Source: a virus. From it: a DNA stretch of 42,109 nt. Positions 1 to 42,109 of this stretch are shown here, one piece after another; the first letter of the stretch is position 1, and every line of letters starts with the position of its first letter. Under the pieces are notes generated by a model. That model did not search any database and was not told the origin of the DNA. It was given only the letters and a program-made list of their open reading frames with translations. The translations under genes were made by a program, and so were the position numbers. Location of the stretch: positions 1 through 42,109 of the IMG/VR virus record IMGVR_UViG_3300009102_000068. One strand, written 5' to 3'.

Positions 1-222
1 AGAGCGCGCCGGGGTGTATGCCGGGATATGTGCCGGGGTGCCGGGTTTCAGGATTGACACGGCGCCAGGGCGCCGAAGGGCTCACTACATTTTGGGGTGT
101 ATCATTTTGTGACAATATCCTTAATTCAGGGAGCCCGCGGCTGCCGGCGGGAGTAGCAGCTGTTAATTTTCCGGGCGGGGCGCGAGTATAGGTCGGAGAA
201 CAATTCCTGGCGCAGCTTTTGT
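1..222. other. Non-coding left edge, before the pentamer array
   Basis: No credible gene is visible. Positions 20-49 hold a short run of six five-base blocks each starting with G (G at 20, 25, 30, 35, 40 and 45), the same phase rule as the array further right but without the 8-base core. GGCGCC occurs twice (61-75), and a CCCGC/GGCGGG stem is possible around 133-151. A weak minus-strand promoter is conceivable (TTGTCA at 115-110, 17 bases, AAATGT at 92-87). It would point leftwards out of the window, towards the packaging genes if the molecule is circular. The -10 match is poor. Confidence 0.5.
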
Positions 223-1495
223 GGGTTGTGAAGTCTAGCTGTTTCAGGTCGAGGATTGCCGCAAGGATATGGTAGGTGACGCCTTGATTTGCCGCAGGGG
301 CGAGGGGTGTGAGGGTCAGTCTAGTCAGGCCGCAAGGTCTTGTCGATGGCCGGTTGAGTTGTGACCTGGATAGCCGCAAGGGACCGTGGTGCCTCGTTTT
401 GTTATGCCGCCAGGTTTGGACTCGGATAGTTCAGGCTTGCCGCAAGGTCTTGGTCGGGAGCTGTCGCGCATGGCCGCAGGGTCCTGGTTGGTGACGCCTC
501 GATTAGCCGCAAGGCTTTGGTCTGTTTTGTATGGCCGCAAGGGTCCGTCACGTTCGCTTCGATTTGGATTGTTCAGCCGCAGGGGCGTGTCGAGTTTTGG
601 TGGGGCGTGTTAAGTTTTGCCGCAGGGATTCGCCGGGTGGAGTCATGTTAGGCCGCAGGGGCTTGTTCTGTTTTGTGTGGCCGCAAGGGGTCGGATAGTT
701 TAGTAGTGAAACGTATTGCCGCAGGGGCGCGTACAGCGAAGTCTTGCCGCAAGGGTGAGTCCGGCACAGTCGAGTAAGATCCTGCCGCAAGGGTCGGTGC
801 AGGGGTGTGTGGTTCGGTCTTGCCGCAAGGGTCCGTAAAGCCGTGTCGGGTTCTGCCGTGTCCCGTCATGCCGCAAGGTGAAGGCTTGTGATGTTTTGAT
901 TTAACTCGTCTTGCCGCAAGGGTTTGTCCTGGTTCGGGAAAGTGGGGCTCAGTTACGCCGCAGGGATTCGTAAAGTTCTGATGGGAATTGTTCCGATTTG
1001 CCGCCAGGGCTTGCCGTGAGGCGTCTTGGCTTGCCGCAGGGGTATGAACAGTCTCGTAGAGCCGCAAGGGTTCGGGCCGGCTTATCTGGAAATGTCCAGC
1101 CGCGCGTAGAAACGTTGTGTCCAGCCGCAAGGTAGGGAATTATTGAGTTTCGTCCTGCCGCAAGGATCCGGCACAGCCGCGTCACGCACCAGTTTCGTAT
1201 AGCCGTAAGGCGCTGTCATGCTCAGTTCAGACCAATCCCGTTCCGCCGCAGGGTCGTGTAGGATCTAGTACCGATTCGCCGCAGGGGTTCGTACAGTCAA
1301 TCCAGGATCGTCCAGCCGCCAGGATCCGTATGGTCTAGTGCCGATCTGTTAAGCCGCAAGGGCCTCGTAGAGTACCGCCAAGTCAGGTTAAGCCGCAGGG
1401 TCGCGTCCCGGAGCATCGCGTTAAGCCGCAGGGCTCTGTTGAGTGTTGTCGGGTTAAGCCGCAGGGCGCCGTAAAGTCTTGTGTTGTTCTGCCTT
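223..1495 (+). repeat. G-phased pentamer array with 34 GCCGCARG cores
   Basis: The core is 8 bases: GCCGCAAG (16 copies), GCCGCAGG (13), GCCGCCAG (3), GCCGTAAG (1), plus one degenerate copy at 1099. Cores start at 258, 291, 329, 373, 406, 439, 473, 506, 534, 576, 619, 652, 680, 718, 746, 784, 822, 870, 913, 957, 1000, 1033, 1061, 1099, 1124, 1157, 1202, 1245, 1278, 1315, 1353, 1392, 1425 and 1458. Each core is followed by four to eight blocks of five bases beginning with G, most often GT. By hand parsing, roughly 180 of about 187 blocks start with G; most exceptions start with A (ATCNN). Eight of the 33 intervals depart from the grid, mostly because of a four- or six-base block. The blocks themselves differ in sequence, so this is not a simple tandem repeat. 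The cores fall in all three reading frames of both strands, so it is not coding. Function is unknown. It could be a site for a protein or RNA that contacts one base in every five, or a structured non-coding RNA or ssDNA region. It lies downstream of the early operon, with G on the strand opposite to the mRNA. Confidence 0.92.
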
Positions 1496-1560
1496 TTTTG
1501 CCCACCCTATCCCCCCTGGCAGACCCCCCAAACTAGGGTCCACCAGGGACACACAGCTTT
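1496..1560 (-). terminator. Stem-loop after the last early gene
   Basis: A strong hairpin spans 1514-1548. CCCTGG (1514-1519) pairs with CCAGGG (1543-1548), there is a CA/CA internal loop, then GACCC (1522-1526) pairs with GGGTC (1536-1540) around a nine-base loop. It begins 12 bases past the stop codon of the last minus-strand gene. On the minus strand no T-tract follows it, so it is not a textbook intrinsic terminator. It could be an RNA 3'-end stabiliser, or act with a Rho-type site in the C-rich antisense of the adjacent array. The T-run at 1494-1499 is on the plus strand, at the end of the array. Confidence 0.5.
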
Positions 1561-1854
1561 CTACTCTTTCTTCACAGTGAAGCCATCACAATTTTCCAGC
1601 CACACGGGGTCGAAGTTGAAAGGCCAGTTGAACCAACCGCCCTTGATCCCGGTGGCGGCACCCTTGATGTTCAGCTTCGATGCTCCTTTTTCAAGCAATC
1701 CCACTGGCGCTGTACGGCCCCCGCCGAGCATGGAAAAAAGTTCGGTCACGGGGTTGGCTTGGCCTATGTCTGGGTGGGCGCATTGGCTGTGATAGCTTCC
1801 AGGAACCTCGCGGCGATGCTGACAGGCGTAGCAGTCGAATTTCTTTTCACTCAC
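1561..1854 (-). CDS. Small Cys-rich phage protein, last gene of the early operon
   Basis: This 97-residue protein has CYAC near residues 8-11 followed by a C-A-H around 26-28, a plausible zinc site. The C-terminal half is rich in Trp and Phe (GGWFNWPFNFDPVWLENC), a pattern I associate with small phage proteins of unknown function. It starts with an ATGA overlap on the preceding RAMP-like gene, so the two are translationally coupled. No enzymatic motif is visible. It is the last gene before the stem-loop and the pentamer array. Confidence 0.75.
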   Translation of the reverse strand: MSEKKFDCYACQHRREVPGSYHSQCAHPDIGQANPVTELFSMLGGGRTAPVGLLEKGASKLNIKGAATGIKGGWFNWPFNFDPVWLENCDGFTVKKE

Positions 1855-2483
1855 AGCTTGTCAAATTCGATAACGTCGAACTTGCCTCCACCCATGGACC
1901 GACAGGATCCCAGGCCGTTCTCTTGGCCCAAGTGGAGCATCTTCAGGAGGTCTTTTTCGGTGAGCTTCTTCTGCCCTTCCAACAGCTTCAGCTCGAAGCT
2001 CAGTTCCGCGTGTCTAACGTAGTCGCATCGCTTCAGGATAGACCGTTTGCCCTGCGGTGTCATCACATGGCCGGCTATGTCGTCGTACCCGTCAGCTTCG
2101 TGCTTGTCGAGGAAATGAATCTCTCGAGGCCCAACGTGCAAGCCGTGTTGAATGATACCTTTAGAGCCCCGCGTTTTCACGGTTATCCCGAGGGTGGTGC
2201 CGCATTGGGAAAGCAGAGCTTCAACCTGGAAGTCTCGAATGTAGATGCCCTCGCCGTTCCTGCGGAAGCCGCACCACACTTGCTCGGTTTCTTCCTCCAG
2301 GTCGAGTACCTTTTCCTTTTCCTCCATCGGCTCCCGTGGCATTTCTCCCTTGCTCTCGATCCACTTTTCAAGGATCTCTCGGGACTTCGGCTGGCCGCCG
2401 AAAATCTTGTCCCGGAACATGATCGTGACCCGGTAGATAACGTACAGTTTGCTGTCTTTGAAGATTGATTTCACTGTTTTCAT
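1851..2483 (-). CDS. Phage protein with RAMP-like (Cas5/6/7-type) glycine-rich loop
   Basis: This is a 210-residue protein. The start is the ATG at 2483, which overlaps the previous stop as ATGA, rather than the upstream ATG. What is seen: an N-terminal strand ending in FGGQP; a central segment GIYIRDFQVEALL; then a stretch with TPQGKRSILKRCDYV and a beta strand ELSFELKLLE; a helix LTEKDLLKMLHLGQ; and a terminal loop GLGSCRSMGGGKFDVIEF. The last pattern (G-x-G-x2-R-x2-G-x-G-x-F-x-V) is the glycine-rich loop typical of RAMP-fold RNA-binding proteins such as Cas7, Cas5 and Cas6. Similar proteins are, as I recall, widespread and uncharacterised in early regions of phages. It lies about 350 bases from the pentamer array. 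Inference: it may bind RNA or ssDNA. A CRISPR role is not indicated, because no cas genes or CRISPR array are present. I am fairly sure of the loop pattern and unsure of the fold. Confidence 0.7.
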   Translation of the reverse strand: MKTVKSIFKDSKLYVIYRVTIMFRDKIFGGQPKSREILEKWIESKGEMPREPMEEKEKVLDLEEETEQVWCGFRRNGEGIYIRDFQVEALLSQCGTTLGITVKTRGSKGIIQHGLHVGPREIHFLDKHEADGYDDIAGHVMTPQGKRSILKRCDYVRHAELSFELKLLEGQKKLTEKDLLKMLHLGQENGLGSCRSMGGGKFDVIEFDKL

Positions 2484-2689
2484 TGACGTTCTCCTGTTGC
2501 TCCCCATGGTTCATATCGCCACCGGAAACAAAGCCGGCAGACTTTCAGGACTATCCCGTTCGGGAGCTGACAAATCGGGATCTTCCCTTGTTTTTCCTGG
2601 CAATCAAAGCACTTCAGCAGCGGATCGCTGCCGTTGGATTTCCTCTCATTGGGCTTCGTCCTGTATCGAGGATGGCCTTTTTTCTTCAT
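2480..2689 (-). CDS. Small zinc-finger-like protein
   Basis: This 69-residue basic protein has CFDC and, about 20 residues later, CRLC: two CxxC knuckles that should bind one zinc. The N-terminus (MKKKGHPRYRTKPNERK) is strongly basic, which fits nucleic-acid contact. The start at 2689 was chosen because it forms an ATGA overlap with the preceding gene; the ATG further upstream lies inside that gene. It overlaps the RAMP-like gene in the same way and so belongs to the coupled early operon. No family was recognised. Confidence 0.75.
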   Translation of the reverse strand: MKKKGHPRYRTKPNERKSNGSDPLLKCFDCQEKQGKIPICQLPNGIVLKVCRLCFRWRYEPWGATGERQ

Positions 2690-3015
2690 AGGAGCCAAGC
2701 CAGGAAAGAGAGAAGGGACGAACCGCAAAGGCCTGTGGATACCAGGGCGATCCATCCCTTCGTCCCATGCGCTCTCACCCGCATGAGCTTGTAAACTTTT
2801 TCAACATCGTCCCACTCAGCCAAGCCGATGGCGAATAGATCGCCGTTCCTGAATCCCCAAGCGAACCACAGCAGCGGGAGCCAGTCGGCCCACCAAACGA
2901 CAGTGACGAGCCAGTGGCCGGGAGCCGGGACCGCCAAGATGTGCGAGAAGTGGGCCATGAAGTCAGGATTATGATGCTTAAATATCTCAACGTGATCGGG
3001 AGTCCACCCGGCCAT
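2686..3015 (-). CDS. Hypothetical Trp-rich protein
   Basis: From the ATG at 3015 this is a 109-residue protein. It has a hydrophobic, Trp-rich stretch (HWLVTVVWWADWLPLLWFAW) in the middle and a second hydrophobic segment at the C-terminus, so a membrane association is possible. The start is uncertain. No good ribosome site precedes 3015, about 50 bases separate it from the previous gene, and the frame stays open upstream to 3183. It ends in an ATGA overlap with the zinc-finger gene. No family was recognised. Confidence 0.55.
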   Translation of the reverse strand: MAGWTPDHVEIFKHHNPDFMAHFSHILAVPAPGHWLVTVVWWADWLPLLWFAWGFRNGDLFAIGLAEWDDVEKVYKLMRVRAHGTKGWIALVSTGLCGSSLLSFLAWLL

Positions 3016-3064
3016 ACCCGCAACGAGCTTAGGCGGTTGTGGCCAGCGGCTCCCCCACCATCCT

Positions 3065-3316
3065 TTACCCGTGATCTTCAGCTTCCACCTTCTCTTTCTC
3101 GCCGGTAATCTTGGCCTCCGCAGCCTCACGTTCCGCATGGGCAGCCTTGATAAACACCCGCAGCCGCACAACATAGTCATCAAATAATTTTAGAACCGAA
3201 GGTTCTAAGTAAACTTTGTGCAAGACTCTAACTCCATCCTCGGCGGTCAGCCATATCCCCCACCCGTCAAAGGTCGCGTACAGCCCATCGCCCAGGTACT
3301 CTTTCTTGTCGATCAT
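3065..3316 (-). CDS. Small conserved phage early protein (YLGDGLYATFDG type)
   Basis: This 83-residue protein begins with an ATGA overlap at 3313-3316. Its N-terminal half carries YLGDGLYATFDGWGIWL followed by LEPSVLKLFDDYV, a pattern I know from many small phage proteins of unknown function. The C-terminal 30 residues are charged and helical (Glu/Lys/Ala). It sits between a Cys-rich protein and a Trp-rich protein in the early operon. No catalytic motif is visible. Confidence 0.75.
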   Translation of the reverse strand: MIDKKEYLGDGLYATFDGWGIWLTAEDGVRVLHKVYLEPSVLKLFDDYVVRLRVFIKAAHAEREAAEAKITGEKEKVEAEDHG

Positions 3317-3582
3317 GTTTTTCCTCCAAGTTTTCGCAGTCCATGTTTTGATCTCCACAACTTCTTCGCGCCCTCGATGTTCTCCTTCCTCCAGCCCGGC
3401 GCGAAAGGCCGAGGTAATCGCTCGTCGTCGGTGTACGCATCCCCGCAGCGTAGGCAAGTCCAGTACGGCCCATACCACTCATAAAAGGCCACGACCATCG
3501 GTGATTTTCGCTCACAATTCGGGCAACGATTCCGTTGGATCTCAACGCTCTCCGGTTGTGGCGCGTGAATGTGAACCGTCAT
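3313..3582 (-). CDS. Zinc-ribbon-like small protein
   Basis: This 89-residue protein has CPNC near residue 18 and CLRC about 25 residues later, flanking YEWYGPYW. This is a two-knuckle zinc ribbon. The basic C-terminus (WRSKHGLRKLGGKT) fits nucleic-acid binding. The longer open frame to 3675 overlaps the nuclease gene; the internal ATG at 3582 forms an ATGA overlap with that gene's stop and was preferred. No named family recognised. Confidence 0.72.
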   Translation of the reverse strand: MTVHIHAPQPESVEIQRNRCPNCERKSPMVVAFYEWYGPYWTCLRCGDAYTDDERLPRPFAPGWRKENIEGAKKLWRSKHGLRKLGGKT

Positions 3583-3932
3583 GCTTTCCACGCTGGCGCA
3601 ATTTTGCCAAGCTCCCGAATAGTCTCGAAACCTGTCGTTCTCCCCCGTTTCTTGTATTGGATCATGCGCCACCAAAAGTGGGGGAAGCGGTCAGCGGCGA
3701 TCTTGAATTTCAGCTCTGAATCCTCTCGGATGAAGGGGCCTTTGATCTCATCGACCCGGACACTCCCATCCGGCAGGATGCAAACAAAGTCAGGCGTGTA
3801 GCTCACCCGCTTGGTGCCAGGGGCGGGATCCGACAGGTAGAGCGTGACTTGCTCAAAGTAATACGCCAGGATCATGCCTTTCTGTTTTTGCTCCATGCAG
3901 ATCCAGGCCCAGGCTTTTTCAGGTTTGGTCAT
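3579..3932 (-). CDS. PD-(D/E)XK endonuclease of the DUF1064 type
   Basis: This is a 117-residue protein. The visible catalytic pattern is E27 (FEQV), D48 in YTPDF, E62-x-K64 in DEIKG, and a Lys-rich helix just after. This is the order of a PD-(D/E)XK nuclease and matches the small phage DUF1064 family. Such proteins are thought to cut branched or recombining DNA, although most are untested. It lies among the replication genes and is coupled on both sides by ATGA overlaps. Function is inferred from the motif only. Confidence 0.75.
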   Translation of the reverse strand: MTKPEKAWAWICMEQKQKGMILAYYFEQVTLYLSDPAPGTKRVSYTPDFVCILPDGSVRVDEIKGPFIREDSELKFKIAADRFPHFWWRMIQYKKRGRTTGFETIRELGKIAPAWKA

Positions 3933-4213
3933 GGCTTCGGCCTCCTGTATCTTCTCTCCGTCACTTTCTCCGTCAGTTCGCTCAGTTGCTCGTTATACCG
4001 GCCTTGGGGGTTGTCGGCCCCTACGACTGCCGGCTTGTGTTGCCCACACCAATCGTCAATGAAAGTGATAGGCCAGGTGCCTCGCACGTTGATCGTGACG
4101 CCACGCTCGATCAGTAGCACCGGGGGCTGGATCCGGCATCGGCCCTCGGGCTCACTACTCCGGTTCGATAGGATCTCCCAAAATCGACAGGTTCCGCAGG
4201 GTGCTTGCTTCAA
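3929..4213 (-). CDS. Small Cys-rich phage protein, TTG start
   Basis: This 94-residue protein has CGTCRFW at residues 5-11, a later GRC, and WPITFIDDWCGQHKP. This CxxC...C...WC-x2-H pattern is frequent in phage early operons and suggests a bound zinc; its role is unknown. The start is taken as TTG at 4213. It gives a TTGA overlap with the preceding stop, has a G-rich ribosome site, and puts the Cys motif near the N-terminus as expected. The upstream ATG at 4330 would overlap the previous gene by 120 bases and is less likely. Confidence 0.7.
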   Translation of the reverse strand: MKQAPCGTCRFWEILSNRSSEPEGRCRIQPPVLLIERGVTINVRGTWPITFIDDWCGQHKPAVVGADNPQGRYNEQLSELTEKVTERRYRRPKP

Positions 4214-4566
4214 AAGGCCGCCCCCGGATCGTCGCGGCAGCCGCACCGTTCCACGGCCCGGACTTCCTGCTTTGTCTCCCGGTAGATGACGTTGACGTAC
4301 TGCCATCCGGTCCCATCGCATATCCCGCAATCCCGGTCAGGCTTCCGGCTGCGGTCAGGCTGTTGAATCATCAAATCCTTCCTGGCATCGTTCAAATGCG
4401 CGATTCTGGGGATATATTTACAATCCTCGATGGCCTTCATGGTCATGCCCTCAACGTCAGCCGGCGTGAACTTCCCATAGAATTTCAGGTATTTGGCTGT
4501 CTGCTTGTTCGTGAGTTGCTTATCGTAGGTATCCTCAAGCTCCATGACTGCCTCTACGGGGGTCAC
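4210..4566 (-). CDS. Possible helicase-loader-like zinc protein
   Basis: This is a 118-residue protein. The N-terminal two thirds is helical (TNKQTAKYLKFYGKF, then ADVEGMTMKAIEDCKY). The C-terminal part has CGICDGTGW and CGCR, a short DnaJ-like zinc module. It follows the replisome-organiser-like gene with an ATGA overlap. In many phages a protein of this build and position works with the replication initiator or helicase. That is inference from context; no ATPase motif is present. Confidence 0.65.
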   Translation of the reverse strand: MTPVEAVMELEDTYDKQLTNKQTAKYLKFYGKFTPADVEGMTMKAIEDCKYIPRIAHLNDARKDLMIQQPDRSRKPDRDCGICDGTGWQYVNVIYRETKQEVRAVERCGCRDDPGAAF

Positions 4567-5294
4567 TTGGCGCTCCTGCCCTCTATTTCCTTCAAATGCT
4601 CGTCAGGGGTCATCTTGGCCCTCGCAGGGGATCCTCCAGAGTTCTGCCGGCGAGAGAGCCAGTTGTAGATAAAGCGGCTCATCCCGCCGTAGGTTTTTCG
4701 TTTGGTGGGATTGTCGATGGCCCACTGTCGGCACTCCCGAATCTGCTGTTCAACGTCAACGCCTGTAAAGGTGACTCTCCAGCTCTCTACCTGGCTGCGG
4801 AAAATCGGACACTCGACTTCTTTGATGTTGGTGGGGAAAGTGACGAAAACGGCATCGTCTGGAGCCGAACCGTCAGCGGTTGGGCTCGGGACGTTATCTG
4901 TTCTTCTCCTATCTTCTCTATTCTCCTCTCCTCTACTCTCCTCTACTCTACTCTGTGGCGCCACGTTGGCGTCAGGCTGGCGCCGGCTTGGCGTCACCTT
5001 GGCGTCAGCCCGGCGCCGTTTCTCTATAAACCCAAGATCAATAAAGACTTGCAAATTCAGCTTTTTTGATAGACAAAGCACCCTTTCAAGGTATTGCTCA
5101 GAATCGGGTATTTTGCCCCCAGAGTCGGCGGCAAGCATCCAAAGGCACACAAGTTGGCCCCTTTGGGAGTCAGACAAGCCAATCCATTCCGGGTTCCGAA
5201 TCAGGATTCTGTGCAGTTTGATCCAGGGTGGTTGGCCCCGGTCTGAGCGCCAGGACTGCCAGCGTTTCCAGTTGACGATCTTGAGATATTCCAT
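4563..5294 (-). CDS. Replisome organiser / replication initiation protein
   Basis: This is a 243-residue protein. The first 90 residues (NWKRWQSW ... PPWIKLHRILI ... SDSQRGQLVCLWMLA ... GGKIPD ... LGFIEKR) match the winged-helix N-terminal domain common to phage replisome organisers. A charged, low-complexity linker (Glu/Arg-rich, about residues 110-135) and a C-terminal helical domain (residues 150-225) follow, a layout like DnaD-type proteins. The linker is encoded by a purine/pyrimidine-skewed tract at about 4913-4957 and repeated GGCGTCA words at 4967-5012, which could make its length variable. The ATG has a GAGG site five bases upstream. Expected role: binding the phage origin and recruiting helicase. 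Confidence 0.7.
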   Translation of the reverse strand: MEYLKIVNWKRWQSWRSDRGQPPWIKLHRILIRNPEWIGLSDSQRGQLVCLWMLAADSGGKIPDSEQYLERVLCLSKKLNLQVFIDLGFIEKRRRADAKVTPSRRQPDANVAPQSRVEESRGEENREDRRRTDNVPSPTADGSAPDDAVFVTFPTNIKEVECPIFRSQVESWRVTFTGVDVEQQIRECRQWAIDNPTKRKTYGGMSRFIYNWLSRRQNSGGSPARAKMTPDEHLKEIEGRSAK

Positions 5295-5307
5295 TCTTTC
5301 CTCATGT

Positions 5308-5529
5308 TTACCCTCGGCGGCGCAAAGAGCTTGATTCGGGGGGGTCGGGTTCTGTGGTTTCCTGCGGGTAGTTGTAGATCCCGACTTCTTCGATTTTCTC
5401 CAGAGCCGTGGCGATCCGGCAGAGCTGGACCGCTTGGGCTATCTGAACTTCGTGGTTGTGGACTTCCAGCGCGGTCCCTTCCCCGCACAAGGAGTGTAAT
5501 CGTTGGTCAAGTTGGTCAGGTGTTTCCAT
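5308..5529 (-). CDS. Hypothetical small helical protein
   Basis: This 73-residue protein starts at 5529, preceded by AGGAGG at good spacing; the upstream ATG at 5553 lies inside the preceding gene. The sequence is helical and acidic in the middle (VQIAQAVQLCRIATALEKIEEV) with a Pro/Glu/Ser-rich tail. It sits between the Cys-rich protein and the replisome organiser. No motif recognised. Confidence 0.65.
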   Translation of the reverse strand: METPDQLDQRLHSLCGEGTALEVHNHEVQIAQAVQLCRIATALEKIEEVGIYNYPQETTEPDPPESSSLRRRG

Positions 5530-5537
5530 GGTTCCTC

Positions 5538-5765
5538 CTAAATTTCGACCCAAATAGAGTTATAAAGGCCCCTTCTTCGGCAGGACCGGCAACCGTGTAG
5601 CATCCTTGGCCTGGCGTACTGCGGGTTTAACTCAGCGGCCAGGATCTCGAACTGATCTCCGCAAAAGCAACACTTTCTCGCCGGCAGGAAGAAGCCCGGC
5701 AGCTCTATCGTCTTATCTCGCCGCCAGGCCCACCATGCGTGAAACCGTTTCCACAGCTTTATCAC
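5538..5765 (-). CDS. Small zinc-binding protein
   Basis: This 75-residue protein has a basic, Trp-rich N-terminus (MIKLWKRFHAWWAWRR). CCFC and CRSC are spaced about 25 residues apart and should form a zinc knuckle pair. It is coupled to the exonuclease gene by ATGA (5762-5765), so it may be an accessory to it; this is context only. Confidence 0.7.
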   Translation of the reverse strand: MIKLWKRFHAWWAWRRDKTIELPGFFLPARKCCFCGDQFEILAAELNPQYARPRMLHGCRSCRRRGLYNSIWVEI

Positions 5766-6796
5766 AGCTTTGTGATCTCCAAAACGAAGGAGCCTTTGGG
5801 CTCGTTCTTCTTGTTGGCCTGGCGAAGTTCCTCATAGGCTGCCACGGCCTTATCGGGAACATCGTAGACGGTTTTCTTGCGCCACGTTCCGTTGAGGATG
5901 AATTCGCCGGCCACGGTCTGTTCGCAGCCGTAAACAGCCTTCTTGATCTCTTTGTCGAGCTGCCCGAATTCCTTGGCGGCTTGCTTCAGTTCCTCTCGTC
6001 GGACCAGGGCGGCCTCAAAGGCGGGGTCAGTGATAACTTGCGCTCCGGTATGCTTCAGTGGTGGGTTACAGACGCCACCGTAGAAGGGGCAACGCTGGCA
6101 CTCAGCGGGATCGTCAATGAATTCAGGTAGGGTTCCCGCCTCTTTGTGATCTAAGGCCTTCTCAGCGGCCACAAGGAAGGATTCGATCATATCCAGGTTT
6201 GGTTCCAGTTCCACCGGGATCGGCAGCGGAAGGCCGGCCATATCGAGCAACAGGATCCCCACGGGCTCACCGGCCCCCAAGAGGTAGGCCAGGAGTTGAT
6301 AGGCGCCAGGCTTCGTCCAGGGCGATAATTCTAAATCCTCGAACCGTTCGATTCTATTGGTCAAGAAGGGGCTCCAGGCTTTCACTTCGACGGGGATCCC
6401 GCCTTCGGTGCGCTCGAACCGGATCCGGGCGTCAGTTTTCCCCACGATGCACACCCGGCCCTTCTTATCCTTCAGCTCGAAACGCTGTTGTTGGGCGATT
6501 ACGTCGAAAGTGGGGTTTGAGTTCCGTCCGATCTGAGCCAGGTCGTTGAGTAGATCCCGTTCCCGGTCATTCCCCCGCCGGAATTTCGCCAGGGTATTGG
6601 CGTCGAATTCCGGCATCTTGTCTCCATCGGTCATTTCCAGCACCATGCGCCTCAGACAGTCCCTCTTGGAACTGGCATAGACGTACTCGCGCTTGTGGGG
6701 AGCTGATTGACCCTCGGATTCGATGAAGGCAATCCAGGCGTCTGAAATAATGTCGGCTATTCCCCGTTTACTTGGTTGGTCCGAAGTCAATGTCAT
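5762..6796 (-). CDS. Cas4/RecB-type Fe-S exonuclease
   Basis: This is a 344-residue protein. The PD-(D/E)XK core is visible: D122 in KTDAR, E137-x-K139 in VEVKA, and the QLLAY motif at 167-171. Four cysteines are placed as in Cas4/AddB-type iron-sulfur nucleases: C47 before the core, then C233, C236 and C243 after it (C-x2-C-x6-C). The enzyme should resect DNA ends. The neighbour just upstream is a candidate single-strand annealing protein, the usual partner of a phage recombination exonuclease. It overlaps that gene by 29 bases. Confidence 0.82.
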   Translation of the reverse strand: MTLTSDQPSKRGIADIISDAWIAFIESEGQSAPHKREYVYASSKRDCLRRMVLEMTDGDKMPEFDANTLAKFRRGNDRERDLLNDLAQIGRNSNPTFDVIAQQQRFELKDKKGRVCIVGKTDARIRFERTEGGIPVEVKAWSPFLTNRIERFEDLELSPWTKPGAYQLLAYLLGAGEPVGILLLDMAGLPLPIPVELEPNLDMIESFLVAAEKALDHKEAGTLPEFIDDPAECQRCPFYGGVCNPPLKHTGAQVITDPAFEAALVRREELKQAAKEFGQLDKEIKKAVYGCEQTVAGEFILNGTWRKKTVYDVPDKAVAAYEELRQANKKNEPKGSFVLEITKL

Positions 6797-7739
6797 CTTG
6801 GCTTACCCCCTGATCTTCGTCTTGAGGCCCCGGATCTCCGTCAGGGGGCTCGGTTTGTGTTGCTGTTTCTGACTTCTCAGCGGCTTTGGACCAGTCTATT
6901 TTCATCTTCCTGGTCCCGTCACACTCGCCACTGGAATACTTAGCGCAGCTCCAGAAGTCGTCGTATTTGCCCTGTTTGCCCTTGACGAACTTCATCGGCC
7001 CATCGCACTTCGGACACGGCGGGGCTTCGCTCTGCTTGACGCCGGCTCCGGTCTGAAGATCCGCGCCCTGGCGCTCGGCTCCAGTCCCGAATCCTCGGCC
7101 CAGGCGGCAATTTGCGCTGTCTTTGTTGGAATCCTTCCAGGCCTCATGTAGCTCTGAAAGGGGTACAGACTTCAATCCGGCCAGTTCCCGCGTGATATTC
7201 CCGTCGAGGTTGGCCCTAGCGGCCTTTCTCACGGCCAGCTCAAGCTCTACCCCTGACTTGCCAAACAGGAATTCATCGGTGGAGCTACGGCCCCCTTCGA
7301 TGGATTCCACGGTTTGATGGGTGATTCCGCAGTAGCCCCCACCCTGGATCAGATAGGTAAAGGATTCCCCATCCTGGCCGAATACCTTTTCGGGCTTGCC
7401 TACGTCCCGGATCTCGATGCCGTAGAGGTCACGGACACGATCACAGCCGCAGTCCTGAAGGTAGCCGATCACGGCTCCCACCCGATCCTTGAATAGCAAC
7501 CAATCTTCCGGGCTCGTTGCCCGGATGGCGGCCTTGCGGAGCGTTTCCAGAATCTTGGCCCTGGCCTCGATGATCGCCAGGCCTTCGCCCTTGCGCGCAG
7601 CCAGCTCGGCCAAGCCGACTTCTCGACCTGGATGCTCCATGGGTAACTGCCGGCGTTCCTGAACCTCCGGCACAGTTTCGATGCCGAGTGCCTTTTCTTC
7701 GACTTCTTTCACAGGGTTTGGGTTGTCGTTTTCCATCAT
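6768..7739 (-). CDS. Candidate ssDNA-annealing/recombination protein with zinc ribbon
   Basis: From the ATG at 7739 (GGGAGG just upstream) the protein has 323 residues. A start at 7760, which overlaps the previous stop as ATGA, is also possible. The middle part has a helical ARAKILETLRKAAI segment, then YLIQGGGYCGITH and a LELAVRKAARANLDG segment. The last hundred residues hold a topoisomerase-type zinc ribbon (CPKC ... FWSCAKYSSGEC) and an acidic tail, as in ssDNA-binding proteins. The tail ends DIDFGPTK, reminiscent of SSB-type tips. Position next to the exonuclease supports an annealing role, but I cannot assign it to RecT, ERF or Rad52-like families. Confidence 0.6.
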   Translation of the reverse strand: MMENDNPNPVKEVEEKALGIETVPEVQERRQLPMEHPGREVGLAELAARKGEGLAIIEARAKILETLRKAAIRATSPEDWLLFKDRVGAVIGYLQDCGCDRVRDLYGIEIRDVGKPEKVFGQDGESFTYLIQGGGYCGITHQTVESIEGGRSSTDEFLFGKSGVELELAVRKAARANLDGNITRELAGLKSVPLSELHEAWKDSNKDSANCRLGRGFGTGAERQGADLQTGAGVKQSEAPPCPKCDGPMKFVKGKQGKYDDFWSCAKYSSGECDGTRKMKIDWSKAAEKSETATQTEPPDGDPGPQDEDQGVSQDDIDFGPTK

Positions 7740-7756
7740 AATCCTCCCGATGTGTT

Positions 7757-7981
7757 TCATTTTTTGGCCTTCTTCTCTACGGCCAGTTCAAAGGTCATGG
7801 TTTTCTTGGCGGTCACAGCCGGCGTGGCCCAATCGGCCAGCCGGTAGGTTTCTCCGTCCACTCCATGCTCTTGGATCCAGTCGCGGAGCGCGATGATCCG
7901 CTTCTGCTTTTTCGGTGGGTGGATAGTAGAAACGAGGCTGTATCCCCCTTCCTGAAGTCTTAACACAGCTAAAACACTCAT
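7757..7981 (-). CDS. Hypothetical small basic protein
   Basis: This 74-residue protein starts at 7981, with GGAGG eight bases upstream. It contains KKQKRIIALRDWIQEHG and a Lys-rich C-terminus, so nucleic-acid contact is possible. It overlaps the small membrane ORF upstream (ATGA) and the recombination gene downstream. No family recognised. Confidence 0.65.
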   Translation of the reverse strand: MSVLAVLRLQEGGYSLVSTIHPPKKQKRIIALRDWIQEHGVDGETYRLADWATPAVTAKKTMTFELAVEKKAKK

Positions 7982-8109
7982 ACTTTTTCCTCCATTGACA
8001 GCACGATTATCAGCACAAAAGCCAGCCACAAGAGACTGGCAACCACTCCATATAGGAATCCCCTGGCCGGCGCCAGTGGATCCAAATGCTCACGGTGAAT
8101 CCTAAGCAC
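7978..8109 (-). CDS. Tiny membrane protein (DPLAPARG type)
   Basis: This is a 43-residue frame from a GTG at 8109 to a TGA that overlaps the next ATG (ATGA at 7978-7981). It contains HLDPLAPARGFLYG followed by one transmembrane segment (VVASLLWLAFVLIIVL) and a charged end. A DPLAPARG box followed by one membrane helix is, as I recall, common in tiny phage proteins. The start is uncertain; it overlaps the regulator gene by eight bases and its ribosome site is weak. Confidence 0.6.
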   Translation of the reverse strand: MLRIHREHLDPLAPARGFLYGVVASLLWLAFVLIIVLSMEEKV

Positions 8110-8311
8110 TTCTCGATGTTTTCCAAGCCAGGTGCGGCTTCATTCCTACCGCCAGGGCGATCCGTTTTATCGTCGGCGCGTAAGAGTGTTTCCCCTTTAG
8201 AATCAGCGTGTAGGTTGAAGGGTGGATCCCGACAATCTTGGCAAGGCCGCTCTTGCTGAGGCCCTGTCTTTCACGGGCGGCTTCTATTTTTTGGATATTT
8301 GGGATCAGCAT
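8102..8311 (-). CDS. Cro/C1-type helix-turn-helix regulator
   Basis: This is a 69-residue protein. Residues 18-38 (LSKSGLAKIVGIHPSTYTLIL) form a clear XRE-type helix-turn-helix, followed by a third helix region PTIKRIALAVGM. It is the first gene of the early operon and probably represses or times it. A promoter-like pair lies immediately upstream, with the start codon very close to the predicted transcription start, so the message may be nearly leaderless. No partner repressor on the opposite strand is visible. Confidence 0.8.
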   Translation of the reverse strand: MLIPNIQKIEAARERQGLSKSGLAKIVGIHPSTYTLILKGKHSYAPTIKRIALAVGMKPHLAWKTSRSA

Positions 8312-8318
8312 ACGGGTG

Positions 8319-8348
8319 AGATTAGCAAATCCCCCCGACGAAAGGCAA
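8319..8348 (-). promoter_or_regulatory. Possible early promoter
   Basis: On the minus strand, TTGCCT (8348-8343) and TAATCT (8324-8319) are separated by 18 bases, which resembles a sigma-70 promoter. The start codon of the Cro-like gene is at 8311, about eight bases past the -10. The 8312-8363 gap is otherwise A/T-rich and empty. The match is moderate. Confidence 0.4.
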
Positions 8349-8363
8349 GTAGCTTTTTTTAGT

Positions 8364-8906
8364 TTATTTTCTTAGGACGGGCTCTAGCTGAACCTTAACG
8401 ATCCCCTCGACTTCCAGGGCTTCACAGGCCGCTTGAGAGAAACTGACAAGAACCGCGCTATCAGGGTGGGTCCACTCTCCCCTCACTTCAAATACTTCCG
8501 ATGCCCTCCCATCGACGGTGATCTTGGTAATTCGGATCGTGTCACCGTCCCGGTAGAGCGAGGCGTCACTGTCAGAGTTGATCCTGACGTACTTCTCGGT
8601 CCCACCGAAGCTGCCGGCAGTTCCCAGGCCCCGAATCGTCAGGTCGCGCTTGTAAGCCTCTTGCTGATCGACTCTCACTTCCCCCAGGACTTTGGCAATA
8701 TCATCCAGGGCTTTCTTGATTCCCTCGCCCTCACCCTCCATGGTGGTCACATGAGTTGCGAAGGCATCCTTGAGGCCGGTAACGGGTGTTTCAACGTCCC
8801 AATAGAGCTGCCACCCCAACAGGCAAACCGTTCCTAGCCAGCCGGCCAGGCCTAACACGGCCACGGTCCCAATGTGCTTCCATTCGGCAATTTCCTTGAA
8901 CCCCAT
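8364..8906 (-). CDS. Membrane-anchored protein of the lysis region
   Basis: This 180-residue protein starts at 8906 behind a GGGAGG site; the open frame further upstream overlaps the previous gene. One N-terminal transmembrane segment (HIGTVAVLGLAGWLGTVCLL, residues 11-30) is followed by a coiled-coil-like helix and a C-terminal beta-rich part (YRDGDTIRITKITVDG). The topology, one anchor with the bulk on one side, would suit an inner-membrane spanin or an unrelated anchored protein. The family is not recognised. Confidence 0.65.
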   Translation of the reverse strand: MGFKEIAEWKHIGTVAVLGLAGWLGTVCLLGWQLYWDVETPVTGLKDAFATHVTTMEGEGEGIKKALDDIAKVLGEVRVDQQEAYKRDLTIRGLGTAGSFGGTEKYVRINSDSDASLYRDGDTIRITKITVDGRASEVFEVRGEWTHPDSAVLVSFSQAACEALEVEGIVKVQLEPVLRK

Positions 8907-8922
8907 CCGTATCCTCCCACAG

Positions 8923-9117
8923 CTATTCCCCCGGCTTCCCCAAGTGTTCAGCGGCTTCGGCCAGCTTGTCATCGACAACCTTCTTCGTATCAGCAACCAG
9001 CTCCGTGAGGTCGATTTTCTTCCCACTTTTCAGGGTTATGATGACCTTCGCCACCATCGGGATCGAGGCTTCGATGAGCCCCATGGCGTTCATAATGTTC
9101 TCAAAGTTCGTGGGCAT
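8923..9117 (-). CDS. Hypothetical small protein
   Basis: This is a 64-residue protein with a short strand pair (KVIITLKSGKKIDLTELV) and a C-terminal amphipathic helix. It starts immediately after the stop of the lipoprotein gene. No membrane segment or known motif. It belongs to the lysis-region cluster by position only. Confidence 0.6.
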   Translation of the reverse strand: MPTNFENIMNAMGLIEASIPMVAKVIITLKSGKKIDLTELVADTKKVVDDKLAEAAEHLGKPGE

Positions 9118-9558
9118 CTATTCTTCCTCCGCTATGACCTGGATTGTACTCAGGGCGCTGACAACGGCCTGAAGCCCGAGCTGGACCGCTGCCTTGGTGC
9201 CGGCGTTACTGATGAGCCCTATTTTCTCGTCGGCCAGGGCCTCCTTGAGAGCTTCGATGACCGGCGGTAGGATCTCCAGAATTTCATCCCTATCCACTTC
9301 ATCCCTGGCAACCAGGAGCGCCACGGCTCCGTTGGCCGTTCCAATCGCGCTCAGTACGGGAACCGTGATTCCCGCGATCAAATCATCCGATTTCTCCTTG
9401 GTGATTACGTCATTTTCCCACGCTGCGATGATGATGCCCTGGACTTCTCCGACACTCACCGCGGCCTTGTTGAGCCCTTCTGTGATCGAGCGCAGGGTGT
9501 CAGCGCAGCCGGCAGCCATGCACACCAGGAGCAAAGGCACGAATAGCAATTTTCTCAT
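9118..9558 (-). CDS. Lipoprotein of the lysis cassette
   Basis: This 146-residue protein has an N-terminal signal peptide (MRKLLFVPLLLVCMAAGC) ending in a lipobox MAAGC, so it should be lipid-anchored after Cys18. The rest is mostly helical and acidic. It overlaps the holin-like gene as ATGA. Position between the holin-like gene and an anchored protein suggests an outer-membrane spanin role, but it is longer than typical Rz1 proteins and not Pro-rich. Confidence 0.7.
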   Translation of the reverse strand: MRKLLFVPLLLVCMAAGCADTLRSITEGLNKAAVSVGEVQGIIIAAWENDVITKEKSDDLIAGITVPVLSAIGTANGAVALLVARDEVDRDEILEILPPVIEALKEALADEKIGLISNAGTKAAVQLGLQAVVSALSTIQVIAEEE

Positions 9559-9767
9559 TTCATCACCCCCTTGGTTAGAAACGCCACGATGGTCGGCAGG
9601 AGATACTGGAGCATGGAAAAGATGTTGGTCAGGAGAAGCAGCTCACCGGCTGTCTGGACCCCCTGAAGCTCCCCCCACTTCCCGAAACCGATACCGAGCA
9701 TACAGAGCAACAGGGCGAGGCTCAGGTAGCCAGGGTGCTGCACTTGGTCTTTGATCGCTTTTACCAT
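9555..9767 (-). CDS. Holin-like small membrane protein
   Basis: This 70-residue protein has two hydrophobic segments (LSLALLLCMLGIGFG and LLLLTNIFSMLQYLLPTIVAF), a short basic N-terminus and a Lys-containing C-terminus. The start at 9767 has GGAGG four bases upstream. Size, two membrane spans and position directly after the peptidase gene fit a holin. Sequence alone cannot prove this. Confidence 0.6.
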   Translation of the reverse strand: MVKAIKDQVQHPGYLSLALLLCMLGIGFGKWGELQGVQTAGELLLLTNIFSMLQYLLPTIVAFLTKGVMK

Positions 9768-9796
9768 GTTCCCTCCAATAATCCGATTCTTCCAAA

Positions 9797-10180
9797 TCAG
9801 TACAACCAAATCATGTTCGGTGGCAGCGCCGGGTCAATATCCACATGGATGAAGGTCTTGGCAAAGCCCAAGCGGTTGAAGCCCACGCCCACCAGGGCCG
9901 GGATGATGATTCCCCGTGACCTGGATCCCCGCGATCCTATATCGGCGGCATGGGATTCTATGGTGTCGTCGGCCAGGTGGGAGCTGGAATCCACCCCGCC
10001 TTCAGCCTCGTTGTGAGGTCGGCAGCGGGAGCCGGAGACAACAGGAAACGGGATCTCGGCCCGGATCCGCGCCCTCTCAAGTCGCTCGAGGAATGACCTG
10101 TTCGGGTTGACGGTTCCGCACCCACAATGACATTCAAATTCTCCCTCAGTGAAGTGTGGGGCGAAGTCGTATCTGGCCAT
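9797..10180 (-). CDS. M15-family peptidase, probable endolysin
   Basis: This is a 127-residue protein. It shows the M15 signature SGSRCRPHN (49-57), a Ser-rich SSH at 66-68, AADI at 78-81 with the zinc Asp at 80, and FIHVDID with the zinc His at 112. An N-terminal FECHCGCG (16-21) is typical of phage M15_3 proteins. The enzyme would cut the peptide cross-links of peptidoglycan. Compared with the usual HxxGxAxD arrangement, about six residues appear inserted between His68 and Asp80. It directly follows the giant ejection protein and precedes the holin-like gene. Confidence 0.85.
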   Translation of the reverse strand: MARYDFAPHFTEGEFECHCGCGTVNPNRSFLERLERARIRAEIPFPVVSGSRCRPHNEAEGGVDSSSHLADDTIESHAADIGSRGSRSRGIIIPALVGVGFNRLGFAKTFIHVDIDPALPPNMIWLY

Positions 10181-13100
10181 CTACTTACTCTCGGATTGTG
10201 GGCCTCGGATCATGGTGTCGGCGGCTTGCCGCAGTTTACGGCCTTTGTCTTGGATGATCGCCAGTTGCTTCTGCTTTTCCTCGATGCTCAGTCCCTTGTG
10301 GTTCCGAATCCTGAAAGCATTGGCCTGTAGATCATCAAAGGCTTGCTCAAAATCCTTCTTGCGGAAAAACAGCTCTATTGGCGGGTCCATGGGATTAGTT
10401 TTCATACCAACTATCGCGCTGGCAAAAGCGGTTCCCGGTGAAGATGTGCGGCCAAAGTAATCCTCTTTGCCTGTGACTGAAGCCCAGAGGCGCTCAAACC
10501 CCCAACCGCCTTTCGTAACGCCGGGAATAGCAGGGGCGAGGCTTGGCATCGCAAACTTGTAGAGGTAATCAGAGACAGCCTGTACTTTCTCCTTCGTGCT
10601 GTCATTGGGGTCGTAAATTTCTGACCCGGTGAAGGCCGAGGTATTCAGCATGACTTCGGCAATCGCACGCAGGGGGCCGGCGTAGCCTGGCGTCCCTTGC
10701 AGGATTCCAGTGGCCCCGGTTTCTCCAACATCGCCCCACGGCAAAATGTAGGTCAAATCCAGGAACATGAGCTGCCCGTACTTGTCTTTGTACGGAAGCA
10801 AGAGGGCCTTCGGTCCCAGGCCAAGCGGATTCCCTTTCATCCTATCGGGCTGGATTCTCTTGATAAAGGCCATTTGTTCTTCGTCAATGCCCATGGCCAG
10901 GCGCGCACCTTCCTCCATGGCGTAGATAGTGGCAACGAGCCCACCCAGGCGCCACGGGTGGGTGATGCCCGTTTCGATGATCTGCGGCAGAGCCTTCCAG
11001 GTAAACGTGATAAAGGGGGCTCCCACGGGTGAGGTTCTGGCCCACTCCACAAACGGCGGTACTTCCGTGTAATCAAAAAGGGCTTTCTGTGCCGCTTGGG
11101 CCGCAGCTTTCGGGGTAGCTCCGTTCTCCGTTTCCTGAATGAATTTAGCCAGCTTGAACCATGCTTCCTCGCCCTGGTAAATCTTCGCGGCCCTCTGGCC
11201 GACTTTCCAGCTTGAAGGTCGGATCTTGCCCAATCCCTCGGCAATCTCGCCCTTTGCAAAATGATCGGCCATGCCGGCGATCCGGTCATAGAATCCCCCA
11301 CTTGTCGAATTCCAGGCGTCTACGAGCTGGTTCAGCTCACCCTTGGCAAAGGTGGTGCTGAACAGGCCTTGGGCCTTGGCAGCATCGTAGTGTGGACCCT
11401 TCTGTTGCCACAGCTCCATCATGGCCTTGCTGTAAATGTCTACCCGCCAGGGCGGTAGGCCCGAGAGGTAGGCCAGCATCGTATTGGAAACCATGTTCCG
11501 GCCATGGGTGGCGGGGTTAAAGATGACCTTGTTGAACTTCCATTCGCTGACCAAAGCTCGGGTGACTTTGTGGTATTGGCCCCGATCTTTGACCATTTGA
11601 TTCAGGACCGAGGCGATGTACTTATTGACGTACTTCCCTGACAGCCGCCCGAGTTTCGGGTCTACCGGCATCTTCGTGTACTGGTTGGGATCCTTGCCTA
11701 GATCCCAAAATTTCTCGGGCTCTAAAGTCCAATCCGGGTGGTCGGCTACCTTGTTGAACAGCTTGGCAGTCTCAACATCGTGGATGATCTGCGACAGGCC
11801 CTTGGCAACGGGATAGCCAGGCTCCTTGATCTCGCCCATCAGCACCCGCACTTCCTCGGGAATATCCTCGCGCTTCTTCCAGCGGTCCATATCCATCCGA
11901 GTCGGTTTCTTGGCCCCGTACTTGGCTAATTGAGCGTCATAGTCCACTTCCCAACGCCGGTAGAGGCGAGGCATATATTTCCCGTAATTCTTGAAGAAAG
12001 TTTCCTCGCTCAAGAGGCCCTGCAAGGCGGCCTGGGCTCCCCATGAATCGAATCTCGCCCTGGCAATTTTAACGGCGTCGATAGCCTCGTTCCATCGTGG
12101 GTTGTCGCGCATGGAGCGCAAGTCGGCCTCGGTGGCTTCTCCCCGCAACATATCCCCCAATTTCAGTTGCTCGGCTTGAGTGAGCTTTTGGGTCAACTGT
12201 TGGCCGAGTTTGAAGGATTCAGTAGCGCCCTCGCTGGTTTTCCATTCCCATTGTTGGTGAGCCTCGACCCACTCAGGCGGCTGCCGGTGTCGGGTGAGGA
12301 AAAGCCACTTCAGAAACTCCGGCAGCGGCTTCACCACAAGGCCGTAGGGTTCCTCGGTGCTGAGTAGGTATTTGTGGAGCTTCGGGCCGTATTCCTTCGA
12401 CCAAACATCCATCATAAAACCGATGGGGTTGGCGTGGAGAGTAGACTGACCTGGAGGCCCTTTCGGTTTCTTCGGCTTATCGGCCTCTACGAGTTGGTCA
12501 ATCAAGCCCTTCACGGACTTAGCCATGGTGCCGGCCAGGCGTGGCGCCGATTTCTTCTGATCGCCCAATTTCCAATTCAGGTAGGCCTTGGCAAAGCCGG
12601 CAACCTCTGTGGTAATCGGGCTTCCAGGCTTGGATGCTCCTTGAACAAGGCTATCAACGTAATCTGAGGCGTGGCTTGTGGGACCGGCTTTTTCCTCCTT
12701 GGCTACTGTCGGCGGCTTCTTGCCCTCCGGCTCCACCTTGGGTTCTTCAGAGTAAAGCCCTTCCCTTTCTTCCTTGGGTACTTCCGGCTTCACCTGTGGC
12801 TCCGCAGCGAACAGGGGCGGTTCTGCCTCACCAAACATACCGGCTTGCTCGGGATCGTTCCGCAACAGCCGTTCTTGCTCCGCTATGGCGTCCCGTAGGA
12901 TCTTCTCTCGCCGGCCAAGATCCTTGATGAGCTTCCTGCCGGCAGCCGTGTTTTGATCCGGCCTGGCGCTTAGAATGTTCTCCAGCTTCGCCTTGTCGTC
13001 GGCCAGTTTGTTCTCACGCTCGAAACCTTTTGCGCCTACGATCTCCACCTGGCGTTCAGGTTTGACGGTGGGCTCTGCTTCTTCTTCCGGTGGGCTTTTC

Positions 13101-16100
13101 CAAAAATCTCTACCCGCTTTTCTGCCCGGATCAGCTTGTTCTTCAGTGTAGGTAAAGCCGCCTTCCTCGCCGCTCTGTTGGATGCCCCGCATGGACTCGG
13201 CAGCCTCGGCCTCGGTGGCTTTCCTGATCTGTAGGTTCCCGTCTTTATAGACTCCCCAATCGCCGCCCCGCGTCTTTTTGATTTTCCACTGTGGGGCTGG
13301 TTTCTCGCCTTTCAGATCCTCGACAAAGAGATTTACATTGGGATCGTCCTCAAACAACACCTTGCCTTCTTTGGGCTCCCTCAACGCATCGGCCTCGGCG
13401 TCTACATCGGCCTTTAGCTCGGCGGCAGACTTATGAGTAACGCCCTCCGAGGCTTCTTGGGCCAGTAAATCCTCGACGTATTTAACGGCGGCGGGTTTGG
13501 TTCCGAAAACGATTCGACTCCCGCCCTGGTAAGAGGCTCCCCACTGAACTTTTTTGGGTGTCTTTGTGATCTTCCAGCCCTGGTCCTCGTAGTGCCTGGC
13601 TCTTTCGATCAGTCCCTTGTCAGGGAATCCTTCCGGGGGTACTGGATGGGCCGGCCCACCTTCCGGCTCAACCTTGGGCTCGGCCTCCACTTCACCCATC
13701 GTTTTACCCGGTTCTGAGGAAATCTTGGGCGGGGCCGGGGATACCTCATCCTTCATAATGTCAATCAGGCGCCCATCGTCCATTTGGACCCTGACCTGAT
13801 CGACTAAACCCCCGCCGACTTTCTGAACGGTCCCGAACTTGTCCTTCCAGATAACTCGGTCATCTACTGCGAATTGGGAGGGCTCGGCCTTCCGCTTGCC
13901 CTGCTGATCCAGCCACCATCGGGCATCGGTTTCTGTTTTGAATTGCGCGAGCATCGCGTCTTTGCCATCACGATCTCGCCGGAACACTCCCCACTCCCCA
14001 TCTGCTTGGTCGAATCCTTCGGCCCTCTTGACAATCAATCCAGTTGCTTCTGCCACCGCCTTTGGTCCGAGTTCCGTGGCCTCTTGAAGCTCTGCGGCCC
14101 CTTGGTCGATTTCGTCCAGGCGCTCCAGGGCGGCGTCATAAACTTTCTCTGCCCTTGTTCTTTCGGATGGGCTTAGGTCACGAAATGTGATCCTGTCCAC
14201 AAGATCCGACAGAGCGCCGTATTCTTCCGCGTTTCCGCGCCAGTAGTCTTGGACTTCCGGTGTCTCCCCTTCTTCCATCGGAAACTCTAACTTGTCACGG
14301 GGGCCGCCGAGTTCAGTTGATGGCTTGGTGGCTTTGGCTTCTGCCAGTTCGGCTTCCCAGGCTTCGACTCGCGTGAGTTTTTCTTGTTTAGCCTCGCGGC
14401 CACGCTCGAATTCTGTCTCGGGAGCTTCCTTCTTGACGGTAGGCTCCTTCATTCTTCCAGCTCCAGCCTGACGGAGCCGGTCCAGGTCCGGGCCTTCAGG
14501 CTCCACCTTGGGTTCCTCCACCTTCAGGCCGACACGCTCCGGGAATTCGTCGGGGGGCTCTGCCGGCGCTTCAGTGGCCTTTCTGAATGGATCTGCCGCC
14601 TCGCCTCTCAGGCTCCGGTTCCGGGCTTCCTCCACTTCCAAGTCGTAGCCCTTCATATCGGTAGCGGCTCGATCCAGGTTCGGCTGGCCTTTGACTCTGG
14701 CTTCGGAGAGGTCTACCCGGAATTGGCTTTGAAGGTCTGTTACTGCATCTAGCCAGCTCCCGCTCATGTGATGCCCGGACGGTCCACGGTCATCGAAGTA
14801 GCTCGTTTGCCAGGCGCCTTCCTCGGGGCGCGTAGATTCATGCAAGATGGCGTAGCGCCCTTCTCCCCGCATTGGCACCTGGAATCCGACTTCTCCGTAT
14901 CCTTCCCTGAAAGCGTTGATTTGGTCCTCGAAGCCCTTATCCATGGCCTCTTGCCGGGCTTCCATTTCCTCGAAAGTCTCTTTTCGCAGCTCATCCCCGC
15001 GTATGGTGTCTTTGGGCTTGGGTGGTATGTCGGCCTTCGGTTCTGCCTCGAATCCCGGCCCTGAAGTTGCCGGTTTGGGCGGCTGAAGTCTGTCCAGGTT
15101 CCGCTGCCGCGCAAGATCGTTCTTAACCAGCAAGGTGTCAATGCGCGAGTCGGCTTCCATCGAACGGCCACGCTGTTCCTCTATGTCTTTCCGGTTCCTT
15201 AGCCAATCGGCTTCGGCTTCTTCGACGGTGCGCGGGGGCTCTCCAAGCGCCCTGGTGTCCAAAGGTGCGCGCTGTGTAACGTCCGGTACGAGTCGTTCTG
15301 GAGCCCCCGGCTCGAAGCCCTCTGGGCGCATACGCTCATTAGCGGCGTCCAGTTGGTCGAATACATCGGCGTCCTCTACATTCGGAAAGGTTCCCTTCGA
15401 GCCAGGGCTCCGATCCGACATAGCGGCCATGAAATCGCTCTGATCCCAATTTTTAGGAATTTTCCCGTTGTCCTGAAGGATATGAAACATCTGATCCGGG
15501 GTATGGCCGCCCTCACCTTTCAGGGTTCGGATCGGATCAAACATATTGCGGCTGCGCGCATCCCCTCTGGCCCCAAGATTCGGCATTACCATGGCCGCTT
15601 CTTCTTGCACACTCATATCCAGCTTCATCCCGCCTTCGTCTACAATGTCGCGCTCCATGCTGTTTTCTTTGTACCAGTCTTGGCCTATTTCCCAACGGGT
15701 CTTGTAGGGCTTAACGATCTTGACCGGGCCACCTTCCTCGGCCCTTCTGTCGATTGCCTCGCCCAAGTCCAGTTCTGTCGTTTCCCTTGGAACGACTGCC
15801 GTGGACTCCGGGGGCAGTCCTTCAGGCCTCACAGTGGGCTCGTCAGCCAATAGGTCGCTAGAGGGATCCCCTGTCTCTCTGACGCGGAATCTGCCCGGTT
15901 CTCGTACACGGGCTGGATCGCCTGGGCGGCCCCAACGGCCAACATCGCCCGGACGGAAGGGCTCAAGGCCTCCGGGTGTGCCTGGCTCCACTTCTGTCAC
16001 CATGGGTCCACCACCCGGCGGCAAGGCAACATCGGGTCCAGGGGGAAGCAATCTCTGTCCTGGTTCGGGCCTCACCGGGGGCTCCGGTGGGCCTACGAAG

Positions 16101-17293
16101 TCAGGGGCCATGCGCTGTCTGCGAAGCAGATTGGAAGGCTCCTGTACGGCATCGAACAAGGTGCCACCGGGTTGCTGCGTAGGCACAACGGTTTGCTCTC
16201 CAGCGGCAAGCGGTTGCCCTTCCATGGTAGGCGCTGGCTCTCCCATCCTCGCGCCACCCCTAAAGAGTCGTCCGGGGCCGGCTCCGGGAATGTCGTAGCC
16301 GGGAGCTTCGGGCAAGAGTCCTCTTACCCCTGGCTCGGGTGTTGTGCCGCGCATATAAATGCCCTGTGTGCTGACAGGGCCGCGTACACCTGGCCGCTGA
16401 GTTGTGGTTGATTGCGGTAAAGCTCCCCCTGCCGGCGATCCTGCCAGCTCCGTGGGTCTGCCTGGGAACAGTGATCCTTCGTGAGCTGGCATCACTTCCA
16501 AGCCGGCACCTTGCTCGAAAACTACACGGGGCTCCGGCGGCACCCGTGGATCCACAACCATGGCCCGGCCAGTGGTCAATGGATGGGCGGCTCCAGCCTT
16601 CAGGGTGTGTCTCCCAATCGTCCCGGCCAAGCCTAACGAAGCTACGACTTGGGTTCCTACCTCAGTCGCTTTGCCGTACTCCCCTGCCTTGACGAGTTCC
16701 ACGATCTCAGGAGCTTCGATAATTGCGTGGCCGGCAATCTCTCCGGTGAAGCCTATGCCGATTAAGATTTTCAGCGTTTGGCTCACGGCGCTGGCCCCCA
16801 TGGCAACGCCTATCGTTGCGAGGGTCGTCGGTGTGGTGAAGCCTTCAACCACCTTGTTAATGCCGATGGCAAAGCCCCGCTCCATTTCGTAAGCCAAGCC
16901 CTGATCCGGCAAGTCGGGATAGGCCTTCTCGGCCATCGCACCAAAGGGGATAAGGGGCGTCTTTCGAGCTACGTCGAAGTCCTGTTGGATTGCCTCTCGC
17001 CTGGGCTGCGGGACACTCCCCAATGAGCCGCCGGCTATATCTGAGGGTGTGGCAAGGCGCGGATCCGGCGCGCTGGCCGCTGACGCTGCCCTGGCCTCGG
17101 GCGAAACTTCTGGACGTTTATAGTCCATATCGAACATGGATGGGGCTGGCGCGGGTTCACCTGGGGGCCACTTCATCGGCGGCTGTGCCTCGTCATACAA
17201 CCGCGCTGAGGCCTTATCTATCTCGGCCCGGCTCATTGTGTCAGGGAATTTAACGATCCCTACGCCGGGAATGTTTACCTGCTGTTGAGGCAT
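10181..17293 (-). CDS. Giant internal virion (ejection) protein
   Basis: At 2370 residues this is the largest gene of the window. The N-terminus (VNIPGVGIVKFPDTMSRAEI) matches a leader seen in many large phage virion proteins. Residues about 130-185 contain a hydrophobic stretch (TLATIGVAMGASA ... LKILIGIGF). Residues about 480-1530 are a long, charged, Pro-rich region punctuated by seven short EPxVxPE-type motifs. Residues about 1570-2300 form the conserved C-terminal part, including FNPATHGRNMVSN near 1930. This layout fits the ejection proteins of podoviruses, which leave the head at infection and form a channel. No lysozyme or transglycosylase motif was recognised. The ATG lies one base after the stop of the preceding gene. 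Confidence 0.8.
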   Translation of the reverse strand: MPQQQVNIPGVGIVKFPDTMSRAEIDKASARLYDEAQPPMKWPPGEPAPAPSMFDMDYKRPEVSPEARAASAASAPDPRLATPSDIAGGSLGSVPQPRREAIQQDFDVARKTPLIPFGAMAEKAYPDLPDQGLAYEMERGFAIGINKVVEGFTTPTTLATIGVAMGASAVSQTLKILIGIGFTGEIAGHAIIEAPEIVELVKAGEYGKATEVGTQVVASLGLAGTIGRHTLKAGAAHPLTTGRAMVVDPRVPPEPRVVFEQGAGLEVMPAHEGSLFPGRPTELAGSPAGGALPQSTTTQRPGVRGPVSTQGIYMRGTTPEPGVRGLLPEAPGYDIPGAGPGRLFRGGARMGEPAPTMEGQPLAAGEQTVVPTQQPGGTLFDAVQEPSNLLRRQRMAPDFVGPPEPPVRPEPGQRLLPPGPDVALPPGGGPMVTEVEPGTPGGLEPFRPGDVGRWGRPGDPARVREPGRFRVRETGDPSSDLLADEPTVRPEGLPPESTAVVPRETTELDLGEAIDRRAEEGGPVKIVKPYKTRWEIGQDWYKENSMERDIVDEGGMKLDMSVQEEAAMVMPNLGARGDARSRNMFDPIRTLKGEGGHTPDQMFHILQDNGKIPKNWDQSDFMAAMSDRSPGSKGTFPNVEDADVFDQLDAANERMRPEGFEPGAPERLVPDVTQRAPLDTRALGEPPRTVEEAEADWLRNRKDIEEQRGRSMEADSRIDTLLVKNDLARQRNLDRLQPPKPATSGPGFEAEPKADIPPKPKDTIRGDELRKETFEEMEARQEAMDKGFEDQINAFREGYGEVGFQVPMRGEGRYAILHESTRPEEGAWQTSYFDDRGPSGHHMSGSWLDAVTDLQSQFRVDLSEARVKGQPNLDRAATDMKGYDLEVEEARNRSLRGEAADPFRKATEAPAEPPDEFPERVGLKVEEPKVEPEGPDLDRLRQAGAGRMKEPTVKKEAPETEFERGREAKQEKLTRVEAWEAELAEAKATKPSTELGGPRDKLEFPMEEGETPEVQDYWRGNAEEYGALSDLVDRITFRDLSPSERTRAEKVYDAALERLDEIDQGAAELQEATELGPKAVAEATGLIVKRAEGFDQADGEWGVFRRDRDGKDAMLAQFKTETDARWWLDQQGKRKAEPSQFAVDDRVIWKDKFGTVQKVGGGLVDQVRVQMDDGRLIDIMKDEVSPAPPKISSEPGKTMGEVEAEPKVEPEGGPAHPVPPEGFPDKGLIERARHYEDQGWKITKTPKKVQWGASYQGGSRIVFGTKPAAVKYVEDLLAQEASEGVTHKSAAELKADVDAEADALREPKEGKVLFEDDPNVNLFVEDLKGEKPAPQWKIKKTRGGDWGVYKDGNLQIRKATEAEAAESMRGIQQSGEEGGFTYTEEQADPGRKAGRDFWKSPPEEEAEPTVKPERQVEIVGAKGFERENKLADDKAKLENILSARPDQNTAAGRKLIKDLGRREKILRDAIAEQERLLRNDPEQAGMFGEAEPPLFAAEPQVKPEVPKEEREGLYSEEPKVEPEGKKPPTVAKEEKAGPTSHASDYVDSLVQGASKPGSPITTEVAGFAKAYLNWKLGDQKKSAPRLAGTMAKSVKGLIDQLVEADKPKKPKGPPGQSTLHANPIGFMMDVWSKEYGPKLHKYLLSTEEPYGLVVKPLPEFLKWLFLTRHRQPPEWVEAHQQWEWKTSEGATESFKLGQQLTQKLTQAEQLKLGDMLRGEATEADLRSMRDNPRWNEAIDAVKIARARFDSWGAQAALQGLLSEETFFKNYGKYMPRLYRRWEVDYDAQLAKYGAKKPTRMDMDRWKKREDIPEEVRVLMGEIKEPGYPVAKGLSQIIHDVETAKLFNKVADHPDWTLEPEKFWDLGKDPNQYTKMPVDPKLGRLSGKYVNKYIASVLNQMVKDRGQYHKVTRALVSEWKFNKVIFNPATHGRNMVSNTMLAYLSGLPPWRVDIYSKAMMELWQQKGPHYDAAKAQGLFSTTFAKGELNQLVDAWNSTSGGFYDRIAGMADHFAKGEIAEGLGKIRPSSWKVGQRAAKIYQGEEAWFKLAKFIQETENGATPKAAAQAAQKALFDYTEVPPFVEWARTSPVGAPFITFTWKALPQIIETGITHPWRLGGLVATIYAMEEGARLAMGIDEEQMAFIKRIQPDRMKGNPLGLGPKALLLPYKDKYGQLMFLDLTYILPWGDVGETGATGILQGTPGYAGPLRAIAEVMLNTSAFTGSEIYDPNDSTKEKVQAVSDYLYKFAMPSLAPAIPGVTKGGWGFERLWASVTGKEDYFGRTSSPGTAFASAIVGMKTNPMDPPIELFFRKKDFEQAFDDLQANAFRIRNHKGLSIEEKQKQLAIIQDKGRKLRQAADTMIRGPQSESK

Positions 17294-17294
17294 C

Positions 17295-18518
17295 TTATTC
17301 GGCTCTGCCTGTTGCCGGGTTGTACTCCAACACTCGACCTTCTCCCGGCCCTGGTTCGATAGTCCCGCTTCTCAGCCGTTCTTTTCGTTGTCCCGCTTCG
17401 CGGTCAATTTCTACAAGTTCCGCTTCCAGGGCTGCTTCTGCTTCTGTTTCTGATTCCGTTCCGGGTAGTGGTGCAAAGAAGGCGTTTTTGTTGTTCTCAT
17501 AATTCCTTCGGGCCAGGCGCTTCTGATCCGAGGCCCATTGGTCAATTCTGGCAATATCCTCCGCTGTGATTTGGGCTACTCTGTCCCTGGTCCCTGTGGA
17601 GCGTTGCGGTCCCTGGTAGATGATATTTCCAAACTCATCGAATCGGTTGGCTGGCCTTTCCTCGTAATACGAATCGCTGCGAGGGACGTTGATAAGGCCC
17701 CCATCAGCATCAAAACCGGGAACGGAAGTCTCAAGGCCGCGACGACGACGAAATTGGGTAATTGCCTGATCCCTGTCCAGGGCGGTCATATCCTCCTTCG
17801 TTCTGCCAGGGTTGTTTTCCAGCCAGTAGTTGTAGGCTTCATTCGCCTGGAATTCCCATTGGGATCCCCCGCCGAAAAGGTTGGTATCCTCGTAAATCAT
17901 CTTCCTGGCAACGGGATCCCACACGCCAGCTCCACGGGCAACCGCAAACGGCGCGGTTTCCTCGACTTGGTTTGCGCGTTTTTGTTCCTCAAGTTCTTCA
18001 GCCGACAGATTGAACTTGTCGGCGGCCATCATATCGTCAAAATAGTCGGACCATTCGCCCTGGCGCGCTGAGTAGGCTCCCAACTCCCTGGCATAATCGG
18101 CCTCTGCCCGGCGTTCAGGTTCGCGGAAGAAAGCGTCAGCCGTTTGCGCTCCCATGCCCTGAAGTTGGGCGCCCCCAGACAGGCCAATTCCCAAGAGAGC
18201 TTTTTTCCATCCCATCGGCTCCGGTCTTTCGTAGGTGGGCATCTGGATTCGCGCTTCGGGAGCTTGCGGCATTTGCGCCCTTGCCTGTGTCGGGTAACGT
18301 GCTTGAGGGGAGAAGTCAGGGGTAGGCAGCGTCATGCCCAAGTTCGCTCTACTGGCCTCTTTCTGTTCCATCGTCATGGGGTTGAAGGACGGGTCAAGTT
18401 TCTTGCGCTGTAGAACGGGCGTCCCGCCGAAAGGCGGGTCCAGGCCAACGCCCGATCTGCTTAAAGTGTGACCGATGGTTGTTCCCTGCGGCCAGTATTG
18501 TTGTTCTCTCTGCGGCAT
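17295..18518 (-). CDS. Probable internal virion protein
   Basis: This is a 407-residue protein. It has a Pro/Gln/Met-rich N-terminal region, a short hydrophobic stretch (KKALLGIGLSGGAQLQGMGAQ, about 104-124), helical middle segments with many Arg and Glu residues, and a charged C-terminus. AGGGGGT lies just upstream of the ATG. It is placed between the coiled-coil protein and the giant ejection protein, as internal virion proteins are in T7-like phages. Similarity beyond position and composition was not recognised. Confidence 0.65.
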   Translation of the reverse strand: MPQREQQYWPQGTTIGHTLSRSGVGLDPPFGGTPVLQRKKLDPSFNPMTMEQKEASRANLGMTLPTPDFSPQARYPTQARAQMPQAPEARIQMPTYERPEPMGWKKALLGIGLSGGAQLQGMGAQTADAFFREPERRAEADYARELGAYSARQGEWSDYFDDMMAADKFNLSAEELEEQKRANQVEETAPFAVARGAGVWDPVARKMIYEDTNLFGGGSQWEFQANEAYNYWLENNPGRTKEDMTALDRDQAITQFRRRRGLETSVPGFDADGGLINVPRSDSYYEERPANRFDEFGNIIYQGPQRSTGTRDRVAQITAEDIARIDQWASDQKRLARRNYENNKNAFFAPLPGTESETEAEAALEAELVEIDREAGQRKERLRSGTIEPGPGEGRVLEYNPATGRAE

Positions 18519-18527
18519 CTTTACCCC

Positions 18528-19172
18528 CTATCTTGATCCGAAGTAGGCCCCGGCAGCGGAAGAAGCCCCGCCGATGATTGGGCTCGCAATAGTTTCCCAC
18601 TTGCCAGGCTCGATACCGGCGGCGTGTGCGCCGAGGGCGTCTGTGCCTCTACCGAGCTGCGACATTAAGAGCTGAGTGTCGATCCCAAAGAGTGATCCGA
18701 GGCCGCCGAGGCCGCCCATCAGTCGTTTCAATTTCTCACCCTCAAGCCAGCCCATGCGGCTGAATTCCGTTTCGCTCTCTCTCTGGGTCAGGTCGGATTC
18801 GGTCCTGCGGGTAATGTCAGCTACCCCCCTCGACTTGCCACGGGCCAGCTCGGCCTGTTGGGCTCCGTAGCCGGCCTGGTTCCGGGTACGCGCCAAGCGT
18901 TGCTCTCCAACGTCCTGGGCTTCCTCCCATGGAAGGCGCGCACTCCTGATACTGGTCGAAAGGATATTCTCTCGCTGTTGAGGCGTGAACAGCTTGGCCT
19001 GATAACCCTCTGGCTCGTAGCCGAAACTCTCGTTGTAGAGCCTCAGATACTCCGGCATGAGGGTGTCCCTGGCCTCTTTTTGTAAGGTCCTCTGCCGATC
19101 CGTTTCTTCCCTCTGATAATCGAATTCATCCCTGGAGAGTTCTCGTTGTTCTTTTGCCCCTTTACGTCCCAT
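18528..19172 (-). CDS. Coiled-coil internal virion protein
   Basis: This is a 214-residue protein. The first 150 residues are Glu/Arg/Gln-rich and should be alpha-helical. The C-terminal 50 residues are Gly/Ala/Ser-rich (GGLGGLGSLFGI ... IIGGASSAAGAYFG) and could insert in a membrane. This build resembles the small ejection proteins of podoviruses (T7 gp14-like position). The ATG follows an AAAGGAGC site and overlaps the previous gene by 11 bases. Confidence 0.65.
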   Translation of the reverse strand: MGRKGAKEQRELSRDEFDYQREETDRQRTLQKEARDTLMPEYLRLYNESFGYEPEGYQAKLFTPQQRENILSTSIRSARLPWEEAQDVGEQRLARTRNQAGYGAQQAELARGKSRGVADITRRTESDLTQRESETEFSRMGWLEGEKLKRLMGGLGGLGSLFGIDTQLLMSQLGRGTDALGAHAAGIEPGKWETIASPIIGGASSAAGAYFGSR

Positions 19173-19578
19173 TTCTAAGCTCCTTTACATAGACCGGCCA
19201 TTCCTCTTTCTCAAACCCGGCAGCCCGGACCCTGCGGCTGTAGCTGATAGCGATTTCGTCCGGGATTCGCAGCCAAGCCTGGTGGATCCCTCGCAAAATC
19301 AAAGATTGCTCGAGTAAACGGTACAGCCGAGCGCCCAGATCCAGCCTGTCACCTGGCCCCCGCCAAGTAGGATCATTGAAACTGGTGATCTCGGCTGACA
19401 GCCGCGCCAGCATGACGATCTTGGCTTGGTCGTCGTCATCGGTCTGAACGATTGAAACGAAGCCGTTGGTTCCCTGGTTTAAGGCCGTGGGGAAGTTCTC
19501 CCCCTCGAAACGGCGCTGACCAAACATCTTTTTCAGGTCCGACAAGTCCTGCTCCTTGTAGGTTCGGATTGTCTCCAT
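19162..19578 (-). CDS. GNAT-like small virion-cluster protein
   Basis: This is a 138-residue protein. The pattern IRTYKEQDLSDLKKMF at the start, a central strand, a helix LYRLLEQSLILRG and a late AAGFEKEEWPVY resemble the acetyltransferase (GNAT) fold in order. T7 gp13, an internal virion protein, is often described as GNAT-like and sits at the same place. The acetyl-CoA loop (Q/RxxGxG/A) is not clear, so enzyme activity is doubtful. Confidence 0.55.
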   Translation of the reverse strand: METIRTYKEQDLSDLKKMFGQRRFEGENFPTALNQGTNGFVSIVQTDDDDQAKIVMLARLSAEITSFNDPTWRGPGDRLDLGARLYRLLEQSLILRGIHQAWLRIPDEIAISYSRRVRAAGFEKEEWPVYVKELRNGT

Positions 19579-19579
19579 C

Positions 19580-19876
19580 CTACAGAGTTCCCCCGATCAA
19601 CAGTTTGAAAATCTCGTCACGTTCTTCCTCCGTATAGATCCTACCGCTTGGCCCCGCTGTCTTGGCCATCAGTTCTTCCAGGCGAGTGGGGATGGGCGTT
19701 GGCTTCGGGATATACGCCAGGGTGGTGGGATCCCACATTACCGCGCTCAGGTCAGGGGGATTCGGTTGCTCTACGAAGTCAAGGTGCGCTGGCATCGGAT
19801 CCGCAAGCTGCGCCCTGGCGTGGGTGCTGCTGTAGGCGGCTCCGGTGGCTTTAACATAGACGGTGAAAAAGGGCAT
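19580..19876 (-). CDS. Hypothetical small virion-cluster protein
   Basis: This is a 98-residue protein with an N-terminal beta part (FFTVYVKATGAAYSS), a Pro-rich middle and a C-terminal helix (YTEEERDEIFKLLIG). AGGGG lies about ten bases upstream of the ATG. It lies between the appendage-domain genes and the ejection genes. No family recognised. Confidence 0.6.
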   Translation of the reverse strand: MPFFTVYVKATGAAYSSTHARAQLADPMPAHLDFVEQPNPPDLSAVMWDPTTLAYIPKPTPIPTRLEELMAKTAGPSGRIYTEEERDEIFKLLIGGTL

Positions 19877-19891
19877 GGTGTTGTTTCCCCT

Positions 19892-20305
19892 CTATATGGG
19901 CTTCTCTATGAGCCTGAACTGTACCAAGTTTTTAGCCGGATTGGGACTTACGCTGCCAGTGGCGATGCTACAGCTAACTCGCACTCCCTGGTTGAACACC
20001 CATGGAAGGCCCATTCCATTCCAGTACCCGCCTTCCCGTATTGTGGAGTTCTGGCAGTTTGGGACTCTGCACATTACGACACTCTCACCCCCCGCTGGAC
20101 CCGTGTAAATGTTCATCTTCATCAGTCGTCCCTCAGTGATGTTTGGGGGTGTTGGGTCGAAATTGGGGATCGTATTGAAGAAAATCCACAGCCACCCTGA
20201 TTTCCTGACTGTCGAAGCAAACAGTTCCTCGATAGCCCCCTGAGTGTCTCCCGGTCCCGCGAGGACAAAAACGACTGGACTGGCTTCATTCAGATAATTC
20301 GACAT
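19892..20305 (-). CDS. Appendage-domain protein C (one domain)
   Basis: This 137-residue protein starts at 20305 in a TAATG overlap with the preceding gene. It contains the motif NIYTGPAGGE followed by a GVRVSCSI strand, the same motif order found in its two upstream neighbours. It is probably a beta-sandwich virion module. The three adjacent genes appear to be products of duplication. Confidence 0.62.
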   Translation of the reverse strand: MSNYLNEASPVVFVLAGPGDTQGAIEELFASTVRKSGWLWIFFNTIPNFDPTPPNITEGRLMKMNIYTGPAGGESVVMCRVPNCQNSTIREGGYWNGMGLPWVFNQGVRVSCSIATGSVSPNPAKNLVQFRLIEKPI

Positions 20306-21087
20306 TATTGCGGTGGATACTCCCACGCGACAGCTTTGAATATATTGGTACGATTGCCACCCGATTCTTTCCCTCTCACTGAGAGCCGTTCCCCGGCATC
20401 AAAGGACACGGGGCCGCACCATGCTACGCTTTGCTCTTGAAGCGTAAAAATCATTTGCTTGGCACCCCCCATTTCACCCAATCGGTCAAACTCCGTTCCC
20501 GAAGATCCGGTCATCAGATCCCAATTCGTAAACTTATTCGAGTTCAGTTGTAAATTTTCCCAGAGGATAATCATGTAGTCGAGCTTGTGAGGCAGAGAGG
20601 CGATCACTTCCACAATCGGCCCATCTGAGCCATCGCCGGGTTCAAAGATGGTGCGCGGCAGGATTAGCGTGTTGACCGGGCTGCCCTTGGGCATCGGAGT
20701 GTCGGTGATGCACAGATTGTGGACCCGGTAGGTGATGGGCGCATTTACACTGTTCGTTCGTATGCGGAGCGAAATTCTACTGCCACCGGGGATATTCACG
20801 GGCAGAAAGAAGTTTTGGGCGTTCAGTGTTGCGCCACCGGAGTTCCAGAAGTAAGAATCCGCGTAATCGGAAACCTCGAACCCGGCTGGCCCCGTGGCTA
20901 TGTCAAACTGTACCTCCTGGTCATTACGGTCAGCACTCGCCCCTGAGTAATTCCCCAAAGCAATCCAGATCCACTTGGCATCGAACTGCGTGTTCGCAAT
21001 CGCCTCGACGTAAGCCCCATGAACGTCCTGCACTCCCGAGATAAGGTTGAAGGTGCCGCCCGAATTTTGCTGCTGCATATTAGCCAT
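20305..21087 (-). CDS. Appendage-domain protein B (two domains)
   Basis: This 260-residue protein has two similar halves. The first has FDIATGPAGFEV and IPGGSRISLR. The second has DLMTGSSGTEFD and FDAGERLSVR. Each half looks like a beta-rich domain of about 120 residues. The same motifs occur once in each flanking gene. The likely role is in a tail or host-contact appendage, by position after the nozzle-like protein. Confidence 0.62.
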   Translation of the reverse strand: MANMQQQNSGGTFNLISGVQDVHGAYVEAIANTQFDAKWIWIALGNYSGASADRNDQEVQFDIATGPAGFEVSDYADSYFWNSGGATLNAQNFFLPVNIPGGSRISLRIRTNSVNAPITYRVHNLCITDTPMPKGSPVNTLILPRTIFEPGDGSDGPIVEVIASLPHKLDYMIILWENLQLNSNKFTNWDLMTGSSGTEFDRLGEMGGAKQMIFTLQEQSVAWCGPVSFDAGERLSVRGKESGGNRTNIFKAVAWEYPPQ

Positions 21088-21090
21088 GAT

Positions 21091-21582
21091 TCAAGCCAAA
21101 AGATTGAGCATTACCAGGGATTTCTGAACGATAGTGGTGTTGTCTTTATGCCTGAGAGAGACACGGGATCCAGCGGGGATCCCACCTACAATCGGCCCGG
21201 TGTAGCAAGTCCCAAGGGCAGACCCGCCAGCCCCGATAAATCCACTCCACTGAAACGGGATCTCCGACACTACGGGAACCTCCACACCGGCTGCACCCAC
21301 CCCAATGTCGATTGCCGCTGTCCAGGTTTCGGTGATGAACACAAAGTACAGAACGCCAAAAGCGAACCAAGTATTCGCCCTGATCGTTGAGGCGATCCCT
21401 TCAACCCACGGCCCGTAGGTGTCAGCGGCAGCGTCCGACTCAATTTCAATGTATTCACTGAAACATTCCTGTTGAGACAACTCGGCAAGTTCATCAGGAA
21501 CAAACGGGATCGGGGCCGGGAACACTTGAAGGCTCGGCTGGCTCAACACTCCTGGGGGTAGCGGAAAGGTGTAGTTACTCAT
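21091..21582 (-). CDS. Appendage-domain protein A (one domain)
   Basis: This 163-residue protein starts at 21582 (MSNYTFPLPP), overlapping the previous stop by a few bases. It carries IDIGVGAAGVEV and IPAGSRVSLR, matching the motifs in the next two genes. The first 45 residues are Pro-rich and may attach it to the particle. Confidence 0.62.
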   Translation of the reverse strand: MSNYTFPLPPGVLSQPSLQVFPAPIPFVPDELAELSQQECFSEYIEIESDAAADTYGPWVEGIASTIRANTWFAFGVLYFVFITETWTAAIDIGVGAAGVEVPVVSEIPFQWSGFIGAGGSALGTCYTGPIVGGIPAGSRVSLRHKDNTTIVQKSLVMLNLLA

Positions 21583-21940
21583 TGGCCATGTGGGCCTCGC
21601 CGGCACTCAGGGTCATGGAAATGCTGTTTACCGTGTCGGCTGCGGCCTCGATCTCGTAGGTGTCACCTGGCCTGAATTTCAGGGACCAAATTTCAGTGTT
21701 CCCGGCGGCCAGTTTCCCGGCTGCCGCTGTCGCGGATCCCCTTAAAAAGTGTAGGTTGGCCGTGGGTATTCCGGTGGGCCGTATCTTCAGGTCATAGCCC
21801 ACATCGGCGGGGCTGAAGTTGCAAACAACAAGATCGAACTGAAGGATGATCCTTCCGGGAGACACCTTGTAAAGCCGCGCCAGGGTCAAGCCAAGCTCAA
21901 GCTGCGCCAAAGGCGGGTAGGAAACCTTGCGATCTCCCAT
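21575..21940 (-). CDS. Small beta-rich structural protein
   Basis: This is a 121-residue protein. Alternating strands (GRIILQFDLVVCNFSPADVGYD ends in a turn, later EIWSLKFRPGDTYEIEA) suggest a beta-sandwich of the kind used in tail assemblies. It starts in a TGATG overlap at 21940. No named family recognised. Confidence 0.62.
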   Translation of the reverse strand: MGDRKVSYPPLAQLELGLTLARLYKVSPGRIILQFDLVVCNFSPADVGYDLKIRPTGIPTANLHFLRGSATAAAGKLAAGNTEIWSLKFRPGDTYEIEAAADTVNSISMTLSAGEAHMANE

Positions 21941-22182
21941 CAGAACACCCCCGATACGAAGGTGTCGATCTCATGCGGTCCTTTCCATTCGGTGTTCGAT
22001 CCTGTCTCCTGCACGAAGGTCAGTACCTCGTTGTTGTTCCCATCAGAGTCCAGGCCAGTCACCCCGCCAGCCGCAATTACCGCCTTTTCATTCTCATTGA
22101 TGGCAACGACAAAGGACTTCAGAACCTCGTACAGCCGGGCCTGGTCGCGGAAGGATTCGATCATCGGTATGAGTAGAGGCAT
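21940..22182 (-). CDS. Hypothetical small structural-cluster protein
   Basis: This 80-residue protein has an N-terminal helix (MIESFRDQARLYEVLKSF) and a loop-rich acidic second half. It starts in a TAATG overlap with the nozzle-like gene, so it is translated in step with it. No family recognised. Confidence 0.6.
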   Translation of the reverse strand: MPLLIPMIESFRDQARLYEVLKSFVVAINENEKAVIAAGGVTGLDSDGNNNEVLTFVQETGSNTEWKGPHEIDTFVSGVF

Positions 22183-25118
22183 TAGTTAGTTCCTCGGATG
22201 AAGTCGAACGGCGAGGCCCTCGACCACGGGACGAATTTGGTCAGCGTGAAACTCTCATCGAGAACGCTTATGCCGAACTTAAATGACACCCTTTCGGAAA
22301 GGAGATTGATTTGCCTCTCCAAGTCTTTTCTCTGCCCGACTCCGAGCCCCGGCAGCGCGAAGCCCCTGATAGTGACACTCGTTTCGTCGGGTCGGAACAT
22401 TTCAAGGTTGAGAATCCCGTTGCCCCGGCAATAGAGGGTCAAATAGGCGAAAAGCTGTCTGCCTGAGAAAACGGTATGGGAGAGAAAAGCTGTCCGGTAG
22501 AAGGCATTGATGATGACGCCGTTATCCGTTCTAAACAGCCCTGAGCTAAGGCCGCCGGCACCGACAATATCTTGAGTCAAAATCTCCCCTACGTTTTGGG
22601 TTCCCGAAGGACCGCCGTTGCTCCCGTAGAAGGCGGTCAGGGTCCGGGCATCCCCTCTTTCGACCATGGCCGCGCTATTGGCCGGGATCTCCCAAATACA
22701 CCACTGGCGGCCTCTGCCCTGGTTTCTGAGCGGATCTTGGAAGCCCTCCTGGTAGTCCATCATCCAAACTCTGTCGGGTTCCTCCATGGTGGGGAGGGTC
22801 CGGCTGTCTACGAAGCCGATCATAAAGCGTTGTTCCTCGGCGTGGACGATCACCCACATCTTGTGGGAGAACTTCCAGTGAATCCTTCTCCACTCGGCGT
22901 CGATCTCGTTGGTGAGTTTGGTTGGCCGGCCCCCATCGAAGAAATAGGCCCCTTCCTGGCCGGCGATGACCACCCAATCCTCACCAAGTCCCACGCCATG
23001 AGGCGAGAAGGTGCCTACAACCGGCGAAACCTCCTCAACGGTCCATGTTGACGGGGGGCCGATCCCATCGTCCCTGGTGGCCCACAGGGAGCGTTCCTTG
23101 ACGAAATAGAGAATATCCCGAATCACGAACACGGCTCTGAGCGATTCGCCGTTGTCCTGGGCGATGCTGATAAGGCCGGTCAAGGAATCATAAAACTCCG
23201 GGTCGTCTGGATCCGATACCCGAGCCGTTGACGGGTTCAAGTCCCGATCCGAGGGCCAAATCTCAATCTCGTCCACCAGGAAGAATTCCCCGCTTGTGGG
23301 CGTAACATTGGCAAAGACTCTCAACTGAAGGTCATCGGGGATTATCGTTTGGGAAGGCATCAGCTCTGCCTCAAATTCCTCGTAGTCCTCCGTGGCTGTG
23401 GCAGCGTTGACGACCAGCCCTAGCGTGTCGAGGCCGACAGATGACCCTATTACGTCGATGTTCACTTGGCCAGCAACCATACCGGCAGACCGCTTGATTC
23501 TGGCCTTCACCGTGTAGGCCCTGCCAGCTTCGAGCAGGGGCAGAGAATTGTACTGGTCAAAAGCGGCATTTTGGAAAATGTAGCCGACTACATCGTTCCC
23601 ATCGCCGGTTATTTTGTAGGCAAATCCATGGATAACATCGACTGTTTCCTGTGATCCTCCGGTTATAAAAAGGGTCCATCCATGCGGCACATCTTCGTTT
23701 GTGTTTGCCTGGGATCCCCCATCGAAAGAGAGATTTATGAACTGTTGAAGCCGGTTCCGTTCACCCACCCAAACGAGCCGATTCGCGTAGGAAGTGACAC
23801 AGGCCTCGGGTGGGAGCTGGAGAGCGCGAAGCTGCTTGTCTACGTTCTGGCCGGCCAGTAGATCGGTGTCGGTGAAGTCAATGAGAAATGAGGTTGTCGT
23901 GTTGTCACCGAGCCGCATGGTGTCGGCAATATGGAAAAACTCCTCGCCCCCCGCAATCGTGAAGGCAAAGCGCCTGGCTGCAACGTAGGAAGGCCCAATG
24001 GGGATATTCGTGACCTCAACGGCCTTGTTGCCCTCGGCGGTCCACGAAAAAGAAGGAGAACCCTTCGTCCAGTAGCCGGTTTCCGTTTCAAACCACATCA
24101 TCATCTTGTGGATGCCAGGGGTGATAACCCCGGAAACTGTGGTTATTTCAAACAGAAAATCCTTGCTAGTGTCGGCTGTCCAAACGGCACCGTCATAGAA
24201 AATAGCACTTCCAAACGGGTAAGTTGGGGCGGTTCCGTCAGCTCCCCACACAATCGCATCGACCCCGACAACGTAGGCCGCATCGTAGACCGAATCCCCT
24301 TCCAGAATGAAGTGGTATTGGCCGTTACCATCCAGGGGCTTCACTTCAAAGGACTCGGAGAAGGTGAACGTCACCATAGAGTAAGCGCCACCAACGGTGC
24401 TTGCCAGGAGAAGTTCGCTTACGGCGTGGTCATCCGGGTTGCTAGTGTCATCGGGAGCCCCCTCTTTGACAACGACTCGCAAGCTGCCGGCAGGGGTGCC
24501 GATGCTCTTGAGAAAGAAGTTGACCGTGATCGCGGAGCCGGTGGCCTGGAACTGGACCGCTTGACCCAGGTTGCCTTCCCCTCCAGGTTGCCCTTCATCC
24601 AATTCGTGATCTTCGTCCTGGCCGGTATTGTAGTCCTGGTCATTGGAGTCCTCATTCATCGCGGTTCCAGGCACTCCGGGGCCGCTCGGGCTCACTCTCA
24701 GGAAATTCACATCATCGAAGTAGAACGGGAATTCCTCTCCAATACCGTCCTGCGAGAAGGCCATGTACTCCCGCCCAAAGAGCGTGGTGCTTTTGTAGAG
24801 TAGGTCGTCCTTGAGGTTGGTGGTGATAACGTCCAGGGAGCCGGCGCTGCGCTCCACCTTCAGGGTTCCATCGGAGAGCAAGACGATCAAGCGCCGGCTC
24901 AAGTCGATTTTGACGTAGGTTTTGAGGCCGTTGATCTTGGCCGGGGCTTGGCTCGGAAAAGGGTGTCCGAGGCCTGGCCGGGACGACACTCTACCAGTGG
25001 CAAAGATACAATCACCACATTCGGGGCTCATCCCTACCGGAACGTCAGAAGGGTCCGGTAGGGAAACAAAACCCCCGAAGAATTCCAAAGCATTTGGTTT
25101 GAGGCCCTCTACGCTCAC
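22182..25118 (-). CDS. Probable tail nozzle / tubular protein
   Basis: This is a 978-residue protein with a GTG start. It is beta-rich throughout. The N-terminus (GFVSLPDPSDVPVGMSPE then GRVSSRPGL) is the pattern found at the start of podovirus nozzle (tail tubular B-like) proteins. A region near residues 650-780 (LRAVFVIRDILYFVKERSLWATRDD, VVIAGQEGAYFFDGG) looks like a beta-propeller or similar repeat. Its place two to four genes downstream of the adaptor matches tail order in T7-like and P22-like phages. No enzymatic residues are evident. Confidence 0.7.
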   Translation of the reverse strand: MSVEGLKPNALEFFGGFVSLPDPSDVPVGMSPECGDCIFATGRVSSRPGLGHPFPSQAPAKINGLKTYVKIDLSRRLIVLLSDGTLKVERSAGSLDVITTNLKDDLLYKSTTLFGREYMAFSQDGIGEEFPFYFDDVNFLRVSPSGPGVPGTAMNEDSNDQDYNTGQDEDHELDEGQPGGEGNLGQAVQFQATGSAITVNFFLKSIGTPAGSLRVVVKEGAPDDTSNPDDHAVSELLLASTVGGAYSMVTFTFSESFEVKPLDGNGQYHFILEGDSVYDAAYVVGVDAIVWGADGTAPTYPFGSAIFYDGAVWTADTSKDFLFEITTVSGVITPGIHKMMMWFETETGYWTKGSPSFSWTAEGNKAVEVTNIPIGPSYVAARRFAFTIAGGEEFFHIADTMRLGDNTTTSFLIDFTDTDLLAGQNVDKQLRALQLPPEACVTSYANRLVWVGERNRLQQFINLSFDGGSQANTNEDVPHGWTLFITGGSQETVDVIHGFAYKITGDGNDVVGYIFQNAAFDQYNSLPLLEAGRAYTVKARIKRSAGMVAGQVNIDVIGSSVGLDTLGLVVNAATATEDYEEFEAELMPSQTIIPDDLQLRVFANVTPTSGEFFLVDEIEIWPSDRDLNPSTARVSDPDDPEFYDSLTGLISIAQDNGESLRAVFVIRDILYFVKERSLWATRDDGIGPPSTWTVEEVSPVVGTFSPHGVGLGEDWVVIAGQEGAYFFDGGRPTKLTNEIDAEWRRIHWKFSHKMWVIVHAEEQRFMIGFVDSRTLPTMEEPDRVWMMDYQEGFQDPLRNQGRGRQWCIWEIPANSAAMVERGDARTLTAFYGSNGGPSGTQNVGEILTQDIVGAGGLSSGLFRTDNGVIINAFYRTAFLSHTVFSGRQLFAYLTLYCRGNGILNLEMFRPDETSVTIRGFALPGLGVGQRKDLERQINLLSERVSFKFGISVLDESFTLTKFVPWSRASPFDFIRGTN

Positions 25119-25124
25119 AGCTCA

Positions 25125-25463
25125 CTACTGAATGATGAAGTAGGCGTGATACTGGATCCCGTCTGCGATAATCCCGGCAGGGTAGGCCCCCGCCGCCACT
25201 TGATCCAGGGCGCTCCCTTGGGCGCCAGCCTCAAACGCAAGCATCTTTAGAGCGTCCTGGGGGCCGGCTTGCCAGCCGTAGACGAATCCGTTGGCACCCT
25301 TAATATGAACGTATTTGGGTGGGCGGCGCGACCTGATCCGGCCCGATTTCAAACTGAAACTATCCCCACCCGTGACGTAGCTGCCGCTGGCCACAAGGGT
25401 TCCTACAACGTGGAGCCTCTGGCCATCAAACCATGTGTCTCTTACGGTTGTTGCGAGAGTCAT
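25125..25463 (-). CDS. Tandem duplicate structural protein, copy 2
   Basis: This 112-residue protein starts at 25463 behind AAGGAGG. It is clearly related to the preceding gene: both have FDGQR, ASGSYVTGGD, NGFVYGW and EAGAQGSALD followed by VAAGAYP. The two are tandem duplicates that have diverged mainly in the loops. A small beta-rich capsid- or tail-associated protein is likely. Confidence 0.7.
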   Translation of the reverse strand: MTLATTVRDTWFDGQRLHVVGTLVASGSYVTGGDSFSLKSGRIRSRRPPKYVHIKGANGFVYGWQAGPQDALKMLAFEAGAQGSALDQVAAGAYPAGIIADGIQYHAYFIIQ

Positions 25464-25473
25464 GCTGGCCTCC

Positions 25474-25815
25474 TTAGCGGCTCGGAAAGATAGCGTGAAA
25501 ACGGGGAACGTCGGTGGTGATCCCGACAGGGTAAGCCCCCGCTGCGACTTCATCCAAGGCGCTCCCTTGAGCCCCCGCCTCATGGGCTGTCAACCTCTGA
25601 GTCTGTAGGGTGGCTCCAAGCACCCACCCGTAGACGAATCCGTTGACACCGTCAACGGTACACCAAACGGGGGCTCTGCTGGACTTGATGTTTGTGTGTG
25701 AGAAGTTGAGGGTATCCCCGCCTGTGACATAGCTGCCACTCGCTATAAGAAGCCCTGAAACGTGGATTCTCTGACCGTCAAAATGCCTGTCTACTACTAC
25801 CACTGTGAGTGTCAT
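25474..25815 (-). CDS. Tandem duplicate structural protein, copy 1
   Basis: This 113-residue protein has AGGAGG six bases before its ATG. It shares the ASGSYVTGGD, NGFVYGW and EAGAQGSALD motifs with the next gene. It lies between the adaptor-like protein and the nozzle-like protein, so a decoration or connector role is possible. No family name is known to me. Confidence 0.7.
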   Translation of the reverse strand: MTLTVVVVDRHFDGQRIHVSGLLIASGSYVTGGDTLNFSHTNIKSSRAPVWCTVDGVNGFVYGWVLGATLQTQRLTAHEAGAQGSALDEVAAGAYPVGITTDVPRFHAIFPSR

Positions 25816-25841
25816 GCTGAACCTCCTTTTGGTTGCATGAG

Positions 25842-25857
25842 CGTGTCATTTGACACG
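25842..25857. promoter_or_regulatory. Perfect dyad between structural genes
   Basis: CGTGTCATTTGACACG is a perfect inverted repeat with seven-base arms and a two-base centre, in the short gap 25816-25864. The centre is too short for a stable hairpin loop, so a DNA-binding dimer site is more likely than a terminator. No promoter boxes are evident next to it. Confidence 0.35.
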
Positions 25858-25864
25858 GACTCGG

Positions 25865-26557
25865 TTAATAACGGAATTGCCAGTAATAGTTCCTGAAGCC
25901 GTAGGGTTTGCGCCTACGGGACTTTCTCTGTTCGGGCTTACGGTTGCGCCTCACCATTCGCGTCACTTCACTCAGGTACTCGCCCTGTAAGTCACTGGAT
26001 TCTGTCCTGACTCCCCGGCTGCGTACCGCCAGGGCCGAGATTCGGAGCGCCAGGGCTTCCTCAGCTCCCCGGATCAGGACGATGTTGGTGGTGGGGCCGG
26101 ATTGGGTCAGATCGTCAAGCTGCACTTCGTAACGCACCTTGACCACAATATCGCGGGTGGCACCTACGAATTGGATGGCGTTGTCTCGCCACTCCCACAC
26201 GCCCAAGTTTACGTCAGGGTCCATATCCGGTAGGCCGGAAACGTGCTTCTGCATTTGCTGGAATTTCTCGCTGCTGTTGTCCGGCCTCTCCCTGAGACTG
26301 TGAGGCACGATGAACCCCAATGGCAGCGGCGGGGAGCTAAGGTCGTTCCATACCGTGAATCCGGTGGGAATAGTTATGTCGGTTTCCCGGATCATCACAC
26401 TGACGCCGTTTTCGACAAGGCGGCGCTGTAGATCCCGATAGGCCGAGTTGACGAACGGGAACAGCACCGGATCGGTGTAAACATCGCCAGCGGGGGTATC
26501 GAGGTCGTTAAGGTATGCCCTGGCGAGGGCCTGGGCGTCAGTTGTGATGAAAACCAT
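25865..26557 (-). CDS. Head-tail adaptor (gp4/gp11-like)
   Basis: This is a 230-residue protein. The N-terminal helix pattern (ALARAYLNDL ... FPFVNSAYRDLQRRLVENGV) followed by beta strands and a later helix (EEALALRISALAVRSRG) is typical of podovirus adaptor proteins, which join portal to tail. The C-terminal 30 residues are very basic (RRNRKPEQRKSRRRK) and Tyr-rich. Its position between capsid and nozzle genes agrees. Confidence 0.7.
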   Translation of the reverse strand: MVFITTDAQALARAYLNDLDTPAGDVYTDPVLFPFVNSAYRDLQRRLVENGVSVMIRETDITIPTGFTVWNDLSSPPLPLGFIVPHSLRERPDNSSEKFQQMQKHVSGLPDMDPDVNLGVWEWRDNAIQFVGATRDIVVKVRYEVQLDDLTQSGPTTNIVLIRGAEEALALRISALAVRSRGVRTESSDLQGEYLSEVTRMVRRNRKPEQRKSRRRKPYGFRNYYWQFRY

Positions 26558-26560
26558 GTT

Positions 26561-27250
26561 CTACGCTTCTTTTCCTTCGGTCACGGGCTCCGTGGTGGTC
26601 GGGCGATGGGACTCATGCAGCTCGGGCTGTGCTTCCTTTGCTGCCTCTCGCCCTTCGCTCAGATCCTCATAGGCTTTGGGAGCTGCGGCCTGGCTCGGCG
26701 GGGCTCCGGCAAACTCCAGTTTGCTGTAGGCCTCGCGGTCAATGATGGCAGAACAATGCTTGCACATCGCCACATGGGCCGGCACAAACTCCCCGCAGGA
26801 AGGACACTCGATGTTCGCCACGGCGATGGTGTTCCAATCCTTCTGGACGCCGAGCGAGTGAGCTGCGCGCCGTTGGGCGTCTGAAATATGCTCATGCTTC
26901 CCGTATTGAGCCCAAGCGGTATCCCCCAGGCGAACCAACTTGACGTAGAAAGCGCGCTGTCTCGCAATCGCCGTGTTCATTTCTGCTTCCGTGGGCTCGT
27001 CACCCTCTATCGAGAAAAAGCCCTGATCCAGTTCCTTGTCGCTCAAAAAGTCATTGACGATGTTTCTGGCCTGAACCGGGACCATGATGAACTGGCCTTT
27101 CTCCAGGTCCGTCCAGTATTTGTCTTGGGCATCCCCAATGACGAGGTAGGTCGGATCCTGGATGGTTCCTGGCTGGATTCGGAAGTGGCCGTAGGACCGC
27201 TCCCAATGCCTCTCATAAGGGACAATGCTGCAAATCGTGATCTCGTTCAT
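26561..27250 (-). CDS. Zinc-ribbon protein of the head cluster
   Basis: This is a 229-residue protein. The first 90 residues are beta-rich. A zinc ribbon CPSCGEFVPAHVAMCKHC lies near residues 149-166, and the C-terminal tail is acidic, Glu/Pro-rich and disordered. It starts with an ATGA overlap. The role is unknown; similar proteins near capsid genes may be minor head components. Confidence 0.62.
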   Translation of the reverse strand: MNEITICSIVPYERHWERSYGHFRIQPGTIQDPTYLVIGDAQDKYWTDLEKGQFIMVPVQARNIVNDFLSDKELDQGFFSIEGDEPTEAEMNTAIARQRAFYVKLVRLGDTAWAQYGKHEHISDAQRRAAHSLGVQKDWNTIAVANIECPSCGEFVPAHVAMCKHCSAIIDREAYSKLEFAGAPPSQAAAPKAYEDLSEGREAAKEAQPELHESHRPTTTEPVTEGKEA

Positions 27251-27957
27251 GGTTCTTCCTCCTTACCTGGCACCGACACATTGGGCTTCCCGTAAAAAGC
27301 GGGATAGCAGTCGTCCACCAGGGCATACGCAAAATCGTCATCTGCCTTCTTCTTCAATTCTTCGCGCTTGTGTAGAGCTGCGCGCCGTTCCACGTTACTG
27401 ATGTGGATTTGATACTGGAAAGCCTGAATAACTGTCTCAACAACGTGGGACTCAAGAGCTTGGTAGGTTCCGTCAGGGTTCTGGAAACAGTAGCAACCCT
27501 CATACTCTCCGCGTGACGGGTACGGCCCCAACGCCGCGAATTCCACGCCATTGAATTCCTCTTTGGTGTAGTCGTGCCAGTCCTCTGGAGAGCCAAAGGT
27601 TTCAGGAGCAAACCACCTTTCCAAGTGCCACCTGTCGAAAGGCATATTCTTGGGCTCCCACCTGTACTGACCGACTGTTTGGTAGTAGTTCCCATCTTCA
27701 TCAAGATCCGTCCACTCCCCGCCGATGAGGGTGAGCCTGGCCCATCCCCAAACGATGCGGTAGTTGGGTTCCCCAAGAAGATTCAAGCCCCCGACCTGAC
27801 GGGCGAGAGCCTGAATCTCTCGAGGAACTTCCTTGATCTCTCTGCCGGTCCTGACCCTCAGACCCTCATCATCGTAGAAACGCTTTTCATCAGCATCAAT
27901 GCGATGAAGAAGCGATCTCGTCGCGGGATCCTTAGTCTGAATCTGCAAATCAACCAA
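27247..27957 (-). CDS. Hypothetical head-cluster protein, TTG start
   Basis: This is a 236-residue protein. The start is TTG at 27957, supported by GGAGG seven bases upstream. The centre is Trp/Tyr-rich (YRIVWGWARLTLIGG, QYRWEPKNM, DRWHLERWF). The C-terminal region is helical and charged. It is the first gene after the major capsid protein. No family recognised. Confidence 0.62.
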   Translation of the reverse strand: MVDLQIQTKDPATRSLLHRIDADEKRFYDDEGLRVRTGREIKEVPREIQALARQVGGLNLLGEPNYRIVWGWARLTLIGGEWTDLDEDGNYYQTVGQYRWEPKNMPFDRWHLERWFAPETFGSPEDWHDYTKEEFNGVEFAALGPYPSRGEYEGCYCFQNPDGTYQALESHVVETVIQAFQYQIHISNVERRAALHKREELKKKADDDFAYALVDDCYPAFYGKPNVSVPGKEEEP

Positions 27958-27971
27958 GAATCAGCCTCCGA

Positions 27972-29225
27972 TCACGGATAACCCGTGGGCTTCGCTAAGT
28001 TTTCGATGTAAGTACCGACCCTCGGGCTGTCGGTCCAGACCTGAAAACTGGTCACGATGTAGAAGATCATCGCGGCATCCAAGCCCCCATCCGTGGAGTT
28101 GTAGAGAGGATAAACGGTCTGCCCCCCTACTTCGTACAGGTCAATGTCTTTCGACACGGCCCTGCCCCAATGGGCCAAAGCGATGAAGTCGATCCGCTCT
28201 GGATTCCAATGGACGTTGGCATGAATCGGGATACCACTCATCGTTTTCTTCCCGTTGAAGAAAAGATCAACACCCTGCCTCGCGGAAGGTTGCTTAATGA
28301 TCTCCGAGATAGTGATAGCCAGAGCCTCGTAGGCATCCTCTTGCTCCACGTTCATGCAGGCTTCCAGGCGATTCCGCATCAGGATCTCTCCACCAAGAGC
28401 CTTGCGGATCTTGTTGAGAGCCAGGCGAATGACACCAGTGGTCAGGGCTGCGCTAAGAGCGTCCACACGCGGGGTGCGGATCTCTGGAAAGGATGCCCTA
28501 TCCAGATTCAACCATGTTCCAGTGGCGGCACCGTCCTGGTGGTACGGTACACCGAAGATTCCTACAGGGGCCGGGGGGGCCACACCATCGACAACGATCA
28601 GATCGGTAGCAATCGTTCCTGCGGGGAGCGCGTCAATCGTGATCTGCGCGTTCTCGTAGTCGATAGATTGGATTTCCAAGGATCCACGATCAACAGTCAG
28701 AGCGGCGTTGAATACCTGAACCGTCTGATTGTCGTACATCAGGTTAGCAAGGTTTGGAGTCCCTAAAGTTAGGACCGGGTCGGCTTCAACCGTGATATTC
28801 GCAAGAACAGCATCACCGGCTGTCTGCAAATACCGATCCAGGAAGTTTCGGAATTGGGCCATACCGTTGGCGGTTTCCCGCGTCACGGCGTTGGCGATGG
28901 CCTTTTCCCGACTGTTCGTGCTGTATTCGATTCGCTTTGTCAGCTCGACTGCAAACTTGAAGTCGATTGGAGCCAACTGCGCTACCTCATACCGCGTACC
29001 GGAACCACGGCCCAATGCTCCACCGTCAAAAGACGTTTGGCCGGCTTTACCGCCAGGCTTCATCTGGAGCGGGACACGCATATTCCGGCTTGACACTTGC
29101 TCAACATCGCCACGCCTGGTCAGCATCGAATAGAACGTGCCTTCCCGCTCATAGAGCAAGGGAAGCCGCTCGCGCACTTTTTCGAGCTGTAGCGCAACGG
29201 TATCGGCATTTACCATCTGAGGCAT
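27972..29225 (-). CDS. Major capsid protein
   Basis: This is a 417-residue protein. An HK97-like fold is suggested by size, the N-arm helices (ADTVALQLEKVRERLPLLY), an extended loop with basic and Gly residues (RVPLQMKPGGKAGQTSFDGG), a long spine-like helix (FRNFLDRYLQTAGDAVLANI) and the C-terminal beta/P-loop part (GIPIHANVHWNPERIDFIAL). It follows the scaffold gene, the standard order. GGAGGG lies upstream of the ATG. Confidence 0.82.
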   Translation of the reverse strand: MPQMVNADTVALQLEKVRERLPLLYEREGTFYSMLTRRGDVEQVSSRNMRVPLQMKPGGKAGQTSFDGGALGRGSGTRYEVAQLAPIDFKFAVELTKRIEYSTNSREKAIANAVTRETANGMAQFRNFLDRYLQTAGDAVLANITVEADPVLTLGTPNLANLMYDNQTVQVFNAALTVDRGSLEIQSIDYENAQITIDALPAGTIATDLIVVDGVAPPAPVGIFGVPYHQDGAATGTWLNLDRASFPEIRTPRVDALSAALTTGVIRLALNKIRKALGGEILMRNRLEACMNVEQEDAYEALAITISEIIKQPSARQGVDLFFNGKKTMSGIPIHANVHWNPERIDFIALAHWGRAVSKDIDLYEVGGQTVYPLYNSTDGGLDAAMIFYIVTSFQVWTDSPRVGTYIENLAKPTGYP

Positions 29226-29259
29226 GATTCAAGCCCTCCGTTACGATAAGCGGCAGTCT

Positions 29260-30519
29260 CTACTGCTTGATTGGAATTTCGGTTCCCGTCAGGAGTTGTT
29301 CGTCCGTGACCTTGCTGTAATCGACTTTATCAGCCGAGGGCAAGGCTCCAGAAGGTTGTCCTGGGGGGCCTCCACTTCCAACATCAGCGTGAGAAGTTTG
29401 CCGCCGTTCCTGTTGTTGTTTGCTATGGGCAAGGTAGGAACCAGTCCATTCCTTGATGACGCTGCGCGAAACTTCTCCAAGGAGATTCTTCGCCCGGCTC
29501 ACCACAATTCCGACGATGGATTCCAAATGCCTTTGCCCACGGTCCCCGTTGCGGAAGGCTCTCTTGAGCTGAACTTTTAGGGTGGGATTCTCACTGACCT
29601 TGATACGGATTTCCTGGTCAATATCTTCAATGATGCGCGCTTTGGCGCCCTTCGGCACCGCGCTATCTTTAAGCACTTTATCAACGTGAGCCGTAATAAT
29701 GGTCCGTACCTGATCGTGGGTCTGATCTAAGGCCATGGCCTTGAATCCGTTTATTTCCTTGGCATCTAACGCCTGTTCTCGCTCCACAAGGTTGCTCTCT
29801 CGGAGAGATTCCCTTGGGGCCGTTTCCGGGCCACTGTACTGCTCTCCATTCAATCGACGCCATAAAACGTCTACTGCCGCTTTCAGGTTGGTGTCATTCG
29901 ACTTGCCGGCCTGATCGTGGAAGTGGTGCAGCACATTTTCGGCAGCTTTGGAGTGAAGGTTATGGTAGGCCTTTTCGTCCTGGTTGTAGACCGCTTGCCA
30001 GAATTCGGTAGGGCCTTCGCCCCCCTCACCCGCCTTCTCAAAGGCTTCTTCAAAGGGCTCAAGCCGCGAAGCTACGTCGAGCATTTCCTGGGCGCTCTGG
30101 ACGCCATTGGGAAGCAGCTCTTTCACTTCACGGGCCTCTGCCACTGTCGAAAAAACCTCTCGAAAGGCCTGGTCGCGGAAATACAGATCCCTGATTTTCG
30201 GACCTACGCCTTCTTCTTTGAACAGGGTTTTAATGTCGTCGGGAACTTCCCTATCCGCAATAGCTTCCTCGGTTTCCTCTGCCTCACCGTCAGGCTTTGC
30301 AGCCACATCGGTTTCGGCTTCTTCTTCTCCTTCGGCCCCCGCTTCTCCATCAGGTTTTTGGCCATCTGGCACCTCGGGTGGTGGTGATTCAGGTGGTTTG
30401 ACCACCGGCTCGGTAGGTTTGGCTCCTGACTCAGTTGGCGATTCTGTGCCGGCTAATAGAGCCTCGTCGGATAAATTCTCAGCTCCCGCACTTGGAGCCG
30501 TTCCACTCGGTTGTCCCAT
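29260..30519 (-). CDS. Scaffolding protein with duplicated end motif
   Basis: This is a 419-residue protein. The first 100 residues are acidic and Pro/Glu-rich, the middle is helical, and a basic segment lies near the C-terminus. This composition and the place just before the capsid gene identify it as scaffold. A motif GQPSG-x2-PSA followed by (S/T)DE-x-LL-x-GTE-x-P occurs at both ends, residues 2-28 and about 387-416. A repeated end motif of this kind might bind capsid subunits. Confidence 0.78.
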   Translation of the reverse strand: MGQPSGTAPSAGAENLSDEALLAGTESPTESGAKPTEPVVKPPESPPPEVPDGQKPDGEAGAEGEEEAETDVAAKPDGEAEETEEAIADREVPDDIKTLFKEEGVGPKIRDLYFRDQAFREVFSTVAEAREVKELLPNGVQSAQEMLDVASRLEPFEEAFEKAGEGGEGPTEFWQAVYNQDEKAYHNLHSKAAENVLHHFHDQAGKSNDTNLKAAVDVLWRRLNGEQYSGPETAPRESLRESNLVEREQALDAKEINGFKAMALDQTHDQVRTIITAHVDKVLKDSAVPKGAKARIIEDIDQEIRIKVSENPTLKVQLKRAFRNGDRGQRHLESIVGIVVSRAKNLLGEVSRSVIKEWTGSYLAHSKQQQERRQTSHADVGSGGPPGQPSGALPSADKVDYSKVTDEQLLTGTEIPIKQ

Positions 30520-30603
30520 GATTCCCTCTCTCCCGACTTTTCCCTTCTCAGGGCGGGGTGTTCGGATCCCCGTGAGTTCGTGATATGGGTTTATGCCCGG
30601 AAT

Positions 30604-30660
30604 GACCGCCGGAGAAGGGATAGGTCTGACCGCCTAAAATCGCTCTCCGGCGGTCAGACC
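30604..30660 (-). promoter_or_regulatory. Two mutually exclusive stem-loops in the scaffold leader
   Basis: GACCGCCGGAGA (30604-30615) is perfectly complementary to TCTCCGGCGGTC (30644-30655). GGTCTGACCGCC (30623-30634) is perfectly complementary to GGCGGTCAGACC (30649-30660). The two right arms overlap, so only one 12-bp stem can form fully at a time. This is the arrangement of an attenuator or RNA switch. Neither stem is followed by a clean T-tract on the minus strand. Confidence 0.75.
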
Positions 30661-30691
30661 GAAACAATAGCCGGTAGTGTCGGCTGTGGAG

Positions 30692-30722
30692 ATTGTAAGC
30701 ACACAGGGCTGCCTTAAAGCAA
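30692..30722 (-). promoter_or_regulatory. Possible promoter for scaffold and capsid
   Basis: On the minus strand, TACAAT (30697-30692) is an excellent -10 box. TTGCTT (30722-30717) is a fair -35 box, but the spacing of 19 bases is longer than optimal. A transcript from here would carry the dual stem-loop in its leader. The rest of the 203-base gap (30520-30722) contains the scaffold ribosome site (AGAGGG) and no gene. Confidence 0.4.
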
Positions 30723-31169
30723 CTATTTTGCTTTTTGGCTCATTTCCAGCACATTTTTAACCTGTTCGTTGGCCGCTGTGCTGGCTTCCAGGCTTTTGAG
30801 GATTTCGACGGATTCCTTGTCCGAGAGGTCTGCAATTCGGTCAAGCTCGTACTGTAGCACCGGGACGATGAAGGCCTGGCGGTTGTCGTACTCGCACATT
30901 TCCACTTCGCCCTGGAGAGACTTAAAATCTTCATCGGTCATCACGACAAGGGTTCGCTTCTCGGCCATCGCCTTTTCGATATTCTTGACGATCCTGCGCC
31001 ATACCTTTGCCAGTTTCACCTTCATCTTTGCGTGATTCTGCGAATAGGTGTTCTCGATGATGTTCCGGGTGATCTCAGGGCTCGGCGGGATGGCAGGGCC
31101 GTTCTCACCGGCAGACTTCTTGAGCCCTTCCAGGTCATAATCCAGTTCGATATTAAGCACTCTATTCAT
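30723..31169 (-). CDS. Hypothetical helical protein before the scaffold
   Basis: This is a 148-residue protein, mostly alpha-helical with Lys- and Glu-rich segments. It starts in a TAATG overlap. It is the last gene before the regulatory gap. No family recognised. Confidence 0.65.
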   Translation of the reverse strand: MNRVLNIELDYDLEGLKKSAGENGPAIPPSPEITRNIIENTYSQNHAKMKVKLAKVWRRIVKNIEKAMAEKRTLVVMTDEDFKSLQGEVEMCEYDNRQAFIVPVLQYELDRIADLSDKESVEILKSLEASTAANEQVKNVLEMSQKAK

Positions 31170-31516
31170 TACGGGATCCCCACTACAACGCTGGCATCGG
31201 TTCCGGTGAAAGCCGTGACGTTGAGCCGGTAGATGCCGGTCCTACCAACGTCATTACGAGCTGCCGGGGTGGCCGCGAAGTCGATTGATCCGATCACCGA
31301 GAAGGTCTGACCGCCATCCAGGGATACCTCAATGTCGCAGTTCAGGACGGTGAAGGTTCCCTTGGATTGAAAGGTCACATTCGTCATATCCATGGAAAAA
31401 TCCTGGGGTAAGACGAAGCGGTTGGTAGCGTCCAGGCCGGTGCCTACTGCCGTGTCGATGGCCAGGAAATTGACTTGGCCTTTTCGGATGATCGGGGCTA
31501 TTGTGTTTTCAACCAT
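31169..31516 (-). CDS. Small beta-rich structural protein
   Basis: This 115-residue protein starts at 31516, preceded by GGAGG with good spacing. Beta-rich pattern (VTFQSKGTFTVLNCDIEVSL ends in DGG, then GIYRLNVTAFTG) suggests a small jelly-roll or Ig-like virion protein, possibly capsid decoration. No family named. Confidence 0.65.
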   Translation of the reverse strand: MVENTIAPIIRKGQVNFLAIDTAVGTGLDATNRFVLPQDFSMDMTNVTFQSKGTFTVLNCDIEVSLDGGQTFSVIGSIDFAATPAARNDVGRTGIYRLNVTAFTGTDASVVVGIP

Positions 31517-31532
31517 TTTGCTTCCTCCTACT

Positions 31533-31733
31533 CTACATCGTAAAAGAGACAATAATCCAGAACACGATGATGAATTTATTTACGTCAAAGGTGTTCATGG
31601 GGTAAGTGTTGACCAGATAGCGCCACTCCAAGTGTAGGCCTCCGTGGCGCTCCCGCCAGTGGGTTACATCGCCAACAGGGGGTACGGCAGCGTCGAAAGT
31701 CCAGTCCCTTGAGAGCGTTCCATCACCTAACAT
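31533..31733 (-). CDS. Short protein with C-terminal membrane segment
   Basis: This is a 66-residue protein. The last 16 residues (KFIIVFWIIVSFTM) are strongly hydrophobic; the rest is soluble and Trp-rich. It starts in a TAATG overlap. A tail-anchored membrane protein inside the virion cluster is unusual, but the frame and overlap are convincing. Confidence 0.55.
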   Translation of the reverse strand: MLGDGTLSRDWTFDAAVPPVGDVTHWRERHGGLHLEWRYLVNTYPMNTFDVNKFIIVFWIIVSFTM

Positions 31734-33751
31734 TATGCGGGGTCGATCTCCGATATTGGGTTGCCAAAGGTGGTCGTAACCGCTGCGGTCCAGGCCACGG
31801 TACTGTCATCTTCCTCGAACACCGAGAGCGTTCCGGCAACGATAGCTCTGCGGTTTCTGATGGCCCGGAAGGCGTCTTGGATGGTGCGGCCACCATCGGA
31901 GCCGGCCCCGATGTTCCGGGCCAGGATCCTGTCGGCTATCTCCCGCCCGAAGTCAATATCCATGGCATCGGCTGTGATCGCATCGGTGACGAAGCCGCCT
32001 ACGGGGGCGTAAATCAACACCAAATCGTTGACTGCCGTGGTGAAAATACCGGGGTCGGCCTTCAAGGTCACGCCCCTAGAGCTACCCACATAATTCAAGA
32101 TTGTGCCGTAAGTCTTTTGAAATCCCGAGGTTTGGTCGATAATTACGATCAAGCAGTTGTTATAGGCGTCATCATCCAGGGATCCACCGTTCAGGGTAAA
32201 TAAAGTCTGAGAAATGTGGGACAGTATGGTGGTCTGAAGCATGAGCGTTCCACCAAGGGCCTCGCCCGTACTCCCACTGGCATCGTGATCGGCTTTATTC
32301 TCATCCCAAACAGCGTCAGCTATGTCGGCGGCTGTCGGGCCTCCCCCTCCACTGTCAGCGATGGCCTGGAGCGAATCAGTGGTCCGGTCAAAGACTTCCG
32401 TTCCATCGTCAGCAATTTGGTCGAAAATGGACCCGGAAACCACGGCGGTAGAGAAGGTCACGGAACGCTTCGTCAGCTCACTGATAATCAAGCCAGCCGA
32501 GTCTGCGGATCCGTGAGCGGATACAACGTCCTCGTCCCACACCGCGTCAGCGATGGCTTCAGCCGTGGCTGCCTGGAAGCCGAGGGTTACGTTGATGGTG
32601 CTGTTTGCCAAGAAAGAACCGGCGCTATCGTCAATCGAAACCGGAATCGTCCACCATCCCCCGTTGTCGGTAGTCGCTCCACTGACTGTGGCCTGGACAA
32701 AGTTCCCGCCGCCTCCGCTTTCTCTGGAAAGAAGGATCTTGTCGTTGACCGCCAGCTTGCCAAGAATCTCGTCGGCGTTGAAGCCGGTATTCGTGGTGGA
32801 GCTGATATAAATTTCAGTGATCGCAACGAAACTACCATTGTCGGCCTTTACGTCACCCGAGCCCGGATCCGTAGCCCCGGTGTCGGTATCCCATCGGTAG
32901 GCCGCCGTGATGAACCCACCACCCGAGAGAGGCACGTTCTCCAGGGCCTTGGCTGTGTACCGGGCCAGCCCTTCACCGTCATCCTCAAGTATTTCATTCC
33001 ATAGAGCGCCGGCCACTCCCGGAATAGCTGACGGGTCGTAATTCACGGCAAACAGGTGATCCAGGTGGATGGCAACCAGGCCATCGTCAACCTGCGTTCT
33101 GACCTGGGCCGTGGAAATGTCGTTGAAATTGGTGCTGGCCGTAAGGATCCTGACAGTCTCAGCCCACACAGTTGCAGATATGGCGGCAGCAGTAGGATCA
33201 TTGAAATTGGTATTCGCGGTCAGGATTCTCACTGTCTCGGACCACACAGCGGTAGATATGGCCGCAGCGGAAGGATTGTTGAAAGAGCCGACCCACAGAG
33301 CCGGGGCCGCTATGTCGTCAATGCTGGCCACGTTCACATCGGGAAGGCCTCCAGAAAGGACCACGGCACTCGCCAGGAAACTGCCCACGCTGACACGCCC
33401 ATTGGCATCGAAGCCAGCGGCTCCATCGCCAAAGAGCGCATCGAAAATCACTTGCGGAAGCACCCACCAACTTTTCCAAAACGGCAGGAAGGTTGCGGGA
33501 TCCTGCACGTTCAGAAGCAGCTCGCCCACGGTGTCGGTGTCGGCTACCGTGAAGTCATCGAAGTACCAACCGTCCGAATCGTGGGTGGAGTTCCCTGTTT
33601 CGCTTGACGCGGCGTAGGCTGCCCCATCCTTGGAGATTCGGCGCAAGGCCTGGGTGATGGTCAGGGCTTCTTCCTCGGTTACTCCGTCAGTGGCGTCTAG
33701 GAACGGCCCGAAACGGATGCTCTGTATGGTGCTTTGACGTAGAAAGGGCAT
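31733..33751 (-). CDS. Large appendage/tail protein with VW(S/D)E repeats
   Basis: This is a 672-residue protein. A unit of about 27 residues (AAAIS-x2-VW-x-ETVRILTA, then TNFND) is repeated in tandem around residues 165-215. Further AVWDE boxes follow near 400 and 480 (DAVWDED, DAVWDEN). Such repeats are found in phage baseplate or fibre stalk proteins. The N-terminus (MPFLRQSTIQSIRFGPFLDATDG) and the rest are beta-rich and acidic. A host-contact or decoration role is inferred. Confidence 0.62.
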   Translation of the reverse strand: MPFLRQSTIQSIRFGPFLDATDGVTEEEALTITQALRRISKDGAAYAASSETGNSTHDSDGWYFDDFTVADTDTVGELLLNVQDPATFLPFWKSWWVLPQVIFDALFGDGAAGFDANGRVSVGSFLASAVVLSGGLPDVNVASIDDIAAPALWVGSFNNPSAAAISTAVWSETVRILTANTNFNDPTAAAISATVWAETVRILTASTNFNDISTAQVRTQVDDGLVAIHLDHLFAVNYDPSAIPGVAGALWNEILEDDGEGLARYTAKALENVPLSGGGFITAAYRWDTDTGATDPGSGDVKADNGSFVAITEIYISSTTNTGFNADEILGKLAVNDKILLSRESGGGGNFVQATVSGATTDNGGWWTIPVSIDDSAGSFLANSTINVTLGFQAATAEAIADAVWDEDVVSAHGSADSAGLIISELTKRSVTFSTAVVSGSIFDQIADDGTEVFDRTTDSLQAIADSGGGGPTAADIADAVWDENKADHDASGSTGEALGGTLMLQTTILSHISQTLFTLNGGSLDDDAYNNCLIVIIDQTSGFQKTYGTILNYVGSSRGVTLKADPGIFTTAVNDLVLIYAPVGGFVTDAITADAMDIDFGREIADRILARNIGAGSDGGRTIQDAFRAIRNRRAIVAGTLSVFEEDDSTVAWTAAVTTTFGNPISEIDPA

Positions 33752-33752
33752 A

Positions 33753-35006
33753 TCAAATCACTTGATTCTGACGGCGTTGACGGTAACTGTTCAGGGCTAC
33801 CGGGATCGGGAGCCCTCCGGGAGCAGCTTCTTCCTCAAGAGCATAGTACCCGATGATGGTGGCAGCTCCCGTATTCGGATCCCACTCAAAAGAGGGCGTC
33901 GAATCGGTAATCGCATCGGGAGTGGCTGAAGCCTGGATCCCGTTGGTGTTGAGATCCTGTGAAATCTGCAAAACCTCCGAGGCATGGGTGCGCGAGTGAG
34001 AATCGGTGGCGTCATTCTGTTGGGCTGTCTCGATACAGCTCTGCCCGTCACCCCCGTCATAGGCTCCGTGAGCTACACGGCAGTTGTTGGTGTTGGTTTC
34101 TGAAGTGCCTACGTCACAGGCCGAGGACAGCCAATAGAACTGAGGCGTGAACCCCAAATCAGGCATCTGTTGGGTGACAGGGGCCGCGCCTATGTCCTTG
34201 GTGAAAGTCCCAATGTCGATCCCGAGGGTGCCGTTGAAGGTCACGCACAGCACAAACCAAATATCCGCTCCCCCGGTGTCTGCCGTGGGTACGTTCTCAT
34301 AGGTGAAACCATCGCTGTTCATGGCCAGAATCGTCACTCCCCAATCGGCAAAATTCAGGTCCATCTGGCCGGCAATCTGGTTCTCCACCAGGACGCTGCC
34401 CTTATCGGCCTGGTTATTGTTGCCCTGGAAAGCAAACAGTACCCACTCATCCGTACCGTCAGACACACCGAAGCTCTGATAGGAGTGTTCCGATTGATTG
34501 TTGACTGCGTTCCCGCTACAGATAGCCAGGACAATCTCGGGCTGGAAGCCTACTCCGGTGAATGGGCTACTGGCATCGTTTGAGGGTACGTTTCCGACAA
34601 AAGTTTGGCAATCATCGCCACCGAAAATCACGAAGTTGACAATCTGACCGGCAGAAAAACTCCCATAGGTCAGGGTCACATCGTTGGCGTTCATGGCCGC
34701 TGCCGTAATGGTGAGAATTTCGCTATCGTCTGTGGGATCTTCCAGGTCCAGAACCAGGGCGTCACTGTTGGATCGACGGGTGTTGACAAGGGAAGTCTGA
34801 TCGGTGTTGTGAAGAACAGATCGGTCAACCGAGCCATCGCTGATCCCATGGTTCATTACCGAGTGGATCTGCTCGGTGTCCAGGAGAGTATTGTTGGTGC
34901 AGCACAGGTGGATCGCCTTGGCGTCATTCCCTTTATCCGTTATGTCGATAACGGTAGTTCCTGAAGCCGGCGTAATGAACTGCCCTGTCTTAATCCATCC
35001 AGCCAT
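33753..35006 (-). CDS. Large surface protein, probably virion-associated
   Basis: This is a 417-residue protein. Acidic, Thr/Ser/Asn-rich and beta-rich, with motifs TLTYGSFSAGQIVNFVIFGG and SSACDVGTSET. The end (ALEEEAAPGGLPIP then a short basic tail) resembles a particle-attachment tail. It starts in a TAATG overlap with the Fn3-like gene. No known enzymatic motif; role in the virion surface is inferred from composition and position. Confidence 0.6.
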   Translation of the reverse strand: MAGWIKTGQFITPASGTTVIDITDKGNDAKAIHLCCTNNTLLDTEQIHSVMNHGISDGSVDRSVLHNTDQTSLVNTRRSNSDALVLDLEDPTDDSEILTITAAAMNANDVTLTYGSFSAGQIVNFVIFGGDDCQTFVGNVPSNDASSPFTGVGFQPEIVLAICSGNAVNNQSEHSYQSFGVSDGTDEWVLFAFQGNNNQADKGSVLVENQIAGQMDLNFADWGVTILAMNSDGFTYENVPTADTGGADIWFVLCVTFNGTLGIDIGTFTKDIGAAPVTQQMPDLGFTPQFYWLSSACDVGTSETNTNNCRVAHGAYDGGDGQSCIETAQQNDATDSHSRTHASEVLQISQDLNTNGIQASATPDAITDSTPSFEWDPNTGAATIIGYYALEEEAAPGGLPIPVALNSYRQRRQNQVI

Positions 35007-35494
35007 TAAGGGTTCACCCTCGGCCCCGAATAGAAGCTGGCTGTCACGATATTTTCATCCCCGTTGATGATGAACACCACCATTGTCGTCGGCCTGGGGG
35101 CTCCGGGCTTACCCGGTGCATCGGGGTTGAGCCAGCGGATCGTGAGGGAGTCCGAGAAGATGCTTTCATTCCCGCTCGTATTCCGGGCTGTCACGCGATA
35201 GACGTAATCCTGGGTGACGAACACCACGGGGCCGGGCTCGGTCCATTGGATCGGATCCGGTCCCTGCGCCACAGTGGCCACTTCAACGAAGGCAGGACAG
35301 TTGGGGGGAGCTGGCACCGGATCGGTGCAATCGGCATCAGCTCGGTAAACCCCGTAATCCACCATATCGGACTCGGTGTTGGCATCCCAATAGATCGGCA
35401 GCCCGAAGGTGTGATCCACGGTCTGCCCGGATACCTCCACGAAGATCAGAAGCAGAAAGACGATGATGATGGTGGTCAGTGTTCCTCGGCTCAT
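35006..35494 (-). CDS. Signal-peptide protein with fibronectin-III-like domain
   Basis: This is a 162-residue protein. The N-terminal 24 residues are a signal-type hydrophobic segment (TLTTIIIVFLLLIFVEVSG). Then comes a domain with W-DANTESDMVDYGVYRA and YVYRVTARNTSGNESIFSD, which is the classical fibronectin type III pattern. It starts in an ATGA overlap with the portal gene. Export to the host envelope, or a membrane-linked assembly role, would be unusual for a gene beside the portal. Confidence 0.7.
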   Translation of the reverse strand: MSRGTLTTIIIVFLLLIFVEVSGQTVDHTFGLPIYWDANTESDMVDYGVYRADADCTDPVPAPPNCPAFVEVATVAQGPDPIQWTEPGPVVFVTQDYVYRVTARNTSGNESIFSDSLTIRWLNPDAPGKPGAPRPTTMVVFIINGDENIVTASFYSGPRVNP

Positions 35495-37839
35495 TTTTTC
35501 CCCTTTGCTGGCGCTCTCGGCGGGGGCTTTTCCTGCTCTATTTGGAGCTTGCCGGCTGCTTCGGCCTGGGCCATCGCCGCGGTCATAATCAACTGTTTTT
35601 TCTCCGCTGCCGTTTCCTGCATTTGGATGGCTTCCTGGTGCTGTAGGGCATGGGCCTTGACGTTGATAAAACCCATCGGGTTCTGTTCCTTGGCCTTCTG
35701 GCCTTCTGAAGAATTGATCCAGATAGATAGCACTCCCAACTCGACGGGATGAACGTCGAAAACGTCAATTTCCACTGACGATTCAAAGCCTAGCTCTGAC
35801 TGAATCGGCATTTCCTCAAGCATCTGCGTGATCTCTTTCCACTGTTTGTCGCGGCTGGTATCACCGGGTATTTCCAGATCGTCCAGTCCGAGCAAATCCT
35901 TGAGCATCTTCATGTTCTCGGGGTGCTGTAGAATCTGAGCGAATTCCTCGTTGCCGGATCCCAAAAGCTCCATGAGGGTTCGGCGTTTCTGGACCCAAGT
36001 TTCTGGGAACTGTTCGTCGGTTTCCGAGTAGACCGTTATTGCTCCTTGTAGGTCATCGAGTCGAATCAACCGACTGTCGTGTTCCTGCCCCAATTCGCTC
36101 ATGGGGATCTCTAAATCCTCGTTCCGGTTGTCCCGGTAGACCATGACCCCCTTGACCATGCAGTTGTCCCAGAAGGTTTTGATGGCGCGCCAGAAGATGC
36201 CTTGCCGGCCAAGCGCCTGATCTCGGCTCATCGCATATCCACTGGCTGTGTCAATGTTTGCGGCAGAGCCGCCCATCAGCGATGGGAAAGCCCCAACTTG
36301 GAACTGGCCCATAGGGCCGGCAAGATCGTTGATATATCGGTAGGTTTCAGACGCCAGGGGCGTAGGTTGTGGTTGAAAAAAGGCGTCCCGGACCCTCCCC
36401 GTTGCCGGTGGCGTGACGGGGTAGTGACTCCCAGGTTCGGCGGTGGTGTCCTCGATGGCATCGAAGTCCAGGACGCTATCATCGGCATAGATTGGCGGGA
36501 TGCCGAATTCGATATTCTCTACGACTAAATTGTTCAGGGTGTTGTAACGCTCTTGGATGGACACCAAAGCGGTCCCGATGGCCGGCCTGTTCTGCCCGTC
36601 ACCGGGCATCGCGTTCATCACCGTCCAGTGGTCATCCATGTTCTCATTCCGGGCCTCGGCAAACTGATCGGCAGCGAAAGCGCAGTACACGCCATCCGGG
36701 AAAAGTCGGTACAGCTCGTTGCGGATAGCCTCATCAGCGATCCCCTCAAAAACATAGGGCCGTAGCCAGCAACGGTCAAAGGTAATCAGGTTGGCCGATG
36801 GGGTGCCGGCCTCGTCATAGATGCCGCTGTAGTGGAGCCGCAGCCGCACCTGGCGCTCGTAGGTATCCTCGCCACCTGAAGGCGTTTCCTGAGAGATTTT
36901 TTCCCGAATATGGGGGTAGGTTGCCTGAAGTTTTGCCCTGTGGATCTCCGTAGACCAAATCAGATAGGGGAATTCGTGTTGGGTGTTGCACCACATCGGG
37001 GTTCGCACTTCCAGGGCTCCGAAAACGTCCAGTACCTCCTGGCCCTTCGCTATCCGCTGGCTGCCAGTCTGCTGCGGAACCGTGTAGGGCTCCGGGGTCA
37101 TCAGGGAACTTTCATCCAGGGGGGATCCGCACTCGGGGCAAAGATTGTCCTGGGGGAAGTCGCTCATTGGCGTTTGTCCACCACACTCGGGGCAAGAGTA
37201 CGCGGCTTCCTCTCCGGGGAGCTGAATTTGCTGTTCTCCGTATTCCGGTACGTCCTCCCATCCGAATCTCAGGCCATCCTGAACGTAGCGCATATACCCG
37301 GCAACCTTGCCATCGGTCCAACAGAAGTAGCCGATCCGCTCCATTAGTGCGCTGGCCTCGTTGTTCCGCTGGATCAATTTGATGACTTCGTTCCCGACCT
37401 TGGCCGTGGTCACATCTTCGGGCTGTTTGCTGGATTGTGGGAAAAGGCGTGTTACCGGCTTACTCTGTGATAACACAGAGATTATGGAGAGGCCAAAGGC
37501 CTGGTAGATGTTGGTGACGAAGCTGTACCGAGGCATCTGATCCGAGATAAAATCCCGGTTGTAAAGGGTTTCAAAGGGGAATCTCCACTCCTGATCCGAC
37601 TCGGCCCACCAAATGTTCTGGATGCCCTTCCAATACTCTCTGGCTTGCTTCGCCTTCTTCACTTCCTCGCGCCTGGCCGAGAGAGTTTCGTCCTTCATTT
37701 CCGCGATGATGGAGCGCAGCGATGACTTGATTGCGTCCGGGAGAGCTTCCATGAACTTCCCGTAGCCGGGGCCGCTCAGTGGGGCGTCAAGTTCTCCATC
37801 TATATTCCCCAACGGGTATGAGGCAGTTGTGAGTCCCAT
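35491..37839 (-). CDS. Portal protein with zinc-ribbon insertion
   Basis: This is a 782-residue protein, the large size typical of podovirus portals. Features: an N-terminal helical part (KQAREYWKGIQNIWW), a wing/stem region, a CPECGG ... CPECGS zinc ribbon near residues 218-240, a stem helix (VKLIQ-type), a long alpha-helical barrel and a Lys/Pro-rich C-terminus (PPPRAPAKGKK). It follows small proteins and terL, the normal packaging order. The zinc ribbon is an insertion relative to standard portals. Confidence 0.8.
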   Translation of the reverse strand: MGLTTASYPLGNIDGELDAPLSGPGYGKFMEALPDAIKSSLRSIIAEMKDETLSARREEVKKAKQAREYWKGIQNIWWAESDQEWRFPFETLYNRDFISDQMPRYSFVTNIYQAFGLSIISVLSQSKPVTRLFPQSSKQPEDVTTAKVGNEVIKLIQRNNEASALMERIGYFCWTDGKVAGYMRYVQDGLRFGWEDVPEYGEQQIQLPGEEAAYSCPECGGQTPMSDFPQDNLCPECGSPLDESSLMTPEPYTVPQQTGSQRIAKGQEVLDVFGALEVRTPMWCNTQHEFPYLIWSTEIHRAKLQATYPHIREKISQETPSGGEDTYERQVRLRLHYSGIYDEAGTPSANLITFDRCWLRPYVFEGIADEAIRNELYRLFPDGVYCAFAADQFAEARNENMDDHWTVMNAMPGDGQNRPAIGTALVSIQERYNTLNNLVVENIEFGIPPIYADDSVLDFDAIEDTTAEPGSHYPVTPPATGRVRDAFFQPQPTPLASETYRYINDLAGPMGQFQVGAFPSLMGGSAANIDTASGYAMSRDQALGRQGIFWRAIKTFWDNCMVKGVMVYRDNRNEDLEIPMSELGQEHDSRLIRLDDLQGAITVYSETDEQFPETWVQKRRTLMELLGSGNEEFAQILQHPENMKMLKDLLGLDDLEIPGDTSRDKQWKEITQMLEEMPIQSELGFESSVEIDVFDVHPVELGVLSIWINSSEGQKAKEQNPMGFINVKAHALQHQEAIQMQETAAEKKQLIMTAAMAQAEAAGKLQIEQEKPPPRAPAKGKK

Positions 37840-37842
37840 CGC

Positions 37843-38115
37843 CTAACGTCCCATTCCAAAGAGGCTTGAAAGGATCCCAGGCCTACCACCACCACCGGCG
37901 GCAGCCGTTCTCCTGCTTCCAGCCCCGCCCCATCGCGCACCACCACCCCCACCAATATCCCTGGGCTGTGGCCGCTGTGGCTGTCTGAATTGGGACAGGA
38001 AGGATTCAACGCCACCCCCGGCAGCCCCCGCTCCCCTGCCTCTGGACTTTCTCTTGCTCCCGCCCTTACCACCACCAATAGGGGCCGCTTGTGAAAAGGC
38101 TCCTCGTCTACCCAT
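37843..38115 (-). CDS. Gly/Arg-rich small protein
   Basis: This 90-residue protein starts at 38115 behind GGGAGG. More than a third of residues are glycine, with many Arg, Ala and Pro. It is disordered and basic. It ends three bases before the portal start. It may bind DNA or the portal; no family recognised. Confidence 0.55.
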   Translation of the reverse strand: MGRRGAFSQAAPIGGGKGGSKRKSRGRGAGAAGGGVESFLSQFRQPQRPQPRDIGGGGGARWGGAGSRRTAAAGGGGRPGILSSLFGMGR

Positions 38116-38299
38116 GTTTCCTCCCAAAAAGTTTCTTCTTTTTCCGACTGTTGGCTATTTCGGGAAGCTCGTACATCGCGTGACCCTTCATCTTGCCGAC
38201 GATCTCTTTGGCGATGGCTATGGGCATCCCGTTATTCTTGCGGCCTTTGCCGGCCAGGACGGAATGAGCGTACCTGACCTGAGTTCGGGAATGAGGCAT
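38108..38299 (-). CDS. Small basic protein of the packaging cluster
   Basis: This 63-residue protein is Lys/Arg-rich with a KGRKNNGMPIAIAKEIVGKMKG segment that reads like a short helix pair. It starts in a TGATG overlap. No family recognised. Confidence 0.6.
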   Translation of the reverse strand: MPHSRTQVRYAHSVLAGKGRKNNGMPIAIAKEIVGKMKGHAMYELPEIANSRKKKKLFGRKHG

Positions 38300-38691
38300 C
38301 AGTAGCTCATCGACTTGGCGCCGTGGCTGCCATGGCTACTGTGGCTCATCGTTTTGCCCTTGTGGCGGTGGTCGTTGAAGGCCATCTTCACGAAGGCTTG
38401 AACTTCGCCAACGGTGTTGAAAACCTTGACGGTGGGCTCCATGTAGGCCATTTCCATCGACCCGTTCTTCTTCATTTTCTTTTCATAGGGTTCTTCCCAA
38501 TGACACTTCACGACGAAGCCGTTTTCCGCGTACTCGATCTCCAGCCGGTTAATCATGTAGCCGGCCTTCTCGTAAGCTGCGGCCTTCTCTCCGTAGGCCT
38601 TCATCGAAGCATCTTTCTTGCTCCCCCCGCCCTGCATCATCTTCCCGTAGGCTGGATTCGCGTAGTGATCGCCCTTTTCATTGTGCGGCAT
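38299..38691 (-). CDS. Hypothetical Lys/His/Ser-rich protein of the packaging cluster
   Basis: This is a 130-residue protein. The middle is an alpha/beta mix (INRLEIEYAENGFVVKCHW). The N-terminus is rich in Met/Lys/Gly and the C-terminus is His/Ser/Gly-rich (SHSSHGSHGAKS), which could bind metal. It overlaps the coiled-coil gene by 14 bases. No family recognised. Confidence 0.6.
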   Translation of the reverse strand: MPHNEKGDHYANPAYGKMMQGGGSKKDASMKAYGEKAAAYEKAGYMINRLEIEYAENGFVVKCHWEEPYEKKMKKNGSMEMAYMEPTVKVFNTVGEVQAFVKMAFNDHRHKGKTMSHSSHGSHGAKSMSY

Positions 38692-39052
38692 TTGTTTTCA
38701 TGGCCTCCTGTTTTTTCCGGTGGTCCCGGATTTCTTGTTCCATGGCGGCAGCTTCTCTATGGCTCTCCCGCTCAAGATCCCTTCTCAATTTGGCATGGGT
38801 TCCGGCCCCTACAACCGCCCTCATTTCTCCAGGCTCACGCGGCTGCTTGCCCACACTCCGCAGACCTTTCCCCCTGGCGCCCAAGTCCTGTAGATCGGGT
38901 GAGGGTATTTGCTGGATGCCCTTGCTGGCCAAGAGGGTGTGGTTGAGCCCGGCGATCTCCATGCGAATACGCACGATCTCCGTTTCCAGATACCGGACAT
39001 ATCTCGAGCGGAACAGGTCGATGAATCCGTTGATGAATTCCAGTAGCCTCAT
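38678..39052 (-). CDS. Coiled-coil protein of the packaging cluster
   Basis: This 124-residue protein starts at 39052 behind GGAGAG; the longer frame upstream overlaps the preceding gene. An N-terminal hydrophobic helix (MRLLEFINGFIDLFRSRYV) is followed by a coiled-coil-like region and a C-terminal charged helix (LRRDLERESHREAAAMEQEI). No family recognised. Confidence 0.6.
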   Translation of the reverse strand: MRLLEFINGFIDLFRSRYVRYLETEIVRIRMEIAGLNHTLLASKGIQQIPSPDLQDLGARGKGLRSVGKQPREPGEMRAVVGAGTHAKLRRDLERESHREAAAMEQEIRDHRKKQEAMKTNAAQ

Positions 39053-39054
39053 GG

Positions 39055-39333
39055 CTACTCTCCGGCCTTTTTCTTCGTGACTTTTTTCTTGTTGGTTTTC
39101 TTCTTGGGTTCTGCCTTGGGGTTTGGATCGTAGGAATCCAGTTCCATGACACAACCGCGCTTCTCTCCAATTTTCACCCGGAACAGCTCTCCGCGCATCC
39201 TGCCAAAAATGTCCTCCGCACCGTCAACGCGAACGACAACGATGTTGGCAGTTTTGCCTTCGATCTTGGCTATGAGGCAGTCGTGGGATTTATTGGCGAG
39301 GTCAACGTAGGTGGCTGCTTGGCCGACTTCCAT
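39055..39333 (-). CDS. Small protein with Lys-rich tail
   Basis: This 92-residue protein starts at 39333, with GGAGG seven bases upstream. A compact beta-rich domain (CLIAKIEGKTANIVVVRVDG) is followed by a strongly basic Lys/Thr tail. It is the first gene after the terL gap. Nucleic-acid or protein contact is possible; no family recognised. Confidence 0.62.
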   Translation of the reverse strand: MEVGQAATYVDLANKSHDCLIAKIEGKTANIVVVRVDGAEDIFGRMRGELFRVKIGEKRGCVMELDSYDPNPKAEPKKKTNKKKVTKKKAGE

Positions 39334-39587
39334 GGCGTTTCCTCCAGTGGAAAACGCCGACACTACCGTAAACTTGCGAAAGGATGCGCTCCCCGGATAA
39401 ACATGAAAACCGGGGAGCGCGAATGGAAAACGTCAAACCCAAAACAGGCTTCAGGCTATCACGGGATCTCTGACAGAATCAACCACGGAGCCGGGGAGAG
39501 CATGAACGTGCCTGTTCACTAAGCACCTCCGCTCGATAGGACTCATATTAAGCCCGTCGCTGCTTCACAGCAGGGAGACTCTCCCCG
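39334..39587. promoter_or_regulatory. Hairpin-rich gap after terL
   Basis: No gene is credible here. GCGCTCCCCGG (39386-39396) pairs with CCGGGGAGCGC (39410-39420), a perfect 11-bp stem with a 13-base loop. CGGGGAGAG (39492-39500) can pair with CTCTCCCCG (39579-39587), which abuts the terL stop. A small CTGC/GCAG hairpin lies between them. No T-tract follows the 11-bp stem on the minus strand. The GGAGG ribosome site of the next gene is at the left end. Confidence 0.6.
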
Positions 39588-41111
39588 TCAACTTGTCGGG
39601 TATCGGTTCAATCCTTTTCTTTGCCGCCCATACCGCTTTGGCATACGCCTGGCTTGCCGGCTGCGCTTCTTGTTCTTCGCTGTCTCCTGCATCACCTTCA
39701 TCATAGCCTCATTCGGATCCTCGATGGGCTTAATTATCTGCCGCAACCGGCTATCGAAGGGCTCGGCCTTCGGCGCATAACGGCTCTTGAGCCCGTATCT
39801 GCAAGAATCGTAGGGATCGTCACCGTCAATTTTCATCACATCTTCGACGTTTTTATCGTCCCGGATCATCATGGGAAGGCACTCGATGATCTCCTTACAG
39901 TGGCTCCCGATTATCCAGCGCCCATCCCTCATCATCTGGTACATCAGCATGGCCCCGCCGATCCGGTCATTGTTGGCTGGCCGGCAGATAGGGAACTTCG
40001 CTTCCCGGAAAATCATGTTCATCTGATCCGCAATCGTGTCAGGCCCCTGACGCCGGGCAAACGCATCTGGCGCCAGGTACACCGTCTGGATCTTCTCCTT
40101 CTCCTGACTCCCGCTCCGCTTCACGATCTCGTAGGCCAAATCCTCCGGTGTGAGCTTGGCCTTGACCAGTTCCCGATAGGTGTAAGTGGTCCCTGAATCG
40201 CTCTGACAATGCCAATAAACCGCTGAAGGGTGGATATACCCCCAATCCACAGAAACCCACCTTGGCCACCAGGGCTTCATGCCCATTTCCTCTGGCCGGC
40301 AGCACATCGTCGCTCGATCAAAAATATCGAAGTACACACCCCCCAAAACGTCCCAACGCCCTTCCAAGAGAGCTGCCCGTAGGTGGTTGGGTAGGGCTCT
40401 GAGCTTCGCCTTGTAGACCTCATCGTTGGCGTAAACAGGGTTATCTGAGAGCAAGGCAGGGATGAATTCGTAGTCGTCCGGGTCGTAGGCTGCCGCTTGC
40501 CCCTCATCCATACCCGCCGGCGGCACCTTGTCCAGCCACATGGCCTTTACCCACCCAAAACCCGGTCCTACCGGATTGGTGGCTCCCGCCATCTTCCCGC
40601 CCATGTGAGGGCTCCGGTTCCACCCTGAAAGTGTCACCCACTGAGCCAGCGTGAACTGGGTCAGCTCGTCCCATCCCACGAAAGCCCACTCACCCCCCTG
40701 ATACTGCCAAACGTCATCATCCGTCTTGCAATATCCGAACTTCGTTACCGATCCATTGTGCCAGGTAACTATCTGTTTTTGAGTGTTATAGCTCTTGTAG
40801 GCCTCCGGTGGGATAAGGCGCCGAAAATTCAGAATGATCGACGCTTCAAGCTCAGGGAAGGTGCGGCGTAGCACCATCGTATTGATGCCAGCGTGGACGT
40901 TGGCAGCTAAATCAACCGCCTCCATCAGCAACGCCCATGACTTACCAGGCCCCGCAGCTCCCCCGAAAAGGCGGTACTTCGACTCTGAATCGTGGAATAC
41001 CTGTTGCTTGGGAAAGGGCTCGTAGGGCTGCAAAAGCTCAACACCCTGCCGCTTATCCTCGATAAGCCGCTCTGTGCCTGACTTTCCTGCCGCTACAACG
41101 GGGTCTGACAT
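39588..41111 (-). CDS. terL: Terminase large subunit
   Basis: This is a 507-residue protein. Walker A is GGAAGPGKS (50-58), Walker B is FVGWDE (144-149), and the nuclease domain begins with VDWG (Asp289). It packages DNA into the head by ATP-driven translocation and cuts it. GGGAGG precedes the ATG; the gene overlaps the previous one by 19 bases. It lies upstream of the portal as usual. Confidence 0.92.
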   Translation of the reverse strand: MSDPVVAAGKSGTERLIEDKRQGVELLQPYEPFPKQQVFHDSESKYRLFGGAAGPGKSWALLMEAVDLAANVHAGINTMVLRRTFPELEASIILNFRRLIPPEAYKSYNTQKQIVTWHNGSVTKFGYCKTDDDVWQYQGGEWAFVGWDELTQFTLAQWVTLSGWNRSPHMGGKMAGATNPVGPGFGWVKAMWLDKVPPAGMDEGQAAAYDPDDYEFIPALLSDNPVYANDEVYKAKLRALPNHLRAALLEGRWDVLGGVYFDIFDRATMCCRPEEMGMKPWWPRWVSVDWGYIHPSAVYWHCQSDSGTTYTYRELVKAKLTPEDLAYEIVKRSGSQEKEKIQTVYLAPDAFARRQGPDTIADQMNMIFREAKFPICRPANNDRIGGAMLMYQMMRDGRWIIGSHCKEIIECLPMMIRDDKNVEDVMKIDGDDPYDSCRYGLKSRYAPKAEPFDSRLRQIIKPIEDPNEAMMKVMQETAKNKKRSRQARRMPKRYGRQRKGLNRYPTS

Positions 41112-41701
41112 TTTATCCTCCCAAGTTTGAACAGATACACCCGGTTTCCCTCTACGATCTCCAGACAGTCAGAAAACAGAAGTTCAGCCTGATAGACTCC
41201 CTTACAGTCCCTTTCAGGCTGGCGTTCCCCATTCTCCCAATGCTCGTAGTCGTGCCAGGTCGTAACACATTTCCACATCGGCAGCCACCCGGCCACCCGG
41301 AACACCCCCTGCCCCTTGTAAACGATCAGAGCGTAGTTCCGGCTCAACTTCGGCTCTATGGCATCTTCCTCATGGAGAAACAACCGCCCATCCAGCCAGT
41401 CCGTAGCTCGAACCTCGCAGTTATCGCCCACATCAGCCTCATGGCGGTTCCGGTAATCAACGTAAGTCGTCCGGTCCAGTGGCGGCATCCCGAAGGCGTG
41501 TCGCAGACAGAACTCTGACACCGTTCCCATCCTGCGATGCCGCTTGCTGTCCGGCAAAGGCTGGCCCCACTTCCCCTTCCGCTCACCATGGAACTCCGTC
41601 ATCGTATCCGCAATAAAAACCGCTTCACGGACCTGTTCGATGGGTAGCTCCATGTTCCCCCGAATATCTGGCGGCAACCTCGGTTCAGGGCCTCCTTTCA
41701 T
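41093..41701 (-). CDS. Conserved terL-adjacent protein, possible nuclease
   Basis: From the ATG at 41701 (GGAGGG just upstream) this is a 202-residue protein. A start at 41653 is also possible. The C-terminal half has NCEVRATDWLDGRLFL, then YALIVYKGQGVFRVAGWLPMW, a pattern I associate with terL-adjacent phage proteins of restriction-nuclease-like fold. E-x-R stands where E-x-K is usual, so activity is uncertain. Confidence 0.55.
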   Translation of the reverse strand: MKGGPEPRLPPDIRGNMELPIEQVREAVFIADTMTEFHGERKGKWGQPLPDSKRHRRMGTVSEFCLRHAFGMPPLDRTTYVDYRNRHEADVGDNCEVRATDWLDGRLFLHEEDAIEPKLSRNYALIVYKGQGVFRVAGWLPMWKCVTTWHDYEHWENGERQPERDCKGVYQAELLFSDCLEIVEGNRVYLFKLGRIKCQTPL

Positions 41702-42092
41702 GCGTTCCCTCCACCCCCGCACCCTCTCGCTGTATCGTCCTGAAATTCAACACTCCCAACGCGCTTTTCAAATTCGTGATCGCACTCGCGTTCTCAGAAC
41801 ACGCGAACCCGCTGTCCTGGTAGAACTCCAGCCGAATCAACGCCGCCTTGATAACTGTCTCCACAAACGCCCCATTCGGCTTCTTCCTCTCCGCTCCCCG
41901 CCCAAGCGGCCCATTCTGCCAACTGATCTCAAGCCCTACCGCCTTTACCTTCCCTCCCGCCGGCTTCCCGTCCTTCAGCTTGTTCTCCAACACTTCAAAA
42001 TCTTGCAACATCCCTTTTTCCCTCCAGATAATCGGAACCCTGATCCCACGGCTGCGACAGAACCCGTCTACCGCATACCGCAACCTCACCAA
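41685..42092 (-). CDS. Conserved phage protein at the right edge, possibly truncated
   Basis: The ORF has 135 residues from a TTG at 42092, with GAGAAGG nearby. The frame stays open to the window edge, so the true start may lie outside. The C-terminal half (SWQNGPLGRG, NGAFVETVI, LEFYQ, CSENASAI, GVEGTHE) is a recurrent phage pattern of unknown function. Position before terL could suggest a small terminase, but no helix-turn-helix is obvious. Confidence 0.6.
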   Translation of the reverse strand: MVRLRYAVDGFCRSRGIRVPIIWREKGMLQDFEVLENKLKDGKPAGGKVKAVGLEISWQNGPLGRGAERKKPNGAFVETVIKAALIRLEFYQDSGFACSENASAITNLKSALGVLNFRTIQREGAGVEGTHERRP

Positions 42093-42109
42093 TGCCTTCT
42101 CGGCCCTCT

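Follow-up and report, generated by a model that had tools for sequence, protein, structure and literature searches.

We conclude that positions 223 to 1495 of a 42,109-nucleotide stretch of viral DNA (the window, i.e. the whole of the stretch analysed) very probably (about 0.91 by our estimate) serve a VIPR-like system as its guide-RNA array, in a compact design that departs from the published form. VIPR (Viral Interference Programmable Repeat) is described in a 2026 preprint (bioRxiv 2026.04.26.720920; PMC13142463), which reports phage RAMP proteins acting with guide RNAs of alternating GGY/NN pentamers. According to that source, the guides bind double-stranded DNA by pairing of their NN positions and leave out one target base between pairs, which is usually at the wobble position of a codon; VIPR silences rival phages, and some guides target other VIPR systems. 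In the preprint, the guide RNAs (vrRNAs) are ~100 nt long, contain 9-16 pentamers and end in a structured 3' tail; seven types are distinguished, and the array consensus is worded as GGY/NN or a 'related consensus' (PMC13142463). This preprint was the one match in our literature search.

The five-base phase of the array, the neighbouring RAMP gene, the linkage of the two in relatives and the code matches between the relatives L146 and L271 together lead us to propose that the window holds a VIPR-like system. The phase, the core grid, the RAMP prediction and the gene-array linkage were computed directly, as were the reciprocal perfect matches, which are those of relatives. The features concerned are as follows.

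1-222, plus strand: leader upstream of the array; 1-107 are ~81% identical in a related phage contig, L133
223-1495, plus strand: putative guide-RNA array, ~34 units, each an 8-nt core GCCGCARG then 4-8 G-initiated pentamers (from autocorrelation, the interval grid and the same design beside homologous genes)
258-265, plus strand: first of ~33 cores, GCCGC plus a phase-resetting ARG
291, 329, 373, 406, 439, 473, 506, 534, 576, 619, 652, plus strand: other cores, from the parse
680, 718, 746, 784, 822, 870, 913, 957, 1000, 1033, 1061, plus strand: other cores, from the parse
1124, 1157, 1202, 1245, 1278, 1315, 1353, 1392, 1425, 1458, plus strand: other cores, from the parse
506-679, plus strand: units 506 and 652, with identical putative decoded guide xTTxCTxTTxTG, from the parse
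822-869, plus strand: longest clean unit, 8 pentamers; putative decoded guide (protospacer strand, x = skipped base) xCCxAAxGTxGGxCTxGTxCCxAT, register from L146/L271
1561-1854, minus strand: ORF of 97 aa that separates the RAMP gene from the array; possible accessory gene
1851-2507, minus strand: predicted Vipr-like RAMP protein gene, 218 aa (from fold matches, weak Csm4 profiles, a Gly-rich loop and homologues in L136, L141, L146 and Mae-JY09)

In the mechanism that we propose, transcription of the plus strand would start from the leader and run toward the RAMP gene, which is convergent with the array; processing at the 8-nt cores would release guide RNAs with 4-8 pentamers each. Subunits of the Vipr-like RAMP would then be arrayed along the RNA, each occupying one pentamer and recognising its constant G, and the last two bases of each pentamer would pair with DNA, one target base being skipped between pairs (an xNN code). 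By analogy with the published systems, the bound RNP would block transcription and rival genes would be silenced; the likely purpose is the silencing of genes of competing phages or satellites, including the rivals' own VIPR genes.

Five-base phase and core grid of the array

On the plus strand of 223-1495, the autocorrelation of G relative to 300 dinucleotide-preserving shuffles gives z = 10.5 at lag 5 and 7.9 at lag 10; with the cores masked, the values are 12.9 at lag 5, 7.9 at lag 10 and 4.5 at lag 15. There is no peak at lags 3 or 6, and below lag 12 only lags 5 and 10 stand out. A lag-5 peak comparable to that of G is absent for A, C and T within this region (T reaches 2.2 after masking). 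Coding sequence was rejected as a reading of 223-1495, the lag-3 signal being absent.

The cores number 34 with a loose pattern and 33 with a later parse, and their spacing is exactly 8+5n in 25 of 32 intervals (binomial p = 2.5e-12 at one fifth). Structurally, the core is a further G pentamer (GCCGC) to which an insert of three bases, ARG, has been added, so that the phase is reset. The sequence GCCGTGAG at 1013 is a doubtful core; the 63-nt unit at 1061 apparently hides one whose 3-nt insert has been lost. Block starts are G in 186 of 194 parsed blocks and in 178 of 186 clean five-base blocks (~96%), counts to be read with the parser's preference for G starts in mind, the autocorrelation of G being independent of the parser. 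T makes up 55% of position 2 of the pentamer; positions 3-5 come close to random (<=0.14 bits). In a scan of the whole window and ~140 other loci, all of the window's high-scoring array-like stretches fell within the array. The initial annotation, which was the starting point of this work, had described a five-base phase, 34 cores at spacings of the 28, 33, 38, 43 or 48 type, about 180 of 187 blocks starting with G, and diverged blocks in which phase rather than sequence is conserved; our computations bear out this description, with the small corrections given above, including the survival of the lag-5 peak after dinucleotide-preserving shuffling.

Its functional suggestions are supported in part. 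The proposal of a structured RNA is unsupported, because dinucleotide shuffles fold better than either strand of the array (z +2.1 and +3.1), and weaker-than-chance folding is to be expected of an extended guide; Rfam gave no match for the array. Nothing was found in support of a packaging or replication element. The suggestion of a ligand that reads one base in five comes close to our explanation, in that the RAMP is expected to bind one pentamer per subunit. The statement that no element of this kind had been described is superseded by the GGY/NN pentamer arrays of VIPR (PMC13142463).

The leader contains GCCGGGGTGTAT-like repeats and a palindromic GGCGCCAGGGCGCC element at 8-40 and 54-76. 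The alignment of L133 with the leader stops near window position 150, before the array.

The adjacent predicted RAMP gene and its linkage to phased arrays

The product of 1851-2507 is predicted to be a CRISPR RAMP. The ORF is intact in the window, and its start is more likely the ATG at 2483, which has AGGAGA before it. Its AlphaFold model is of low confidence (pLDDT 55); in a Foldseek search of the PDB with this model, the top matches were all CRISPR RAMPs (best E 6.6e-5, probability 1.00), the matches overall were almost only CRISPR RAMPs, and the strong ones were all Csm3, Csm4 or other Cas7-type proteins. VIA-align gave a Z of 11.8 to the Csm-complex chain 9g9i_G and of ~10 to Csm3 chains, and the viral model that fits it best carries the annotation 'Cas system-associated RAMP superfamily protein'. 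Csm4 profiles match the product weakly (E 0.0006-0.009 and 0.0035), and searches of Pfam and PHROGs gave no significant match for the 218-aa sequence. With these fold matches and a C-terminal glycine-rich loop, GLGSCRSMGGGKF, the predicted protein agrees with the make-up of VIPR, which has a single RAMP with an RRM core and such a loop. The initial annotation saw the five-base phase of the array but missed this adjacent gene, which is key to the function.

The RAMP gene and a five-base G array adjoin in at least five divergent phages. Homologues of the gene occur in L136, Microcystis phage Mae-JY09 and L141, each adjoining a G-phased pentamer array on the opposite strand, with the array signal of Mae-JY09 being weaker (z about 2.9); when the ORFs of these three and the window were compared, the RAMP gene was the only one common to all four. 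The linkage was also reached from the array side: a search with only the DNA pattern of core plus phase retrieved L146, in which the gene starting just past the array is homologous to that of the window (35% identity, E 8e-21). Of the 18 intervals between the 19 cores of the L146 array, 15 conform to 8+5n. Contig L271 has a RAMP gene 96% identical to that of L146 and an array of its own (26 cores, 19 of 25 intervals on the grid). The pentamer consensus is GG(C/G)NN in L146 and L271, and G-t-y-N-N in the window.

No near relatives of the RAMP gene were found in plasmids or in 84,980 bacterial and archaeal genomes, and no array was seen in the terminase-based phage relatives L128-L135 (partial contigs). 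The small ORF at 1561-1854 has no family match and is absent from the other loci compared; L141 and Mae-JY09 have in common a weakly similar upstream gene (E 1e-5). A core-only pattern scan of IMG/VR gave 119 stretches, nearly all without five-base phase, and a phased pattern scan of bacterial genomes likewise gave 119. The one lookalike from the bacterial scan that was followed up, in Streptomyces, was rejected as an array of the same kind, being a repeat without a RAMP gene: at L244:1980-2220 (Streptomyces sabulosicollis), GTCGTGCCAGGCCGCAGG repeats mimic the pentamer-core phase between two histidine-kinase-like genes, probably by coincidence. An intergenic tandem array of the 10-mer CCCCGCAAGG lies at L249:7080-7240 (Gemmatimonadetes MAG).

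Putative guides, target matches and the pentamer code

The guides of the window and of L146, L271, L136, L141 and Mae-JY09 were compared with the DNA of these phages, with 24 decoding rules applied in turn. Two matches stand out under the published rule, i.e. the last two bases per pentamer with one skip. Guide 21 of L146 (nine pentamers) matches the L271 RAMP gene at 18/18 positions and its own copy at 16/18; shuffles of this guide attain at most 16/18, a value reached by 15 of 3000. Reciprocally, guide 55 of L271 (seven pentamers) matches the L146 RAMP gene at 14/14 and its own copy at 13/14, with its shuffles attaining at most 13/14 (3 of 400). Both target sites lie within the same few codons (VGVTELLGGMPKTEDL), one being read on the sense and the other on the antisense strand, and the skipped bases at both are all codon wobble positions.

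At the L146 guide 21 site, positions 4-5 match at 18/18, positions 3-4 at 14/18 and positions 2-3 at 9/18; the register in the L146/L271 RAMP-array family is therefore G-x-x-N-N. The perfect match fills precisely one inter-core space and ends at cores, which indicates that the cores delimit guides. L146 and L271 thereby provide matched natural targets of the VIPR kind, with an NN match and a one-nucleotide skip. Guide matches with at least 14 positions and at most one mismatch numbered 7, compared with 1.1 for shuffles; those beyond the reciprocal RAMP-gene matches look like chance, as do the two that were checked.

Under many skip rules, the window guides gave nothing beyond chance in 1.1 Mb of viral DNA; no target was found for them in relatives, and none of them matches the window's own RAMP gene or that of L136. 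A scan of IMG/VR with guide 822 gave three chance-level matches, on contigs without an excess of other guides. Matches of 13/14 for guide 576 in the L133 and L130 contigs were rejected as targets, as they sit in unrelated genes. Because no target was found for any window guide, the decoding of the window rests on homology. Units 506 and 652 differ at four positions, all of them at non-guide positions 2 and 3 (probability 0.038 for such placement).

It is conceivable, though unlikely, that the array is decayed or vestigial and no longer works in the window phage. Seven of its 32 intervals are off the grid, the core at 1061 seems to be without its insert and no target was found; however, 178 of 186 five-base blocks still start with G, the RAMP gene has an uninterrupted reading frame, and in a decaying array the phase should be the first thing to go.

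We regard as less likely still a VIPR-like array with a denser code, in which three or four N per pentamer would pair, such that 4-8 pentamers would specify 12-32 bases. In the window one base in five alone is strictly constant, short units make little sense if only two bases of each pentamer pair, and there is a weak excess for NNN plus one skip relative to mixed viral DNA (z 2.2 and 2.7). The denser code is at odds, however, with the L146 target, which is fully matched at positions 4 and 5 only, with the restriction of the differences between the duplicate units 506 and 652 to positions 2 and 3, and with the lack of signal for NNNN rules.

A protein-binding RNA or DNA read at one base in five without guide function, e.g. 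a TRAP-like decoy or an assembly or packaging signal, would be compatible with a fixed phase and little conserved sequence, and RNA is bound periodically by RAMP proteins; we nevertheless consider it very improbable, as hypervariable positions yield perfect reciprocal gene matches in relatives and the partner gene encodes a RAMP, not TRAP or a terminase, with no NAG triplet phase in the array. Low-complexity or pentanucleotide-microsatellite drift, or an assembly artefact, has a negligible chance of being correct: slippage can produce simple five-base units, but Tandem Repeats Finder, which is blind to this array because its units have diverged, detects no five-base array here, the phase resets at every core, and the same design stands beside homologous genes in independent contigs and one complete phage genome.

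Relation to known systems and the wider genome

The window phage encodes a single predicted RAMP and, beside this gene, a non-coding pentamer array with constant and variable positions; its relatives L146 and L271 display the one-nucleotide-skip xNN code, wobble skips and guides against other VIPR genes. The window differs in its scaffold, which is one strictly constant G (G-t-y-N-N) and not GGY, in having ~34 short units of 4-8 pentamers in one array with 8-nt cores, whereas vrRNAs are ~100 nt and tailed, and in a protein without a profile link to the type II-like Vipr. Type II VIPR (the SUSP1 / P. fulva clade) has GGY nearly throughout, 9-16 pentamers per vrRNA and a structured 3' tail; the window instead has G in 96% and then T in 55%, nearly all of its units are 4-8 pentamers long, and it has an 8-nt core but lacks a folded tail. 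Besides the missing profile link, the low-confidence RAMP model and the failure to find targets for the window's guides, further points count against a VIPR-like reading: four-pentamer units would specify 8 bases, too few for a unique target, and with one constant G the scaffold is less strict than the GGY of the preprint. The window design may already be covered by one of the seven VIPR types.

As a positive control, type II-like Vipr proteins from L079, L027 and L017 were found to be homologous to Felixounavirus proteins, and their model matches RAMPs. In phage wV8, which has a type II-like Vipr homologue, GGTNN/xGTNN tracts flank the gene on both sides, and the wV8 record notes direct repeats at the positions of the GGTNN tracts. 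In an hhalign comparison with the three type II-like Vipr proteins, no profile link to the window RAMP family was found (probability 1.8), though both models match RAMPs. Classical GGYNN arrays lie beside the phrog_4652 protein (Felixounavirus homologues) at L027:9247-9550 and 10257-10545, L079:7535-7750 and L017:2593-2830; that of L027 has a two-base slip after GGAAC/GGATC about every 10 pentamers. Our array pattern also matched L145, L143 and L142 (IMG/VR 3300031787_000115, 3300032050_012421 and 3300031857_000664, respectively), which have a different pentameric array. At L145:2420-3080, and with it in L143 and L142, G/C-phased NNGCG-like pentamers are broken by GGTGGG...CCCACC hairpins, possibly representing guide RNAs with tails of another VIPR type.

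With Class 1 CRISPR-Cas systems (Cas7/Csm3/Csm4), the window shares a predicted RAMP fold, the alternation of short constant elements with variable guides, and periodic unpaired positions along the guide. The constant element of the window is, however, 8 nt, compared with 20-40 for CRISPR, and its guides have an internal five-base scaffold, with a period of 5 rather than 6. The array has only the 8-nt core in place of near-identical repeats of ~20 nt or more, and neither Cas1/Cas2 nor other RAMPs were found among the window genes scanned. TRAP (trp RNA-binding attenuation protein) is similar in that a protein ring reads RNA at ~five-nucleotide spacing, but it requires ~11 NAG triplets and a TRAP gene, of which none are present in the window, and the variable bases of window-type arrays carry information. 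Pentamer positions 2-5 are not AG-enriched and the neighbouring protein is a RAMP; a TRAP site was rejected as the identity of the array for its lack of NAG phase.

VIPR is newly reported and possibly represents a pre-CRISPR form of RNA-guided DNA recognition. With the window/L146 RAMP family, it comes to include a divergent lineage of RAMPs as well as compact arrays of many guides that resemble repeat-spacer arrays. The one-base-skip code is independently confirmed from natural sequences, L146 and L271 guides matching each other's RAMP gene perfectly and their own imperfectly. The family also shows that one G in five can be all that is left of the constant scaffold, a point relevant to which bases of the RNA the protein actually reads. 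More tentatively, and at somewhat less than even odds, the system may represent a VIPR type of its own, in which short gapped guides are present by the dozen, an 8-nt core delimits them and resets the phase, and a single constant G is left as scaffold in each pentamer; related phages would use it in conflicts in which they attack each other's Vipr genes. Such a type would fall naturally between single vrRNAs and CRISPR arrays.

With respect to the wider genome, L133:1-4422 holds both the left end (1-107) and the right end (41699-41978) of the window, ~4.3 kb apart, a spacing that suggests a circularly permuted genome of ~46 kb, some 4.3 kb of which would be absent from the window. The recognised genes of the window contig are on the minus strand, with the terminase at 39588-41111. 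A Cas4-like exonuclease (phrog_1706/1990; 5762-6796, minus strand) and a DnaD-like helicase loader (4563-5294, minus strand), i.e. replication or recombination genes, lie some 3-5 kb from the array. At 33123-33284, within a 672-aa ORF (31733-33751, minus strand), a 78-bp tandem repeat is present in 2.1 copies.
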